A stretch of DNA of 64,000 bases from Gemmobacter serpentinus (GTDB lineage Bacteria > Pseudomonadota > Alphaproteobacteria > Rhodobacterales > Rhodobacteraceae). A program made the translations under genes and the position numbers. The notes under the pieces were generated by a model. That model did not search any database, had not been told where the DNA came from, and saw only the letters and a list, made by a program, of their open reading frames with translations. Positions 1 through 64,000 of this stretch are shown here, one piece after another. Position 1 is the first letter of the stretch; the number at the start of each line of letters is the position of its first letter. The stretch covers positions 1 through 64,000 of the forward strand of contig NZ_WCHR01000002.1 in the NCBI RefSeq assembly GCF_008973825.1, written 5' to 3'.

Positions 1-343
1 ATAGCGGGCAGGATCAGGTCTCGTCATCTCAGACCATTAACCCCATGGATTCCCCGTGTGAATCCTGCTCCCTGGGGACTTCTGCAACAAAGCCGTGCCG
101 CCCCGCCAGTATCGCCATAAAGCCCCGTAATCACAGCGATTTTCAGGTGTAACCGCCTGTTCCCACTTATTCCCGCATCTCTGCAGGAACTGGTGTCAAA
201 CAACACCGGTTGTAGCGCGACGGCAAAAACTGCAGAGTTTTACACCGAAAACTGCAGCAGAGCAGTTTTGCCCCGGAGTGCGTCTTGTAGCCGGGAAAAG
301 GGGGCCGTGAAGGCCCCCTGAAACATCGATCCAAAAGCCCTGT
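1..343. other. Left-edge stretch without a recognised gene
   Basis: I see no supported gene here. The short open frames are unrecognisable and lack family motifs. Two related perfect dyads are visible, AAAACT-GCAG-AGTTTT at 226-241 and AAAACTGC-N6-GCAGTTTT at 248-269. They could be a paired operator or, for the second, a weak hairpin terminator. The stretch ends with the nhaA terminator at about 295-320. Confidence 0.5.
295..320 (-). terminator. Intrinsic terminator of nhaA
   Basis: On the minus strand a 7-bp G/C stem (GGGGGCC / GGCCCCC, arms 312-318 and 300-306) with a 5-base loop is followed by TTTTCC. It lies about 24 bases past the nhaA stop, which is what a Rho-independent terminator for that gene should look like. 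Confidence 0.8.
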
Positions 344-1525
344 TCAGCCCCGCTCTGCCGGAGCGGAATCGCCCTTGGCAAAACGCAGGATCACGCACCC
401 CGCCAGACCCGCCACGAAGGAACCAAGAAGGATGCCGATCTTCGCTTCATTCTGCAGTTGCGGATCGGCAAAGGCGAGAAGGCTGATGAAGAGGCTCATG
501 GTGAAGCCGATCCCGCAGAGCAAGGCGACGCCCAGCACCTGCATCCAACTTGCCCCGGCAGGCAGGTCGACCAGCCCGCTGCGCACCAGCAGCACGACCG
601 CGCCGAAAATGCCGATCAGTTTGCCCACCGCCAGGCCAAGCGCGACACCAAGGGTGACCGGGGCGGTCAGCGCCTCCAGGCCCATGCCTGCAAAGCTGAC
701 CCCGGCATTGGCAAAGCCGAAAATCGGCACGATGACAAAGGCGACCGGGCGGATCAGCGCATGTTCCAGCCGGTGCAGGGGGCTTTCATGCGGCGCAGCC
801 TCGGGGGTGCCGGGTGTCCGTTTCAGCGGAACACAGAGCGCGAGCAGGACACCCGCGATGGTCGCATGGACGCCCGAGCGCAGCGTGAAAAACCAAAGCA
901 GCGCGCCAAGAGCCAGATAGGGCCAAAGCCGCATCTGGCCAGACCGGTTCAGTGCAATGAGCCCTGCCAGAACCAAGGCGGCAAGGCCAAGATCCATCGG
1001 CGAGATACCGTCGGTATAGAAGATGCCGATGACGATCACGGCACCAAGGTCATCGATGATGGCAAGGGCCGCCAGAAACACCTTGAGAGAGACCGGCACC
1101 CGCGGCCCGAGCAGCGACAGAACGCCAAGCGCAAAGGCAATATCGGTGGCCGAGGGGATGGCCCAGCCATGGGCGGCCCCGGTGTCACGCGTCATCAGCA
1201 GATAGAGCAATGCCGGCACGCCCATACCTGCGACGGCGGCCGCGCCCGGCAGGATCCGGCGCGGCCATGAGGACAGATGGCCATCGACGATCTCGCGTTT
1301 GATCTCCAGTCCGACCATCAGGAAGAACACCACCATCAACGCATCGTTGATCCAGTGTTGCACGGAGAGCGGGCCAAGATAGATGTGGAGCGCGTCGAAA
1401 TAGGCCGCCGATAGCGGCGAATTGGCGGTGATCAGCGCAAGCGCTGCTGCCGCCATCAGGATGATGCCGCCTGCGGCTTCACTGTCGAGAAAATGCCGGA
1501 TTGTATTCTGAATGCGCCCACGCAT
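344..1525 (-). CDS. nhaA: Na+/H+ antiporter NhaA
   Basis: Inner-membrane electrogenic sodium/proton antiporter for pH and sodium homeostasis. The 393-residue product has about 12 hydrophobic segments and the length usual for NhaA. Both signature regions are present: ATDIAFALG, with the unwound-helix aspartate at D128, and AIIDDLGAV, with the paired aspartates D158-D159 that bind Na+/H+ in the E. coli enzyme. The C-terminal [10 protein letters not shown] segment is also typical. The start at 1525 is supported by an AAGGAGGG ribosome binding site six bases upstream. The gene is transcribed alone from a consensus-like sigma-70 promoter through a structured leader of about 80 bases and ends at its own terminator. 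Confidence 0.96.
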
Positions 1526-1606
1526 GACGCCCTCCTTCCAGAAACGGGTTTCAACCAGTCTCCGTATTCGAGGAAGGCATCCCCGGGCGCACGCAGCACA
1601 CGCCTT
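1526..1606 (-). promoter_or_regulatory. Structured nhaA leader, candidate ion-responsive riboswitch
   Basis: The transcribed leader between the predicted start near 1606 and the nhaA ATG is about 80 bases. It contains a GC-rich self-complementary block (GGCGTGTGCTGCGTGCGCC) and a GAAACCCGTTTC dyad. A CCTTCC segment (minus strand, 1572-1577) is complementary to GGAAGG (1534-1539), which overlaps the Shine-Dalgarno. That allows a fold that hides the ribosome site. The nhaA-I and nhaA-II RNA motifs are known cation-sensing leaders of nhaA genes. Assigning this leader to either is inference from position and the sequestering geometry. Confidence 0.4.
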
Positions 1607-1612
1607 GGGCCC

Positions 1613-1640
1613 AAGATAGGACCAGACCGTAAGGTGTCAA
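1613..1640 (-). promoter_or_regulatory. Sigma-70 promoter of nhaA
   Basis: On the minus strand TTGACA (1640-1635) is followed after 16 bases by TATCTT (1618-1613). The -35 is perfect and the -10 matches four of six positions. It lies about 88 bases upstream of the nhaA start codon and has no competing gene on that strand. Confidence 0.7.
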
Positions 1641-1751
1641 GACCGGTTCGGCGGGCCAGATTTTCGGATTGCCCGTTTTCAGATGGCCTGCGTCGCGACC
1701 GGCGCTTTGGTCAGGATGCGGCGGGGCACCGGCGCAGATCCCAGCCCTTGG

Positions 1752-2069
1752 TCACGCCTTGGCAGAAGGTTCGCGCAGATAAAGATAAAGCGGCAGCGCC
1801 AGCGAGAGGCCAACGCAGAAGCCCGCCGGAAGAACCAGCCACCAATGTCTAAGTCCGCGTTCGGCCGCGTCACGCCAGGACCAGAACCAGAAGACCGGGA
1901 TGGCGATCAGCACATCCGCGGAGAAGCCGCCCGCGGCCCCATTGGCGAACAATGATGTGATGAACAATGGGATATCCAATCCGTTCAGGGCAAAGAAACG
2001 GCCAAAGAACAGCCATGGCACCAGGGTGCCGATCACCGCCATAAGCAGGTAGAAACGTTTGACGGTCAT
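1752..2069 (-). CDS. Small integral membrane protein, DUF2834-like
   Basis: A 105-residue protein with three hydrophobic segments (roughly residues 6-23, 32-60 and 75-97), matching the size and layout of the DUF2834 family of unknown function. A much longer open frame continues upstream antisense to metG. The ATG at 2069 is preceded by GGAAAG at good spacing and begins the only membrane-like part, so I start the gene there. It ends about 110 bases from the minus-strand nhaA promoter and is divergent from metG. No function can be assigned beyond membrane location. Confidence 0.7.
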   Translation of the reverse strand: MTVKRFYLLMAVIGTLVPWLFFGRFFALNGLDIPLFITSLFANGAAGGFSADVLIAIPVFWFWSWRDAAERGLRHWWLVLPAGFCVGLSLALPLYLYLREPSAKA

Positions 2070-2240
2070 CGGGGTTCTTTCCTTCACGCTATGCGATAGT
2101 CGGCGCAACCTTAGCCCGGGCTGGTGGCAAGATGCCATGCGGCGTTTGCGCCCGTTGCATCGGGGCAGGGGCACCGCGCCCCCTTTCCCCTGCGGGTGCT
2201 TGGCGTTAAACAGCGCGGGCACGACATAGGGGGCAGGCGC

Positions 2241-3959
2241 ATGGCTCGGATTCTCATCACTTCGGCGATTCCCTATATCAACGGGATCAAGCATCTGGGG
2301 AACCTTGTCGGTTCGCAGCTGCCCGCCGATCTGTTTGCGCGCTACAAGCGCGGGCGCGGCGATGAGGTGATGTTCATCTGCGCCACCGATGAGCATGGCA
2401 CCCCGGCCGAACTGGCCGCGGCAAAGGCCGGCAAGCCGGTTGCGGAATATTGCGCCGAGATGCACGGGGTTCAGGCCGAGATCGCAAAGGGCTTCCGGCT
2501 GTCCTTTGACCATTTCGGGCGTTCCTCCAGCGAGCGCAACCATCTGCTGACCCAGCATTTCGCGGGCAAGCTGGCCGAGAACGGCCTGATCCGCGAAGTA
2601 TCTGAAAAGATGATCTATTCCATCGATGATGGCCGTTTCCTGCCTGACCGCTATGTCGAAGGTACCTGCCCGAATTGCGGCTACGATTCCGCGCGCGGCG
2701 ATCAATGCGACAATTGCACCAAGCAGCTGGACCCGACCGATCTGATCAACCCGCATTCGACGATTTCGGGGTCCACCAATCTGGAACTGCGCGAGACCAA
2801 GCACCTTTACCTGATGCAGCGCGCGTTGAAGGACAAGATCGAGGCCTGGATCGACAGCAAGACCGACTGGCCGCTGCTGACCACCTCGATTGCCAAGAAA
2901 TGGCTCAATGACGGCGATGGCCTGCAGGATCGCGGCATCACCCGCGATCTGCATTGGGGCATCCCGGTGAAGAAGGGCGACCAGCCCTGGCCGGGGATGG
3001 AAGGCAAGGTCTTCTATGTCTGGTTCGATGCGCCGATCGAATATATCGCGGGCACGGCGGAATGGGCCGATGCCAATGGCAAGCATGATGCCGACTGGCA
3101 GCGTTGGTGGCGCACCGACAAGGGGGCGTCCGACGTCACCTATTTCCAGTTCATGGGCAAGGACAATGTGCCGTTCCACACGCTCAGCTTCCCGGCGACG
3201 ATCCTTGGATCGGGCGAGCCGTGGAAGATGGTCGATTACCTCAAGTCCTTCAATTACCTGAATTATGATGGCGGCCAGTTCTCGACCTCGCGCGGGCGCG
3301 GCGTGTTCATGGATCAGGCGCTGTCGATCCTGCCGTCGGATTACTGGCGCTGGTGGCTGCTGAGCCACGCCCCGGAATCCTCGGATGCAGAATTCACCTG
3401 GGAAAACTTCCAGGCTTCGGTGAACAAGGATCTGGCGGATGTGCTGGGGAATTTCGTCAGCCGGGTCACCAAATTCGCCAAGTCCAAACTGGGCGAGGCG
3501 GTGCCGGAAGGCGGCACCTTCGGCCCGCAGGAAGAGGCGCTGATTGCCGATCTGACGACCCGGATCCGCGATTACGAAACCTTCATGAACCAGATCGAGG
3601 TACGCAAGGCCGCGGCTGAGCTGCGCGCGATCTGGGTGATCGGCAACGAATATCTGCAATCGGCGGCGCCCTGGAGCGCGATCAAGACCGATCCGGCCCG
3701 GGCCGAGGCGATGATCCGTCTCAGCCTGAACCTGATCCGCATCTATGCGATTCTGTCGCGCCCCTTCATCCCGGATGCAGCGCAGACCATGATGGACGCG
3801 ATGGGCAGCAGCGACTGGACATGGCCCGAGGATGTGCCCGCCGCGATCGCGGCGCTTGCCCCGGGTCACGCCTTCAGCGTGCCGGAAAACCTGTTCCGCA
3901 AGATCACCGATGAAGAGCGCGCCGATTGGCAGCAACGCTTTGCCGGGACACGGGCCTGA
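2241..3959 (+). CDS. metG: Methionyl-tRNA synthetase
   Basis: Charges tRNA-Met with methionine in the cytoplasm. The 572-residue product has the class I HIGH-like motif HLGN at residues 18-21 and a zinc-knuckle pair CPNCG...CDNC near 143-161. The second active-site loop reads FSTSRG near 347-352, a known variant of the KMSKS loop. The start at 2241 is chosen because [20 protein letters not shown] is the family N terminus and AGGGGG lies eight bases upstream; the frame is open further upstream without family similarity. A hairpin with T-tract follows the stop. There is no C-terminal tRNA-binding (Arc1p-like) domain, as expected for this short form. Confidence 0.96.
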
Positions 3960-3980
3960 TATCAGGCAGACCAAAACGAC

Positions 3981-4004
3981 AAAGGGGGCCGCGAGGCCCC
4001 TTTT
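3981..4004 (+). terminator. metG intrinsic terminator
   Basis: GGGGCC (3985-3990), GCGA loop, GGCCCC (3995-4000), then TTTT. The stem is flanked by AAA on the other side, so it may also act on the convergent minus-strand gene ending at 4031. Confidence 0.8.
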
Positions 4005-4030
4005 GCTTGGCGGTTTTTGTCGTTCAGTGC

Positions 4031-4345
4031 CTAGTTCGCGATATGCTGGACCGAGGTGAACAATTCCAGCTCCGGCGGGCCTGCATAGATCTCGCGGTGG
4101 CTGCCCGCGCCTTTATGGGCGGCACGGAAGGCCTCGGATTGCGTCCAGGCCTGGAAATCACCCTCGCTTTCCCAGACAGTATGCGAGGCGTAAAGCGTAT
4201 GATCTTCGCGCGCAGGTCCCTTCACCAGATGGAAGGACACGAAACCCGGCACCTGCGGCAACTGGCTGTCGCGCGCCTTCCAGATCGCCTCGAAGGTCGC
4301 CTCATGCCCCGGCTTGATGCGGAAACGGTTCATCGTCAGATACAT
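4031..4345 (-). CDS. Antibiotic-biosynthesis-monooxygenase-fold protein, IsdG-like heme-degrading candidate
   Basis: A 104-residue ferredoxin-like monooxygenase (ABM fold), the usual size of a single-domain member. Start at ATG 4345 opens with MYLTMNRFRIKPG, the family N terminus; the frame is open further upstream without similarity. Asn6, Trp67 and His77 occupy the positions of the Asn/Trp/His triad of the staphylococcal heme oxygenases IsdG/IsdI (N7, W67, H77 in IsdG). This suggests non-canonical heme degradation rather than antibiotic synthesis. That is inference from three residues and length. The gene is convergent with metG and divergent from pth. Confidence 0.75.
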   Translation of the reverse strand: MYLTMNRFRIKPGHEATFEAIWKARDSQLPQVPGFVSFHLVKGPAREDHTLYASHTVWESEGDFQAWTQSEAFRAAHKGAGSHREIYAGPPELELFTSVQHIAN

Positions 4346-4491
4346 GGCATCCCCCTTCGGCCAGATCGGAAATCGCTGGATGCGCGCAACGGGAGAGGGG
4401 GACGCTTGCGCTCTGTCTGGCTTCCCGGCGAAAATCGGGGCAATAAGGCGCAAGGTCAAGGGCCTGCCGTCCTCAGGGGGGAAATGTCGCA

Positions 4492-5247
4492 ATGAAACTT
4501 TGGGTGGGCCTTGGCAATCCGGGCGCGAAATATGCGGGCAACCGGCACAATATCGGCTTCATGGCACTGGATCTGATCGCGCAGGATCACGGCTTTTCCG
4601 GCTGGAAGCGCGGCTTTCAGGGGCTGGTCTCCGAGGGGCGGTTCGGATCGGAACGGATCGTGCTGCTGAAGCCCGAGACCTTCATGAACCTGTCCGGCCA
4701 ATCGGTGGGTGAGGCGATGCGATTTCACAAGCTGACGCCCGATGACGTAACAGTGTTCCATGACGAGCTGGACCTTGCGCCGGGGCGCATCCGGGTGAAG
4801 ACCGGCGGCGGGCACGCGGGCCATAACGGCTTGCGCTCCATCCATGCCCATATCGGCGAGGCCTATCACCGCGTGCGGCTTGGCATCGGCCATCCGGGCC
4901 ACAAGGATGCAGTGGCGGGCTATGTGCTGCATGATTTCGGCAAGGCCGATCAGGCTTGGCTGGATGATCTGCTGCGCGGCATCGGCGACGGGGCTGCGGC
5001 GCTTGCGGCGGATGATGCGGCGCGGTTCCTCAACGCGGTTGCCTTGCGCACCGCGCCACCACGCGCCTCCACCGGGCAGCAGCGTGAGGGGGGGCCGCGC
5101 GGGAAGGCTCCGCAAGAGAGCAAGGCTGACGCGCCCGCCAAACCCGCGCCCAGGGCTGATGCGGTGCCCGCGCCGAAGCTCGCACCGCAGGCAGAGACCC
5201 CCGATACCCGTAGCGCGCTGCAAAAGCTGGCAGATCGTTTCCGCTGA
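4492..5247 (+). CDS. pth: Peptidyl-tRNA hydrolase
   Basis: Recycles peptidyl-tRNA dropped by stalled ribosomes. Residues 1-190 are the Pth domain: LWVGLGNPGAKYAGNRHNIGF at the start, with the active-site His19 and Asn9 visible; then FHDELDL and GGGHAGHNGLRS. The product is 251 residues, about 60 longer than most bacterial Pth. The extra C-terminal part is rich in Ala, Pro and Lys and looks disordered, a common alphaproteobacterial extension. The start at 4492 follows AGGGGGG at suitable distance. It stands apart from the usual rplY partner, which is not seen in this window. Confidence 0.95.
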   Translation: MKLWVGLGNPGAKYAGNRHNIGFMALDLIAQDHGFSGWKRGFQGLVSEGRFGSERIVLLKPETFMNLSGQSVGEAMRFHKLTPDDVTVFHDELDLAPGRIRVKTGGGHAGHNGLRSIHAHIGEAYHRVRLGIGHPGHKDAVAGYVLHDFGKADQAWLDDLLRGIGDGAAALAADDAARFLNAVALRTAPPRASTGQQREGGPRGKAPQESKADAPAKPAPRADAVPAPKLAPQAETPDTRSALQKLADRFR

Positions 5248-5318
5248 AACGCCCGTGCCTCGCCAGGGGTTGCCATTGCCGCTTTGCTGGCTAGGCTGCC
5301 CGCAACAGGAGACCCCCT

Positions 5319-6350
5319 ATGCAACAGATCCCGCTGGGCCAGACCGGCCTGACCGTTTCCGAGTATTGCCTTGGCACCATGACCTGGGGCACCCAGAACA
5401 CCGAGGCCGAGGCGCATGAACAGATCGCCTATGCCTTGGGGCAGGGCGTCGGTTTCTGGGACACCGCCGAGATGTATCCGACCAATCCGGTAAAGCCTGA
5501 AACTGCCGGGAATACCGAGGCGATCATCGGCAATTGGTTTGCCGCCCAAGGCGGGCGCGACAAGGTGGTGCTGGCGACCAAGATCGTGGGCGCAGGCAAT
5601 CTGCGCGAAGACGGCATCACACCCACATCCTTCACCGAGGCGCTTGAGGCATCGCTGCGCCGTCTCAAGACCGATTACATCGATCTTTATCAATTGCACT
5701 GGCCCAATCGCGACAGCTATCACTTTCGCGAAAACTGGGCCTATGTGCCCAAGACCGACCGCGCGGGCACGCTTGCGCATATGCAAGAGGTGCTGGAGGT
5801 CGCACAGGCGGCGGTGAAGGCAGGCAAGATCCGCGCCATTGGCCTGTCCAATGAAACCGTCTGGGGCACGGCGCAATGGTTGCGGCTGGCCGATGAGATG
5901 GGCCTGCCGCGCATGGCCACGATCCAGAATGAATATTCGCTGCTGCATCGCGGGTTCGACACAGATTGGGCCGAGCTTTCCGCGATGGAGAATATGCCGC
6001 TGCTGGCATGGTCGCCGCTGGCCGCAGGGCTGCTTTCGGGAAAATACGCCGGAGACGTGATCCCCGACCGCACCCGCCGCAGCGTCAACCCGACCCTGGG
6101 CGGACGGGTCACCCCGCAGGTCTTTCCTGCGATCTCGGCCTATCTGGGGCTTGCCCGCGATCATGGGCTGGATGCGTGCCAGATGGCGCTCGCCTTCTGC
6201 CGCACCCGGCCCTATCCCTGCATTCCGATCATTGGCGCCACGACCATGGACCAACTGCGCAGCAATATTGCGGCGGCCGATCTGCGCCTGTCGGACGAGG
6301 TTCTGGCCGGGATCGCGGCGATCTGGCGCGAACATCCGGCCCCGTTCTGA
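5319..6350 (+). CDS. Aldo/keto reductase (Tas-like)
   Basis: NADPH-dependent oxidoreductase of the aldo-keto reductase superfamily, 343 residues. The catalytic tetrad is visible: Asp and Tyr in FWDTAEMY, Lys in VVLATKIVG and His in YQLHWPNRD. The first 30 residues (LGQTGLTVSEYCLGTMTWG) and overall length match the E. coli Tas subgroup. Substrate is unknown. It follows pth by 71 bases on the same strand behind an AACAGGAGA ribosome site; co-transcription is possible but not shown. Confidence 0.92.
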   Translation: MQQIPLGQTGLTVSEYCLGTMTWGTQNTEAEAHEQIAYALGQGVGFWDTAEMYPTNPVKPETAGNTEAIIGNWFAAQGGRDKVVLATKIVGAGNLREDGITPTSFTEALEASLRRLKTDYIDLYQLHWPNRDSYHFRENWAYVPKTDRAGTLAHMQEVLEVAQAAVKAGKIRAIGLSNETVWGTAQWLRLADEMGLPRMATIQNEYSLLHRGFDTDWAELSAMENMPLLAWSPLAAGLLSGKYAGDVIPDRTRRSVNPTLGGRVTPQVFPAISAYLGLARDHGLDACQMALAFCRTRPYPCIPIIGATTMDQLRSNIAAADLRLSDEVLAGIAAIWREHPAPF

Positions 6351-6431
6351 GAGCGGCGTGACGCGGGTTCGTGACTTGCCAAATCAGCGGCGTTTCGGCC
6401 ATCTGGGGCGCAGGGATCGGGCTTTGGGGGG

Positions 6432-7073
6432 ATGATGCGGTTCGCGGTGGGACTTCTGCTTTGCGGGGTTTTGGCAGGGTGCCAGCTGGGTTTGCCTTTT
6501 GGCAAATCCGAAGCCCCGGCATCTGAAGCGCCAAGTGCTGCCGCCGCTGGCGTGACTGCCGCGCCCGGCACAATCACCGGGGGGCCCATCACTGGCGGCC
6601 CGATTTCTGCGGCACCTGTTGCGGTGACATCTGCCACCGCAGGTGCCGCCGTCGCAAAGCCGGCCGCTAAACCGGGGGACCTGACCGCAGGCCCTGCGAT
6701 CCCTGCCGGCACCATCGCCGCCAAAGGCACGCCGTCCGCGCCCGAGGTCACCCCGAAATCCGATGCCGCCACAGCGGAGGCGACCGCGCCAGAGGCACCC
6801 GCCCCGGAGGAGGAGGCCGCACCCGCCGCGCCAAAATCGCCGATGCAACTTGCCTGCGAAAAGTCACGCGGCACATGGCGTGACACGGGCGGCAAGGGCA
6901 TCAAATCCTGTGTCTTCAGCACCCGCGATGGCGGCAAATCCTGCCGCCGGGAAAGCGATTGTGACGGGGCCTGCCTTGCGCGTTCGGGCACTTGCGCGCC
7001 GCTCAAGCCGCTGTTTGGCTGCAACGACATTCTTCAGGCCGATGGCCGTCAGGTGACATTGTGTATCGATTGA
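6432..7073 (+). CDS. Lipoprotein with Ala/Pro/Thr-rich linker and cysteine-rich C-terminal domain
   Basis: A 213-residue predicted lipoprotein: signal peptide with lipobox LAGC at about residues 14-17, then about 125 residues of low-complexity Ala/Pro/Thr/Gly linker. It ends in a compact domain of about 75 residues with eight cysteines (in LACEK, SCVF, SCRR, DCDGACL, TCAP, GCND and LCID), which likely form disulfides in the periplasm. Two adjacent ATGs (6432, 6435) follow a G-rich ribosome site. I do not recognise the domain's function. The stop overlaps the start of the next lipoprotein gene, so the two are probably translated together. Confidence 0.75.
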   Translation: MMRFAVGLLLCGVLAGCQLGLPFGKSEAPASEAPSAAAAGVTAAPGTITGGPITGGPISAAPVAVTSATAGAAVAKPAAKPGDLTAGPAIPAGTIAAKGTPSAPEVTPKSDAATAEATAPEAPAPEEEAAPAAPKSPMQLACEKSRGTWRDTGGKGIKSCVFSTRDGGKSCRRESDCDGACLARSGTCAPLKPLFGCNDILQADGRQVTLCID

Positions 7074-7597
7074 CCGTGTTGAAATTGGCCACCCTCGCGC
7101 TGCTGGCGCTGACCGCCTGTGGCGCGCCCAAACCCGAGATCCGCCAAGCCTATCGCAATCAGGGCCAGCCGATCTATTCGAATGCGGTGCTGGACCCGGC
7201 ACGGCTGCAAGGGGATTGGCACCAGGTCGCGAGCTTTGCCGCAAGCCCGGGGGGCTGCAAACCCGGCGGGGTGCGCATTGGCGCGCCGCAGGGGGCGAGC
7301 ATCCCCTTGCAGGCTGATCTTTGCCTTGGCGGGGCGCGGCAACGCTTTGCGGGTCAAGCCGCGCTGCCGGTGCCGGGCCGACTGATCCCGGAGACGGCCA
7401 CGCCACAGGGCATCACCCAGCCCTGGTGGATCATCTGGGCAGATGTCGATCTGCGCACGCTGGTCATCGGCACCCCCACCGGCGAAATGGGGTTCATTCT
7501 GGAGCGCAGCGGTCGTCTGCCCGCCGACCGCCTGACCGCCGCGCGCGAGATCCTGGACTGGAACGGCTACGATCTGGGCCGGTTGCAGCTGTTCTGA
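7061..7597 (+). CDS. Lipocalin-family lipoprotein (Blc-like)
   Basis: Predicted outer-membrane lipoprotein of the bacterial lipocalin family, 178 residues from GTG 7061 (GTG 7076 is an alternative, giving 173). The N terminus is a short hydrophobic signal with lipobox LTAC. The lipocalin GxW signature appears as LQGDWHQVASFA shortly after, and a late conserved LVIGTPTGEMGFILER block fits the closing strands. Bacterial lipocalins bind lipids such as lysophospholipids. The start lies inside the end of the upstream lipoprotein gene (13-base overlap), which supports translational coupling and a shared envelope role. Confidence 0.75.
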   Translation: MYRLTVLKLATLALLALTACGAPKPEIRQAYRNQGQPIYSNAVLDPARLQGDWHQVASFAASPGGCKPGGVRIGAPQGASIPLQADLCLGGARQRFAGQAALPVPGRLIPETATPQGITQPWWIIWADVDLRTLVIGTPTGEMGFILERSGRLPADRLTAAREILDWNGYDLGRLQLF

Positions 7598-7638
7598 AGC
7601 CTGCTGCCAAAAGTCAGCGGCCCCTCAAAGTCTGCGGC

Positions 7639-8313
7639 CTAAAGTCTGCGGAATGTCGGCCTTTGCGTCGCATTGTCGAAGAAGGGCACGCCGGGCTGGC
7701 TGCCGCCCGACAGGATCAGCGCAACCTCTGACAGCACCACCTCGGTGATGAAGGGCAGGTCCAGCCGCCGCACTTCCGACAAGGCGATCCAGTGCAGATG
7801 TGACAGCTCGTCCTCGGCCCCCGAGAAATCATCACTGTCGCCATGAATCGCTGCCGCATCGGCCAGAAAGAACCGCGCGTCAAAGCGGCGCGGGCGCCCC
7901 GGCGGGGTGATGGCGCGGAAGATCAGGCGCAATCCCGACGCCTCGGGGACAAGGCCACGCGCGGCAAAGCCTGCCCATCCGGCAGGGGCGGTGCCGGGCC
8001 AGGCACCGGGGCGGCCCAAGGCAAGTCCGGTTTCCTCGAACACCTCGCGGATGGCGGCGGCGGCAAGGGCCTCGGGGCCGGGGGCATCTGCGGCCAGCAG
8101 GGCTGCACAGGGGCCAGGCAGACCGGCGGCCAGCGGCACATGGGCGTCGCCCGCATCGACCGCGCCGCCCGGAAAGACGTATTTCGACGGCATGAAAGCC
8201 GCACCTGCGCCACGCTGACCCATCAGCACTTCGGGGCCTTGCGGCCCCTTGCGGCTCAGGATCACAGTGGCGGCAGGGCGGATCGGCAGATCAGCCGTCA
8301 TTGCCGAAACCAT
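7639..8313 (-). CDS. Nudix hydrolase
   Basis: Hydrolyses a nucleoside-diphosphate-linked substrate; the exact one cannot be told. The 224-residue product has the Nudix box in split form: GGAVDAGD near residue 50, an Ala/Pro-rich insert of about 35 residues, then AAIREVFEETGL, which supplies the REVFEETG metal-binding helix. Such an insert is known in the NUDT19 / CoA-pyrophosphatase-like subgroup. The start may be ATG 8313 or ATG 8301. Either overlaps or abuts the end of the upstream DUF983 gene (stop at 8291), so the pair is likely one operon. Confidence 0.88.
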   Translation of the reverse strand: MVSAMTADLPIRPAATVILSRKGPQGPEVLMGQRGAGAAFMPSKYVFPGGAVDAGDAHVPLAAGLPGPCAALLAADAPGPEALAAAAIREVFEETGLALGRPGAWPGTAPAGWAGFAARGLVPEASGLRLIFRAITPPGRPRRFDARFFLADAAAIHGDSDDFSGAEDELSHLHWIALSEVRRLDLPFITEVVLSEVALILSGGSQPGVPFFDNATQRPTFRRL

Positions 8314-8710
8314 GCATCCGGCGCGACCATTGCAGCGCGACGAACGCCCCCTTGATGCGGGGCAGCAGCCACAGCGTCAGCCCCACCGAAAGGACCGAAA
8401 ACCCCGCCATCAGGATGAAGGGATCGGGGCGGAAGCCCAGAAACGCCCACATCATCGCAGGGATCACGATATGGGCGACGACCAGAATGGTGATATAGGC
8501 CGGGCCGTCATCGGCGCGTTGATGATAAAGCTCTTCGCCGCAGGCGGGGCAGGTCTCGCGCACCTTCAGATAGCCACGCAGCATCGGCCCGGACCCGCAA
8601 TTGGGGCAGCAGCGCTGCCAGCCGCGCAGCACTGCGGGCCAGATCGGACGTTCTTCACCCTGCCCGGATAGGGCATTGCCGGACAAAGCGGTGCTGAGGT
8701 TCGAATCCAT
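8291..8710 (-). CDS. DUF983 family zinc-ribbon membrane protein
   Basis: A 139-residue protein with a cytoplasmic zinc ribbon, CPNCGS and CPACGEE about 20 residues apart (near residues 35-58), followed by two transmembrane segments. This is the architecture of DUF983, a family common in Rhizobiales and Rhodobacterales and of unknown role. ATG 8710 gives the expected family N terminus; the frame remains open upstream but reads as non-family sequence. Its 3' end overlaps the Nudix hydrolase start by up to 23 bases. Confidence 0.85.
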   Translation of the reverse strand: MDSNLSTALSGNALSGQGEERPIWPAVLRGWQRCCPNCGSGPMLRGYLKVRETCPACGEELYHQRADDGPAYITILVVAHIVIPAMMWAFLGFRPDPFILMAGFSVLSVGLTLWLLPRIKGAFVALQWSRRMHGFGNDG

Positions 8711-8931
8711 CTTGGCCTCTGAATCCTGTAAACGGTTCCTGTCGCTGTCACAGATCATAGGCATCCCGCCCCGGCACGGATAGGGGGCAGCACAAACATG
8801 CGCGCTAAAGTCGCATTTGGGCACGGTCTGCGGAAAATCCCGGCAGGCGCGACGGAAAGCGCGGGCTGCTGCGTTGATGCTGTGACGGTCGCAAGGAGCG
8901 GCCGCAGGTTTCGCAACACAGGACACGCACC

Positions 8932-9609
8932 ATGCAGAAACGGACGCTTGGATATTCGGTGGCGCTTGGGCTCATTCTCGTGGGCGGGTTGGGATCGGCC
9001 GCCTTGGCGGATCGCGCCCGCGATGCACGCCCGCCGATGGGCATGATGATGATGCCGTTTGGTGGCCCGTTCGGGGGGCCGGATTTCGACTTTGACGCGG
9101 TCGATGCCGATAAGGATGGCAAACTGACCCCGGCAGAGATCAAGGCCTATCGCGCGGCCCAGTTGAAGGCGATCGACATCGATGGCGATGGCAATATCTC
9201 GGCCGATGAACTGGTCGCCGCGCAGTTGAAGCAGATCGAGGCGCGGCTGCGCGCCGGGGCAGACCGCCGGATGCAGGATCTGGATGCCGATGGCGATGGC
9301 ACGGTGAGCGTGGCCGAGCTGATCGGCGGGGCGGAGCCGCGCATCGGTGGCAAGATGTTGCAGCGGATCGACACCGATGGAGATGGTGCCATTTCCAAGG
9401 CCGAGCTCGATGCCGCCAAGGCCCGGATGGCTGAGCGCGGCAAGGGCAAGCGCGGCGGCCCCGGCTGGGATCGTGACCATGGCCCCGGCCACGATCATGA
9501 ACACCGGCCGCATGGCAAGAAGCGTGGCCCCGGGCCGGACCATGGCCCCGATCATGGCCCGGCAGATGGCCCGGATGCCCCGCCGCCGCCCGCTGAAGGC
9601 GCAAACTGA
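8932..9609 (+). CDS. Exported EF-hand calcium-binding protein with histidine-rich tail
   Basis: A 225-residue secreted or periplasmic protein: signal peptide at about 1-26 ending GSAALA, a Met/Gly/Pro-rich stretch, then four canonical DxDxDG EF loops at D58-E69, D82-E93, D118-E129 and D147-E158. The C-terminal tail of about 60 residues is rich in His, Asp, Gly and Pro (GPGHDHEHRPHG and similar) and could bind transition metals. No catalytic domain is visible. It precedes an ECF sigma factor and a periplasmic heavy-metal-sensor-like gene, so a metal- or Ca2+-linked envelope response is a fair inference. Confidence 0.85.
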   Translation: MQKRTLGYSVALGLILVGGLGSAALADRARDARPPMGMMMMPFGGPFGGPDFDFDAVDADKDGKLTPAEIKAYRAAQLKAIDIDGDGNISADELVAAQLKQIEARLRAGADRRMQDLDADGDGTVSVAELIGGAEPRIGGKMLQRIDTDGDGAISKAELDAAKARMAERGKGKRGGPGWDRDHGPGHDHEHRPHGKKRGPGPDHGPDHGPADGPDAPPPPAEGAN

Positions 9610-9617
9610 GGCAAGGT

Positions 9618-9645
9618 TTGGCGGGCTGGAGATCCGGCCCGCCAA
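9618..9645 (+). terminator. Stem-loop after the EF-hand gene
   Basis: TTGGCGGGC (9618-9626), ten-base loop, GCCCGCCAA (9637-9645). It lies just past the EF-hand stop. There is no T-tract, so it could be an RNA 3' stabiliser or attenuator rather than a true intrinsic terminator. Confidence 0.4.
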
Positions 9646-9777
9646 CCCGTCAGGTCGGGCGATCCGGTCTGAACCTGAACGTTTCGGCAGGCCGCTTGCT
9701 CGCCTGCCTTGCACGACGACACTCGGCAGGGCGCATGGCTTGCCGGGGCACGGCCCGAAGGGTAATTCTGGACCGCG

Positions 9778-10383
9778 ATGACAATGCCGCTTGATGATCT
9801 GGCCGAGCTTGCCGACGAGGATCTGCTTGCCCGCTATGCGCAGGGCGAGCCGATGGCTGCGCGGGTGCTGGTGCTGCGGTTGACGCCGAGGGTCTTGGGC
9901 TATGCGGCGCGGCTGCTGGGTGACCGGGCCGAGGCCGAGGACGTGACGCAAGAGGCGCTGTTGCGGCTGTGGCGGATCGCGCCGGACTGGCGGCGCGGTG
10001 AGGCGCAGGTGCTGACCTGGCTGTTCCGGGTGGTGACCAATCTGGTGACGGATCGCCATCGGGCGCGGCGCAGGCGCGGCGCGGCGGCACTGGATGACGC
10101 CCCCGAAATTGCCGATCCGGGCCCCGGCGTGGTGGGACGATTGATCGAGGCCGACCGGATGGCGGCGCTGGATCAGGCACTGGCGCAACTGCCGGACCGG
10201 CAGCGCCAAGCCGTGATCCTGCGCCATCTGGAGGGGATGACCAACCCCGAGATTGCCACGGTGATGGAAATCGGGGTCGAGGCGGTCGAAAGTCTGACTG
10301 CGCGTGGCAAGCGCGGCCTAGCCGCGCTGCTTGCCGGACAGCGGCCCGAACTGGGATATGAGGATGAGGCGGATGTGGCGTGA
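9778..10383 (+). CDS. ECF-type RNA polymerase sigma factor
   Basis: A 201-residue extracytoplasmic-function sigma factor. Region 2 is visible as RVLGYAARLLGDRAEAEDVTQEALLRLW followed by TWLFRVVTNLVTDRHRARRR. Region 4 is LAQLPDRQRQAVILRHLEGMTNPEIATVMEIGVEAVESLTARGKRGL, a helix-turn-helix that reads the -35 element. The acidic C-terminal tail is short. Downstream lie a one-TM protein and a periplasmic sensor-like protein in the same direction, so the sigma is probably held by a membrane-bound partner. The subgroup and target promoter are unknown. Confidence 0.93.
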   Translation: MTMPLDDLAELADEDLLARYAQGEPMAARVLVLRLTPRVLGYAARLLGDRAEAEDVTQEALLRLWRIAPDWRRGEAQVLTWLFRVVTNLVTDRHRARRRRGAAALDDAPEIADPGPGVVGRLIEADRMAALDQALAQLPDRQRQAVILRHLEGMTNPEIATVMEIGVEAVESLTARGKRGLAALLAGQRPELGYEDEADVA

Positions 10384-10458
10384 CGGGACATTGCTTCGGG
10401 GGCTGTGCCTGCCGCCGCGCCGCGGGCAGGGCCGCGCCCTGCAGGCTGGAGGTGTGAG

Positions 10459-10863
10459 ATGACGCCACGGGAACTTGATGGGATGCAGCTCGACACATTG
10501 CTGGAGGCCGCCCGCTTGCAGAACCTGCAGCCCTCGCCTGCACTTCTGGCGCGGGTCATGCAGGACGCCTGCGAAATGCAGCCGCAACCGGCACTGACGC
10601 CGGTGCCCCGCCCGTCAATGCGCGGCGGTGTGCTGATGCAGATCCTGGCGCTGTTCAGCGGCTTTGGCGCGGCTGGTGCCGGGCTGGCCACGGCTGGCCT
10701 TGCCGGGATCTGGCTTGGTTTTGCCCAGCCGGCACCCTTGGCCACCCCGGTCGAGGCGGTCAGCGCGGTGCTGCAGGGCGCAGGCGATGACGCGATCGAC
10801 GGCGAGGATGCGGATATGGTGGAACTCATTCCCAGCTTTGACGGCTGGCTTGCGGAGGGTTGA
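10459..10863 (+). CDS. Single-TM protein, possible anti-sigma factor or membrane partner
   Basis: A 134-residue protein with a soluble N-terminal part (about 60 residues, rich in Leu/Gln), one hydrophobic segment near 65-90 (ALFSGFGAAGAGLATAGLAGIWLGF) and an acidic C-terminal part. The start at ATG 10459 follows GGAGG at seven bases. It has no ZAS zinc motif, so anti-sigma function is inferred only from its place directly after an ECF sigma gene and from the one-TM layout. The stop is four bases from the next start. Confidence 0.65.
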   Translation: MTPRELDGMQLDTLLEAARLQNLQPSPALLARVMQDACEMQPQPALTPVPRPSMRGGVLMQILALFSGFGAAGAGLATAGLAGIWLGFAQPAPLATPVEAVSAVLQGAGDDAIDGEDADMVELIPSFDGWLAEG

Positions 10864-10866
10864 GGC

Positions 10867-11376
10867 ATGGCGCGTGACGTGACAGCGACGAAGCCTTCAG
10901 GCCCGCGCGGGGCCAAGTTTTGGAAACGTGCCTTCCTTGCCTCGCTGGCGGTGAATCTGCTGGTGCTGGGCGTGATTGGCGGGGCCTTGCTGAAAGGCCC
11001 GCCCGAGCCCAGGGATAAAACCCGAGATGCCGGATTTGGTCCCTTTGCCGGTGCGCTGGACGAGGCGGATCGCAAGGAATTGCGGCGCGACTTCATAGAG
11101 CGCAGCAATGGTGGCGCGGCATTTCGCGCAGGGATGCGCGCCGATATGGAGGCGGTCTTGCAGGCCCTGCGCGCCGAGCCCTTCGATCCGGCCACACTTG
11201 ATGCCGCGATGGCGCAGCAGGGCAGCCGCTTTTCCGACCAGATGGCCCTGGGTCGCACATTGCTGCGTGACCGGATCGTGGCGATGACGCCCGAGGCGCG
11301 GTTGCGCTTTGCCGAACGCCTTGAGGACAGCCTCAAGCGCCATGGCGATGGCCGCAAGGGCGGCCCCAAACCCTGA
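10867..11376 (+). CDS. Periplasmic heavy-metal sensor-like protein (CnrX/Spy type)
   Basis: A 169-residue protein with one N-terminal membrane anchor (about residues 22-42) and a helical periplasmic domain rich in Arg, Glu and Ala. The pattern LRRDFIERSNGGAAFRAGMRADMEAVLQALRAEPFD resembles the periplasmic heavy-metal sensor (CnrX-like) family. No histidine or cysteine ligands cluster in it, so metal binding is not evident. It begins four bases after the one-TM gene and closes the sigma-factor operon, suggesting it passes an envelope signal to that system. Confidence 0.7.
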   Translation: MARDVTATKPSGPRGAKFWKRAFLASLAVNLLVLGVIGGALLKGPPEPRDKTRDAGFGPFAGALDEADRKELRRDFIERSNGGAAFRAGMRADMEAVLQALRAEPFDPATLDAAMAQQGSRFSDQMALGRTLLRDRIVAMTPEARLRFAERLEDSLKRHGDGRKGGPKP

Positions 11377-11403
11377 TGGCCGATGGCAACGGCGTGCGGC
11401 CCT

Positions 11404-12795
11404 TCAGGGCTGCGCGCCGCTCAGCCGCACCTGGTTGCGGCCCCCCGCCTTGGCCAAGAGCAGCGCCCGGTCGGCGCGTTCGATGACGGCGGTGATCGCC
11501 TCGGATTGCGCATCCGGCAGGCCGGGCCGGGCCAGAGCCAACCCGATCGAAACTGTGACCGTCAGCGCAACTCCATTGCGCAGTTGGATCGGGTGCGCCT
11601 GAACCACCTCACAAAGCCGTTCGGCGGTGCGCTTGGCATCGGTCAGGCCCGCATCGGGCAGCGCGACCAGAAATTCCTCGCCCCCGATGCGCGCGACCAG
11701 ATCTGAGGCGCGCAGGTTGTCGGTCAGCCGTTGCGACACCTCGACCAGCACAGTGTCACCCGCCCCATGACCATAGGCATCGTTGACGGCCTTGAAGCGA
11801 TCCAGATCGATGACCATCACGGCAAAGCTGCCTTGGGTCGCAAAGGCGCGCCCGGCAATGCTTGCCAGGCGGGGCAGGGCGTAGCGGCGGTTATATAGCC
11901 CCGTCAACGGATCGATCACGGCGAGCCGCAATCCGCTTTGCACCGAGGCGCGCAACCGATCATCCGATTGTTTGGTGCGGATCAGGTTGTTCAGATGCAC
12001 CGCGACTTCTTCGGTCGAGACCTGGCCATGCAGGACGAGATGCGCGCCCATGTCATAGGACATCGCAATGTCGTCGGTGGTCGCATTGCATTGCAAAAGC
12101 ACGATCCCGGCATGGCGGGTGCTTGAGCGCGAGCGCAGTTCCGACATCAGGCGCAGCCCGGCATAACCGGGCTCGATATCGATCAGAAACAGATCGGGGA
12201 CCGCGGCATTGACCGACATAAGGCTGTCAGACAGCGCCTCGGCCCGGTTCAGCACCTGCAGGCGATGCGACAGACGCGGCGCAAGCTCTTTGCGCAGCCG
12301 CATTCCGACTTCGGCCCGTTCGGTGACCAGCATGATATGACCGGCAGGCGTGAAGGGGGCACCGGCTTCCGCCAATCCCAGCGTTTGCAATGTGTCGTCG
12401 CGCTGGCCAAGTTCGGCCAGCGATTCCCTTGCCCGCATCAGGTTGCGCAACCGCGCCATCAGGATCGCATCCGGGACGGGGCGGACAAGGCAATCTACCG
12501 CCCCGGCGGAGAGCGCCGCAATGCGGCTTTGCGGGTCGTTGCGATCACTTTGCATCACCACCGGAATGGTGCAGGTCAGTGGGTCGGCGCGCAGCCGCCG
12601 CAGCACTTCCAGCCCGTCAATATCGGGAAGGTCGAACTTCAACAGGATCAGATTTGGCTGCATGTCGCGGGCCAGCGCAAGACAGCTTTGGCCATCCGCC
12701 GCGGTCATCGGATGGTAACAGGCTGCGGCAAGACGCGCCTTGCCGACGATGCGTTCGGTCGCGACATCGTCGGCGATGAGTATTCTGCCAGTCAT
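11404..12795 (-). CDS. pleD: PleD-type diguanylate cyclase response regulator with degenerate first receiver
   Basis: Makes cyclic di-GMP. The 463-residue order is REC1 (about 1-120), REC2 (about 150-270), GGDEF (about 290-460), as in Caulobacter PleD. The active site reads GGEEF and the inhibitory I-site RASD sits five residues upstream, so feedback inhibition is likely kept. In REC1 the acidic pair (D9, D10) remains, but position 53, the phospho-acceptor Asp of PleD, is Lys (LLKFDLPDIDG). The conserved late Lys is Arg105. REC2 keeps an Asp at its acceptor position (LFLIDIEPG). REC1 therefore probably cannot be phosphorylated in the usual way. Its partner kinase is not in the window. Confidence 0.9.
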   Translation of the reverse strand: MTGRILIADDVATERIVGKARLAAACYHPMTAADGQSCLALARDMQPNLILLKFDLPDIDGLEVLRRLRADPLTCTIPVVMQSDRNDPQSRIAALSAGAVDCLVRPVPDAILMARLRNLMRARESLAELGQRDDTLQTLGLAEAGAPFTPAGHIMLVTERAEVGMRLRKELAPRLSHRLQVLNRAEALSDSLMSVNAAVPDLFLIDIEPGYAGLRLMSELRSRSSTRHAGIVLLQCNATTDDIAMSYDMGAHLVLHGQVSTEEVAVHLNNLIRTKQSDDRLRASVQSGLRLAVIDPLTGLYNRRYALPRLASIAGRAFATQGSFAVMVIDLDRFKAVNDAYGHGAGDTVLVEVSQRLTDNLRASDLVARIGGEEFLVALPDAGLTDAKRTAERLCEVVQAHPIQLRNGVALTVTVSIGLALARPGLPDAQSEAITAVIERADRALLLAKAGGRNQVRLSGAQP

Positions 12796-12930
12796 GAGCC
12801 GATCCGTCGCGTTATCTGCTTTACGTTAGACTACATTCTTCCCTTAAGTGGTTAAGAAATGCTTTCGGTTTGTTAAGGATGCGGGCGATGAGCGCGGCCT
12901 TCGGGCCGATTTTGCCGGAAAGGATGCGCG
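12796..12930. other. Intergenic AT-rich island between pleD and the DUF3572 gene
   Basis: Divergent promoter region. Three TTAA elements lie at 12844-12847, 12852-12855 and 12873-12876 in otherwise GC-rich DNA. Spacing is not the 7 bases of a full CtrA site, so I note them only as a likely promoter region for both genes. Confidence 0.35.
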
Positions 12931-13209
12931 ATGCGGCAGGAATCCGCTGAAACCTTTGCCCTGCAGGCCTTGGGCTGGCTGCTGACACAGGACGAGTTGT
13001 TGCCGCAATTCCTGTCTGCCAGCGGCGCCGCGCCGCAGGATCTGCGCGATCTGGCGCAGGATCCGGTGTTTCTGGGGGCTGTGCTCGATTTCCTGCTGGG
13101 GGATGATTCCCTTGTTCTGGGCCTGAGCGCGGCCCTGAACTGCCCGCCGGAACAGCCGTTGCAGGCGCGCATGGCGCTGCCGGGAGGGGCAGGTCCGCAC
13201 TGGACCTGA
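12931..13209 (+). CDS. DUF3572 family protein
   Basis: A 92-residue acidic, leucine-rich, helical protein matching the short DUF3572 family of Rhodobacterales and relatives (ALQALGWLLTQDELLPQFLSASG). It has no signal peptide, membrane segment or catalytic motif; the role is unknown. It is followed by the HAD phosphatase gene on the same strand after about 115 bases and is divergent from pleD. Confidence 0.8.
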   Translation: MRQESAETFALQALGWLLTQDELLPQFLSASGAAPQDLRDLAQDPVFLGAVLDFLLGDDSLVLGLSAALNCPPEQPLQARMALPGGAGPHWT

Positions 13210-13324
13210 GGCGCGTCACATGACGGGGACGGCGCCTGCGATGTCGGCGCCGGACCTTGCCGGGGCAGGGCTTGCCGCTATGCTGACCCCAGGCCCGAAC
13301 AGGGGCACCAAGCGGGAGAGACGA

Positions 13325-14017
13325 ATGATCCGGGGTGTGATCTTCGACAAGGACGGCACATTGTTCGATTTCCGCCGCAGCTGGAGCGGCTGGGCTCTGC
13401 GCGTGCTGGAGGCGCTGAGCGATGATCCGGCGCGGCGCGCCGATCTGGCCGCTTCGATCGGGTTTCTGCCCGAGACGATGGATTTTCATCCCGACAGCCC
13501 GGCGATTGCGGGCACCGCACCCGAAGTGGCCGAAGCGATGCTGCCCCATTTGCCGGGCCATGATGCGGCAACGGTAATTGCGCGGATCAATCAGGCGGCG
13601 GCAGGCGCGCGGATGGAGGAGGCGGTGCCGCTGCGGGCGCTTCTGGAGGATCTGCGCGCGCGGGGCCTGCGGATCGGCCTTGCCACCAATGATACCGAGG
13701 CCCCGGCCGAGGCACATCTTGCCGCGCATGGTGTGCGCGATCTGTTCGATTTCGTTGCAGGATATGATTCCGGGCATGGCTTCAAGCCTGGTCCGGGCCA
13801 GCTTCTGGCCTTCTTGTCTGCAACTGGCTTGCGGGGGGCAGAAGTGGCGATGGTCGGCGACAGTCTGCATGACCTGGAGGCCGGGCGTGCGGCGGGCATG
13901 GCGCGGGTCGCGGTGCTGACCGGCATCGCCACAGCCGCCGATCTGGAGCGTCATGCCGATGTCGTGCTGGCCGATATTGGTCATTTGCCCGGCTGGCTGG
14001 ATCGGCAATCCGTCTGA
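13325..14017 (+). CDS. HAD-superfamily hydrolase, phosphoglycolate-phosphatase-like
   Basis: A 230-residue haloacid-dehalogenase phosphatase with a helical cap. Motif I is FDKDGTLFDF at residues 7-16 (nucleophile and acid Asp), motif II LATNDTE, motif III Lys in HGFKPGPGQ, motif IV MVGDSLHDLEAG. Layout resembles Gph, but the substrate cannot be fixed from sequence. The start at ATG 13325 follows GGGAGAG; the frame is open a further 35 codons upstream without family similarity. Confidence 0.9.
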   Translation: MIRGVIFDKDGTLFDFRRSWSGWALRVLEALSDDPARRADLAASIGFLPETMDFHPDSPAIAGTAPEVAEAMLPHLPGHDAATVIARINQAAAGARMEEAVPLRALLEDLRARGLRIGLATNDTEAPAEAHLAAHGVRDLFDFVAGYDSGHGFKPGPGQLLAFLSATGLRGAEVAMVGDSLHDLEAGRAAGMARVAVLTGIATAADLERHADVVLADIGHLPGWLDRQSV

Positions 14018-14052
14018 GGCGTGGCGCGGCCCTGTGTCGCATATTGCATTTG

Positions 14053-14089
14053 CGACGGATTTTGTCGTAAAAATTGTATTCATCACAAT
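14053..14089 (+). promoter_or_regulatory. Two inverted repeats upstream of the MttB-family gene
   Basis: CGAC-N7-GTCG (14053-14067) and ATTGT-N7-ACAAT (14073-14089) follow one another in the 132-base gap before the mttB-like gene. The equal 7-base spacers suggest dimer operators for an unidentified regulator. This is a visual call with no regulator gene nearby. Confidence 0.35.
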
Positions 14090-14149
14090 GCGTCCCGCGC
14101 ATTCTGGCCCTGTCGGGGCTGCGGATCGCGCGATCTGAAGGGGCAAGAA

Positions 14150-15718
14150 ATGACACAGGCGGTGGTGGGATCGACAACTGGGGGATCGACAGTTGCGGGC
14201 GGGACCGGGGATGACGGTGCCGAGGCTGGCCGGGGCGAGCGCCGCGCCCGTCCACCCGTCCGCGATCCGGGGCTTGACCAGCGGCCATGGGGCCCCGCGC
14301 GACTGAGCGACCCGCCGCTTTCGCCGCTGTCACCCGAGGGCGAGGCCGCGATCCTTGCGGCGGTGTTGCACCTTCTGTCGGAAACCGGCGTTGATTTTGG
14401 CAGCACCGATCTGGCGCGCCAGCTGCGCGCGGCGGGGTGTCGCGTGACCGGCAGCCATGTGCGGATGCCAGCAGACTTCGTGACAGAGATGTTGGGCCGC
14501 GTGCCCGCCCGTTTTACCATCACCCCGCGCAACGCGGCGCGCGCCCTTCATCTGGGCGAGGGGCAGATCCATTTCGGCCCGATCTCGTCGGCGACCCATG
14601 TCTGGGATCTGGAGCGTGGCAAGCGGATCGGCGATTTCGCCGCGTTCCGCGACATGATCCGCCTGTCGCAGATGTTCAACTGCGTGCATTTCATGGGGGG
14701 CTATCCGGTGGAGCCCGCCGATATCCCCGTGCCCGAACGTCATCTGCGCTGTATGGCGGAAATGCTTCGCCTGACCGACAAGACCTGTCATGCCTATGCG
14801 CTGAACCCGGCACAGGCCGAAGAGTCGATGGAGATGGTGCGGCTGGCGGCCAATCTGTCGCCCAGTGAGTTTGCCGCGGCCCCGCGCATGTTCACCAATA
14901 TCAATCCGGTTTCGCCGCTGCGGCAGGAGGCTGCGGTGATGGAGGCGGCGCTGCGCTTTGCCCGCAATGGCCAGCCGGTTTGCGTGACCGCCTTTGCTGT
15001 GGCGGGTGCCACCGCCCCGGCCTCAACAGCCGGTGCGGTGGTGCTGGCCTTGGCAGAGGCGCTGTCGGCGGTGGTCGCGCTGCAATGGCTGGTGCCAGGG
15101 ACGCCGGTGATGCTGGGGGCTCTGATCCCGATCGCAGATGGCTTGAGCGGGGCACAAGTCTACAGTGGGCCCGCCTCGGCCCGCATGATCCAAATGATCG
15201 GCCAGATGTGCCGCCGCTTCGGGCTGCCCTTTCGGGCCTCCGGCGGCTGCACGGCAGCGATCCCCGATGGCCAGAGCATCTGGGAAGGGGCGCAGGCGCT
15301 GGAGGCCGCGCAACGGTCGGGGGCGACGATGGTCTATCATGCGGCGGGGTGGCTGGAGGGTGGCCTGACCGCCAGCCCCGAGAAATTCCTGATGGATTGC
15401 GAGATCTTGCAACGCATGGCTCGTTACGAAGACCCGGACCTGACCGCAACCGACCCGGTCTCGCTTGCGGTGGCGCAGATCGAGGCGGCGGTGCGCGGCG
15501 TCGCGGGCTTTGCCGCAAGCGGCCCCCATCCGGGCGGCACCGGATTTCTGGCCGATCTGCGCCCCTATGAGGGGCGCCAGCAAGAGGGCGGCATCTGGAC
15601 CTCGGAACGCGCGCATCGTCTGGCCGCGCGTTTGCTGGATGAGGCGCAGGATCCCCCGCTGGATCACGCAGCCCAGGAGGCATTGGCGCGGTTCGAGGCA
15701 GCCGCCCGGCTGGTTTGA
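14150..15718 (+). CDS. MttB-superfamily methyltransferase, non-pyrrolysine
   Basis: Member of the trimethylamine methyltransferase (MttB) superfamily, 522 residues, which passes a methyl group from a quaternary or tertiary amine to a corrinoid protein. There is no in-frame TAG, so it is of the non-pyrrolysine branch, which includes glycine-betaine and similar demethylases. Start ATG 14150 follows AAGGGGCAAG. The first 70 residues are low-complexity (Gly/Thr/Arg) and the MttB barrel begins near LSPEGEAAIL. No corrinoid protein, reductive activase or folate methyltransferase lies beside it, so the substrate is unknown. It is followed by a bidirectional terminator. Confidence 0.88.
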   Translation: MTQAVVGSTTGGSTVAGGTGDDGAEAGRGERRARPPVRDPGLDQRPWGPARLSDPPLSPLSPEGEAAILAAVLHLLSETGVDFGSTDLARQLRAAGCRVTGSHVRMPADFVTEMLGRVPARFTITPRNAARALHLGEGQIHFGPISSATHVWDLERGKRIGDFAAFRDMIRLSQMFNCVHFMGGYPVEPADIPVPERHLRCMAEMLRLTDKTCHAYALNPAQAEESMEMVRLAANLSPSEFAAAPRMFTNINPVSPLRQEAAVMEAALRFARNGQPVCVTAFAVAGATAPASTAGAVVLALAEALSAVVALQWLVPGTPVMLGALIPIADGLSGAQVYSGPASARMIQMIGQMCRRFGLPFRASGGCTAAIPDGQSIWEGAQALEAAQRSGATMVYHAAGWLEGGLTASPEKFLMDCEILQRMARYEDPDLTATDPVSLAVAQIEAAVRGVAGFAASGPHPGGTGFLADLRPYEGRQQEGGIWTSERAHRLAARLLDEAQDPPLDHAAQEALARFEAAARLV

Positions 15719-15743
15719 AAGAACGCGCCGCGTGCGCGAAATG

Positions 15744-15776
15744 GAAAACGGGCCGCAGGGATCTGCGGCCCGTTTC
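15744..15776. terminator. Bidirectional terminator between the mttB-like gene and the sulfhydrylase gene
   Basis: AAACGGGCCGCAG (15746-15758), GGAT loop, CTGCGGCCCGTTT (15763-15775): a perfect 13-bp stem with A-tract on one side and T-tract on the other, placed between two convergent genes. Confidence 0.9.
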
Positions 15777-15797
15777 CTCGTGAATGCGTGGCTGGGA

Positions 15798-17096
15798 TCA
15801 GCGGCTTTTGCCGGTTGCCGCCGTCAGCGCCTGATCCAGATCCGCGATGATATCGGCTGCCGTCTCGATCCCGATGGAGATGCGCACAACGTTGGGCGCG
15901 GCGCCGGCCTTGACCTGCGCCGCCTCATCCAGCTGACGGTGGGTGGTCGATGCCGGGTGGATGATCAGCGACCGGGTATCGCCAAGGTTTGCGACATGGC
16001 TGAACAGTTTCAGACTGTCGACCAGCTTCACGCAGGCCTCATAGCCGCCCTTCACGCCCACGGTGAACAGCGCACCCGCGCCCTTGGGCACGATCCGCGC
16101 CACGCGATCATGATAGGGTGACGAGGCGAGCCCCGCCCAGGTCACGCCTTCCACCCGCGGATCGGCCTCCAGCCATTCGGCGACGGTCTTGGCGTTTGCG
16201 ACATGGCGTTCCATCCGCAGGCCAAGCGTCTCGATTCCCATCAGCGTGTAATGCGCGCCTTGCGGGTTCATCGTCATGCCAAGATCGCGCAGACCGACCG
16301 CGATGGAATGGAAGGTGAAGGCCATGCCACCAAGCGCCGCATGGAAGTTGAGCCCGTGATAGGCGGGTTCGGGGGCGGCCAGCGAGGGGAACTTGCCCGA
16401 GGCCGACCAATCGAACTTGCCGCTATCGACCACCACGCCGCCGGTGACGGTGCCATTGCCGGTCAGGTATTTTGTGGCCGAATGCACAACCAGCGTCGCG
16501 CCGAAATCGATCGGGCGGCACAGATAGGGGGTGGCGGTGGTGTTATCGACGATCAATGGCAGGCCGACCTCGGCTGCGACCTTGCCGACCAGCTCCAGAT
16601 CGGTGATGACGCCGCCCGGATTGGCGATCGTCTCGCAGAAGATCGCGCGGGTATTGTCGTCAACCGCCGCCTTGATCGCATCGGCATCATCGAAATCGAC
16701 AAATTTGGCCGACCAGCCGAATTTGCGGATCGTGTTGGAAAACTGCTGGATCGTGCCGCCATAGAGCCGGGTCGAGGCCACGACATTGCAGCCCGGCCCC
16801 ATCAGCGGGAACAGCGCCATGATCTGCGCCGCATGGCCCGAGGAGCAGCAGACTGCGCCCACCCCGCCCTCCAGCGCCGCGACACGCTCGGCCAGCGCGC
16901 CGACGGTCGGGTTGGTCAGGCGGGAATAGATGTAGCCAACCTCTTGCAGATTGAAGAGCTTGGCCGCGTGATCGGCATCACGGAACACATAGGCGGTGGT
17001 CTGATAAATCGGGATCTGGCGCGCGCCGGTGGCAGGATCGGGGTTTGCGCCGGCATGAATGGCCAGCGTGTCGAAGCCAGGTTGTTTATCGGTCAT
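15798..17096 (-). CDS. metZ: O-acetylhomoserine aminocarboxypropyltransferase (sulfhydrylase)
   Basis: PLP enzyme that makes homocysteine (or methionine) from O-acetylhomoserine and sulfide. The 432-residue product has the family N terminus FDTLAIHAGANPDPATGARQ, the YSRLTNPT motif, the PLP lysine in HSATKYLTGNG and the closing R/ISIGIE block. ATG 17096 is preceded by GGAGGAG at good spacing. A SAM-II riboswitch is common before such genes in alphaproteobacteria, but I do not see its conserved core in the 118-base upstream gap. It could also be called metY; the two names are used for the same activity. Confidence 0.94.
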   Translation of the reverse strand: MTDKQPGFDTLAIHAGANPDPATGARQIPIYQTTAYVFRDADHAAKLFNLQEVGYIYSRLTNPTVGALAERVAALEGGVGAVCCSSGHAAQIMALFPLMGPGCNVVASTRLYGGTIQQFSNTIRKFGWSAKFVDFDDADAIKAAVDDNTRAIFCETIANPGGVITDLELVGKVAAEVGLPLIVDNTTATPYLCRPIDFGATLVVHSATKYLTGNGTVTGGVVVDSGKFDWSASGKFPSLAAPEPAYHGLNFHAALGGMAFTFHSIAVGLRDLGMTMNPQGAHYTLMGIETLGLRMERHVANAKTVAEWLEADPRVEGVTWAGLASSPYHDRVARIVPKGAGALFTVGVKGGYEACVKLVDSLKLFSHVANLGDTRSLIIHPASTTHRQLDEAAQVKAGAAPNVVRISIGIETAADIIADLDQALTAATGKSR

Positions 17097-17214
17097 GGAA
17101 AGCTCCTCCGTTGCGGGCGGGAGCCTAGGCCGGTGCGCAGGGGCAGGCAATGGGGGACGCGGCCATTCCGCGTCCAATGCCGGGTTTCAGAAGATTGTCT
17201 GCGTGGGGCCGGGC
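17097..17214 (-). other. Gap between the RTX gene and metZ
   Basis: Contains GGACGCGG-CCATT-CCGCGTCC (17155-17175), an 8-bp stem without T-tract just past the RTX stop, probably its 3' hairpin. The remainder should hold the metZ promoter, but I see no convincing -35/-10 pair. Confidence 0.4.
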
Positions 17215-18834
17215 CTAGAAGACGATAATATCCTGCGTGGTCAGCGTGGCACCAGGTTGCAGCGTGGCCAGCAGCACCGGGGCCGCAGCACCCGTGCCAT
17301 CCACATCGAACCAGACGGTGTTATCGCTGGGATGCCAGATGATCCGGTCGGAGGCATGGCCGACGGGGCCGATATGGAAGGCCGCCCCCGGCAACACGCC
17401 CACCGACAAGCCACCGCCAAGGGCTGTGCTGATGCGGATCGTATCGGTGCCGCTGATGAAGTCGGTGATGATATCGCCGCCCTCCGACAGCGCGCCAAAG
17501 ACAAAGGCATCGGCACCCGCACCACCAGTCAAGAGATCCGCGCCGGTGCCGCCCTGCAATGTGTCATTGCCCGCATCACCCCACAGCGTGTCATTGCCGC
17601 TGCCCCCCTGAAGGATGTCATTGCCGACCCCGCCGCGCAGCTGGTCGTTGCCCGCGCCGCCCTCCAGCCGGTCATTGCCGCTGCCGCCTTCCAGCGTGTC
17701 ATTGCCGCTGCCACCTTGCAGCAAGTCATTGCCGACCCCGCCGCGCAGCAGGTCGCTGCCCGCGCCGCCCTCCAGCCGGTCATTGCCGATACCACCGTCC
17801 AGCGTGTCATTGCCGCTGCCGCCTTGCAGCAGGTCATGGCCATTCCCGCCGCGCAGCACATCGTTGCCGGTGCCGCCTTTCAGACGGTCATTGCCGGTGC
17901 CGCCATCCAGCGTGTCATTGCCATCACCGCCCAGCAGCGTGTCATTGCCGCCCATGCCTTGCAGCAGATCATTGCCCTTGCCGCCCCAAAGCTGGTTCGC
18001 GACATTGCTGCCCTGCAGCCGGTCATCCGCGTCAGAGCCGATGGCCCCTTCGATGGAGATCAGCCGGTCGCCCTCGGCGCGGCCAGTGCCGGCAAAGCTG
18101 TTGGCCAGCGACAATGTCACGGCCTCGGTGCCGCTGTGATCGACCCAGTCGAAGCCCGCGCCACCATGGAAGCGTTCAGCCTGATAGCCGGGGCGGAAGG
18201 TGTCGTTGCCGCCTTCGCCGCGCACCTCGCCCTCGATCCAGCCGATGCGATTGTCGAAAATGTCATTGCCGCCACCCAGCAAGACATTGCCGGTGATCAG
18301 GCTTTCATTGACGATGAAATCGACGCCTCTCGAGCGGTCCAGACCGTCATAGGCCACATCGCCCCAAAGCAGGCCGCGATTGATGAACTCCACGCGCCCC
18401 GTATCGGATTGGCTGTGGCGCACGATGCCGATATCGCCGCCACCGATGCGGTATTCGTTCTGCATCCAGACGAACCCGTTGCTGCCGGTGCGCAGGCTGA
18501 TGCCATAGGCCGATCCCATGATCTCGCCACGATTGCTCAGCGTGGCGCTGCCGCGCAGCATGACGGCGGTGAAACTGCCAAGGATATTGCCTTCTTCCAG
18601 CACTTCCAGCCGGTTGCCGGTGCTGGTCACCTTTGATCCCAGCTCGACCCCGTGCTGGGTGCCCGACAGCGTGCCCGTGACGCGGACAAGGTGGTTGCTG
18701 CCCAGACCCGAGATGGCTGACCCGGAATCGGAGGTGATCGAGATCGCGCGCGGGATCAGCGCATCATCGCCATTTTGCAGGACCAGCAGGGTCTTGCGGC
18801 CGGTCAGGTTCTGGCTGGGAACGAACAGCGCCAT
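17215..18834 (-). CDS. RTX-repeat calcium-binding protein, probably type I secreted
   Basis: A 539-residue protein with no N-terminal signal. Residues 1-275 form a Gly/Asn-rich beta-solenoid-like region ([21 protein letters not shown] and similar), with two early GGGND/GEGGND units. Residues 284-445 are 18 consecutive RTX nonapeptides of the type GGxGNDxLx, which bind Ca2+ and fold outside the cell. The C terminus ends hydrophobically in DIIVF, typical of type I secretion signals. No ABC exporter or HlyD gene is in the window. Substrate or adhesin function is unknown. The glycosyltransferase gene lies 88 bases upstream in the same direction. Confidence 0.88.
17500..17985 (-). repeat. Coding tandem repeats of the RTX domain
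   Basis: 27-bp units encode the nonapeptides. From residue 302 (position 17931) onward they form a higher-order 36-residue (108-bp) period: units ending DTL, DRL, DxLR, DLLQ recur four times (residues 302-445), with the last copy more diverged. This points to expansion by duplication of four-unit blocks. Confidence 0.85.
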
Positions 18835-18922
18835 CGTTGATCCTCGTGCTTATTGCGCCTGCAAGATAACGGCCCTTGGCGATGGATGCACCCCCAAACC
18901 TTGCGGCAGGGGGGCGCGCCGC

Positions 18923-19957
18923 TCAGCGGAACCAGTATCCCTCTTTTTTCAGCATGTTGCGAATGACCTGCTCGCGCCGGGGCAGGTCGTTGCGGTCGAA
19001 CAGGGCGCGGGCCTTGGCACCTTTGGGCTGGTAGACCAGTCGCTTGATCGGCTCGTGCTCTTTCAACACGCGCTTCACCGCATTGGGCGCGCAGGCGGCT
19101 TCCAGCGCGGCCACCACCGCATCGCTTTCGCGGGCATAAAGCAGACTCAGGCTGCGGTAATGACAGGTCACATCGGCGTCCAGCCCCGCCAGTTCCGGCC
19201 CTGGCCGTCCGCCGCCAAAGGAATGGATCACCAGCGGCAGCGCCACCTGATCCAGCCAAGGGTCCAGCACCTGACATTCCAGCGCAGAGGGGCGGTTGTT
19301 GCGGATTTCGCGCGCATAGGACAGGTAGCGTTCCCCAAAGGCGCGCGGGCTTTCATGGAAGAACCAGCCCGCATTGAAATAAAGGTAACGCTTCCAGTAT
19401 TCGTCGGGCTGGCTGAGATCGAGGCTGCTTTCGTAATCCAGACCGAAGCGGTCATAGAGCGATTTCCAGATCTCGCCATAGCCCGGCCCATACAGCTCGA
19501 TTTCGGGCCAGGTCCCTTCGCGCCGCATCGAGGCAGAGGGGCGGGTGAAATCAAAGCCCACGCTGCCAAGGTCGCCACAGATCAGCGTATCGGTGTCGAG
19601 GAACAGGAAAGGCTCATCGGGTAGGGCGGTCAGCGCCTCGATCTTGTTGCCATAGGGGTAATGTTCGCCAAAGACCTGATTGTCGAAGGGCAGAAACTCG
19701 GCCCCCAGATGGGCCAGAAGATCGCGGGTGGTCTGGTCGGTCAGGCGCGGATCGCCCGACCAGCGCGGGCCGGGTTGCGGCTCTGCCAGATAGAGCTTGC
19801 CTGCGAAATCGGGATTGCTTTGCCGCAGGGACGCCGCCAGCAACACGGCCTCATATTGCAGCCGACCAGCCTGGACCACGGCAAGAATGTTGAATTTTTG
19901 CCCCGCAGGCGCAGGAATTGTCCCTGAGGCTTGCGCGGGGGCGGTGACTTTTGACAT
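18923..19957 (-). CDS. GT-A-fold glycosyltransferase-like protein
   Basis: A 344-residue soluble protein resembling nucleotide-sugar glycosyltransferases. It opens with FNILAVVQAGRLQYEAVLLAASLRQ, a Rossmann-like start. FLFLDTDTLICGD near residues 115-128 supplies the metal-binding DxD motif, and YLYFNAGWFF follows as the usual acceptor-side block. No signal or membrane segment is present. It lies upstream of the RTX gene on the same strand, so it may act on an exported product or surface glycan, but this is inference. A start a few codons further in is possible. Confidence 0.7.
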   Translation of the reverse strand: MSKVTAPAQASGTIPAPAGQKFNILAVVQAGRLQYEAVLLAASLRQSNPDFAGKLYLAEPQPGPRWSGDPRLTDQTTRDLLAHLGAEFLPFDNQVFGEHYPYGNKIEALTALPDEPFLFLDTDTLICGDLGSVGFDFTRPSASMRREGTWPEIELYGPGYGEIWKSLYDRFGLDYESSLDLSQPDEYWKRYLYFNAGWFFHESPRAFGERYLSYAREIRNNRPSALECQVLDPWLDQVALPLVIHSFGGGRPGPELAGLDADVTCHYRSLSLLYARESDAVVAALEAACAPNAVKRVLKEHEPIKRLVYQPKGAKARALFDRNDLPRREQVIRNMLKKEGYWFR

Positions 19958-20087
19958 GATGGCAAGGCCTGTTTTCTGCTTTGCCGCAGGTTACAGGTGC
20001 AGGACAGGGGCGTCAAAATTTTCGTGACCGGGTCGGGGATTTGCCGCAGCCAAGGGGCGCTGGCGGTTTTGAAAGGTGTGATAAAAC

Positions 20088-20357
20088 GTGCATATGATAC
20101 TCGTGATTTGCGGCGGCCTGATGCTGGCGGCCGTTTTTGCCCTGTTTGGCAGGCTTTGGGGCCATGACATGGCCGGGCTGGTGCAGGGCTTGCGCTGGTT
20201 CATTCCGGTCTGGGCCGGGGTTGCCTTGGTGAATATGTGGGTCGGCGTGACCAAGGCGGGCTATAGCGTCGCGCAAGAGACGCCGATCCTTGCCGTGGTC
20301 TTTCTGGTGCCCGCAGCCCTTGCCGTTCTGGCAATCTGGCAGATGGGGAGGGCCTGA
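20088..20357 (+). CDS. Small hydrophobic membrane protein next to the KefB-like gene
   Basis: An 89-residue protein with three hydrophobic segments (about 3-20, 35-53 and 65-85) and no known domain that I recognise. GTG 20088 or ATG 20094 could be the start; AAGGTG lies upstream of both. The stop is three bases before the KefB-like antiporter start, which implies one transcript and possibly an accessory role. Confidence 0.65.
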   Translation: MHMILVICGGLMLAAVFALFGRLWGHDMAGLVQGLRWFIPVWAGVALVNMWVGVTKAGYSVAQETPILAVVFLVPAALAVLAIWQMGRA

Positions 20358-20360
20358 GCC

Positions 20361-22151
20361 ATGGCAGGCACGGCAACGGAGGCTGCGCAGGCCGCGGCCC
20401 ATCATGCAGGCGGGGTCGATCTGACCGCGATCGTGGTGCTTCTGGCGGCCGCGGTGGTGGCGGTGCCCTTGTTTCGGCGCGTCGGGCTCGGCTCGGTTCT
20501 GGGCTATCTGGCGGCGGGTCTGGCCATCGGGCCATACGGCCTTGGCTTCTTTCATGACGCGCAATCCATCATCCATGTCGCCGAGCTGGGGGTGGTGCTG
20601 TTCCTGTTCGTGATCGGGCTGGAAATGCAGCCCTCGCGTCTTTGGTCGATGCGGGGCGAAATCTTTGGCCTTGGTCTGTTGCAGGTCGGTCTTGCGATTG
20701 CGGCGCTGATCTGGGTCGGCATCCTGCTGGGCTATCCGGTGGCGGCAAGTTTTGTCGCGGGCACCGGCTTTGTGCTGACCTCAACCGCCATCGTCATGCA
20801 GATGCTGGATGAGCGGGGGCAGATGGCGCAGCCCAAGGGGCGGCGCATCATCGCGATCCTGCTGCTGGAGGATCTGGCCATCGTGCCGCTTCTGGCGGCG
20901 GTGGCCTTCCTTGCACCGGGCGGGGCGGATGCCACGCTGATGGACCGGCTGCAAAGCGTGGGCATAGGCCTTGCGGCCATCGTCGCGCTGGTGCTGGCGG
21001 GGCGCTATCTGCTAGATCCGATGTTCCGGCTGCTCGCGCGGTTCGGCGCGCGCGAGGTGATGACGGCGGCGGCGCTGCTGGTTGTGCTTGGCGCGGCCGT
21101 GCTGATGCAGGCGGGTGGCCTGTCCATGGCGATGGGGGCCTTCCTTGCCGGGGTGCTGCTGTCGGAATCCACCTTCCGCCACCAGCTTGAGGCAGATGTG
21201 GAGCCCTTCCGGGGGCTTTTGCTGGGCCTGTTCTTCCTTGGCGTCGGCATGGCGCTGGATCTGAACATCATCGCCGCCAACTGGGTGGTGATCGTGATTT
21301 CGGTCCCGGCCTTCATGATCCTGAAAATGGCAGTGATCTATGGCGTGGCGCGTCTGACCAAGGCCGACCGGGCCGAGGCGCTGGAACGCACGGTGCTGAT
21401 GGCGCAGGGCGGCGAATTTGCCTTCGTGCTTTATGCCAGTGCCACGCAATTCGGCATCCTGACCCCGGAATGGAACGCCAACCTGACCGCGATCATCATC
21501 ATCTCCATGGTGCTGACGCCGTTGATGGTCATCGTCCATGACCGCCTGGCCCCCAAACCCGTGCCGTCGATGGATGGGGTGGACGCGGTTGATGGCCTGT
21601 CGGGCCGGGTGCTGCTGATCGGTTTTGGCCGCTTTGGCCAGATCGTCAGCCAGCCGCTTCTGGCGCGCGGGCATTCGCTGTCGATCATCGACACCGATCC
21701 GGGGTCGATCCGCATGGCCGAGGAATTCGGCTTCAAGGTCTATTACGGCGATGGGGCGCGGCTGGATATCCTGCACGCCGCGGGGGCGGCCAATGCCAGC
21801 CTGATCGTGGTCGCGGCCTCTGGGCGCGACACGATCTCGCATATCGTGGAACTGGCACGGCATGAATTCCCGCTGGTGCCGGTGCTGGCGCGCGCGGTTT
21901 CGCGGCAACACGCGCAGGAACTGCTGCAACATGGCGCGGCCTACCAGATCCGCGAGACCTACGAATCCGCGATGGTCATGGGCCGCGAGGCGCTGTTGCA
22001 GATGGGTGAGGATCCCGAGGTGGTGGAGGAGGTGATTGCCACCGTCCGCGCCCAGGATGCCGAGCGGATGGTGCTGGAACAGGCCGGCGGCATAGATGCC
22101 AGCAAGGCGCTGATCCATGGCAATATCGGGCAGGCCGGGGCAGGGCACTGA
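20361..22151 (+). CDS. CPA2-family cation/proton antiporter with TrkA-N domain (KefB-like)
   Basis: Inner-membrane monovalent cation:proton antiporter, probably K+ efflux. The 596-residue product has about 12-13 membrane segments (residues 20-405), including GYLAAGLAIGPYGLGFF and FVLTSTAIVMQML. A cytoplasmic TrkA-N (RCK) domain follows with the nucleotide-binding GFGRFGQ at about 417-423 and a final acidic Asp in IIDTDPGSIRMAEE. E. coli KefB/KefC are gated by glutathione adducts; that regulation is known for the family, not shown here. It ends at a strong terminator. Confidence 0.93.
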   Translation: MAGTATEAAQAAAHHAGGVDLTAIVVLLAAAVVAVPLFRRVGLGSVLGYLAAGLAIGPYGLGFFHDAQSIIHVAELGVVLFLFVIGLEMQPSRLWSMRGEIFGLGLLQVGLAIAALIWVGILLGYPVAASFVAGTGFVLTSTAIVMQMLDERGQMAQPKGRRIIAILLLEDLAIVPLLAAVAFLAPGGADATLMDRLQSVGIGLAAIVALVLAGRYLLDPMFRLLARFGAREVMTAAALLVVLGAAVLMQAGGLSMAMGAFLAGVLLSESTFRHQLEADVEPFRGLLLGLFFLGVGMALDLNIIAANWVVIVISVPAFMILKMAVIYGVARLTKADRAEALERTVLMAQGGEFAFVLYASATQFGILTPEWNANLTAIIIISMVLTPLMVIVHDRLAPKPVPSMDGVDAVDGLSGRVLLIGFGRFGQIVSQPLLARGHSLSIIDTDPGSIRMAEEFGFKVYYGDGARLDILHAAGAANASLIVVAASGRDTISHIVELARHEFPLVPVLARAVSRQHAQELLQHGAAYQIRETYESAMVMGREALLQMGEDPEVVEEVIATVRAQDAERMVLEQAGGIDASKALIHGNIGQAGAGH

Positions 22152-22178
22152 TCCCGGTCCGACTGTCGCAATAAACTG

Positions 22179-22210
22179 AAAAAGGCCGGGCGGTTTGCCC
22201 GGCCTTTTTT
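22179..22210. terminator. Bidirectional terminator of kefB-like gene and dimethylargininase gene
   Basis: AAAAAGGCCGGGC, GGTTT loop, GCCCGGCCTTTTTT: a 12-13-bp stem with A- and T-tracts on its two sides between convergent genes. Confidence 0.92.
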
Positions 22211-22230
22211 CTCTTCTGCCCCCTTGCGTC

Positions 22231-23028
22231 TTAAGCCTTTGGCGTGAAGCGCAGGCTGAGGCAGGACATGCCGCCATCGATCTTCGCACATTCGCTGTTG
22301 CCGATCTCACGCACATCATACCCGGCGGCCAGCAGCCGGTCGCGGGTGCGCGGAAATCCCGCCGCCATCAGCACCAGATCGTTGAAGCGAATCGCGTTGG
22401 CCGCGGCCTCCTCGCCCTCGGCCACATCGATCAGGCGATAGCCATTGAAACAGCCCGAATCGGAAAGGCGTTTTGTGGAAAGGATCGTCTCTGCATCCAT
22501 CAGCGAACAGTCGGTCTTGAAATGCAGGACGCCCGGCGGGGTATGCACCTCACGCACCACCGCGCCCCAATCGGCGGTCAGGCGCGCAAGCTCGGCAATG
22601 CCCGCCGCATTGGTGCGGGCAGAGCGGCCCACGAGGATCTCTGTCTCGGTCATCAGGATATCGCCGCCCTCGATGAAACTGCCGGGTTCGGCGATCACCC
22701 GCAGATCGCCGTAAAGGCTCGCCAGATTTGGGGCCATCTCTGCGGCCTCGCCCAAGCGGCTGGGCGCACCGGGGCGCATGATCACCGCGCCTTCGGACAA
22801 GCAAAGCGCGGTATCCTCCACAAAGACGCTGTCAGGATATTCCTCCAGCGCGGCCAGTTCGATCACCGTGGCACCAGCCGCGCGCAGCGTCGTGATGTAG
22901 TCGGCATGATGGGCCTGCATCAGCGCCAGATCGGGATTGCCGGTATCCACCGCCCGCAGCCCCGCGATGATCGAGGTTGCGGGCCTGCGCGTGATCGCAT
23001 GGGTAAAGCGGAAGGAACGGTCGGTCAT
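22231..23028 (-). CDS. Dimethylarginine dimethylaminohydrolase / amidinotransferase-family hydrolase
   Basis: Hydrolyses methylated arginine to citrulline and methylamine, or a close guanidino substrate. The 265-residue product has the pentein-fold active-site parts: SVFVEDTALCL (substrate Asp/Glu), EGGDIL, GVLHFKTDCS (catalytic His) and the nucleophilic cysteine near residue 256 in GGMSCLSLRF. Length and N terminus match bacterial DDAH rather than the longer arginine deiminases. It is convergent with the kefB-like gene, and the tRNA-Tyr gene lies upstream on the same strand. Confidence 0.9.
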   Translation of the reverse strand: MTDRSFRFTHAITRRPATSIIAGLRAVDTGNPDLALMQAHHADYITTLRAAGATVIELAALEEYPDSVFVEDTALCLSEGAVIMRPGAPSRLGEAAEMAPNLASLYGDLRVIAEPGSFIEGGDILMTETEILVGRSARTNAAGIAELARLTADWGAVVREVHTPPGVLHFKTDCSLMDAETILSTKRLSDSGCFNGYRLIDVAEGEEAAANAIRFNDLVLMAAGFPRTRDRLLAAGYDVREIGNSECAKIDGGMSCLSLRFTPKA

Positions 23029-23144
23029 TGCGGTCTCCTTTTCCGCAGGCTAGCGCGGCAGGAACCAAGGTGACGGACCAGACACGACATGAGATGTCGC
23101 CCCCGAGCGGGGATCTTCGCTTAAATCGTTGCATTTCAGGAAGA

Positions 23145-23228
23145 TGGTGGGCGACCCTGGAATCGAACCAGGCACGAGTCGCCTCGGCGGAGTTACAGTC
23201 CGCTGCCGCACCTTGCAGCACGTCGCCC
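23145..23228 (-). tRNA. tRNA-Tyr (GTA)
   Basis: On the minus strand the acceptor GGGCGAC pairs with GTCGCCC, discriminator A and an encoded CCA follow. The anticodon arm GCGGA-CTGTAAC-TCCGC carries GTA. A long variable arm CGAG-GCGA-CTCG marks a class II tRNA, and the T arm is CCTGG-TTCGATT-CCAGG. Everything fits tRNA-Tyr. Confidence 0.95.
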
Positions 23229-23348
23229 ACTGACGGGGGATGTATCCGGGGGGGGCGGGGGCGTCAAGGGTGAAATGTCAGGATTTTTGCTTGCACCTGT
23301 CGGGCTGCCCGGCGCATTGTCCGCGCCACGATGAAAAGGATGGAATGC

Positions 23349-24137
23349 ATGAGCGGCGGCGCCAAGAAACCGGCCTGGGTGATCGACAAGGAACGTGCGC
23401 GGCGCGCCTCCGAGAAGGAAACCGTCTGGCTTTTCGGGCTGCACGCCGTGCGCGATGCGTTGGTGAACCCGGCTCGGCAGAAGCTGCGGCTGGTGCTGAC
23501 CAAGAATGCCTATGACAAGCTGGCGGACGCGGTCGATGCGGCAGGGATGGAGCCGGAGATTGTCGATCCGCGCAAGTTTTCCGTGCCGATCGATGAGGGA
23601 TCCGTGCATCAGGGGGCTGCTCTTGAGGTGAAGCCGTTGAACTGGGGCAAACTGGCCGATGTGGCGATTTCGGGCGAGGGCGCGCCGCTGGTCGTGCTGC
23701 TGGACCGGGTGACCGATCCGCATAATGTGGGGGCGGTGCTGCGTTCGGCCGAGGTGTTCGGTGCCCGGGCGGTGATCGCGCCGCGCCACCATTCTGCGCC
23801 TGAGACCGGCGCGCTGGCCAAGACGGCCAGCGGTGCGCTGGAGCGTCAGCCCTATCTGCAGGTGACCAATCTGGCCGATGCGATGCAGGAACTGCGCGAG
23901 ATGGGTTATATCCTGCTGGGCCTGCATGGCGAGGCAGAGATGACGGTGGCCGAGGCGGTGGCCGAGGCCGGCAGCCGCCCCATCGGTCTGGTGATGGGGG
24001 CCGAAGGGCCGGGCCTGCGCGAGAAAACCCGCGAGACCTGTGACCACCTGGTGCGCATTCCCTATCCGGGCGGGTTCGGCTCGCTGAATGTCTCCAATGC
24101 GGCGGCGGTGGCGCTTTATGCGGTGTCGCAACGCTGA
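23349..24137 (+). CDS. rlmB: 23S rRNA (guanosine-2'-O-)-methyltransferase RlmB
   Basis: SpoU-class enzyme methylating the ribose of G2251 in 23S rRNA. An N-terminal substrate-binding domain (LFGLHAVRDAL near residue 30) is followed by the SPOUT trefoil-knot domain: LLDRVTDPHNVGAVLRSAEVFGA (motif 1), IGLVMGAEGPGLR (motif 2) and IPYPGGFGSLNVSNAAAVALY (motif 3). I start at ATG 23349 (MSGGAKKP) with GGA upstream; ATG 23331 would add six residues. The product is 262 residues from this start. Confidence 0.93.
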   Translation: MSGGAKKPAWVIDKERARRASEKETVWLFGLHAVRDALVNPARQKLRLVLTKNAYDKLADAVDAAGMEPEIVDPRKFSVPIDEGSVHQGAALEVKPLNWGKLADVAISGEGAPLVVLLDRVTDPHNVGAVLRSAEVFGARAVIAPRHHSAPETGALAKTASGALERQPYLQVTNLADAMQELREMGYILLGLHGEAEMTVAEAVAEAGSRPIGLVMGAEGPGLREKTRETCDHLVRIPYPGGFGSLNVSNAAAVALYAVSQR

Positions 24138-24164
24138 GCGGGCAGGGATGGGATGTTCTGCGGA

Positions 24165-24188
24165 TCGCGACAGGTCACAGTGTCGCGA
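24165..24188. repeat. Perfect 8-bp inverted repeat after rlmB
   Basis: TCGCGACA-N8-TGTCGCGA. It lies 28 bases past the rlmB stop and about 35 bases before the structured RNA candidate. It could be an operator or a hairpin of the rlmB transcript without T-tract. Confidence 0.4.
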
Positions 24189-24199
24189 CCACCGCTTTA

Positions 24200-24316
24200 A
24201 GGTTTTCGCAAGTTTCCCATATCAGGGTGACGGAGCGGGTCTGGAACCCCCGTCCCTTCCTTTACTGTCCCTCGTTCCACACCTTGCGCCCGGGCCTCTG
24301 CCTCGGGCGCTTTTTT
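24200..24316 (+). ncRNA. Candidate small RNA or leader with two hairpins and terminator
   Basis: In the 207-base gap between rlmB and the CoA-binding gene. A hairpin GACGG-N3-GGG-loop-CCC-CCGTC lies at about 24229-24254. The second is GCGCCCG-N11-CGGGCGC followed by TTTTTT at 24286-24316, a strong Rho-independent terminator. A terminator placed 28 bases before a start codon suggests either a free-standing sRNA or an attenuated leader. The 5' end is not defined. Confidence 0.45.
24286..24316 (+). terminator. Intrinsic terminator ahead of the CoA-binding gene
   Basis: 7-bp GC stem, 11-base loop and a run of six T. It ends the candidate small RNA or the rlmB transcript. Confidence 0.8.
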
Positions 24317-24344
24317 ATCTGCAATCCGCATAAGGGGGCGTGAC

Positions 24345-24761
24345 ATGGCCGAAACAGATGCCGAGATCCGCGAGATCCTGCAGGAGACCAAGGTGATTGC
24401 CGTGGTGGGCTGGTCGCCAAAGCCGGATCGGCCGAGCCACCGGGTGGCGGCTTTCCTGAAGTCAAAAGGCTATCGGGTGATCCCGGTCAATCCCGGTGTC
24501 GCGGGGGCGCAGGCCTTGGGTGAGGTGGTGCGCGGCTCTTTGTCCGAGATTGGCGATGCGGTCGACATGGTCGATATCTTCCGTCGCTCGGAGGATGTGC
24601 CGGAGGTGGTGGAGGCCGCACTGGCCCTGGACGGGGTGAAGGTGATCTGGATGCAGCTTGGCATCGCGCACCCGGAAGCTGCAGCGCGGGCCGAGGCTGC
24701 GGGCATGAAGGTCGTGCAGAATCGCTGCCCCGCCATCGAGATCCCGCGCCTGGGCCTTTGA
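24345..24761 (+). CDS. CoA-binding domain protein (YccU-like)
   Basis: A 138-residue single-domain Rossmann-fold protein of the CoA-binding family, like E. coli YccU. It has IAVVGWSPKPDRPSHRVAAFLKSKGYRVIPVNPG at residues 18-51 and VKVIWMQLGIAHPEA near 104-118. No catalytic partner domain is present. The physiological role of the family is not settled. The start follows AAGGGGG closely. Confidence 0.88.
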   Translation: MAETDAEIREILQETKVIAVVGWSPKPDRPSHRVAAFLKSKGYRVIPVNPGVAGAQALGEVVRGSLSEIGDAVDMVDIFRRSEDVPEVVEAALALDGVKVIWMQLGIAHPEAAARAEAAGMKVVQNRCPAIEIPRLGL

Positions 24762-24778
24762 ACAGTTTGGCCTGAAAG

Positions 24779-24806
24779 CCCCGATTTTTCGTCGAAAAAT
24801 CGGGGT
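24779..24806. repeat. Palindromic repeat, family P (copy 1)
   Basis: CCCCGATTTTTCG-T-CGAAAAATCGGGG: 13-bp arms about a single central base. Located between the convergent CoA-binding and hisE genes, where it can also serve as a bidirectional terminator. Shares the core TTTTCG-N-CGAAAA with copies at 29843-29863, 29868-29888 and 56051-56073. Confidence 0.8.
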
Positions 24807-24826
24807 CTTTGCGGGAGGGGCGCGTA

Positions 24827-25153
24827 TCAGTCCCGCGCGGCTTTCTCGGCAATGCCGGAGGTGCCTTCGCGCCGCGCAAGTTCTGTCTCGACATCGGCCA
24901 GCGTGACGTCACGGGCGGTCAGCATGACCAGCAGGTGATAGATCACATCTGCGGCCTCTGAGGTGAGGCGGGCGCGATCGCCCTTCACCGCCTCGATGAT
25001 GGCCTCAATCGCCTCTTCGCCGAATTTCTCGGCGCATTTCTCCGGGCCCTTGGCGAACAGCTTGGCGGTCCAGCTGCTGTCGGGATCGGCGCCCTTGCGG
25101 GCCATGATGGTGGCGGCAAGGGTGTGGATCGTGCTCATGGCGGCCCCGTTCAT
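24827..25153 (-). CDS. hisE: Phosphoribosyl-ATP pyrophosphatase
   Basis: Second step of histidine synthesis, removing pyrophosphate from PR-ATP. It is a 108-residue MazG-like helical domain with [18 protein letters not shown], supplying the metal-binding glutamates, and [17 protein letters not shown] 25153 overlaps the hisF stop as ATGA, favouring this start; ATG 25138 (MSTIHTLAA) is the alternative. The HisI half is not fused, as in other alphaproteobacteria. Confidence 0.94.
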
Positions 25154-25911
25154 TGCAGGCGCATGGGGATGCCAGCGGCGGCCATATGCGCCTTGGCCTC
25201 GCCGATTGTGTATTCGCCGAAATGGAAGATCGAGGCGGCAAGCACCGCCGAGGCATGGCCTTCGGTCACGCCTTCCACCAGATGGTCAAGATTGCCGACC
25301 CCGCCCGAAGCAATGACCGGGATGGTGACGGCGTCAGCGATTGCGCGGGTCAGGGCCAAGTTGTAGCCGCCCTTGGTGCCGTCGCGATCCATCGAGGTGA
25401 GCAGGATCTCGCCCGCGCCCTTGGCGGCGACCAGCCGGGCAAATTCCACCGCGTCAATGCCGGTGGGCTTGCGCCCCCCATGGGTGAAGATCTCCCATTT
25501 GCCAGGGGACACGGTTTTCGCGTCAATCGCCACCACGATGCATTGGCTGCCGAAACGGTCGGCCGCCTCGGCCACCACATCCGGATCGGCAACCGCCGCG
25601 GAATTGAAGCTGACCTTGTCGGCCCCCGCCAGGAGCAGCGCGCGCACATCGTGATGCGTGCGCACGCCACCCCCCACGGTCAGCGGCATGAAGCATTGCT
25701 CGGCCGTGCGGGTGACCAGATCGAACATGGTGCCGCGATTTTCATGCGTGGCATGGATGTCGAGAAAGGTCAGCTCGTCCGCGCCCGCCGCGTCATAGGC
25801 CTTGGCGGCCTCGACCGGGTCGCCCGCGTCGATCAGGTTCACGAAGTTCACGCCTTTCACCACGCGGCCATCGGCCACGTCGAGACAGGGGATGATGCGG
25901 GTTTTCAGCAT
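25150..25911 (-). CDS. hisF: Imidazole glycerol phosphate synthase, cyclase subunit
   Basis: Cyclase half of the HisFH enzyme; uses ammonia from HisH to make IGP and AICAR. 253 residues, a TIM barrel with the catalytic aspartates in [15 protein letters not shown] (D11) and [14 protein letters not shown] (near D130). ATG 25911 gives the canonical [11 protein letters not shown] start. It overlaps hisE by four bases and follows hisA after a 94-base gap that holds a dispersed repeat. Confidence 0.96.
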
Positions 25912-25942
25912 GGATGCGGCCTTGGTGGATCGGGGGAAGGAT

Positions 25943-26005
25943 AGGGGGCTTTGCCCCCTCGCCGCAAGCGGCTCACACCCCCAGGATATTTGGGAACAGA
26001 TGAAA
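25943..26005 (+). repeat. Dispersed repeat, family R (copy 1)
   Basis: A GGGGGC...GCCCCCT hairpin (near 25945-25959) is followed by ACCCCCAGGATATTTGGGAACAGATGAAA. The same layout recurs at 37590-37655 and, shorter, at 51960-52005. It sits in the hisA-hisF gap, inside an operon. Confidence 0.7.
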
Positions 26006-26725
26006 TCAGGCCTTAAGGTTCTGCAGCGCGGTTGCGAGGTCGATGGCACCATCATAAAGCGCGCGGCCCGAGATCGCGCCGGCGATCACGCCGGTATCGC
26101 GCAGCGCGATCAGGTCTTCCATGCGCGAGACACCGCCCGAGGCGATGACCGGGATGGAGACGGCGCGGGCCAGGGCCTCGGTCGCCTCGATATTCGGGCC
26201 CTGCATCGCCCCATCGCGGTCAATGTCGGTATAGATGATGGCGGCAACGCCCGCGTCTTCAAAGCTGCGGGCAAGGTCGGTCGCCTGGACGGTGGTTTCT
26301 GTCGCCCAGCCTTTGGTCGCGACAAAGCCCTTGCGCGCATCGATGCCGACCGCGACCTGACCGGGGAAGGTCTTTGCGGCCTCGCGCACCAGATCGGGGT
26401 TTTCGACCGCGACAGTGCCGAGGATGACACGGGCCAGACCCTTTTCCAGCCACATGCCGATGGTGGCCATGTCGCGGATGCCGCCACCAAGCTGTGCGGG
26501 CACCTTGCAGCGGGCAAGGATCGCCTCCACCGCAGCCGCGTTCACCGGCTGACCGGCAAAGGCCCCGTTCAGATCGACCAGATGCAGCCATTCGCAGCCG
26601 GCGGCCTCGAATTTCGCGGCCTGGGCTGCGGGATCATCCCCGAAAACGGTGGCGGCCGACATTTCGCCGCGCAACAGGCGCACGCATTGGCCGTCCTTGA
26701 GGTCGATGGCGGGGTAAAGGATCAT
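26006..26725 (-). CDS. hisA: ProFAR isomerase
   Basis: 1-(5-phosphoribosyl)-5-[(5-phosphoribosylamino)methylideneamino]imidazole-4-carboxamide isomerase, fourth histidine step. 239 residues, half-barrel repeats like His[20 protein letters not shown] (Asp8 base) and [17 protein letters not shown] (second catalytic Asp). The length is standard. First gene of the hisA-hisF-hisE block on the minus strand; the upstream gap carries a 10-bp inverted repeat. Confidence 0.96.
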
Positions 26726-26790
26726 CGGCGGGCCTCCGGTCGGGTTCGGGATGCTGGGGCGGATTACGGAGGCGGTTTCGCATGGAGGCG

Positions 26791-26824
26791 ACGTGACGGC
26801 AAGGCCCCTGCGCCGCCGTCACGT
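26791..26824. promoter_or_regulatory. 10-bp inverted repeat between hisA and the DUF2147 gene
   Basis: ACGTGACGGC (26791-26800), 14 bases, GCCGTCACGT (26815-26824), perfect arms in a divergent promoter region. It could be an operator or a transcript hairpin. Confidence 0.4.
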
Positions 26825-26889
26825 CACGCTTGCAGGAATCCAGCAGCCGGGCGGATGATCGCCGCATGGTTCAGGGGAGGGAGGAACCC

Positions 26890-27279
26890 ATGCGGAGCGT
26901 GACAGGAATGTTGGTGCTGGCCTGCGGCTTTGGCGCAAGTGCTGCGCTGGCCGATCCGATCGAGGGGGTCTGGCAAACGCAGGAGGATGATGGTGCCTAT
27001 GCCCATGTGACCATCGCGCCTTGCGGCCCGGCCTTTTGTGGCAAGATCACCACGGCCTTCAAGGGGGGTCAGTCCGTCGAGACGGACAATATCGGCAAGA
27101 CCATCGTGATCGACATGCTGCCCGGCGGCGGTGGGGCCTATACTGGCAAGGTCTGGCGGCCATCCAACAACAAGATCTATTCCGGCAAGGCCCAGGTTTC
27201 CGGCAATGCCATGGCTCTGTCGGGCTGCGTGGCGGGCGGGCTGATCTGCAAGGCGCAGACCTGGTCCCGGGTGAAGTAA
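26890..27279 (+). CDS. Exported DUF2147 family protein
   Basis: A 129-residue periplasmic protein: signal peptide ending ASAALA near residue 21, then DPIEGVWQTQEDDGAYAHVTIAPCG, the DUF2147 beginning, and KVWRPSNNKIYSGKAQVSG. Two cysteine pairs may form disulfides. The family is beta-barrel-like and of unknown function. ATG 26890 is preceded by a very strong GGGAGGGAGGA ribosome site. It is divergent from hisA. Confidence 0.85.
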   Translation: MRSVTGMLVLACGFGASAALADPIEGVWQTQEDDGAYAHVTIAPCGPAFCGKITTAFKGGQSVETDNIGKTIVIDMLPGGGGAYTGKVWRPSNNKIYSGKAQVSGNAMALSGCVAGGLICKAQTWSRVK

Positions 27280-27366
27280 TACCGCGATCCGGTGGCATGA
27301 CATGGGCGGCACATTGCGCAGAAACCGGGTTGCCCCGCGCGGCCCGCTGCCCCCAGATGGCGGGAT

Positions 27367-28260
27367 GTGAACGCCGGAGTTGCCCCGCCCATGTCCCTTG
27401 CCGATTGGAGCCGCCTGTTCGCCCTGTCCCTGCTTTGGGGCGGGTCGTTCTTCTTTGTCGAGATCGCGCTGACCGGGTTGCCCTTGCTGAGCGTGGTCTG
27501 GGGGCGGGTGGCGCTTGGTGCCCTGTGCCTTGCCGTCATGCTGCGCGGTCAATGGCCGCGCGGGGCGGCGGTCTGGCGGGCGCTGGCCGGGATGGGCCTG
27601 CTGAACTGCGCGGTGCCGTTTTCGCTACTGGCCTTTGCACAAGGCGAGATCAGCGGCGCGCTGGCCGCGATCCTGAATGCCACCACGCCGCTCTGGACTG
27701 TGCTGGTGGCACATCTGGCGGGGGCCGAGGCGCTGACGGCCCGGCGTCTGGCGGGGCTTGGTTTCGGCTTTGCCGGTGTCGTGGTGATGGCGGGGGGCGG
27801 CGTCGGATCGCCGCCTGCGCTGCTGGCCTGCATGGGGGCCGCGCTCTGCTATGCGGTGGCGGGTGTCTGGGGGCGGCGTCTGGCCCGCATGGGCGTGCGG
27901 CCCTTGCAGGCGGGCTTCGGGCAAGTGCTGATGGCATCAGTATTGCTGCTGCCGCTCTGGCTGTGGTTTGACCGGCCATGGGGCCTTGCCATGCCCGCGC
28001 CGCAGGTCTGGGGCGCGCTTGTGGGGATCGCCGTTCTGTCCACCGCCTTGGCCTATGCGCTGTATTTCCGGCTGCTGGCTACGGCGGGGGCGGTCAATCT
28101 GGCGCTGGTCACCTTCCTGATCCCGGTTTCGGCGGCGGCACTGGGGGCGCTGTTTCTGGGCACCCGGCTGGGGCCCGCGCATTTTATGGGATTTGGCCTG
28201 ATCGCGCTTGGGCTTTGGGCGGTGGTGCGCAGGCCCGAGGCGCGGGTGAAACCCGCCTAG
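27367..28260 (+). CDS. EamA/DMT-superfamily permease
   Basis: Inner-membrane drug/metabolite transporter with ten membrane segments and two EamA repeats (about residues 12-140 and 152-288), 297 residues. [16 protein letters not shown] opens the first repeat, and [19 protein letters not shown] is the typical loop. The start could be GTG 27367 or ATG 27391. Substrate is unknown. The gene is convergent with glsA and the two stop codons overlap in the tetranucleotide CTAG. Confidence 0.88.
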
Positions 28261-29168
28261 CCGAACACGGACCAGCCTGTGGTGCGGGCCAGCCGCTCCA
28301 CCGCCAGGGTGCCAAGCTGCGAATTGCCCTGTGCATTCAGCCCCGGTGACCAGACCGCGATGGAGGCGCGGCCCGGCGCGATCACCAGAATGCCGCCACC
28401 CACGCCGGATTTGCCGGGCAGGCCCACGCGATAGGCGAAATCGCCCGATCCGTCATAATGGCCGCAGGTCATCATCAGCGCGTTGATGCGGCGGGTGCGG
28501 GCGGGCGACAGCATACGGGGCAGGCCGGGGGCTGCCATCAGAAAGCGCCCGGCGCGGGCCAATTGCCGCGCGCTCATCTCGATGGCGCATTGGTGGAAAT
28601 AGGTGCCGCAGGTCAGATCCGGGGCATGGAGCAGATTGCCATGCGCCGCCATGAAATGCGCCAGCGCCAGATTGCGATGGCCGGTCGCCTGTTCCGATGC
28701 CGCAACGGCGCGGTTGATATGGATGTCATCATCGCCCGCAGCCTCGCGCAGAAAGCGCAAGATCTCGCCCAGCAATTCCCGTGGCTGGTGGCCGGCAAGG
28801 ATCGCATCGGTGACCACCAGCGCGCCCGCATTGATGAAGGGATTGCGCGGGATGCCCTGCTCGTGTTCCAGCTGGACCATGGAGTTGAAGGCAAGGCCCG
28901 AAGGCTCGCGCCCGACGCGGCGCCAAAGCTGATCGCCCAGACGGCCAAGCGCGATGGCGAGGGTAAAGACCTTGCTGACCGACTGGATGGAAAAGGCCTG
29001 ATCGGCCTCGCCGCAAGTGAAGGTCTGGCCATCGGCGGTGCAGACCGCCATGGCGAAATGATCGACGGACACCCCGGCCAGTTCAGGGATGTAATCGGCG
29101 ACCCGGCCGCGATCGGGGGCCGCGGCCATCTCCTCGCCGATGCGGTCGAGGATTCGGGCCAGATCCAT
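28257..29168 (-). CDS. glsA: Glutaminase A
   Basis: Deamidates glutamine to glutamate and ammonia. 303 residues with the serine-beta-lactamase-like fold of Gls[18 protein letters not shown] near residue 60, containing the catalytic Ser-x-x-Lys; [14 protein letters not shown] and [11 protein letters not shown] follow, and the GKSGVGGGI block is near the C terminus. It begins 13 bases after hisH in the same direction, so it is likely co-transcribed with a glutamine amidotransferase gene, an unusual pairing. Confidence 0.95.
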
Positions 29169-29181
29169 CAGGACTTCTCCA

Positions 29182-29823
29182 TCAGGGCTTCCAGCGCAGG
29201 AAATTGCCGATCAGCCGCAGCCCCACGGCCTGCGATTTTTCGGGGTGGAACTGGGTGCCGACCATGTTTCCGGTGCCGATGATGGCGGTGACATCACCGG
29301 CATAGTCGACATGGGCCAGCCGCTCTGATGGCTTGTCGACGCGGAAGGCATAGCTATGGACGAAATAGGCGTGATCGCCGGTCGCGACCCCTTCCAGCAC
29401 CGGGTGCGGATGGTCGACGACCAGATCGTTCCAGCCCATATGCGGCACTTTCAGCGCCGGGTTGGCGGGGGTGATCCGCGTCACCTCGCCGCCGATCCAG
29501 TCGAAGCCGGGCGTATCCTCATATTCGCGGCCCCAGGTTGCCATCATCTGCATCCCGACGCAGATGCCCATAAAGGGGCGGCCCTTCTGGCGCACGGCCT
29601 CCGAGATCGCGTCGAACAGACCGCCATATTCGCCAAGCGCCCGGCGGCAGGCCGGGAAAGCGCCATCGCCTGGCAAGACGATCCGGTCGGCGCGCGCCAC
29701 GTCTTCGGGGTTTGATGTTACCAGAATCTCGCCTGCGCCAGTTTCCACCGCCATGCGCTGAAAGGCTTTTTCGGCGGAATGCAGGTTGCCGCTATCGTAA
29801 TCGACCAACACTGTGAGGGCCAT
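29182..29823 (-). CDS. hisH: Imidazole glycerol phosphate synthase, glutamine amidotransferase subunit
   Basis: Produces ammonia for HisF. 213-residue class I amidotransferase: [16 protein letters not shown] at the start, nucleophile Cys in [10 protein letters not shown] near residue 87 and the His-Glu pair in TQFHPEKSQ near 195. Standard length. It lies between hisB and glsA; its HisF partner is encoded about 3.3 kb away across two opposite-strand genes. Confidence 0.96.
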
Positions 29824-29842
29824 CTGGCATCCTTTCGGGGTT

Positions 29843-29863
29843 CGGATTTTCGCCGAAAATCCG
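29843..29863. repeat. Palindromic repeat, family P (copy 2)
   Basis: CGGATTTTCG-C-CGAAAATCCG, perfect 10-bp arms about one base, in the 75-base gap between hisB and hisH. Confidence 0.8.
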
Positions 29864-29867
29864 GTCT

Positions 29868-29888
29868 CGATTATTCGTCGAAAAATCG
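29868..29888. repeat. Palindromic repeat, family P (copy 3, imperfect)
   Basis: CGATTATTCG-T-CGAAAAATCG, one mismatch in 10-bp arms. It starts four bases after copy 2, so the hisB-hisH gap holds a tandem pair. Confidence 0.7.
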
Positions 29889-29898
29889 CGCAGGCGGG

Positions 29899-30486
29899 TT
29901 AAAGGGCGCCCTTGGTCGAGGGGATCTCGTCTGCCTTGCGCGGATCGGTCTCCACCGCCATGCGCAGAGCGCGCGCGACCGCCTTGAAGGCAGCCTCGGC
30001 GATGTGGTGGCTGTTCACGCCGTGCCGCAGGTCGATATGCAGCGTGATGCCGCCATGCGTCGCCAGCGCCTGGAAGAATTCGCGCACCAGTTCGGTGTCA
30101 AAGGTGCCGATCTTCTGGGTCGGGAAGGGCACGTTCCAGACCAGGAAGGGCCGCCCCGACAGATCCAGCGCGCAATGCACCTGGGCATCATCCATCGCAA
30201 GGCTGCATTCGCCGTAACGCCGGATGCCCTTCTTGTCGCCAAGCGCGCGGGTCAGGGCCTGGCCCAAGGCGATGCCGCAATCCTCGACCGTGTGGTGGTC
30301 ATCGATATGCAGGTCGCCCTTGCAGCGCAGCCGCATGTCGATCAGCGAATGGCGCGACAACTGGTCCAGCATATGATCGAAGAAGCCAACGCCGGTCTGC
30401 ATGTCATAACGGCCGCTACCATCAAGATCGAGGGCGGCCGAGATCTCGGTCTCGGCGGTGCGACGGGTGACTTCGGCCTTGCGCAT
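29899..30486 (-). CDS. hisB: Imidazoleglycerol-phosphate dehydratase
   Basis: Sixth histidine step. 195 residues, monofunctional (no phosphatase domain). The two metal-binding duplicated motifs are visible: [13 protein letters not shown] / [14 protein letters not shown] and [26 protein letters not shown]. First gene of the hisB-hisH-glsA group on the minus strand; a terminator and tandem tRNA-Gly lie just upstream. Confidence 0.96.
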
Positions 30487-30574
30487 CGGGCTTCTCCGCT
30501 GACGGTTCTGCCGCCTTATAGGGTGGGGCGGCCTATGTGGGAAGGGTATGCGTGCGGGAGGAGACGCGGAATGA

Positions 30575-30600
30575 AAAAGGCCGCCCGAAGGCGGCCTCTT
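30575..30600 (-). terminator. Terminator of the tRNA-Gly pair
   Basis: On the minus strand GGCCGCC-TTCG-GGCGGCC is followed by TTTTTC. It lies six bases past the encoded CCA of the downstream tRNA-Gly and separates it from hisB. Confidence 0.88.
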
Positions 30601-30606
30601 TTCATT

Positions 30607-30681
30607 TGGAGCGGGCGATGAGATTCGAACTCACGACCCTAACCTTGGCAAGGTTATGCTCTACCCCTGAGCTACGCCCGC
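30607..30681 (-). tRNA. tRNA-Gly (GCC), copy 2
   Basis: Acceptor GCGGGCG / CGCCCGC, anticodon loop TTGCCAA (GCC), T loop TTCGAAT and encoded CCA. The body is identical to the copy 31 bases upstream. Confidence 0.97.
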
Positions 30682-30712
30682 ATCCGTATGGTCTTGCAAC
30701 CATTCGCTGAAC

Positions 30713-30787
30713 TGGAGCGGGCGATGAGATTCGAACTCACGACCCTAACCTTGGCAAGGTTATGCTCTACCCCTGAGCTACGCCCGC
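30713..30787 (-). tRNA. tRNA-Gly (GCC), copy 1
   Basis: The same 75-base cloverleaf as the next copy, with encoded CCA. It is the promoter-proximal member of a tandem duplicate. Confidence 0.97.
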
Positions 30788-30967
30788 GCTGCCAATTCAG
30801 TGAGGGGGGATTTAGTCGGGGCGGCGGCGGGCCGCAAGGGGGAAAACGCATCGGCAGACGAAAAACTTTGCCGGATGTCAGGGCGGGGCCATCGGCGTCA
30901 ACCCGGCCTTAACCCCTTGGCGCGCAATCTGGCCTTGAGAACAAGGGATTTTCGGGGGAGGGCCGCG

Positions 30968-31048
30968 ATGTTGTTGATCCTGTTCGCAGTTCTGCTCGGG
31001 ACGTTGGTTCTGACAGGGCGGTTGATATGCGCGATGTGGCGCAGGTGA
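30968..31048 (+). CDS. Possible 26-residue single-TM microprotein
   Basis: A very short frame of Leu/Val-rich residues (LLILFAVLLGTLVLTGRLICAM) with a positively charged end. It is preceded by GGGGGAGGG at eight bases. The composition fits a one-pass membrane peptide, but without homologs this may be chance. Confidence 0.3.
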   Translation: MLLILFAVLLGTLVLTGRLICAMWRR

Positions 31049-31346
31049 TCGCCATTGCGCGAGTCGCGCCGGATGCACCCTGCCGGGGCCAGGACCAGGA
31101 CGCGGATGCGACAAAGTCCGGGCCTGCCTCTGCCCAGGCCGCCGTGATGGTTTGGGCCCGGATGCGCAGCGAATGGGGGTGTCTCCCCGCTCATCTCACA
31201 ACTGGGCGCGATTGAGGGGAAAAACGCCACCACGAATGGCACGCGCCGCCCGGTCGGGGCGGCGCGTGTCTGGAGCCGATTTCGGTGCTGCCGGTCATGC
31301 GCAACTGCCGCGCCAACCGGGGCGGCAGTTGCGCGCGGCGGGCGAA
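31049..31346. other. Gap downstream of pyc with two long hairpins
   Basis: No gene seen. CACGCGCCGCCC-N5-GGGCGGCGCGTG (31240-31268) and GCGCAACTGCC-N14-GGCAGTTGCGC (31299-31334) form perfect stems of 12 and 11 bp. Neither is followed by a T-tract, so they are probably the 3' structure of the pyc transcript. Confidence 0.5.
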
Positions 31347-34300
31347 TTATTCCAGCTCGATCAGCAGGTCTTTCGCGTCGATCTGGCTGCCGGCGCTGAC
31401 ATGGATGGCCTTGACGGTCGCCTCGCGATCGGCATGGAGGCCGGTTTCCATCTTCATCGCCTCGATGGTCAGCAGCAGATCACCCGCACGCACCTTGGCT
31501 CCGACGCCAACCGCGACGGATGCGATGGAGCCGGGCATCGGCGCACCGATATGGGCGGCATTGCCATCCACAGCCTTGGGTTTCGCGGCGGTCTTGGCCT
31601 TTACTGCGCGGTTCGGCACGCGGATCACGCGGGGCTGGCCGTTCAACTCGAAGAACACCTTGCAATCGCCGTCATCCGTGGTTTCGCCCACCGCCTGCAG
31701 ACGGATTTCCAGCGTCTTGCCCGGTGCAATCTCGCAGGCGATCTCGTCGCCTGGCTCCATACCATAGAAGAAGGTCCGGGTCGGCAGGGTGCGCACCGGG
31801 CCATATTGGCGGTGCCGCCCCATGTAATCGAGGAAAACCTTGGGATACATCAGATATCCGTTCAGATCCTCGTCATCGACGATGAAGCCGTTCAACTCGG
31901 CCGACAGCTTTGCGCGCGTGGCCTCCAGATCGACCGCCGCCATGCCAAGGCCGGGGCGCGTGGTCTGCGGGGCCTCGCCCTTCAGCACCTTCTTCTGGAT
32001 TCCCGCGGGCCAGCCGCCATGCGGCTGACCGAGATTGCCCTTCATCATGTCGACGACCGACTCCGGGAAGGCCACTTCGACCGCCGGGTCCTCGACTTGC
32101 GCGCGGCTCAGGCCCTGCGCCACCATCATCAGTGCCATGTCGCCCACCACTTTTGACGAGGGCGTGACCTTCACGATATCGCCGAACATGCGATTGGCAT
32201 CGGCATAGCTCTGCGCCACTTCGGGCCAGCGTTCCTCAAGCCCCATGGAACGCGCCTGCGCCTTGAGGTTGGTGAACTGTCCGCCGGGCATCTCGTGCAG
32301 ATATACTTCGGAGGCCGGCGCCGCGAGGCCCGATTCAAAGGCCGCATATTGCGCCCGCACATGTTCCCAATAGGTGGAGATGTCGCGGATCGCGGCAATA
32401 TCGAGGCCGGTATCGCGGTCGGTATGGCGCAGCGCCTCCACGATGGAGCCAAGGCAGGGCTGCGAAGTGCCGCCTGAAAATGCGTCCATTGCCGCATCCA
32501 CCGCATCGACGCCAGCGTCACAGGCCGCCAGCACCGTAGCCGCCGCCGCACCGCTGGTGTCATGGGTGTGGAAGTGGATCGGCAGGCCCACCTCCTGCTT
32601 CAGCGTCTTGATCAGCACGCGGGCTGCGGCGGGCTTCAGCAGCCCGGCCATATCCTTCAGGCCAAGGACATGCGCGCCGGCCGATTTCAGCTCTTTCGCC
32701 ATTCCGACATAATATTTCAGATCATACTTGGACCGTTCCGGGTCCAGCAGATCGCCGGTGTAACAGATCGTGCCTTCGCAAACCTTGTTCGCCTCGATCA
32801 CCGCATCCATGGCAACGCGCATGTTCTCGACCCAGTTCAGGCTGTCGAAGACGCGGAACACATCCACCCCGGTCTCGGCCGCCTGTTTTACGAAGGCCTG
32901 CACCACATTATCGGGGTAATTGGTGTAGCCTACCCCGTTGGAGGCGCGCAGCAGCATCTGGGTCATCAGATTGGGCATGGCCGCGCGCAGGTCGCGCAGG
33001 CGTTGCCACGGGCATTCCTGCAAGAAGCGGTAAGCCACATCAAAGGTGGCGCCGCCCCAGCATTCGACGCTGAACAACTGTGGCAGGTTCGCGGCATAGG
33101 CCGGTGCCACGCGGATCATGTCGATGGAGCGCATCCGCGTCGCCAGCAGCGACTGGTGACCATCGCGCATCGTGGTATCGGTCAGCAGCACCTTGCTTTG
33201 CGCGCGCATCCAGTCGGCAACGGCCTGCGGGCCCTTCTGTTCCAGCAGGTTGCGGGTGCCCATGGCAGGTTCGGCCTTCGGTGCCGGTGGCTTGGGCGTG
33301 CGCGCCTCTGCGGCGGGTTTCGGGCGACCTGCGGTCTCGGGGTGACCGTTGACCGTGATATCGGCGATATAGGTCAGGATCCGCGTCGCGCGGTCCTGCC
33401 GTTTGCGGAACTGGAACAGCGCGGGCGTCGTGTCGATGAATTTTGTCGTATAGGTGTCGTCAAGGAAGGTCGGGTGCTTCAGCAGGTTTTCGACAAAGGC
33501 GATATTGGTCGAGACGCCGCGAATCCGGAATTCCGACAGCGCGCGATGCATCCGGCTGATTGCCAGTTGCGGCGTCTGTGCCCAGGCGGTGACCTTGACC
33601 AGCAGACTGTCATAATAGCGCGTGATCACCGCGCCCGAATAGGCGGTGCCGCCATCAAGGCGGATGCCATTGCCGGTGGCCGAACGATAGGCGGTGATGC
33701 GGCCATAATCGGGGATGAAGTTGTTTTGCGGGTCTTCAGTGGTCACGCGGCATTGCAGCGCGTGGCCCATCAACCTGACATCCTCCTGCCGCGCCACGCC
33801 GGTGGCCTGCGCCAGCGTCTTGCCCTCGGCGATCAGGATCTGTGCCTGCACGATGTCGATGCCGGTCACCTGTTCGGTAACGGTATGTTCGACCTGCACG
33901 CGCGGGTTCACCTCGATGAAGTAGAACTTGCCGTCATCCATATCCATCAGGAATTCGACGGTGCCGGCGCATTCGTAATTCACATGGGCGCAGATCTTGC
34001 GGCCCAATTCACAGATCTCTGCCCGCTGGGCATCGGTCAGATAGGGGGCAGGCGCGCGTTCGACGACCTTCTGGTTGCGGCGCTGCACAGTGCAGTCACG
34101 CTCATACAGGTGGAAGATCTCGCCATGCTTGTCGCCCAGGATCTGCACCTCGACATGTCGCGCGCGCAGAATCATCTTTTCCAGATAGCCTTCGCCATTG
34201 CCAAAGGCGGCTTCGGCTTCGCGGCGGCCCTCCAGCACCTTGGTTTCCAGCTCTTCGGGGCCATTGATCGGGCGCATCCCGCGCCCGCCGCCACCCCAGC

Positions 34301-34787
34301 TGGCCTTCAGCATCAGGGGAAAGCCGATCTCGGCGGCCTCCTTGCGGATGGCGTCGAAATCGTCGCCCAGAACTTCGGTGGCAGGGATCACCGGAACGCC
34401 CGCAGCAATCGCCACGCGGCGCGCGCTTGCCTTGTCGCCAAGTGCGCGCATGGTCTCGGCGCGCGGCCCGATGAAGGTGATGCCCGCCTTTTCGCAAGCC
34501 TCGACGAAATCGGGATTTTCCGACAAAAGCCCATAGCCGGGATGGATCGCATCCGCGCCGGACAGTTTGGCCACCCGGATGATTTCCGGGATCGAGAGAT
34601 AGGCCCCAACCGGCGACAGGCCCTGGCCGATCAGATAGGCCTCATCGGCCTTGAAACGGTGCAGCGACAGCTTGTCTTCCTCGGCATAGACCGCGACGGT
34701 CTTTTTGCCCATCTCGTTTGCGGCCCGCATGACGCGGATGGCGATCTCGCCACGATTGGCGATCAGGATCTTGCGAAATTCGGTCAT
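31347..34787 (-). CDS. pyc: Pyruvate carboxylase
   Basis: Anaplerotic biotin enzyme making oxaloacetate from pyruvate and bicarbonate. The 1146 residues hold the full one-chain order: biotin carboxylase (about 1-460; GGGGRGM and EVNPRVQVEHTVTE), carboxyltransferase (about 540-830; LLTDTTMRDGHQSLLATR, FHTHDTSG), the PC tetramerisation domain, and the biotinyl domain with EAMKMET near residue 1110. It is transcribed alone on the minus strand, divergent from uvrD, from a region with three LacI-type operators and TTTGCA dyads. Its 5' leader can form an 8-bp hairpin (34802-34809 with 34839-34846). Confidence 0.97.
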   Translation of the reverse strand: MTEFRKILIANRGEIAIRVMRAANEMGKKTVAVYAEEDKLSLHRFKADEAYLIGQGLSPVGAYLSIPEIIRVAKLSGADAIHPGYGLLSENPDFVEACEKAGITFIGPRAETMRALGDKASARRVAIAAGVPVIPATEVLGDDFDAIRKEAAEIGFPLMLKASWGGGGRGMRPINGPEELETKVLEGRREAEAAFGNGEGYLEKMILRARHVEVQILGDKHGEIFHLYERDCTVQRRNQKVVERAPAPYLTDAQRAEICELGRKICAHVNYECAGTVEFLMDMDDGKFYFIEVNPRVQVEHTVTEQVTGIDIVQAQILIAEGKTLAQATGVARQEDVRLMGHALQCRVTTEDPQNNFIPDYGRITAYRSATGNGIRLDGGTAYSGAVITRYYDSLLVKVTAWAQTPQLAISRMHRALSEFRIRGVSTNIAFVENLLKHPTFLDDTYTTKFIDTTPALFQFRKRQDRATRILTYIADITVNGHPETAGRPKPAAEARTPKPPAPKAEPAMGTRNLLEQKGPQAVADWMRAQSKVLLTDTTMRDGHQSLLATRMRSIDMIRVAPAYAANLPQLFSVECWGGATFDVAYRFLQECPWQRLRDLRAAMPNLMTQMLLRASNGVGYTNYPDNVVQAFVKQAAETGVDVFRVFDSLNWVENMRVAMDAVIEANKVCEGTICYTGDLLDPERSKYDLKYYVGMAKELKSAGAHVLGLKDMAGLLKPAAARVLIKTLKQEVGLPIHFHTHDTSGAAAATVLAACDAGVDAVDAAMDAFSGGTSQPCLGSIVEALRHTDRDTGLDIAAIRDISTYWEHVRAQYAAFESGLAAPASEVYLHEMPGGQFTNLKAQARSMGLEERWPEVAQSYADANRMFGDIVKVTPSSKVVGDMALMMVAQGLSRAQVEDPAVEVAFPESVVDMMKGNLGQPHGGWPAGIQKKVLKGEAPQTTRPGLGMAAVDLEATRAKLSAELNGFIVDDEDLNGYLMYPKVFLDYMGRHRQYGPVRTLPTRTFFYGMEPGDEIACEIAPGKTLEIRLQAVGETTDDGDCKVFFELNGQPRVIRVPNRAVKAKTAAKPKAVDGNAAHIGAPMPGSIASVAVGVGAKVRAGDLLLTIEAMKMETGLHADREATVKAIHVSAGSQIDAKDLLIELE

Positions 34788-35132
34788 GGCGGTCCCGCAT
34801 CAGAGTGGTGGAAGGGGTCAGGTTGGTCCTGAATTTTGACCACTCTAGGGGTGCTGCGATGCAGCGCAAGTGCTGCAATGCGCAAATCTGCGAAGTTTTG
34901 CGAAATATTCAGGCGAAGTTTGCAACTGCAAATTCACGTTAGCGATAAACCCAAGAAGCGTTAGCGCTAAATGTTCGTTACCGCTAACATATTGGGCATT
35001 CGCATGGCATTTGGGCAGGCGATTGATCGTTTGCGCAAGAACAATACGATGGGAAGGGCACCTGTCGTGCAGTGAACATAGCGCGAACGCACGGGCTTTC
35101 CCTCGCGCGGTGGATCGGCTATCCTGCCGGGC
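34788..35132. promoter_or_regulatory. Divergent pyc/uvrD control region with three LacI-type operators
   Basis: No gene here. Three TTAnCGnTAA-like dyads lie at 34938-34950 (GTTAGCGATAAAC), 34960-34972 (GTTAGCGCTAAAT) and 34977-34988 (GTTACCGCTAAC). Their central CG and half-sites are those of LacI-family operators. Just on the pyc side is TTTGCA-AC-TGCAAA (34919-34932) and a looser TTTTGCGAAA (34896-34905). RamB/ScfR-type acyl-CoA regulators are known to bind TTTGCAA-type repeats. Regulator genes are not in the window; the function is inferred. Confidence 0.5.
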
Positions 35133-37562
35133 ATGACCGGCTATGACGACTCCCTTGATGATGGTGACGCCTTCGAGGCAGCACTTCCCCTGTCGCAGCG
35201 CGCGATGGCCGCGCGACCGCAGCCCTATCTGGATGACCTGAACCCGGCGCAGCGCGCGGCGGTGTTGGCGCTGGATGGGCCGGTCCTGATGCTGGCGGGG
35301 GCGGGCACGGGCAAGACCAAGGCGCTGACAAGCCGCATCGTGCATCTGCTGGCCACCGGCAAGGCGCGCCCGAACGAGATTCTGGCGGTGACCTTCACCA
35401 ACAAGGCCGCGCGCGAGATGAAGGAACGCGTCGCGCGGATGATGGGTCATGCCGAGGGGATGCCCTGGATGGGCACCTTCCATTCGATCAGTGTGAAGAT
35501 CCTGCGGCGGCACGCCGAACTGGTGGGGTTGAAGCCGAATTTCACCATTCTGGATACCGATGACCAGCTGCGCCTGCTGAAGCAGCTGATCGTTGCGGCC
35601 AATATGGATGAAAAACGCTGGCCCGCCCGCGCGCTGGCAAGCCTGATCGACCATTGGAAGAACCGGGCCTGGACGCCGGCCAAGGTGCCGTCCTCCGAGG
35701 CCAGCGGTTTCAACAATCGCGGCACCGAACTTTATGATCGCTATCAGGAACGGCTGCGCAACCTGAACGCCTGCGATTTCGGCGATCTGCTGATGCATTG
35801 CGTCACGATCTTTCAGGCGCATACGGATGTCTTGAGCCAGTATCAGCGCTGGCTGCGCTATATCATGGTGGACGAATATCAGGACACCAACGTCGCGCAA
35901 TATATGTGGCTGCGGCTGCTGGCGCAGGGCCATCGCAACATCTGCTGCGTGGGCGATGATGACCAGTCGATCTATGGCTGGCGTGGGGCAGAGGTCGGCA
36001 ATATCCTGCGGTTTGAAAAGGATTTTCCTGGCGCTGAGGTGATCCGGCTGGAGCAGAACTATCGCTCCACCGAACATATCCTTGCCGCTGCCTCGGGCGT
36101 GATTTCGGGCAATTCGGACCGTCTTGGCAAGACGCTCTGGACCGAGGCCAAGGGCGGCGAGAAGCTGCGCCTGATCGGGCATTGGGATGGCGAGGAAGAG
36201 GCGCGCTGGATCGGTGACGAGCTGGAGGCGCTGCAACGGGGCACCCGCGGTCTGGATCCTGTCAGCCTGAACGATCAGGCGATCCTGGTGCGCGCCAGCC
36301 ACCAGATGCGCGCCTTTGAGGATCGTTTCCTGACCATCGGCTTGCCCTATCGGGTGATCGGCGGACCACGGTTTTACGAGCGGCTCGAGATTCGCGACGC
36401 CATGGCCTATTTCCGGCTTGCGGTCAGCCCTGACGATGATCTGGCCTTTGAGCGGGTTGTGAATACGCCCAAGCGGGGCTTGGGTGACAAGGCGCAATCC
36501 GAGATCCAGCGCATGGCGCGGGCCTCGGGTGTCAGCCTGCTGGAAGGCGCGCGGGAACTGCTGGCCGCTGGCGGCATCGGCGGCAAGGGCGCGGGACAGT
36601 TGCGCGCCTTTGTCGAAGGGGTGGATCGCTGGCACGCCGCAATCCTGAATGCGCGCCCGCAACTGGCCGATGCGGTGGTGGAGCCGCTTTTGCCCGAAAC
36701 CGCGCCGCAAAGCGATATGGGCCATGTCCGGCTGGCCGAGGTGATCCTGGACGAATCGGGCTACACCTCGATGTGGCAGAACGACAAGACGCCGGAGGCA
36801 CCGGGGCGGCTGGAAAACCTGAAGGAGCTGGTGAAGGCGCTGGAGCAGTTCGACAGCCTGCAAGGTTTCCTCGAACACGTCGCGCTGATCATGGATAATG
36901 AGACCGAAGACGCGGTGGAAAAGGTCACGATCATGACGCTGCACGCCGCCAAGGGGCTGGAATTTCCGGTGGTCTTCCTGCCGGGATGGGAGGACGGGCT
37001 GTTCCCCAGCCAGCGCAGCATGGATGAAAGCGGCAAGAAGGGCCTCGAGGAAGAGCGCCGTCTGGCCTATGTCGGCATCACAAGGGCGGAGCGGCTCTGC
37101 ACCATCAGCTTTGCGGCCAATCGCCGGGTCTATGGTCAGTGGCAAAGCCAGTTGCCCTCGCGTTTCATCGACGAATTGCCCGCCCGCCATGTCGAGGTGC
37201 TGATCCCGCCGGGCCTGCATGGCGGCGGCTATGGGGCGGCGGCCAGTTTCGGCACCAGCCGGGTCGAGGAGCGCGCGACCAAGGCCGATGTCTACAACTC
37301 GCCGGGGTGGCGGCGGATGCAGGATCGCAGCGCCGAACGTCCCATGGCCCAGCCGCGCAGCGGGCACGGGCCGGTGATCGATCTGGATGCGGTGGCACGA
37401 TTCACCGAAGGCGACCGGGTATTCCACCAGAAGTTCGGCTATGGTTCGGTCACCGGGATCGAAGGCGACAAGCTGGAGATCGACTTTGACAAGGCTGGGG
37501 TGAAGCGGGTGGTGGCGGGCTTCATCACGGCGGCCCATGAGGCGGATGATCTGCCGTTCTGA
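35133..37562 (+). CDS. uvrD: UvrD/PcrA-family ATP-dependent DNA helicase
   Basis: Superfamily 1A 3'-5' DNA helicase for nucleotide-excision and mismatch repair. 809 residues. Motif I is LAGAGTGKTKALTSRI near 54, motif Ia AVTFTNKAAREMKERV, motif II VDEYQDTN near 249 (the common alphaproteobacterial form of DExQ), motif III GDDDQSIYGWRGA, motif IV RLEQNYRS, motif V LHAAKGLEFPVVFLPG and motif VI EERRLAYVGITRAE. The C-terminal end FHQKFGYGSVTGIEGDKLEIDFDKAG is the PcrA/UvrD Tudor-like RNA-polymerase-binding fold. It stands alone on the plus strand. Confidence 0.95.
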   Translation: MTGYDDSLDDGDAFEAALPLSQRAMAARPQPYLDDLNPAQRAAVLALDGPVLMLAGAGTGKTKALTSRIVHLLATGKARPNEILAVTFTNKAAREMKERVARMMGHAEGMPWMGTFHSISVKILRRHAELVGLKPNFTILDTDDQLRLLKQLIVAANMDEKRWPARALASLIDHWKNRAWTPAKVPSSEASGFNNRGTELYDRYQERLRNLNACDFGDLLMHCVTIFQAHTDVLSQYQRWLRYIMVDEYQDTNVAQYMWLRLLAQGHRNICCVGDDDQSIYGWRGAEVGNILRFEKDFPGAEVIRLEQNYRSTEHILAAASGVISGNSDRLGKTLWTEAKGGEKLRLIGHWDGEEEARWIGDELEALQRGTRGLDPVSLNDQAILVRASHQMRAFEDRFLTIGLPYRVIGGPRFYERLEIRDAMAYFRLAVSPDDDLAFERVVNTPKRGLGDKAQSEIQRMARASGVSLLEGARELLAAGGIGGKGAGQLRAFVEGVDRWHAAILNARPQLADAVVEPLLPETAPQSDMGHVRLAEVILDESGYTSMWQNDKTPEAPGRLENLKELVKALEQFDSLQGFLEHVALIMDNETEDAVEKVTIMTLHAAKGLEFPVVFLPGWEDGLFPSQRSMDESGKKGLEEERRLAYVGITRAERLCTISFAANRRVYGQWQSQLPSRFIDELPARHVEVLIPPGLHGGGYGAAASFGTSRVEERATKADVYNSPGWRRMQDRSAERPMAQPRSGHGPVIDLDAVARFTEGDRVFHQKFGYGSVTGIEGDKLEIDFDKAGVKRVVAGFITAAHEADDLPF

Positions 37563-37589
37563 GGCGTGGTGCTTGTTTACGGGGTTGAG

Positions 37590-37655
37590 AGGGGGCCAGC
37601 CCCCTCTTGCGCTGCGCGCAATTCACCCCCGGGATATTTTCTGAACAGATGAAAC
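37590..37655 (+). repeat. Dispersed repeat, family R (copy 2)
   Basis: GGGGGCCAGCCCCCT hairpin followed after about 20 bases by CACCCCCGGGATATTT and GAACAGATGAAAC. Lies between the convergent uvrD and benE genes. Same order of elements as copy 1. Confidence 0.75.
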
Positions 37656-37743
37656 GGGCCAAGGCGGTGAGTCCCGTCTTCATTGGCCTTCTGCCACGGG
37701 CTGCTGCTTTGGTGCGGCCGCAGGCCTAACGGGGGCGGGCCTG

Positions 37744-38886
37744 CTATCGTTTCAGCCGCTCCAGCAGGTGAAAGCCCAGTCCGGCGATCAGGCCCCAGAA
37801 GGCCGCGCCGATGCCAAGGGCGGGCGTGCCGGAGGCGGTGACGGCCAGGGTGATCGCGGCGGCAAAGCGGGTCTCTGTCGGGCCAAAGGCTCCGCTGGCG
37901 GCGCCCATGAACGGGCCAAGCAAAGCCAGAGCGACGATGGCGGTAATGAGTTCGGGCGGGACGGCCCCCAGCAGCGCCAGAATCAGCGGGCTGAGGACGC
38001 CCAAGATCAGCCAGATGCCGCCATAGACCAGTCCGACATGCCAGCGTTTGTGGCGATCGGGATGCACATCATCCCCAAGGCAGATGGCGGCGGTGATCGC
38101 GGCCATCGAAATGGTATGCGCACCGAACAGTCCGGCCAGCGCCGACAATCCGCCGGTCACCACCAGCCCGTCGCGCACTGGCGGCTCGTATCCGGCGGCG
38201 CGGATCGTGGCAAAGCCCGGCAGGTTCTGCGAGGCCATGGTGACCAGATAAAGCGGCAAGGCAAGGCCGATCAGCGTGCCAAGGTCAAACGCGGGTGCAA
38301 TGAAGGTCAGCTGCGGCCAGGGCAGGCTGAGCTGCGGCAGATGGGCAAGCCCGGTGACAAAAGCCGCAGCCAAGCCACCCGTCAGCGCGATCAGCACCGC
38401 CAATGCGGGATTTCTCAACCGCACCAGTGCAAAGACCGCGATCACCGGCAGGATGAGTGCCGGCAATGTGGTGGTCGCGTCGGGCAGGCGCAGGCAGAAG
38501 GGCAGCAGGACGCCCGCCAGCATCCCGGCGGCGATACCGTCGGGGATGGAGGCGACCAGCCGCCCCAGCGGTTTGACGGCACCGGTCAGCGCAATCAGCA
38601 GGCCGGTCAGCACAAACGCACCCACGCCTTGGGCCATGCTGATCCCCTCGGTTGCGGCGATCAGCGCGGCACCCGGTGTGGACCATGCGAGCACCACCGG
38701 CACTTTGGATCGCCAGCTGAGCAGCGCCGACCCTGCCGCCTTGGCCAGACAGATCGCCAGCACCCAGCTTGCAGTCTGATCCGTGCTGGCCCCGAGGGCT
38801 GCGGCGGCGGCCAACAGCAGCGCGATGGTAGAGCCGTATCCCACTAGGGCGGCAACAAGGGCTGCGGAAAACAATGAGACGCGCAT
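37744..38886 (-). CDS. BenE-family benzoate/H+ symporter-like transporter
   Basis: A 380-residue inner-membrane transporter with about 11-12 membrane segments, the BenE family layout. KVPVVLAWSTPGAALIA near residue 62, IPDGIAAGMLAGVLLPF, and TIRAAGYEPPVRDGLVVTGGLSALAGLFGAHTISMAAITAAICLG are family blocks. No benzoate catabolic gene is near, so the substrate may differ. The gene starts 135 bases past the small-RNA array terminator on the same strand, and read-through could contribute to expression. Confidence 0.88.
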   Translation of the reverse strand: MRVSLFSAALVAALVGYGSTIALLLAAAAALGASTDQTASWVLAICLAKAAGSALLSWRSKVPVVLAWSTPGAALIAATEGISMAQGVGAFVLTGLLIALTGAVKPLGRLVASIPDGIAAGMLAGVLLPFCLRLPDATTTLPALILPVIAVFALVRLRNPALAVLIALTGGLAAAFVTGLAHLPQLSLPWPQLTFIAPAFDLGTLIGLALPLYLVTMASQNLPGFATIRAAGYEPPVRDGLVVTGGLSALAGLFGAHTISMAAITAAICLGDDVHPDRHKRWHVGLVYGGIWLILGVLSPLILALLGAVPPELITAIVALALLGPFMGAASGAFGPTETRFAAAITLAVTASGTPALGIGAAFWGLIAGLGFHLLERLKR

Positions 38887-39020
38887 CTTTGGCTCCGGTC
38901 AGAACCGGGCGACCATGGCGGGGCGGTCGCGACGATGCAAGGGGCGCGCGCTGCAGATCGCTTGGCAGAACGCTTGGTTGCGCCAGATCGCAGGAGGCGG
39001 GAAGGGGAAGATTGAAATGA
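38887..39020. other. Gap between benE and the small-RNA array
   Basis: Promoter region for benE on the minus strand. No clear -35/-10 pair is visible. Confidence 0.35.
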
Positions 39021-39093
39021 AAACGGCGGCGCCCAGGGAGGAGGAGGGGCACCGCCGTTCTGTCAGTCGCCGCCCAGGGAGGAGGAGGGGCGG
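39021..39093 (-). ncRNA. CcsR/cuckoo-type sRNA unit 5 (distal, ends in terminator)
   Basis: On the minus strand, first hairpin CCGCCC-loop-GGGCGG (39070-39093), then AACGGCGG-T-GCCC-loop-GGGC-G-CCGCCGTT (39021-39060). Both loops read CTCCTCCTCCCT. The second stem runs into TTTTCATTT, so it doubles as the terminator of the whole array. Confidence 0.8.
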
Positions 39094-39107
39094 GTTCTGT
39101 CTGCGAC

Positions 39108-39169
39108 GCACCCCAGGGAGGAGGAGGGGGAGCTCGCAAGTTCCATGGCCCAGGGAGGAGGAGGGGCCA
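39108..39169 (-). ncRNA. CcsR/cuckoo-type sRNA unit 4
   Basis: TGGCCC-loop-GGGCCA (39146-39169), 12 bases, then GC-T-CCCC-loop-GGGG-T-GC (39108-39133). Loops CTCCTCCTCCCT. The second stem is the weakest of the array. Confidence 0.75.
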
Positions 39170-39204
39170 AGGATCGATGTTGGGCCGGATGGCCCGAAAG
39201 GGGT

Positions 39205-39269
39205 GCGGCGGCTCCAGGGAGGAGGAGGGAGCCGCCGCTGAACCCAAGGCCCAGGGAGGAGGAGGGGCC
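39205..39269 (-). ncRNA. CcsR/cuckoo-type sRNA unit 3
   Basis: GGCCC-loop-GGGCC (39248-39269), nine bases, then a perfect 11-bp stem GCGGCGGCTCC-loop-GGAGCCGCCGC (39205-39238). Loops contain CTCCTCCTCCCT. Confidence 0.8.
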
Positions 39270-39321
39270 GAGGATCCGGTTTGAGGCCCACCCGCACCGG
39301 CAGGCCCCGAAGAAATTGCGA

Positions 39322-39385
39322 CGATCCCAGGGAGGAGGAGGGGATCGCCGCGTTGCATCCGGCCCAAGGGAGGAGGAGAGGGCCG
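39322..39385 (-). ncRNA. CcsR/cuckoo-type sRNA unit 2
   Basis: CGGCCC-TCTCCTCCTCCCTT-GGGCCG (39360-39385), 12 bases, then CGATCCC-loop-GGGATCG (39322-39347). Both loops show CCTCCTCCC. Confidence 0.8.
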
Positions 39386-39424
39386 TGCAATTCATCTGGA
39401 AGCGTCAGGCTTCCGGTATTGGGT

Positions 39425-39489
39425 GCGGCGATCCCGGGGAGGAGATGGGATCACCGCGAAGCGTCGGCCCTGGGGAGGAGGATGGGCCG
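39425..39489 (-). ncRNA. CcsR/cuckoo-type sRNA unit 1 (promoter-proximal)
   Basis: CGGCCC-ATCCTCCTCCCCA-GGGCCG (39465-39489), seven bases, then GCGG-T-GATCCC-loop-GGGATC-G-CCGC (39425-39457). The second loop is ATCTCCTCCCC, the most diverged. The unit begins ten bases past the DUF1127 stop codon. Confidence 0.8.
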
Positions 39490-39499
39490 CGCCGAAAAC

Positions 39500-39715
39500 T
39501 TACTTCCCGTATGCGGCCTCATGGGCCATGCGGGTGATCATCGAGCGATGGATGCCAAGATCCGCCAGTTCGCGGTTGCTCAGCGATTTCAGCTCCCGCA
39601 CGGTGCTGCGGTAGATTGCGCGTTGGGCCATCGCCTTGCGCAGATCCGCGACCAGAGTGGCGAAGCGTTCGCCAAGACCCTGATGGGCAACCCGGGTGGT
39701 GTTTACAAAAGCCAT
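39500..39715 (-). CDS. ccaF1: Small DUF1127 protein, CcaF1-like
   Basis: A 71-residue basic protein with the DUF1127 module in its C-terminal half (YRSTVRELKSLSNRELADLGIHRSMI). In R. sphaeroides the DUF1127 gene directly before the CcsR RNAs is ccaF1, an RNA-binding protein that helps mature those RNAs. The placement here is the same: its stop is followed at once by the hairpin array on the same strand. ATG 39715 is chosen by the conserved start and GGAAAG upstream; the longer frame reads into the leader. The gene symbol is transferred by context and sequence class. Confidence 0.88.
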   Translation of the reverse strand: MAFVNTTRVAHQGLGERFATLVADLRKAMAQRAIYRSTVRELKSLSNRELADLGIHRSMITRMAHEAAYGK

Positions 39716-39779
39716 CGTCTTCGTCTTTCCGTATCCAGCAGGTCTGTGCGTCTTTTGCTGCCCTGCTTCGTTGAGTTGA

Positions 39780-39808
39780 AGATGGGGCATTTTCTGCATC
39801 TGCACAAT
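39780..39808 (-). promoter_or_regulatory. RpoH-like promoter of the DUF1127-sRNA operon
   Basis: On the minus strand CCCCATCT (39787-39780) is a full match to the RpoH -10 (CCCCATnT). TTGTGC (39807-39802) stands 14 bases upstream as the -35, matching only TTG of CTTGAAA. In R. sphaeroides the homologous operon is stress-induced through RpoHI/RpoHII. The start would fall about 58 bases before the ATG. Confidence 0.5.
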
Positions 39809-39969
39809 CCGGGACTGCTGCAATGCAGCTATGCGGATCGCGCATGGCAGGGCTTGTGAATTCCCCTGCGTCATGAGGCACTTCGCCGCAAATATGGACG
39901 CAGTTCAAACCAGCCCTTGCCCTTTCGGGCGTGCTGCACGAGTCTGGCGCGGCAACAGGAGGCCGGATT

Positions 39970-41067
39970 ATGGACATCACGCGTGAGCTCGTTCTCAAGG
40001 CGCTTTCGGAGATCGCGGTGCCGGGCGGCGGTTCGCTGGTATCGCGCGATTTGATTCGGGCGCTGCGCGTCGAGGCCGGGACGGTGGGCTTTGTGATCGA
40101 GGCCCCGACGCCCGAGGACGCCCGTGCTTTCGGTCCGGTCCAGGCCGAGGCCGAGGCCGCCTTGCGGGCTCTGCCGGGCGTGGAGCGGGTGCAGGTGGTG
40201 ATGACCGCGCATGGCCCCGCCGCGAAACCGGCGGCCAGGCCGGCACCTGCGGCCGGCGCCCCCAACCTGAAGATCGGCGGTCATCCCGCGCCGCATCAGG
40301 GCGGGCCAAAGCGCGTCAGCGGCATCGAGCGCATCATCGCCATCGGTTCGGGCAAGGGCGGTGTCGGCAAATCCACCGTCAGTTCCAACCTTGCGGTGGC
40401 GCTGGCCCGGCAGGGGCGGCGGGTCGGTCTGCTGGATGCCGATATCTATGGCCCCAGCCAGCCGCGCATGATGGGTGTGAACAAGCGCCCGGCCAGCCCG
40501 GACGGCAAGACCATCATCCCCTTGCAGGCGCATGGCGTCACCGTGATGTCCATCGGCTTCATGCTGAAAGAGGAGGAGGCGGTGATCTGGCGCGGACCGA
40601 TGCTGATGGGGGCGCTGCAGCAACTGATCGAGCAGGTGGCCTGGGGCGATCTGGACATTCTGCTGATCGACCTGCCACCGGGCACTGGCGATATCCAGTT
40701 GACGCTCAGCCAAAGGTTCGCGCTGACCGGGGCGATAGTCGTCTCCACGCCGCAGGATGTGGCGATGCTGGATGCGCGCAAGGCGCTGGACATGTTCGGC
40801 AAGCTGAAGGTGCCGGTCCTCGGTCTGGTGGAAAACATGTCTACTTATATATGCCCCAATTGCGGGCATGAGGCGCATCTGTTCGGCCATGGTGGCGTGG
40901 CAGCCGAGGCGGCAAAGATCGGAGTGCCTTTCCTTGGGGAATTGCCGCTGGATCTGGATACGCGGCTTGCGGGCGACGCCGGCACGCCGATCGCCGCAGG
41001 ATCCGGGCCGATGGCCGAGGCTTATAGCCGCTTGGCCGCGCGGCTGGTTGCAGGCGGCATGGCCTGA
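39970..41067 (+). CDS. mrp: Mrp/ApbC-family iron-sulfur carrier P-loop ATPase
   Basis: Scaffold/carrier that loads Fe-S clusters onto apoproteins. The 365-residue product has an N-terminal DUF59 (MIP18-like) domain (about 1-85), an Ala/Pro linker, then the Mrp ATPase: deviant Walker [14 protein letters not shown] near 126, [25 protein letters not shown], and the CPNCG pair near 297 that binds the bridging cluster. ATG 39970 follows CAGGAGG; the frame is open 13 more codons upstream. It ends at a strong terminator before the dcw control region. Confidence 0.94.
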
Positions 41068-41091
41068 GGTCTTGACCATCATTCACCCTTG

Positions 41092-41120
41092 AAACGCCCG
41101 GGCCTGCGCCCGGGCGTTTT
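41092..41120 (+). terminator. mrp intrinsic terminator
   Basis: AAACGCCCGGG-CCTGCG-CCCGGGCGTTTT: 11-bp perfect stem plus T-tract, 25 bases past the stop. Confidence 0.93.
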
Positions 41121-41569
41121 GCGTTCCTGCCGGATGTCAGGATCGGGCACAGGGGCGGGGTGCGGCGGGCCGCCTTCCGGGATCGCATGGGACGGGATGG
41201 CATGGGCGCGTCTGGAACTCATGGAATCTCATGGGACCGGCATGGAAAAATCCGGTCGCGCCGAATCACCGCGCCGTGAATCGGCATGGAATCTGGCGGG
41301 AAAATCGGCATATTCCGGTTTTGTTCGTGATATCCTATGGTTGAGTGGCAAAGTTTGTGCAGATTTCCGGGAAAATATGGGCTGGATTGGGGCATTGTCT
41401 GACGCCCTATATCTAGTGGTTCACGGAAGCGTGTTTCGCCAGAATTTGCAGGCTCAAGCCAAAAGACGCTACCAGATGCTGTGCCGGTAGCATTTCCTAG
41501 GTAAAAACTGCCGCCCTTTGCCCAAAGAAAACCGTTGCGTCCCATGCATTCCCATGGCATCCCTTGGTT
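41121..41569 (+). promoter_or_regulatory. dcw control region with ten-base-periodic TGGGA boxes
   Basis: No supported gene in this stretch. Two clusters resemble MraZ operators (TGGGn repeated every 10 bp, as in E. coli). The first, plus strand, has TGG(G/A) boxes starting at 41203, 41213, 41222, 41232 and 41243. The second, on the minus strand, has TGGGA, TGGGA and AGGGA at exact 10-bp steps (plus-strand TCCCA at 41540 and 41550, TCCCT at 41560). The region must hold the dcw promoter(s); TTGGGG-N15-TATATC (41396-41422) is one weak candidate. Confidence 0.5.
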
Positions 41570-41779
41570 ACCGGATGACGGTGGGAAAAGTGAAAACAGG
41601 GGCAGCAAGACCCCACAGGCGAATAAGCAGGTTTCATACAGGCCCCACTTAGACATCAACGGTTAGACCGGCGCGCGGGCGAGCAGACATCTCCCCCAGG
41701 TGGCACGCGCAGCCGGGCCTGCCCAGCGATGGGACAGTCGGCGGATCGAGCAGTGGCAGCCGCTCGATCCGCCGTTTTC
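41570..41779 (+). ncRNA. upsM: UpsM-like sRNA in the mraZ 5' leader
   Basis: The dcw cluster of R. sphaeroides is preceded by a long leader carrying the abundant sRNA UpsM, which ends in a Rho-independent terminator and is conserved in Rhodobacteraceae. Here the same place holds GC-rich hairpin-forming sequence ending in GGCGGATCGAGC-N10-GCTCGATCCGCC-GTTTTCATTT (41740-41779), 114 bases before mraZ. The 3' end is well defined; the 5' end is set only approximately, from the known size of about 200 bases. No protein frame explains the stretch. Confidence 0.6.
41740..41779 (+). terminator. Terminator in the mraZ leader (UpsM 3' end)
   Basis: A perfect 12-bp stem with a 10-base loop followed by GTTTTCATTT. 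As it precedes the whole dcw operon, part of transcription must read through, or a second promoter must lie downstream. Confidence 0.9.
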
Positions 41780-41893
41780 ATTTCGGCCTGACGATCTGGC
41801 CGATCATCCAAGACATTCATGCCGCGGCGCGGGGGCCGGGGCGGACGACAAAAAGCCCAAAGGGCGCAACACAGCCGGGACCAGGGACAGACC

Positions 41894-42418
41894 GTGTCAG
41901 AGGCATTCAGAGGCGAGTTCAACCAGAAGGTTGACGGGAAGGCGCGGGTCTCGATCCCGGCGCCTTTTCGGCGCGTCTTGGAAGCCGGTGATCCGTCCTT
42001 TGATGGAACCCGCCCGAAATTCGTTCTGGTCTATGGCCGCCCGAACTCTGATTTCGTTGAGTGCTATACGATTGCCGAGATGAAGAAGCTGGAGGCGAAG
42101 ATCCGTCGCCTGCCCGCAGGCACCCCGCAACGCCGCGCGCTGGAGCGCAACTTCATCACCCTGACCCAGCTGGTCGAGGTCGATGATGATGGCCGGATCG
42201 TCATGCCGCCCAAGGCGCGCGAAAAGATCGGTCTGGATGCGGATGTGCTGAAAGAGGGTGCGGAGGCGACCTTTGCCGGCACGCTTGATACATTCCAGAT
42301 CTGGCGGCGCGACGCCTATGAGGCGACGCTGGCTGCCGAGGCCGAGATTGACCTCGATTTCCTGACCGATGGTGCGGACCTGCTGTCGCTGCTGCCGCCC
42401 GACCCGGCGGAGGGCTGA
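41894..42418 (+). CDS. mraZ: Transcriptional regulator MraZ
   Basis: DNA-binding repressor of the dcw cluster, 174 residues with the two SpoVT/AbrB-like halves. The first is FRGEFNQKVDGKARVSIPAPFRR near residue 5, the second LVEVDDDGRIVMPPKAREKIGL near 98. GTG 41894 is chosen by the family start (SEAFRGEFNQ); ATG 41819 would add 25 unrelated residues. Likely operators (TGGGA boxes at 10-bp steps) lie upstream. The stop is three bases before rsmH. Confidence 0.95.
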   Translation: MSEAFRGEFNQKVDGKARVSIPAPFRRVLEAGDPSFDGTRPKFVLVYGRPNSDFVECYTIAEMKKLEAKIRRLPAGTPQRRALERNFITLTQLVEVDDDGRIVMPPKAREKIGLDADVLKEGAEATFAGTLDTFQIWRRDAYEATLAAEAEIDLDFLTDGADLLSLLPPDPAEG

Positions 42419-42421
42419 GGC

Positions 42422-43402
42422 GTGGAGACGCGCGCACCGCATATTCCGGTGCTTCTGCGGCCCTTGCTGGCGGCCTGCGCGCCGGTTTCCGGGCGCTGGC
42501 TCGATGGCACTTTTGGCGCAGGGGGCTACACGCGCGGGTTGCTGGCGGCAGGTGCCGCCCATGTGACCGGCGTCGATCGCGATCCGTTGGCTTTGCAAAT
42601 GGCCCAAGCATGGGCGGGCGAATATGGTGACCGGCTGTCGCTGGTGGCCGGCAATTTCTCGGGCCTTGATACCTATGACCATGATCTGGACGGCATCGTG
42701 CTGGATCTGGGCGTATCCTCCATGCAGCTGGATCTGGCAGAGCGCGGCTTTTCCTTCATGAAGGACGGCCCGCTGGATATGCGGATGAGCCAGGCGGGCA
42801 CATCGGCAGCCGATCTGGTGAACGAGACCGATGAGGCGACCCTTGCCGATATTCTTTACCTTTATGGTGAAGAACGCGCCTCGCGCCGTATCGCCCGCGC
42901 CATCTCGGATGCCCGCAAGCAGGAGCCGATCACCACCACCCTGCGTCTGGCCGAGATCGTGGCGCGCTGCCTGCCGCGCCCCAAGCCCGGTCAAAGCCAT
43001 CCGGCAACCCGCAGCTTTCAGGCGATCCGCATCGCGGTGAACACCGAATTCGAGGAACTGGCCGAAGGTCTGGCTGCCGCCGAACGCGCGTTGAAGCCCG
43101 GCGGAAAACTGGCGGTTGTCACCTTCCACAGTCTGGAAGACCGTATCGTGAAACGCTTTTTCCAGACCCGCAGCACCGAGGTTCAAGGCAATCGCTACGC
43201 GCCTTCGGCGGCGGGGCCTGCCTCCAGCTTCAGCCTTGTCACCCGTCGGGCCGTCGGGCCCGATGATGAGGAACTGGCTGAGAACCCGCGCGCGCGCTCG
43301 GCCCGGCTGCGGGTCGGCCAGCGCACCGAGGCGCCCGCCCACAAGCTTGACCTGGCGGCGATCGATGTGCCGCAGATCCGCAGGAAGGGGGGGCGTCGCT
43401 GA
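42422..43402 (+). CDS. rsmH: 16S rRNA (cytosine1402-N4)-methyltransferase
   Basis: Methylates C1402 in the ribosomal P site using SAM. 326 residues with [10 protein letters not shown] at the start, SAM loop [14 protein letters not shown] near 28-41, [11 protein letters not shown] and [16 protein letters not shown]. Start is GTG 42422, directly after mraZ; the stop TGA shares one base with the ftsL ATG, indicating coupled translation. Confidence 0.96.
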
Positions 43403-43755
43403 TGCGTGTGCTGATCTATATGCTGACCTTCGCGGCGGTGATCGGGCTTGGCTTCTGGGCCTATAAGGAAAACTACGCGACCCAGCAGGCGCTGAAGGAT
43501 GTGTCCAAGCTGAACAGCGAAATCGCCGATCTGCGCGAGGCACTGTCGATCCAGCGCGCCGAATGGGCCTATCTGAACCGCCCCGACCGGCTGCGCGAAT
43601 TATCGACGATCAACTTTGACCGTCTGGGCCTGCTGCCGCTGGAACCCGAACAATTCGGCATGTCGAGCCAGATCGCCTATCCGGCCCCCGAAATCGAGAT
43701 CCCGCAACCCTCCGAGGTTACCTCGGTCTCCAATCAGGAGGAGCAGTTCCCATGA
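43402..43755 (+). CDS. ftsL: Cell division protein FtsL
   Basis: Small bitopic divisome protein of 117 residues. One membrane segment at about 3-19 and a coiled-coil stretch (ALKDVSKLNSEIADLREALSIQRAEWAYLNRPDRL), with the AEWAYLNRPDRL signature of alphaproteobacterial FtsL. It overlaps rsmH by one base and ftsI by four (ATGA). Confidence 0.93.
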   Translation: MRVLIYMLTFAAVIGLGFWAYKENYATQQALKDVSKLNSEIADLREALSIQRAEWAYLNRPDRLRELSTINFDRLGLLPLEPEQFGMSSQIAYPAPEIEIPQPSEVTSVSNQEEQFP

Positions 43756-45590
43756 CCGCCTATCATCCTGATGAGCATGACATGATCGAGGAACCGGCCG
43801 CACGCACCCCGCTGCGGCCTTTGGCGCGGGTGCTTCACGCCCGCGAGACCGGCGGCAACCCCGACACGATCGAACGCGAGAACCGCCATGCCCGCCATGA
43901 GGTGATGCGCGAAAAGTCGCGCCGCCGCTCCGAAGGGCGGCTGCTGTTCCTGGGCCTTGCCTTCTTGGCCGCCTTCACGGTGATCGGGGCGCGGATGGGG
44001 CTTCTGGCTGCATCCGAGCCGATGGAGCCGCGCTCGGCCGCGCCGGGTGCGCCGATCCTTGCGCAGCGTGCCGATATCACTGACCGCAATGGCAGGGTTC
44101 TGGCGACCAATCTGGTGACCCATGCGCTTTATGCGCAGCCGAAAGATATGGTTGATCCGCTGCGCGTCGCGCGCGAACTGGCGGTGATCTTCCCCGATCT
44201 GAAGGAAGAGGATCTGGCGCGCCGTCTGACCGATGGCCGCAGCTTCCTCTGGATCAAGAAGAAGCTCTCGCCCGAACAAATGCAGAAGGTGCATGAGATC
44301 GGCGATCCGGGCCTGCTGTTCGGCCCGCGCGAGATGCGGCTTTATCCCAACGGGCGGCTTGCATCCCATGTGCTTGGCGGCGCGTCCTTTGGGGCCGAAG
44401 GTGTTCACAGTGCCGAGGTGATCGGCACGGCAGGCCTTGAGAAATTCATGGACGCCCGTCTGCGCGATCCCGCACAGGCGGCAGAGCCGGTGGTTTTGTC
44501 GCTGGACCTGACGGTGCAGGCCACGGTGACCGAAGTGCTCGACACCGGCATGAAGATGATGAATGCGAAGGGTGCTGCGGCGGTCCTGATGGATGTGCGC
44601 ACCGGCGAGGTGCTAAGCCTTGTCTCGCTGCCCGATTTCGATCCCAATGACCGCCCGAACCCGCTGGTGAAGGGCGATCCCGCCGACAGCCCGCTGTTCA
44701 ACCGCGCGGTGCAGGGGGTCTATGAGCTGGGCTCGACCTTCAAGATCTTTGCCGCCGCGCAGGCGATGGAGCTTGGCCTTGTGAATCCGAATTCCATGGT
44801 CGATGCCAATGCGCCGATGGTCTGGGGCAAGCATCGTATCAAGGAGTTTCAGGGCAAGAACTATGGCCCGTTGCTGACGGTGTCGGATGTGATCGCGAAA
44901 TCCTCCAATGTCGGCACCGCGCATATCGCGCTGATGATCGGGGGACTCAAGCAACAGGCTTTTCTGAAATCGCTGGGCTTCTTTGAACCGACCCCGCTGG
45001 AAATGGTCGAGGCCCGCAGCTCGCGCCCGCTGATCCCGGCCAGATGGCCCGATATCGTGACCATCACCGCCTCTTATGGCCACGGGATGAGCGCCAGCCC
45101 GATGCATTTGGCCGCCGCCTATTCCACCATTGCGAATGGGGGAATCGCGGTGCAGCCGACGCTGCTGCGTCGCAATTCCGCGCCCGAGGGCACCCGGCTT
45201 CTGTCGGAACGGGTCGCGCATGATTCCGTCGCCATGTTGCGTGGCGTGGTCGATCACGGCACAGCCTCCTATGCGCGGATCAAGGGTTATTCGATTGCGG
45301 GCAAGACCGGCACCGCCGACAAGCCCAAGCGCACGGGCGGCTATTACAAAGACAAGGTGATCAATACCTTCGCCTCGATGTTCCCGGCCGATGACCCGCG
45401 CTATGTGTTGGTGGTGACGCTGGACGAGCCGGTCGATACCGCCGGGCCAGAGCCGCGCCGGACCGCAGGTTATACGGCCGTTCCGGTCGCCGCCGAAGTG
45501 GTGCGCCGGGTGGCACCGCTGCTGGGGGTCCGGCCCGAGATTGCACTTCCCGCCGCGAATGGGGTAACAGCCGTCAGCCGGGCCAACTGA
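43752..45590 (+). CDS. ftsI: Septal peptidoglycan transpeptidase FtsI (PBP3)
   Basis: Class B penicillin-binding protein crosslinking septal murein. 612 residues: cytoplasmic tail, one membrane segment near 75-92, dimerisation/pedestal domain (RADITDRNGRVLATNL), then the transpeptidase with S328-T-F-K, S384-S-N and K518-T-G-T. Length is normal for this order. It works with FtsW, FtsL and FtsQ encoded in the same cluster. A 71-base gap with a GC-rich stem (GGCGGGC-CGGG-GCCCGCC, 45615-45632) separates it from murE. Confidence 0.97.
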   Translation: MTAYHPDEHDMIEEPAARTPLRPLARVLHARETGGNPDTIERENRHARHEVMREKSRRRSEGRLLFLGLAFLAAFTVIGARMGLLAASEPMEPRSAAPGAPILAQRADITDRNGRVLATNLVTHALYAQPKDMVDPLRVARELAVIFPDLKEEDLARRLTDGRSFLWIKKKLSPEQMQKVHEIGDPGLLFGPREMRLYPNGRLASHVLGGASFGAEGVHSAEVIGTAGLEKFMDARLRDPAQAAEPVVLSLDLTVQATVTEVLDTGMKMMNAKGAAAVLMDVRTGEVLSLVSLPDFDPNDRPNPLVKGDPADSPLFNRAVQGVYELGSTFKIFAAAQAMELGLVNPNSMVDANAPMVWGKHRIKEFQGKNYGPLLTVSDVIAKSSNVGTAHIALMIGGLKQQAFLKSLGFFEPTPLEMVEARSSRPLIPARWPDIVTITASYGHGMSASPMHLAAAYSTIANGGIAVQPTLLRRNSAPEGTRLLSERVAHDSVAMLRGVVDHGTASYARIKGYSIAGKTGTADKPKRTGGYYKDKVINTFASMFPADDPRYVLVVTLDEPVDTAGPEPRRTAGYTAVPVAAEVVRRVAPLLGVRPEIALPAANGVTAVSRAN

Positions 45591-45661
45591 TCCGGCCCCT
45601 TGGGTAGAAGGGCGGGCCGGGGCCCGCCTGGAATGAGTGAAAGCGCCAGGACGGGCGCGGG

Positions 45662-47149
45662 ATGGGACAGATGGCCGAACGCGTGGCGACGCTTGCCGAA
45701 CTGGGGCTTACGGCCAAATCTGGCCGCGAGGTCCGCCTCACCGGGCTTGCGGTGGACAGCCGGGCGGTGAAGCCCGGCTTCCTGTTTGCGGCCATGCCGG
45801 GCAGCAAGATGCATGGGGCCGAGTTCATCCCCTTTGCGCTGCGCATGGGGGCGGTCGCGGTCTTGACCGATGCCGAAGGGCTGCGCCTTGCGGGAGAGAC
45901 CATTCCGCCCGAGGTCGCGGTGGTGGTGGCGGAAGAGCCGCGCGCGGCCTTGGCCATGGCTGCCTCCCTGTGGTTCGGCGCGCAGCCTGAAACCATGGTT
46001 GCGGTCACCGGCACCAATGGCAAGACATCCGTGGCGACCTTCACCCGGCAGATCTGGATGGCCTTGGGACATGCCGCGATCAATATCGGCACGACTGGTG
46101 TGGAAGGGGCCTGGGCCGCGCCCTCGGCCCATACCACGCCCGATCCGATCACCCTGCACCATATGCTGGCCGATGCCGCTGCGGCGGGGGTCACCCATGC
46201 CGCGATGGAGGCATCCTCGCATGGGTTGGATCAGTTCCGGCTGGATGGGGTGCGGCTGAAAGCGGCGGGCTTCACCAATTTCACGCAAGACCATCTGGAT
46301 TATCACGGCACGTTCGAGGCCTATTTCGCGGCCAAGATGGGGTTGTTTGACCGTGTGCTGCCGCCTGATGCGGCGGCGGTCATCAATATGAATGACCCCA
46401 AAGGGGCCGAAGTGGCCCGCATTGCCGCAGCGCAGGGGCAGCGGGTGATTACCGTGGGCCATGATGCGGGCTGCGATCTGCAAATCGCGGGCCAGCGTTT
46501 TGACGCGACAGGGCAGGACGTGCGCTATCTCTGGCAGGGCAAGGCGCATCAGGTGCGGCTGAACCTGATCGGCGGTTTCCAGGCCGAAAATGTCGCGCTG
46601 GCGGCGGGGCTGGTGATCGGCGCGGGGACGGCACCCGGCGATGTCTTTGCAGTCTTGCCGCAATTGTCGGGCGTGCGCGGGCGGATGCAACTGGCCGCGA
46701 CCCGGAGCAATGGCGCATCGGTTTTTGTCGATTACGCCCATACGCCCGATGCGCTCGCCACCGCGCTGAAGGCGCTGCGCCCGCATGTGATGGGCCGGGT
46801 AATCGTGATCTTTGGTGCAGGCGGTGACCGGGATCGGACCAAACGCCCGCTGATGGGGGCTGCGGCTGCGGCCCATGCCGATGTGCTGTTCGTGACCGAT
46901 GACAATCCGCGCAGCGAAGACCCGGCCGCGATCCGGGCCGAGGTGATGGCGACCTGCCCCGAGGCCAATGAGGTCGGCGACCGGGCCGAGGCAATCCTGC
47001 GTGGCGTGGACGCCCTGCAACCGGGCGACGCGCTGCTGATCGCGGGCAAGGGGCATGAGTCCGGGCAGGTCATCAAGGGCGATATTTTCCCCTTTGACGA
47101 TGTGGAACAGGCCTCTATCGCGGTGGCGGCGCTGGATGGGGTGATCTGA
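45662..47149 (+). CDS. murE: UDP-MurNAc-tripeptide synthetase (meso-DAP ligase)
   Basis: Adds meso-diaminopimelate to UDP-MurNAc-L-Ala-D-Glu. 495 residues, three Mur domains. P-loop VTGTNGKTS near residue 115; the DAP-specific DNPR motif is present as DDNPRSED near 414. KxxxxD and carbamylated Lys region present. ATG 45662 and ATG 45671 are both possible starts. murF begins one base after the stop. Confidence 0.97.
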   Translation: MGQMAERVATLAELGLTAKSGREVRLTGLAVDSRAVKPGFLFAAMPGSKMHGAEFIPFALRMGAVAVLTDAEGLRLAGETIPPEVAVVVAEEPRAALAMAASLWFGAQPETMVAVTGTNGKTSVATFTRQIWMALGHAAINIGTTGVEGAWAAPSAHTTPDPITLHHMLADAAAAGVTHAAMEASSHGLDQFRLDGVRLKAAGFTNFTQDHLDYHGTFEAYFAAKMGLFDRVLPPDAAAVINMNDPKGAEVARIAAAQGQRVITVGHDAGCDLQIAGQRFDATGQDVRYLWQGKAHQVRLNLIGGFQAENVALAAGLVIGAGTAPGDVFAVLPQLSGVRGRMQLAATRSNGASVFVDYAHTPDALATALKALRPHVMGRVIVIFGAGGDRDRTKRPLMGAAAAAHADVLFVTDDNPRSEDPAAIRAEVMATCPEANEVGDRAEAILRGVDALQPGDALLIAGKGHESGQVIKGDIFPFDDVEQASIAVAALDGVI

Positions 47150-47150
47150 G

Positions 47151-48617
47151 ATGGCATTGTGGACCTCGGATGAGGCAGTTGCGGCAACCGGTGGGCACAG
47201 CCCGGTCGCATGGGCGGCAACCGGCGTATCCATCGACACCCGCGCATTGCAGCCCGGCGATCTGTTTGTCGCGCTGAAAGACGTGCGCGACGGGCATGAT
47301 TTCGTGGCGCAGGCGCTGGCGGCCGGGGCGGCGGCTGCCCTTGTGTCACGCGTGCCCGATGGCGTGGCACCGGATGCGCCGCTGTTGATCGTGCCCGATG
47401 TCTTGCAGGGGCTGGAGGCCATGGGCCGCGCCGCCCGGGCCCGGACATCGGCGCGGGTGATCGGGGTCACCGGGTCGGTCGGCAAGACCTCCACCAAGGA
47501 AATGTTGCGCTCCATGCTGTCGGGGCAGGGCCGTGTTCATGCTGCCGAGGCCAGCTACAACAATCATTGGGGCGTGCCGCTGACGCTGGCGCGGATGCCC
47601 AAAGACACCGATTTCGCGGTGATCGAGATCGGCATGAACCACCCGGGCGAGATTTCGCCACTGGCGCGCATGGCTGATCTGGATGTGGCGGTCATCACCA
47701 CGGTCGCGGCGGCCCATCTGTTTGCCTTTGACGGCCTGGAAGGGATTGCGGCGGAAAAGGCCGCGATCATCGACGGTTTGCGGGCGAATGGCACCGCCAT
47801 CCTGCCCGCCGGTCTGCCGGTCAGCGATATCCTGCTGGCCCGCGCGGCAAAGGCGGGCGTCAAGACCGTGACCTTTGCCGACAAGGATGCAGATTGGCAC
47901 ATCGCCACCGCCCAATGGGGCGAGGAGGCGAGCGTTGTTCAGGCTGCAACCCCGCAGGGTATCCGGCTTTTGCGGGTGCAATCGCCGGGGCGGCATTTCG
48001 CGGTCAACGCCTTGGCGGTGCTTGCGGTGGCGGCAGCCCTAGGGCTGGATCCGGCGCTTGCGGCGCAGGATCTGGGCCGCTGGAAACCTTTCGTGGGTCG
48101 TGGCCAGCGGGAACGGATCATCACCGATCCGGTGGACGAGACCGGGTTCGATCTGATCGACGACGCCTATAACGCCAATCCCGCCTCGATGGCGGCCAGC
48201 CTGGACGTGCTGTCGATCCTGCAGCCGAAAGACAATATCGGCCGCATCAGCAAGGGCCGCCGCATCGCCATTCTGGGCGATATGCTGGAAATGGGCGAAA
48301 CCGAACTTGCGCTGCACGCAGCCATTGCCGATCACCCCGCCATGGCGAAGCTGACGCTGGTGCATTGCGTGGGCCCGCGCATGAAGGCGCTGCACAAGGT
48401 GCTGCCCGCCAGCATCCGGGGCGAATGGGTGGAGGCCGCGACCGATCTGCTGCCGCGCCTGCCGGCGCTGGTCGATGCGGGCGACGTGGTGCTGGTCAAG
48501 GGCTCCAAGGGGATCAAGGTCAGCCTGCTGGTTGATGCATTGCGCAAAATGGCGCGCCCGGGCGGGCGCGAAACGGGGCTGGAAGGCCCCCAACAAGAAG
48601 GCAAAGGGGCAGAGTAA
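47151..48617 (+). CDS. murF: UDP-MurNAc-tripeptide-D-Ala-D-Ala ligase
   Basis: Adds D-Ala-D-Ala to complete the cytoplasmic precursor. 488 residues, P-loop [14 protein letters not shown] near 105, [11 protein letters not shown] and the [16 protein letters not shown] block near 340, both typical of MurF. The stop TAA shares one base with the mraY ATG. Confidence 0.97.
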
Positions 48618-49699
48618 TGCTGTATATCCTGACGCAGTTCTCCGATGGCGGCGACCTGTTCAACCTGTTCCGCTACATCACCTTCCGCGCTGGTGCGGCC
48701 TTCTTTACCGCGTTGATCTTCGGCTTCCTTTTCGGGCGGCCGCTCATCAATCTGTTGCGCCGCAAGCAGGGCAAGGGACAGCCGATCCGCGACGATGGCC
48801 CGGCCTCGCATTTTTCCAAGGCGGGCACGCCCACCATGGGGGGCTTGCTGATCCTGTCGGCCTTGGTGGTGTCGACCGTGCTTTGGGCGCGGCTGGATAC
48901 GCCCTATGTGTGGATCGTTCTGCTGGTCACGCTGGGCTTCGGTCTGATCGGCTTTGCCGATGATTACGCCAAGGTCACCAAGCAGAATACCAAGGGGGTC
49001 TCGGGGCGGGTGCGGATGGCGCTTGGCCTGTTGATTGCGGCATTGGCCTCATATGCGGCGGCGCAATTCCATCCGGCGGCGCTGACCAATCAACTGGCGC
49101 TGCCCTTGTTCAAGGATGCGTTGATCAATCTGGGCTGGTTCTTCGTGCCCTTCGGCATGATTGTCGTGGTGGGGGCTGCGAATGCGGTGAACCTGACCGA
49201 TGGTCTGGATGGTCTGGCCATCGGCCCGGTCATGATCGCGGCGGGGGCCTTTGGCGTGATTTCCTATGCCGTGGGCAACGTGAATTTCGCCGATTATCTG
49301 GGCGTGCATTCGGTGCCGGGCACAGGCGAGTTGCTGGTTTTCACCGCAGCCCTGATCGGCGGCGGCCTAGGGTTCCTGTGGTATAACGCGCCACCTGCCG
49401 CCGTGTTCATGGGCGATACCGGCAGCCTTGCCCTTGGTGGTGCGCTTGGTGCCATCGCGGTCTGCACCAAGCATGAGATCGTGCTGGCGATCGTTGGCGG
49501 CCTGTTCGTGGTCGAGGCGCTGTCGGTGATCATTCAGGTGGCTTACTTCAAGCGCACCGGGCGCCGCGTCTTCCTGATGGCCCCCATCCACCACCATTTC
49601 GAGAAAAAGGGCTGGGCCGAGCCGCAGATCGTGATCCGCTTCTGGATCATCGCCCTGATCCTTGCGCTGATCGGTCTGGCCACGCTGAAGGTGCGCTGA
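48617..49699 (+). CDS. mraY: Phospho-MurNAc-pentapeptide translocase MraY
   Basis: Integral membrane enzyme making lipid I on undecaprenyl phosphate. 360 residues with about ten membrane segments. The metal/active-site parts are visible: [15 protein letters not shown] near residue 114, [17 protein letters not shown] near 192 and [11 protein letters not shown] near 266, and the HHHFEKKGW loop near 324. Standard length. Confidence 0.97.
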
Positions 49700-49705
49700 T
49701 CCCCG

Positions 49706-50380
49706 ATGGCGGTCAAACGGCGCGAGGCTGATCTTTATCCCCCCCTGAAAGCCTATCTGGAGGGGCAGGGGTTCGAGGTGAAGGCCGAGATCGGCGCCTG
49801 CGACCTGATGGCGGTGCGGGGCGATGAGGCCCCGATCATCGTGGAGATGAAGACGGGCTTCACGCTGGCTTTGGTCATGCAGGGGGTGCAGCGCCAGACC
49901 CTGTTCGATGCGGTCTATCTGGCGGTGCCTGCGCCCGGCAAGAAGGGCTGGGCGCATCGCTACCGCGACATGATCGCGCTTTGCCGTCGTCTGGGTCTTG
50001 GTCTGCTGGCCGTGGGCGAAGAGGGGGTGGAGGCGCATCTGGACCCCGGCCCCTACTTGCCGCGCCGCCAGACCGCCCGGGCAGGCCGTTTGCTGCGCGA
50101 GTTCCAGCGTCGGGTGGGGGACCCCAATACCGGCGGCACCACCGGCATCGCCCGCATGACCGCCTATCGGCAGGATGCGCTGCGGCTGTTGCGCGCCTTG
50201 GGCGATGGCCCCGCCGCGCCGCGTGTTCTGGTGACTGCGACCGGCGTCGCACGCGCGGGCGTCATGCTGCGCGCCGACCATTACGGCTGGTTCGAGCGCG
50301 CCGCGAAGGGCGTCTATGTCCTGACCCCGAAGGGTCAGGCCGCGCTTCTGGACCATGCTGAGGCATTGGCGGCCCTGTGA
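49706..50380 (+). CDS. DUF2161 family protein with PD-(D/E)XK-like motif
   Basis: A 224-residue soluble protein. The N-terminal half carries ACDLMAV...PIIVEMKTGF (about residues 32-51), the D...E-x-K pattern of the PD-(D/E)XK nuclease fold, for which DUF2161 has been proposed as a member. The C-terminal part (RPRVLV-type, TGVARAGVMLRADHYGWFERAAKGVYVLTPKG) looks like a winged-helix. Activity is unproven. It begins six bases after mraY, so it appears to ride in the dcw operon. Confidence 0.82.
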   Translation: MAVKRREADLYPPLKAYLEGQGFEVKAEIGACDLMAVRGDEAPIIVEMKTGFTLALVMQGVQRQTLFDAVYLAVPAPGKKGWAHRYRDMIALCRRLGLGLLAVGEEGVEAHLDPGPYLPRRQTARAGRLLREFQRRVGDPNTGGTTGIARMTAYRQDALRLLRALGDGPAAPRVLVTATGVARAGVMLRADHYGWFERAAKGVYVLTPKGQAALLDHAEALAAL

Positions 50381-50441
50381 TCTGAACAGGCCATGATCTG
50401 GTCAGGCTGTGATCTGATAAGGCCATGATCCGGTCAGATTG
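50378..50441. repeat. Two-copy 32-base direct repeat between the DUF2161 gene and murD
   Basis: TGATCTGAACAGGCCATGATCTGG-type unit, copies at 50378-50409 and 50410-50441 with a handful of mismatches. The first copy includes the DUF2161 stop codon. A third, partial echo (CGGTCGGGCTGTGA) follows. Confidence 0.7.
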
Positions 50442-50502
50442 CGCGCCGGTCGGGCTGTGACCCGTTATCCCTTGTCGGGGCCGATGCTCTGGCCGTTACG
50501 GA

Positions 50503-51909
50503 TCAAGCCCCCGACAGCAATGCCTGCACGCGGGCGGTGAAATCCTCACCGCGCTTCTCGAAATTCGGATATTGGTCAAAGCTCGCGGCGGCAGGTGCCA
50601 GCAGCACCACTTCGCCGGGTTCGGCCTCGGCTGCGGCGCGGGTCACGGCCGCCTCCATCGTCTCGCAAATCTCATGCGGGGTCTCGCCCATCTGCAGGGC
50701 GAAGTCGCGGGCGGAAAAGCCGATCAGATAGGCCTTCACCACCGATCCCAGATGCGGCGCAAGGTCCGCGATCCCGCCCTCCTTGCCCATGCCCCCGGCG
50801 ATCCAGCGGATCTTGGGGAAGGCTTGCAGGGCCTTGGCGGCGGCATCGACATTGGTCGCCTTGCTGTCATTGACGAAGCGCACGCCGCCCCGCTCGCCGA
50901 CCAGTTGGCTGCGATGAGGCAGGCCGCCAAAGGAATGCAACGCCGCTTCGATCTGTTTCGGGGCAAGGCCAAGGCTGCGGCAGGCGGCATAGGCCGCGCA
51001 GGCATTCTGGTGATTATGCGCGCCGGGCAGGCCCTTGATCTCGCGCAGGTCGATCGCGGCCATCTGCCGACCTTTGCGCCATTCCGCCAGAAACCCCTTG
51101 CGGGCAAAGACCGACCAGCCGAAATTTTCCAGCTTTGACCCCGACGAGATGCGGATCACCCGGTCATCCTGCGGCGACTGGCCCAACTGATTGGCGAGAA
51201 ACTGCCCCTCGACCTCATCGACGCCGACCACACAGCGATCCGGCCCGCCCTCGGCGAACAGCCGCCGCTTGGCCGCGAAATAGCCGCCCATCCCGTTATG
51301 GCGATCCAGATGATCGGGCGAGAGATTGGTGAAGACCGCGATATCGGGGGTCAACGCGCGGGCAAGCTCGGTCTGGTAGGAGGACAGTTCCAGCACCACG
51401 ACCGCGCCATCCTCGGGCGGGTCGATATCCAGCACGCCGCGCCCGATATTGCCCGCCATCTGGCTGGGCCGTCCGCATTCCAGCAGGATGTGATGGATCA
51501 GTGCGGTGGTGGTCGATTTGCCGTTCGACCCGGTGATGCAGACCACGCGGGGGGCGGTTTCGAAATTGTCCCAGTTCGGGGTGGCAAAGCTCTGGAAGAA
51601 CAGGCCGATATCATTGTCGACGGGGATGCCAAGTTCCAGCGCGCGGGCAATCACGCGGTTGGGCGCGGGGTAAAGATGTGGAATGCCGGGCGAAGTGACA
51701 AGGCAGGCCACATCTTCCAGCGCGCCGTGTTTCATCAGGTCGGTGCAGGTGAACCCTTCCGCCTCGGCCTTGAGGCGCGCCTCGGCGCTGTCATCCCACA
51801 GAACCGTCTCGGCCCCGCCCGCCACAAGCGCGCGCGCGGTAGCAAGGCCCGACCGACCCAGGCCAAGAACCGCAACCCGCCGACCGGAATATCCCTGAAC
51901 CGCAATCAT
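50503..51909 (-). CDS. murD: UDP-MurNAc-L-alanine:D-glutamate ligase (inverted within the dcw cluster)
   Basis: Adds D-Glu to UDP-MurNAc-L-Ala. 468 residues: Rossmann start [18 protein letters not shown]-loop [17 protein letters not shown] near residue 125, [10 protein letters not shown] near 195, and the ligand domain with FVNDSKATN near 335. Complete and of normal length, so functional. It is the only gene of the cluster on the minus strand, between mraY-DUF2161 and ftsW, and needs its own promoter in the 51910-52256 gap. Confidence 0.97.
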
Positions 51910-52256
51910 GACCGCCCCCTAGATTTGCTGGCCGCGCTTTGCGGCCCGCCGTCGCAATGCGGGGGCCAGCCCCCGCGCCCCCGGGATATTTGAGAATAGA
52001 AGAGGGGGGAAGGGGGGAACAGTGGCTTGATCGATCTGCGGCTGCGGGCGCGCTGTCATTGCCGGGTGCTGCAATCGGCAGGGCCTTTGGCGGGGCATTC
52101 GTGCAAGGGCAAGGGCCGGTCACTGCAAGGTCAAATGCCTGTCGGACTTCCCGCTGGTCAGACCGGGATTTTGCCGTTAAGCTGAATGGAAAGGTTCGGG
52201 GCCCCGTTTCGGGGATCACATGGGCCAGAGGCAAGCAGGCAAATCAGGCGGTTTCC
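51910..52256. other. Divergent murD/ftsW gap
   Basis: No gene recognised. It holds dispersed repeat family R copy 3 at its murD end. It must carry promoters for murD and probably for the ftsW-onward operon; I cannot name a clear -35/-10 pair. A frame open from 51939 through the gap into ftsW shows no family similarity before 52257. Confidence 0.5.
51960..52005 (+). repeat. Dispersed repeat, family R (copy 3, short)
   Basis: GGGGGCCAGCCCCC joined almost directly to GCCCCCGGGATATTT and GAATAGAAGA. The internal spacer of copies 1-2 is missing. Confidence 0.7.
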
Positions 52257-53423
52257 ATGACTGAGATGGTCTATGGCTCGATGCCCGAACGGGTATCGGA
52301 GCCGGTTTTCCCCAAATGGTGGCGCACCATCGACAAATGGTCGCTGACAGCGGTGCTGGTGCTGTTCGGCATCGGCATCCTTTTGGGGCTTGCGGCCTCG
52401 GTCCCGCTGGCCACGCGCAACAACCTTGACCCCTTCCACTATGTGGAGCGGCAGGCCTTCTTCGGTGTGCTTGCGCTGGCGGCGATGCTGGGTGTTTCCA
52501 TGCTGCCGCCCGAGGCCGTGCGCCGCCTAGGCATTCTTGGCTTTGCGGTATCATTGGTGGCACTGGCCTTCCTGCCCTTCCTTGGCACCGATTTCGGCAA
52601 GGGGGCGATCCGCTGGTATTCGCTGGGCTTTGCCTCGTTCCAGCCATCCGAATTTCTGAAACCCGGCTTCATCATCGTCACCGCCTGGCTGATGGCCTCG
52701 GCGCAAGAGATCGGCGGCCCGCCCGGCCGGATCATCTCTTTCGCGCTGGCGATCGTCGTGGTCGTGCTGCTGGCGATCCAGCCCGATTTCGGCCAATCCA
52801 TGCTGATCGTTTTTGGCTGGTGCGTGGTCTATTTCGTGGCTGGCGCGCCGATGACGCTGATCGTGACCATTCTCGGGCTGGTCGGCGCTGCGGGCTTCAT
52901 GCTTTACGGCATGTCGGAACACCTGGCGCGCCGGATCGACGGCTTTCTGGCCGCCGATGTCGATCCGCGCTCGCAATTGGGCTATGCCACCAACGCCATC
53001 CAGGAAGGCGGCTTCTTCGGTGTCGGCGTGGGCGAGGGGCAGGTGAAATGGACCCTGCCCGATGCCCATACCGATTTCATCATCGCGGTCGCCGCCGAGG
53101 AATACGGGCTGATCCTCGTGCTGATGATCCTGGGTCTTTACGGCGTGGTCGTGGTGCGGTCGATGTTCCGCCTGATGAAAGAGCGTGATCCCTTCGTGCG
53201 GCTGGCGGGTTCGGGTCTTGCCTGCATCTTTGGTGTGCAGGCCATGATCAATATGGGTGTGGCCGTGCGCCTGCTGCCCGCCAAGGGCATGACGCTGCCT
53301 TTCGTCAGCTATGGCGGCTCGTCGGTCATTGCTGCGGGCATCACCGTTGGGATGCTGCTGGCGTTGACGCGGAGCCGTCCGCAGGGCGAATTGCAGGATA
53401 TCCTGTTCCGGCGGGGGCGCTGA
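52257..53423 (+). CDS. ftsW: Septal peptidoglycan glycosyltransferase FtsW
   Basis: SEDS-family polymerase paired with FtsI. 388 residues, ten membrane segments; N-terminal [13 protein letters not shown], then [47 protein letters not shown] and the late [19 protein letters not shown] motif. ATG 52257 (MTEMVYGS) is the family-like start. murG begins two bases after the stop. Confidence 0.95.
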
Positions 53424-53425
53424 GA

Positions 53426-54520
53426 ATGGCAAAGCCGCCGCTTCTGTTGATTGCAGCCGGGGGCACCGGCGGGCATATGTTCCCGGCACAGGCCTTGGCC
53501 GAGGCGATGCTGGCACTTGGCTGGCGGGTGAAGCTGTCGACCGATGCACGCGGCGCCCGCTATGCCGGGGGCTTTCCGGCAGCGGTGGAGATCGAGGAAG
53601 TGTCTTCGGCCACTTTCGCGCGGGGGGGCGCGCTGGCGAAATTGCTGGTGCCGTTCCGCATCATCGGCGGCGTGGCCTCTGCCGCGCTTGCGATGCTGCG
53701 TGACCGGCCAGCGGTTGTGGTGGGCTTTGGCGGCTATCCGTCGATCCCGGCCATTGCGGCGGCGACGCTGTTGCGCCGCCCGCGCATGATCCATGAACAG
53801 AACGGCATTCTGGGCCGGGTGAACCAGAGTTTTGCCCGCAGGGTCAATCTGGTCGCTTGCAGCATCTGGCCCACCGCCCTGCCTTCGGGGGTGGAGGGGA
53901 TCCATACCGGCAATCCGGTGCGTCAGGCCGTGCTGGACCGCGCCGGGGCACCCTATATCATGCCGGGCGACTATCCGATGAGCCTTGTGGTCATCGGCGG
54001 CAGCCAGGGGGCGCGCATCCTGTCGGATGTGGTGCCCGAGGCGATCGCCGCCCTGCCCGAAGGGCTGCGCCGCAATCTGCGCGTGGCCCATCAGGCGCGG
54101 GCCGAGGATCTGGACCGCGTGGTCGAGACCTATGCAAATGCCGGCATCCATGCCGAGGTCGAGCCGTTCTTTGCCGATATCCCGCGCCGTCTGTCCGAGG
54201 CGCAGCTGGTGGTCTCGCGCTCTGGCGCGTCCTCCATCGCCGATATCTCGGTGATCGGGCGGCCCGCGATCCTTATCCCCTTTGCGGCGGCCCTTGGCGA
54301 TCACCAGACGGCCAATGCCCGCGGGCTGGTTTCCGCCGATGCGGCGATCCTGATCCCTGAATCTGCCCTTGACCCCGCGACGCTCTCGGCGCACATCGCC
54401 GCGGTGCTGTCGCACCCGGAGGCTGCCGGGCGGATGGCTGCCAATGCCCTGGCACAAGGGCGCCCCGACGCGACCGAGCGTCTGGTGGCGCTGGTGCAGC
54501 GTCTGGCGCATGAAGATTGA
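53426..54520 (+). CDS. murG: Lipid II synthase MurG
   Basis: Peripheral inner-membrane transferase adding GlcNAc to lipid I. 364 residues: [18 protein letters not shown] near residue 10 (lipid I loop), [11 protein letters not shown] near 95, [21 protein letters not shown] near 192 and [22 protein letters not shown] near 268 for UDP-GlcNAc binding. Typical length. The next gap (54521-54605) contains short TGACCCGG-like direct repeats. Confidence 0.97.
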
Positions 54521-54605
54521 CCTTGACCCCGTTGCCTGACACGGCCCGGCCGCCCGTCTTGATTTGACCTGACCCGGCCCGGCGACTTGACCCGGAAAGA
54601 ACCAG

Positions 54606-56018
54606 ATGAACGCCGCGACCAAACTGCCCCTCGAACTTGGCCCCATCCATTTCGTGGGCATCGGCGGCATCGGCATGTCGGGCATTGCCGAGGTGCTGAT
54701 CACGCTTGGCTATCGTGTGCAGGGCTCGGATTCCAAGGCCTCCAAGATCACCGACCGGCTGGTCAACCTCGGCGCGCAGTTCTTTGAGGGCCAAAGCGCC
54801 GCCAATATCGGCGAGGCGGCGGTGGTGGTGATTTCATCGGCCATCAAGAAGGGCAACCCCGAACTGGAAGAGGCGCGCCGCCGCAAGCTGCCCGTGGTGC
54901 GCCGGGCCGAGATGCTGGCGGAACTGATGCGCCTGCGCTCCAACATCGCCATCGCGGGAACCCATGGCAAGACCACGACCACGACGATGGTTGCAACCCT
55001 CTTGGACAAGGGCGGGTTTGACCCGACCGTGATCAATGGCGGTGTGATCCATGCCTATGGGTCGAACGCCCGCGCCGGGGCCGGGGAATGGATGGTGGTC
55101 GAGGCGGACGAATCTGATGGCAGCTTCAACCGGCTGCCCGCGACCATCGCCATCGTCACCAATATCGACCCCGAACATATGGAACACTGGGGCAGCTTTG
55201 ACGCGCTGCGCAAAGGCTTTCTCGATTTCGTCTCCAACATCCCGTTTTACGGGCTGGCGGTCTGCTGCACCGATCACCCCGAGGTGCAGACGCTGGTCGG
55301 CCGCCTGACCGACCGGCGCGTCGCGACCTTTGGCTTCAACGCCCAGGCCGATGTGCGGGCGGTGAACCTGCGCTATGCGGGCGGTGTCGCGCATTTCGAC
55401 ATCCTGCTGCAAAGTGAGGGGGATGACGCGAAGATCGAGGGCTGCACCCTGCCGATGCCGGGCGATCACAATGTCTCAAACGCATTGTCGGCGGTGGCGG
55501 TGGCGCGCCATCTGGGGATGAAGAAGGAAGAGATCCGCGAGGCGCTGGCGCAATTTGGCGGCGTGAACCGGCGTTTCACCAAAGTGGCCGAGGTGAATGG
55601 CGTGACCATCATCGACGATTATGGCCACCACCCGGTCGAGATCGCAGCTGTGCTGAAGGCCGCACGGCAGGCGATTGCGGGGCGCGACGGCGCGCGGGTG
55701 ATCGCGGTGCATCAGCCGCATCGCTATAGCCGCCTGTCCTCGCTGTTCGAGGAATTCTGCACCTGTTTCAACGAGGCCGATGTGGTGGGCATCGCCGATG
55801 TCTATGCGGCGGGTGAGGATCCGATCCCGGGTGCCAGCCGCGATGATCTGGTGGCGGGCCTGATCGCGCATGGCCATCGCCATGCCCGCGCGGTGCTGAA
55901 CGAGGATGATCTGGCGCGGCTTTGCCGTGAACAGGCGCGCCCCGGCGATATCTTCGTCTGTCTGGGGGCTGGCACGATCAGCGCCTGGGCCAATGCGCTG
56001 CCTGCCAAGCTCGCCTGA
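54606..56018 (+). CDS. murC: UDP-MurNAc:L-alanine ligase
   Basis: First amino-acid step of the murein precursor. 470 residues: [17 protein letters not shown] near 16, P-loop [18 protein letters not shown] near 115, [12 protein letters not shown], and [18 protein letters not shown] near 339, all MurC hallmarks. Intact. Confidence 0.97.
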
Positions 56019-56050
56019 GCCGGAAAGGTGCCCGTTCGGGGCAGGGGGAT

Positions 56051-56073
56051 CAGGATTTTCGACGAAAATCCTG
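56051..56073. repeat. Palindromic repeat, family P (copy 4)
   Basis: CAGGATTTTCG-A-CGAAAATCCTG, perfect 11-bp arms about one base, in the 99-base murC-murB gap. Same core as copies 1-3. Here both neighbours run the same way, so it is not simply a terminator. Confidence 0.8.
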
Positions 56074-56117
56074 TGCCGCCCTTGCGTCGCCCGCGCGCCT
56101 TCGGCAAAACCCTTGCC

Positions 56118-57044
56118 ATGAGCGATTTCCCCACACCGCGCGGCGTGCTGACGCCGGACCGTCCCCTTGCCGATCTGACCTGGCTGCGCGTCGGCGGCCC
56201 GGCGGACTGGTTGTTCCAACCCGCAGATGAGGAAGATCTGGCGGCGTTTCTGGCGGGCTTGCCCGCCGATATCGCGGTTTTCCCGATGGGAGTGGGGTCG
56301 AACCTGATCGTGCGCGATGGTGGCATCCGGGCGGTGGTGATCCGGCTCGGGCGCGGCTTCAACGCCATCACGATCGAGGGCGACCGGGTGATCGCCGGGG
56401 CTGCGGCATTGGATGCCCATGTCGCGCGCAAGGCGGCCGAGGCCGGGCGCGATATCACCTTCCTGCGTACCATTCCCGGCTCCATCGGCGGGGCGGTGCG
56501 GATGAATGCGGGCTGCTACGGCCATTACGTTGCGGATTTTCTGGAAGAGGTCCGCATTGTCACCCGCGACGGCCAGATCCAGACCTTGTCTGCGGCGTCG
56601 CTGAACCTGCGCTACCGCCAATCCGATCTGCCGGAAGGCGCGGTGGTCATCAGCGCCACCTTCCGCACCGGGGCGGGGGATCCCGCGGCACTGGCCGCAC
56701 GGATGGAGGATCAGCTTGCCAGGCGCGATGCCTCGCAGCCCACCAAGGAGCGCAGCGCCGGGTCCACCTTTCGCAATCCGCTGGGGCGCAGCTCCACCGG
56801 GCTGGCCGACGACACGCATGAGTTGAAGGCCTGGAAGGTCATTGACGATGCCGGGATGCGCGGCGCGCGCATCGGGGGCGCGCAAATGAGCGAGAAACAT
56901 TCCAACTTCCTGATCAATGCGGGTGGTGCCTCTGCCGCAGATCTGGAAAATCTGGGCGAGGATGTGCGAAAAAGGGTTTTCCAAAACAGCGGGATCACGC
57001 TAGAATGGGAAATCATGCGCGTTGGTGAACCGGCGGCAAAATAA
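56118..57044 (+). CDS. murB: UDP-N-acetylenolpyruvoylglucosamine reductase
   Basis: FAD/NADPH reductase forming UDP-MurNAc. 308 residues from ATG 56118: [18 protein letters not shown] near 21, [39 protein letters not shown] near 127, and the late [13 protein letters not shown]. Type II-like length. The longer open frame upstream passes through the palindromic repeat and is not MurB-like. Confidence 0.96.
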
Positions 57045-57083
57045 CAAAAAATATCGGGGCGTTAGACCCTGAAGAGGCAGTAA

Positions 57084-58007
57084 ATGGCGGGCAAGTCGGG
57101 CAAGACGGGCCTCCGCATAGCAGTTTTGATGGGTGGACGTTCCGCTGAGCGGGAGGTTTCCTTGTCGTCGGGGCGTGAATGCGCCAATGCGTTGCGGGTG
57201 GCGGGTTACGAGGTGATCGAGGTCGATGCGGGCCCCGACCTTGTCGCGCGCCTGCAAGAGATCAAACCCGATTGCGTGTTCAACGCCCTGCATGGCCGCT
57301 GGGGCGAAGATGGCTGCGTGCAGGGCATTCTGGAATGGCTGCGCATTCCCTATACCCATTCCGGCGTGCTGGCATCCGCCCTTGCCATGGACAAGCAGCA
57401 TAGCAAGGCGGTCTATCGTGCTGCAGGCCTGCCGGTTCTGGAAAGCGTGATTGTCGCGCGGGAGGAGGCATCCTCCCGCCACGTCCTGCCGCCGCCCTAT
57501 GTGGTGAAACCCTATAATGAGGGGTCTTCCGTCGGGGTCTATATCGTGGCCGAGGGCGCAAACAGCCCGCCGAAACTGGCCGCTACCATGCCCGACCGGG
57601 TGATGGTGGAAACCTATGCGCCGGGGCACGAGCTGACCTGTGCGGTGCTGGGCGACCGGGCGCTGGCGGTGACCGATATCATCACCTCTGGCTGGTATGA
57701 TTACGACGCAAAATACAAGGCTGGTGGCTCGCGTCATGAGGTGCCGGCCAATATCCCGGTCGAGATCACCGAAGCGTGCAAGGATTACGCCCTTCGCGCC
57801 CATAACGCGCTTGGCTGCCGTGGCCTCAGCCGCAGCGATTTCCGCTGGGACGCGGCGCGCGGTCTGGACGGGCTGATCCTGCTGGAGACCAATACCCAAC
57901 CGGGGATGACACCGACCTCGCTCGCGCCGGAACAGGCCGCGCTGATGGGGATGGATTTTCCGACGCTGTGCCGCTGGATCGTGGAGGATGCCTCATGCGA
58001 CCGCTAG
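57084..58007 (+). CDS. ddl: D-alanine-D-alanine ligase
   Basis: ATP-grasp enzyme making D-Ala-D-Ala for MurF. 307 residues with [22 protein letters not shown] near 12, [48 protein letters not shown] and [20 protein letters not shown] for Mg-ATP binding. It overlaps ftsQ by 13 bases. Confidence 0.96.
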
Positions 58008-58966
58008 TGGCAGAGCGCAGATATGCGGCCCCCGGTACAGCCCCCAGCACGGGGCAGGCCTATCAGGCGCAGCCGCAACAGCCATCCGCCCCGGCGCAGC
58101 CGCAGGTGCGCCGTGATCCGGCGCCGACCCGCATGGCTTACCGGATGCAGCGTCTTTGGCTGACGCCGCTGTTTCGCGTGCTGGTGCGCGTGGGCATTCC
58201 GGGCTTTGTCATCGCGCTGGTGACCCTGCTGTGGCTTGGCAATGACGAGCGTCGTGCCGCCATGCTGGCCCGGGTCGACGAGATGCGCGAAGCGGTCGAG
58301 AACCGGCCTGAGTTTCGTGTCAATGTGCTGGAAATCACCGGGGCCTCGCCGTCGCTGGATGCCGCGATCCGCGATATGCTGGCGCTGAAGTTGCCGGTCT
58401 CCAGCTTCGATCTGGACCTGGAGGCCGCGCGTGCCAAGATCGCCACGCTGGACGCGGTGGAGAATGTGCTGGTCAAGGTCGGCGGCTCCGGCGCGCTGGA
58501 AGTGACGATCACCGAGCGGATCCCGGCGCTGATCCTGCGTCGCGGCGAGGAGTTGGACCTGCTGGATGGCAAGGGCCGCCGCGTCGCCCGCATCCTGAGC
58601 CGCGCCGATCGTCCCGATCTGCCGCTGGTGGCGGGCGAGGGCGCGAGCCTTGCCGCCGATGAGGCGCTGATGCTGGTGGCGGCCGCAGGTCCGATCCTGC
58701 CGCGTCTGCGTGGCCTTGTCCGCATCAGCGAACGCCGCTGGGATCTGGTGCTGGACCGTGGCCAGCGCATCCTCCTGCCTGCGCAAGACCCCGTTCGCGC
58801 GCTGGAACGCCTGCTGGCGCTCGACAAGGCGGAAGACCTTATGAACCGTGACGTCCTGACCATGGACCTGCGCAACCAGCAGCGTCCGACCCTTCGACTG
58901 GCCCCGGCGGCATTGCGTGAAATGCGCCGCTCCATGGGCCTCGTGACAGTGGAGAACGACCTGTGA
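57995..58966 (+). CDS. ftsQ: Cell division protein FtsQ
   Basis: Bitopic divisome scaffold. 323 residues from ATG 57995: Pro/Gln-rich cytoplasmic tail (about 1-55), one membrane segment near 68-88, POTRA domain starting [23 protein letters not shown], then the beta domain. GGAGG lies seven bases upstream, inside ddl. It overlaps the ftsA GTG by four bases. Confidence 0.94.
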
Positions 58967-60297
58967 CCGATCTCTATCAATCCCAACGGGCGATGCGGAA
59001 CATGCGCCGGGCTGCCATGCAGCGGGGCGTGGTCGCGATCCTTGATATCGGGTCGTCCAAGATTGCCTGCCTCGTGCTGCGCTTTGATGGCCCCGAACGC
59101 CGCCGCGAAAGCGATGGTGTGGGTTCCATGGCGGGGCAATCGCAGTTCCGTATCATCGGTGCGGCGACCACGCGCTCGCGCGGGGTCCGCTTCGGCGAGA
59201 TCCATGTGATGACCGAGACCGAAAGCGCGATCCGCACCGCCGTGCAGGCCGCGCAGAAAATGGCCAATGTGCGGGTCGATCACGTCATCGCCTGCTTCTC
59301 GGGTGCAGAGCCCCGCAGCTATGGCCTTGCGGGCGATATCGAACTGCAAGACAGCGTGGTGACCGAGCAGGATGTGGCACGGGTGCTGGCCGCCTGTGAC
59401 ATGCCCGATATCGGGCAGGGCCGCGAGGTGTTGCACGCACAGCCGGTGAACTTCGCGCTGGATCATCGATCGGGGCTTGGCGATCCGCGTGGGCAGATCG
59501 GCAACCGTCTGGCCTGCGACATGCACCTGCTGTCGGTCGAGGCATCGGTGGTGCAAAATCTGCTTTACTGCATCAAGCGCTGCGATCTGGAACTGGCGGG
59601 CATTGCGTCCTCGGCCTATGTTTCCGGCATTTCCAGCCTTGTGGAAGACGAGCAGGAGCTTGGGGCCGCCTGCATCGACATGGGCGGCGGTGCCACCGGC
59701 ATCTCGATCTTCATCAAGAAGCACATGATCTATTCGGATTCCGTGCGCATGGGGGGCGATCACATCACGCTCGACATTGCCAAGGGTCTGCAAGTGCCGA
59801 TGGCCGTGGCCGAGCGGATGAAGACCAAGCATGGCGGCGTTCACGCCACCAGCATGGATGACCGCGAGATGATCGAGATGGGCGGCGATAGCGGCGACTG
59901 GGAAAAGGACCGCCGCCGCGTCAGCCGGACCGAACTGATCGGCATCATGCGGCCGCGCGTCGAGGAAATCCTTGAGGAAGCGCGCGCCCGGTTGGATGCG
60001 GCGGGCTTTGACCATCTGCCCAGCCAGCAGATCGTGCTGACGGGGGGCGCAAGCCAGATCCCCGGTCTGGACATGCTGGCCGCGCGCATCCTGGGCCAGC
60101 GCGTCCGTCTGGGGCGCCCGCTGCGCATCCAGGGATTGCCGCAGGCGGTGACGGGGCCGGCATTCTCGTCTTCGGTGGGGCTGTGCCTCTTTGCGACCAG
60201 TCCGCAGGATGAATGGTGGGACTTCGACATCCCGACCGAGAAATATCCGGCGCGGTCGCTGAAGCGGGCCTTCAAATGGTTCAAGGACAACTGGTAA
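58963..60297 (+). CDS. ftsA: Cell division protein FtsA
   Basis: Actin-like membrane anchor of FtsZ. 444 residues: VAILDIGSSKIACLVLRF near 25-42, the 1C domain, CIDMGGGATGISIFIK near 240, and QIVLTGGASQIPGLDML near 350. The C-terminal tail ARSLKRAFKWFKDNW is an amphipathic membrane-targeting helix. Start is GTG 58963, overlapping ftsQ (GTGA). The next gap holds the ftsZ promoter region. Confidence 0.96.
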   Translation: MTDLYQSQRAMRNMRRAAMQRGVVAILDIGSSKIACLVLRFDGPERRRESDGVGSMAGQSQFRIIGAATTRSRGVRFGEIHVMTETESAIRTAVQAAQKMANVRVDHVIACFSGAEPRSYGLAGDIELQDSVVTEQDVARVLAACDMPDIGQGREVLHAQPVNFALDHRSGLGDPRGQIGNRLACDMHLLSVEASVVQNLLYCIKRCDLELAGIASSAYVSGISSLVEDEQELGAACIDMGGGATGISIFIKKHMIYSDSVRMGGDHITLDIAKGLQVPMAVAERMKTKHGGVHATSMDDREMIEMGGDSGDWEKDRRRVSRTELIGIMRPRVEEILEEARARLDAAGFDHLPSQQIVLTGGASQIPGLDMLAARILGQRVRLGRPLRIQGLPQAVTGPAFSSSVGLCLFATSPQDEWWDFDIPTEKYPARSLKRAFKWFKDNW

Positions 60298-60512
60298 ACC
60301 GCAATATCTCGCGCAGAAGGCGAAATCCCGCCGATATGGCGGGGTTTATCCCCCATATTTTGTGGGCGGAATCGCGTTTTTTTCGTGACGCCGCCAGTCA
60401 CTGTGGATAGAATTGAGGATAATTCGGAGAGTCCGCGCCCGGGACAGGTGTGGCTTACTCGCGAAATGAACGAAAAACTGGCGGCTCACAAGTATAAGCA
60501 GGCGGATTGGCG
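60298..60512 (+). promoter_or_regulatory. ftsA-ftsZ gap with hairpin and DnaA-box-like site
   Basis: 215 bases. ATATGG-C-GGGG-TTTAT-CCCCC-ATAT followed by TTTTG (60334-60361) could be a partial terminator. TGTGGATAG (60412-60420) differs in one base from a DnaA box read on the minus strand (TGTGGATAA). ATTGAGGATAATTC just after may hold a -10 (GATAAT, 60417-60433 area). A separate ftsZ promoter here is common in alphaproteobacteria; the site calls are by eye. Confidence 0.4.
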
Positions 60513-62210
<1,698 letters not shown>

Positions 62211-62221
62211 TTTCCCTGACG

Positions 62222-62236
62222 TTAAGGTAACATTAA
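62222..62236. promoter_or_regulatory. CtrA-type full site TTAA-N7-TTAA
   Basis: TTAAGGTAACATTAA starts 12 bases past the ftsZ stop. It is an exact fit to the CtrA consensus. As it lies before the ftsZ terminator and 224 bases from lpxC, its target is unclear. Confidence 0.4.
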
Positions 62237-62246
62237 TCAGGAGAAT

Positions 62247-62274
62247 GGCCCGGGTGTCCGGGCCTTTTTCTTTT
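62247..62274 (+). terminator. ftsZ intrinsic terminator
   Basis: GGCCCGG-GTGT-CCGGGCC followed by TTTTTCTTTT. It separates ftsZ from lpxC, which therefore needs its own promoter or read-through. Confidence 0.92.
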
Positions 62275-62459
62275 GTGGATCAATGTGTTGTGGGGCTATT
62301 GGCGGATTGTCGCATCGCATTCGTTCCAGTGTTACAACCGGTTACAAAGAGTGAGTTGTTCATTTTGCCCCCCCGGACTACCTAAACTTCGCGGCTATGT
62401 CTGACAGGAATGTGCCTGGCGGATGGGGTCGTGGATCTGGCCAACTTTGGGGGCTGAAC

Positions 62460-63380
62460 GTGCAGAACACCTTGAAATCACCTGCGGTCTTTACCGGACT
62501 GGGGCTGCATTCCGGGGAAGCGGTGCGCATGGTCGTGCATCCGGCGCCGGTTGACACCGGGGTCTGGTTCCGCCGTGCCGATCTGTCCGGCTCTGACGCG
62601 CTGATCCCGGCCCGCTGGGATGCGGTCGTGCAATCCAAGCTGTGCACCCTTGTCGCCAATCCGGCGGGGGCTTCGGTTTCCACCATCGAACATATCATGG
62701 CGGCCCTTGCGGGGATGGCCATCCACAACGCCCTGATCGAGATCGACGGGCCGGAAGTGCCGATCCTTGATGGCTCGTCGGAGCCTTTCGTGCAGAAATT
62801 CCTTGAAATCGGTCTGGTGCGTCAGGACGCCCCGGTGCGCGCGATCCGCGTGCTGAAAGCCGTCGAGGTGCGCGATGGCGATGCCGTGGCCCGTCTGGAA
62901 CCGTCAGAGAATCTTGAGATCGATTTCCGCATCGACTTTGCCGAAGCAGGCATTGGCCGTCAGGAAAAGCACCTGTCGATGGCCAATGGCGCCTTCGTGC
63001 GTGAACTTTGCGACAGCCGCACCTTCTGTCTGCAAGCGGATGTGGACCGGATGCGCGCCAATGGTCTGGCGCTTGGCGGCACCCTGGAAAACGCGGTCGT
63101 CTTTGAGGATGGCGAAGTGCTGAGCCCGGGTGGCCTGCGCCACAATGATGAGCCGGTGCGCCACAAGATGCTGGATGCGCTTGGCGATCTGTCGCTGGCA
63201 GGTGGACCGATTCTGGGCCGCTACACGGGCATCCGCGCCGGTCATGCGATGACCAACCGTCTGCTGCGCGCATTGTTTGCCGATCCGACCGCTTACCGCT
63301 TTGTCGATGTCGGTGGCACGACGGAGCGTAAGCTGCCGGGCATGGGCGTGCATCGCGGGGATTTGCCGATCCGGCATTGA
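62460..63380 (+). CDS. lpxC: UDP-3-O-acyl-N-acetylglucosamine deacetylase
   Basis: Committed zinc-dependent step of lipid A synthesis. 306 residues from GTG 62460, which gives the usual QNTLKSPAVFTGLGLHSG start. Zinc ligands H78 (TIEHIMAAL) and H235/D239 (HKMLD) are present, as is the catalytic Glu/His region SGRY-like block. ATG 62397 is an in-frame alternative adding 21 residues not seen in the family. Its activity links envelope lipid supply to the neighbouring division genes. Confidence 0.95.
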   Translation: MQNTLKSPAVFTGLGLHSGEAVRMVVHPAPVDTGVWFRRADLSGSDALIPARWDAVVQSKLCTLVANPAGASVSTIEHIMAALAGMAIHNALIEIDGPEVPILDGSSEPFVQKFLEIGLVRQDAPVRAIRVLKAVEVRDGDAVARLEPSENLEIDFRIDFAEAGIGRQEKHLSMANGAFVRELCDSRTFCLQADVDRMRANGLALGGTLENAVVFEDGEVLSPGGLRHNDEPVRHKMLDALGDLSLAGGPILGRYTGIRAGHAMTNRLLRALFADPTAYRFVDVGGTTERKLPGMGVHRGDLPIRH

Positions 63381-63532
63381 GGGCGGCGCGAAGGTCGCCC
63401 CAAGCCGAAAGGCGTTTTGCGCAGCCGATTTTTCTGTGCTAGGACAAGCCGAACACCCTGCGGCCTCTGTCGTGGGAAGTGCTTCCGCCCCTTTTATGCC
63501 GGGCGGCGCAGGCAGGAATTGACGAGGCAGAC

Positions 63533-64000
63533 GTGCGAAAGATCAGTGGCGGAACTTCGGGCGCGGGCATCCTGAGCGGCTTGCTGCTGACGGCCTTTCT
63601 GGCAGGCTGCGGCGGTGGCGCGGCGAAAGAACCGGCGCTGGATACGTTGAGTGCGGAACAGATCTTCAAACGGGGCGAATACACCCTTGAGGAAGAGAAC
63701 CGCCCGGACGATGCCATCCGCTACTTCGCCGAGATCGAGCGCCTTTACCCCTATTCCGATTGGGCGCGGCGCGCCCTGATCATGCAGGCCTTCACCTATC
63801 ACAAGGCCAAGGAATACGAGGATGCCCGTCAGGCCTCGCAACGTTTCCTCGACTATTATCCGGGGGATGAGGACGCGGCCTATGCGAAATATCTGCTGGC
63901 CTTGTCTTATTACGATCAGATCGACGAGGTCGGTCGCGATCAGGGCCTGACCTTCCAGGCGCTGCAGGCGTTGCGCGAAGTGATCGAGGAATATCCCAAT
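63533..64000 (+). CDS. bamD: Outer-membrane assembly lipoprotein BamD (partial)
   Basis: N-terminal 156 codons; the gene runs off the right edge. GTG 63533 follows GAGG. Signal peptide with lipobox LAGC near residue 23-26, then TPR-like helices (FKRGEYTLEEENRPDDAIRYFAEIERLYPYSDWARRALIMQAFTYHKAKEYEDARQASQRFLDYYPGDEDAAYAKYLLALSYYDQI), the BamD/ComL pattern. It follows lpxC as in other Rhodobacterales. Confidence 0.93.
   Translation, partial: MRKISGGTSGAGILSGLLLTAFLAGCGGGAAKEPALDTLSAEQIFKRGEYTLEEENRPDDAIRYFAEIERLYPYSDWARRALIMQAFTYHKAKEYEDARQASQRFLDYYPGDEDAAYAKYLLALSYYDQIDEVGRDQGLTFQALQALREVIEEYPN

Follow-up and report, generated by a model that had tools for sequence, protein, structure and literature searches.

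A ten-hairpin cuckoo RNA array of ordinary size in Gemmobacter serpentinus and a conserved composite promoter element with a putative LysR-type box

The cuckoo RNA family is said to have been defined by Reinkensmeier and Giegerich in 2015, with SmelA075 and SmelA099 among its members, and the core papers on CcsR/cuckoo RNAs are reportedly those of Billenkamp 2015, Reinkensmeier and Giegerich 2015 and Gruetzner 2021. According to the excerpts consulted, a cuckoo RNA has two to four hairpins with a shared loop and unconserved stems, and carries an anti-Shine-Dalgarno motif (PMC4504443, PMC3927594). The closest described locus is the ccaF1-CcsR operon of R. sphaeroides. The excerpts from R. sphaeroides papers name four CcsR RNAs, report ccaF1-CcsR co-transcription and Hfq binding, and describe an RpoHI/RpoHII promoter (PMC10253847, PMC3320616), a response to singlet oxygen in which induction peaks at 7 min (PMC3688512) and processing of the CcsR RNAs by RNase E and PNPase (PMC7866481). 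In the same excerpts the DUF1127 protein is described as binding RNAs and acting in CcsR maturation (PMC10253847), FlhR mRNA is a CcsR target, and effects on glutathione and pyruvate dehydrogenase are mentioned (PMC8307010, PMC7074977). Also relevant is the VtlR/LsrB regulon of the Rhizobiales: an excerpt on Brucella gives CAATGCAGCCATGCA as the VtlR-binding motif, and three DUF1127 genes and the sRNA AbcR2 as being under VtlR control (PMC12595884).

The window, i.e. the whole stretch of DNA analysed here, is a 64-kb (64,000-nucleotide) segment of the genome of Gemmobacter serpentinus. A hairpin scan of the window revealed ten consecutive hairpins with CTCCTCC-type loops on the minus strand between 39489 and 39020, immediately preceded on that strand by a short DUF1127 gene:

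39500..39715, minus strand: DUF1127 gene (ccaF1-like), 71 aa; PF06568, 50.7 bits, cut-off 23.3
39465..39489, minus strand: hairpin 1 (pair 1); hairpin scan
39425..39457, minus strand: hairpin 2 (pair 1), loop CTCCTCCCC; hairpin scan
39360..39385, minus strand: hairpin 3 (pair 2); hairpin scan
39318..39351, minus strand: hairpin 4 (pair 2); hairpin scan
39240..39277, minus strand: hairpin 5 (pair 3); hairpin scan
39205..39238, minus strand: hairpin 6 (pair 3); hairpin scan
39142..39173, minus strand: hairpin 7, opens the terminal four-hairpin block; hairpin scan and spacing in the genus
39108..39133, minus strand: hairpin 8; hairpin scan (hairpins 8 to 10 form the ar14 match, 57.4 bits)
39070..39093, minus strand: hairpin 9; hairpin scan
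39020..39061, minus strand: hairpin 10, 15 pairs, continues into TTTTCATTTC, carries the loop and is also the probable terminator; hairpin scan and genus comparison

The start codon of the DUF1127 gene was set to match the 71-aa relatives, the longer mechanical ORF being 39500-39874. Its stop codon ends at 39500, 10 nt ahead of hairpin 1, and the protein, for which NCBIfam offered no name, shares 77% identity with a sequence from Gemmobacter caeruleus. The array is followed on the same strand by a BenE-type transporter gene (37744-38886); the divergent neighbour upstream, on the plus strand (39931-41067), encodes a P-loop ATPase (PF10609), presumably ApbC/Mrp. Elsewhere in the window two tandem tRNA genes with equal scores stand on the minus strand (30610-30681 and 30716-30787).

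Nine of the ten loops contain CCTCCTCCC exactly, corresponding to nine GGGAGGAGG matches on the plus strand, and the loop of hairpin 2 has CTCCTCCCC; the loop motif of the cuckoo family is CCUCCUCCC. Apart from the array, the same scan detected two isolated loop hairpins in the window, both on the plus strand, and none on the minus strand. When the window was resampled 40 times under a Markov-1 model, no more than two hairpins clustered within 600 nt, and resampling the 470 nt of the array itself 500 times gave at most four. The 472-nt array RNA folds with -229.7 kcal/mol; 100 dinucleotide shuffles, none of which folded as well, had a mean of -184.4 kcal/mol (z -7.0); under a cruder Markov resampling (60 runs) z was -2.3. 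The hairpins of the array are real, far above what chance produces, and their structure is conserved. The ten minus-strand hairpins with the loop motif or a close variant, which the earlier note had described, were all found again. It must be noted that the hairpin scan overlooks some hairpins (one loop in locus L020 was left without a counted stem), so the hairpin counts given in this work are approximate.

The gaps between successive hairpins vary in size with where the stem ends are set, and a recount changed in part the values previously listed, giving 7, 39, 8, 40, 1, 31, 8, 14 and 8 nt. The division into five equal pairs, proposed in the earlier note, is only one way to parse the array; we prefer a 2+2+2+4 arrangement, because the genomes of the genus keep the gaps between hairpins 7 and 10 short. 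The linkers 39424-39386, 39317-39278 and 39204-39174 each contain a small hairpin of their own, which lacks the loop motif and is a possible processing signal. The last hairpin, on average the most conserved one among the genus genomes, probably doubles as the terminator. A terminator hairpin is also reported at the end of the R. sphaeroides locus. Hairpin 10 was not in the list of the automatic terminator scan, because that scan accepts only loops of 3-8.

Five open frames overlap the hairpin region (minus strand: 110, 163 and 360 aa; plus strand: 130 and 152 aa) and could be taken to mean that it codes for a protein on one strand. We give this reading next to no credence: none of the five frames has a Pfam family above the cut-off, and matching inter-hairpin gaps differ among the genus genomes by lengths that are not multiples of three (the second gap is 40, 39, 38, 33 or 36 nt long). 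Neither Pfam nor the gap lengths pointed to hairpins that code within a conserved protein, the observation which had been named in advance as incompatible with an RNA array.

As to the RNA family, Rfam reported nothing within the array at the gathering level. Under permissive settings ar14 (RF02344) matched at 39143-39020 with 57.4 bits, the gathering score being 58.8, and CcsR1 (RF02791) matches within the array had 44.3, 42.5, 37.9 and 36 bits, compared to a gathering score of 65.3. Five CcsR1 matches in the array had E values from 2.3e-9 to 2.8e-5, and the next one in the whole genome had E 0.0075; since at E values up to 10 CcsR1 matches also appeared in 12 of 14 control genomes, we regard the genome matches above E ~0.007 as noise. 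At E<=1e-4, CcsR1 was detected in 233 of 295 genomes of the family, each from another genus, and in none of the 14 controls, but its gathering score was reached in only 10 of the 295. All 11 genomes of the window's genus have a CcsR1 match, and in four of them the gathering score is passed (best 98 bits). As orthologous units in these four genomes do pass, the Rfam cut-off appears strict, and we conclude that the missed gathering scores reflect this strictness and not another kind of RNA. The covariance scan suggested in the earlier note, which had counted a rejection by these models as evidence against the array, had a mixed outcome: the units of this array stay below the gathering scores, yet units in four of the 11 genus genomes pass CcsR1. 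The proposal that a cuckoo/CcsR array stands behind a DUF1127 gene was borne out by the CcsR1 E values and by the PF06568 score.

The array resembles the cuckoo family in its adjacent hairpins, its loop motif and its variable yet paired stems, with pairs and a four-hairpin block as predicted RNAs (the ends are predicted) falling within the two to four adjacent hairpins per RNA, and its last three hairpins cover ar14 over the full length. It differs in that this match remains just below the ar14 gathering score, and in that several units stand in tandem. The array also gave weak matches, below the cut-off, to 6C RNA (RF01066), an actinobacterial two-hairpin RNA with C-rich loops; perhaps this is a case of convergence. 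No second array was found in the genome. A 22-bit CcsR1 match at C1:48142 was considered as a second array and dismissed, as there is no loop hairpin there, and the hairpin scan found no loop hairpins at the four other DUF1127 loci of this genome.

The excerpts of the R. sphaeroides papers name four CcsR RNAs, and the earlier note had considered the present array larger than the known one. This could not be upheld. Downstream of the DUF1127 gene at least ten hairpins were counted by the same scan in 27 of 80 named relatives, with a maximum of 16 in Pseudotabrizicola sediminis and Mesobaculum littorinae; six of the 80 showed no hairpin by the scan, and one locus (L051) spanned only 225 nt. These relatives were the best 80 of 235 found via the DUF1127 protein, a sample skewed to close relatives. 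Exactly ten hairpins are present in nine of the 11 genus genomes, our own included, in the pattern pair, pair, pair, four; in one of the ten-hairpin genomes (G307) the gap after the first pair is shorter, and the remaining two genomes (82% and 87% complete) have three hairpins. The named and the genus samples are not independent, as the spacings of three genus genomes coincide with those of loci L009-L011. Five or more CcsR1 matches, not always at a single place, occur in 34 of the 295 family genomes. In the genome that we infer to be R. sphaeroides 2.4.1 (G051), a 71-aa DUF1127 gene is followed by seven pairs, 14 hairpins in all. The other four genomes of the R. sphaeroides-like genus have 4, 5, 5 and 8 CcsR1 matches, the last on two contigs, so four-unit arrays exist; the genome with four matches (G295) is 83% complete. 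The array is of ordinary size for its bacterial family. Three further observations were made in the course of these comparisons: the last five pairs of the inferred R. sphaeroides 2.4.1 array (G051:C4:692456-691706, minus strand) are nearly alike, in the genus genome G304 (contig C6, locus L162) the end of a second DUF1127-like gene is followed by a lone two-hairpin unit, and in two other genus genomes there are CcsR1 matches off the array (G299:C24 and G302:C1).

In an alignment of 55 two-hairpin units, drawn from 83 that were extracted from the window and the named relatives, both partners had changed with pairing preserved in nine of the 11 predicted pairs of the second stem; the first stem was unresolved in this alignment. 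Each of hairpins 6-10 has the same loop in all nine genus genomes compared, and the stems differ. Compensated stem changes together with fixed loops indicate, as judged from the alignments, that the structure is under selection, in agreement with what the earlier note had supposed. The wide variation of hairpin number between genera would suit a repeat family or a stabilising 3' end without any trans-acting role, but the ten hairpins are kept within the genus, there are no well-scoring dispersed copies in the genome, and in functionless repeats the loops would be expected to drift as the stems do; we consider this explanation very improbable. Recent duplication as the source of the expansion in the genus was likewise discarded: among 90 hairpins of the nine genus genomes none had a paralogue of its own genome as its nearest hairpin, which suggests that the ten positions predate the divergence of these species. 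The positional orthologue was the best match in only 492 of 720 comparisons.

What is new in this locus is not the array itself, which is of a known kind, but a composite promoter element; the notable part lies in the promoter, outside the coordinates of the array. The following elements were recognised upstream of the DUF1127 gene:

39831..39845, minus strand: putative LysR-type T-N11-A box, interrupted palindrome ATGCG-CGATC-CGCAT; TGCR-N5-YGCA at a fixed distance in 95 of 99 promoters
39821..39835, minus strand: core CGCATAGCTGCATTG, same pattern as the reported VtlR motif; genome pattern search
39794..39807, minus strand: -35 TTG of the RpoH-type promoter with a probable activation subsite TGCA-NN-YGCA, TTGTGCAGATGCAG; sequence, role of TTG from an excerpt of PMC3441632
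39779..39787, minus strand: -10 of the RpoH-type promoter, CCCCATCTT; sequence

Transcription is predicted to start at ~39771. As far as sequence can tell, the TTG and CCCCATCTT with A-12, C-14 and T-9 make an RpoHI/RpoHII-type promoter; these bases and the spacing agree with what is reported for R. sphaeroides RpoH promoters, although C-13 disagrees with the RpoHII logo in the consulted part of PMC3441632. Of 31 loci examined, 21 have a -10 of the strict RpoH form C[C/A]ATNT, correctly spaced, and a sigma-70 promoter scan gave no match.

The conservation of the composite element (39845-39794, minus strand) goes far beyond the needs of an RpoH promoter. TTGTGCA occurs within 260 nt upstream in 70 of 81 loci (the window and 80 relatives; background expectation 0.014) and is missing in 11; NN-YGCAG comes directly after it, and in most cases TGCATRGC-N-GCAWTG stands before it. 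The centre of the box is ~30 nt ahead of the -35 TTG, at ~-66. In 95 of 99 distinct promoters TGCR-N5-YGCA is centred 29.5 or 30.5 nt before the TTG, the left arm of the box having played no part in choosing the 99. A perfect 5-nt inverted repeat is found in 55 of the 99 boxes, and no covariation between the box arms beyond R/Y was detected in these promoters. The pattern YGCATRGCNGCAWTG has a single exact site in the 4.26-Mb genome, namely CGCATAGCTGCATTG, and 48 sites with one mismatch; the reversed control gave none. The pattern GCATRGCNGCAWTG-N11..17-TTGTGCA-NN-YGCAG was found with no mismatch in 159 of the 295 family genomes, in all but four of them as a single site, and its reversal in none. 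In a set of 30 fetched loci with the composite promoter, one or more loop hairpins lay no further than 1,500 nt downstream in every case, and in 27 a DUF1127 gene was located within 500 nt. This element of ~40 bases may therefore serve as a simple marker for ccaF1-CcsR loci.

In this genome the box also occurs at the DUF1127 locus C28:21902 / C28:21714, as a full composite including CCCCATGTT and with one mismatch in the core, and at the DUF1127 gene C44:115028, with ATGCACTTTCTGCAT; the other two DUF1127 genes have no box. The association was not seen across the class: a 21-base pattern matched 50 of 289 genomes and its reversal 13, and in none of 30 fetched loci from outside the family did box and core precede a DUF1127 gene, a test that used a family-trained profile and may miss short DUF1127 proteins.

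A LysR-type factor at ~-66 with subsites down to -35 represents the classical activator layout. The genome contains 45 LysR-type HTH matches. Among the 30 of these 45 that were fetched, the product of the gene C1:62872-63762 is by far the closest to PDB 9hh1, which we take to be a VtlR/LsrB protein, the PDB entry itself saying only LysR family. The two share 50.5% identity over 190 residues (next candidate 31%), and the match has 248.9 bits, with 107.3 for the next PDB chain. NCBIfam did not provide a name for this protein, all 25 families among the matches listed being below the cut-off. A search at E<=1e-70 detected exactly one homologue per genome in 117 of 120 family genomes, the identity lying mostly at 70-89%; the homologue in the R. 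sphaeroides-like genome G051 is 83% identical. Eight genomes whose homologue is at most 63% identical (G004, G008, G014, G017, G054, G059, G083 and G101) have neither a CcsR1 match nor the composite promoter, but this joint absence could be explained by kinship alone, and several genomes with a closer homologue (e.g. G001, G003, G015 and G057) also lack both. At C29:1599-2104 of this genome a DUF1127 match is arranged head to head with a match to the LysR-type HTH.

The upstream block overlaps the RpoH-type -35, the box is a predicted site only, and with so many LysR-type HTH matches in the genome, the block might be bound by another factor or be merely an extended RpoH promoter, an alternative that we take seriously while putting it at somewhat below an even chance. 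Against it, an RpoH promoter alone requires no sequence at ~-66, where the T-N11-A box lies, and the core fits the reported VtlR motif as given in the excerpt of PMC12595884. That motif is present in the promoter as its reverse complement, TGCATGGCTGCATTG: CGCATAGCTGCATTG differs from it at two positions, both of which lie inside the family pattern YGCATRGCNGCAWTG, and the reported motif fits YGCATRGCNGCAWTG too. In our opinion a VtlR/LsrB-like LysR regulator probably controls the operon via the box at 39845-39821. As in the VtlR/LsrB regulon of the Rhizobiales, there is a common core motif next to DUF1127 genes, three box-bearing DUF1127 promoters and a single conserved LysR homologue being found here. 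The differences are that the sRNA is not AbcR but a cuckoo array in the same predicted transcript, and that the predicted box overlaps an RpoH-type promoter. Among the papers searched, none joined VtlR with CcaF1 or LsrB with CcsR, though the link may be in print.

With its leading 71-aa DUF1127 gene, its two-hairpin units with CCUCCUCCC loops and its RpoH-type promoter, the locus matches the R. sphaeroides ccaF1-CcsR1-4 operon, from which it differs by having ten hairpins, compared to 14 in the inferred 2.4.1 genome, and a terminal block of four. It is very probably a ccaF1-CcsR (cuckoo RNA, CIN1) operon with an RpoH-type promoter, processed anti-Shine-Dalgarno RNAs and probable LysR activation; that the R. 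sphaeroides features hold at this locus, and that target pairing and the LysR step take place, we infer. A single transcript starting at ~39771 from the RpoH-type stress promoter would encode the DUF1127 RNA-binding protein and then the ten hairpins. RNase E, aided by the DUF1127 protein, would cut in the linkers to yield two-hairpin RNAs and a terminal RNA of three to four hairpins. The CCUCCUCCC loops could then pair with GGGAGGA-type ribosome-binding sites and lower the translation of selected mRNAs in stress, the many hairpins providing both dose and many simultaneous binding sites. The VtlR/LsrB-kind LysR regulator would activate the operon by binding to the 39845-39821 box.

Complementary ribosome sites are plentiful, as GGGAGGA-N2..9-ATG has 100 sites in the genome and its reversal eight (one of the 100 is the opposite strand of the array itself), but such an enrichment is expected of any strong Shine-Dalgarno sequence and names no target. 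Instead of pairing with mRNAs, the array might mainly titrate a protein, its loops offering multivalent binding to the DUF1127 protein or to Hfq. The constant loops and variable stems would agree with this, as would the joint occurrence of the protein gene and the hairpins in 74 of the 80 named loci and 27 of the 30 promoter-found loci, and the RNA binding and role in CcsR maturation reported for the DUF1127 protein in the excerpt of PMC10253847. Nevertheless we regard titration as unlikely, as FlhR mRNA is reported as a target (PMC8307010) and the motif has been read as anti-Shine-Dalgarno (PMC3927594), in both cases as far as the consulted portions go.

From the sequence comparisons we propose, at roughly even odds, that a conserved single-copy LysR redox regulator of the VtlR/LsrB kind governs, as one regulon, both the cuckoo array and additional DUF1127 genes in Rhodobacterales, and that it would share the promoter with the heat-shock sigma factors. 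Were this true, the promoter would be a gate joining two stress signals, and the array would correspond, in Rhodobacterales, to the branch of the VtlR regulon formed by the AbcR sRNA. For this well-studied stress RNA the promoter points to a second, putative regulator, and the family includes a model species, R. sphaeroides.
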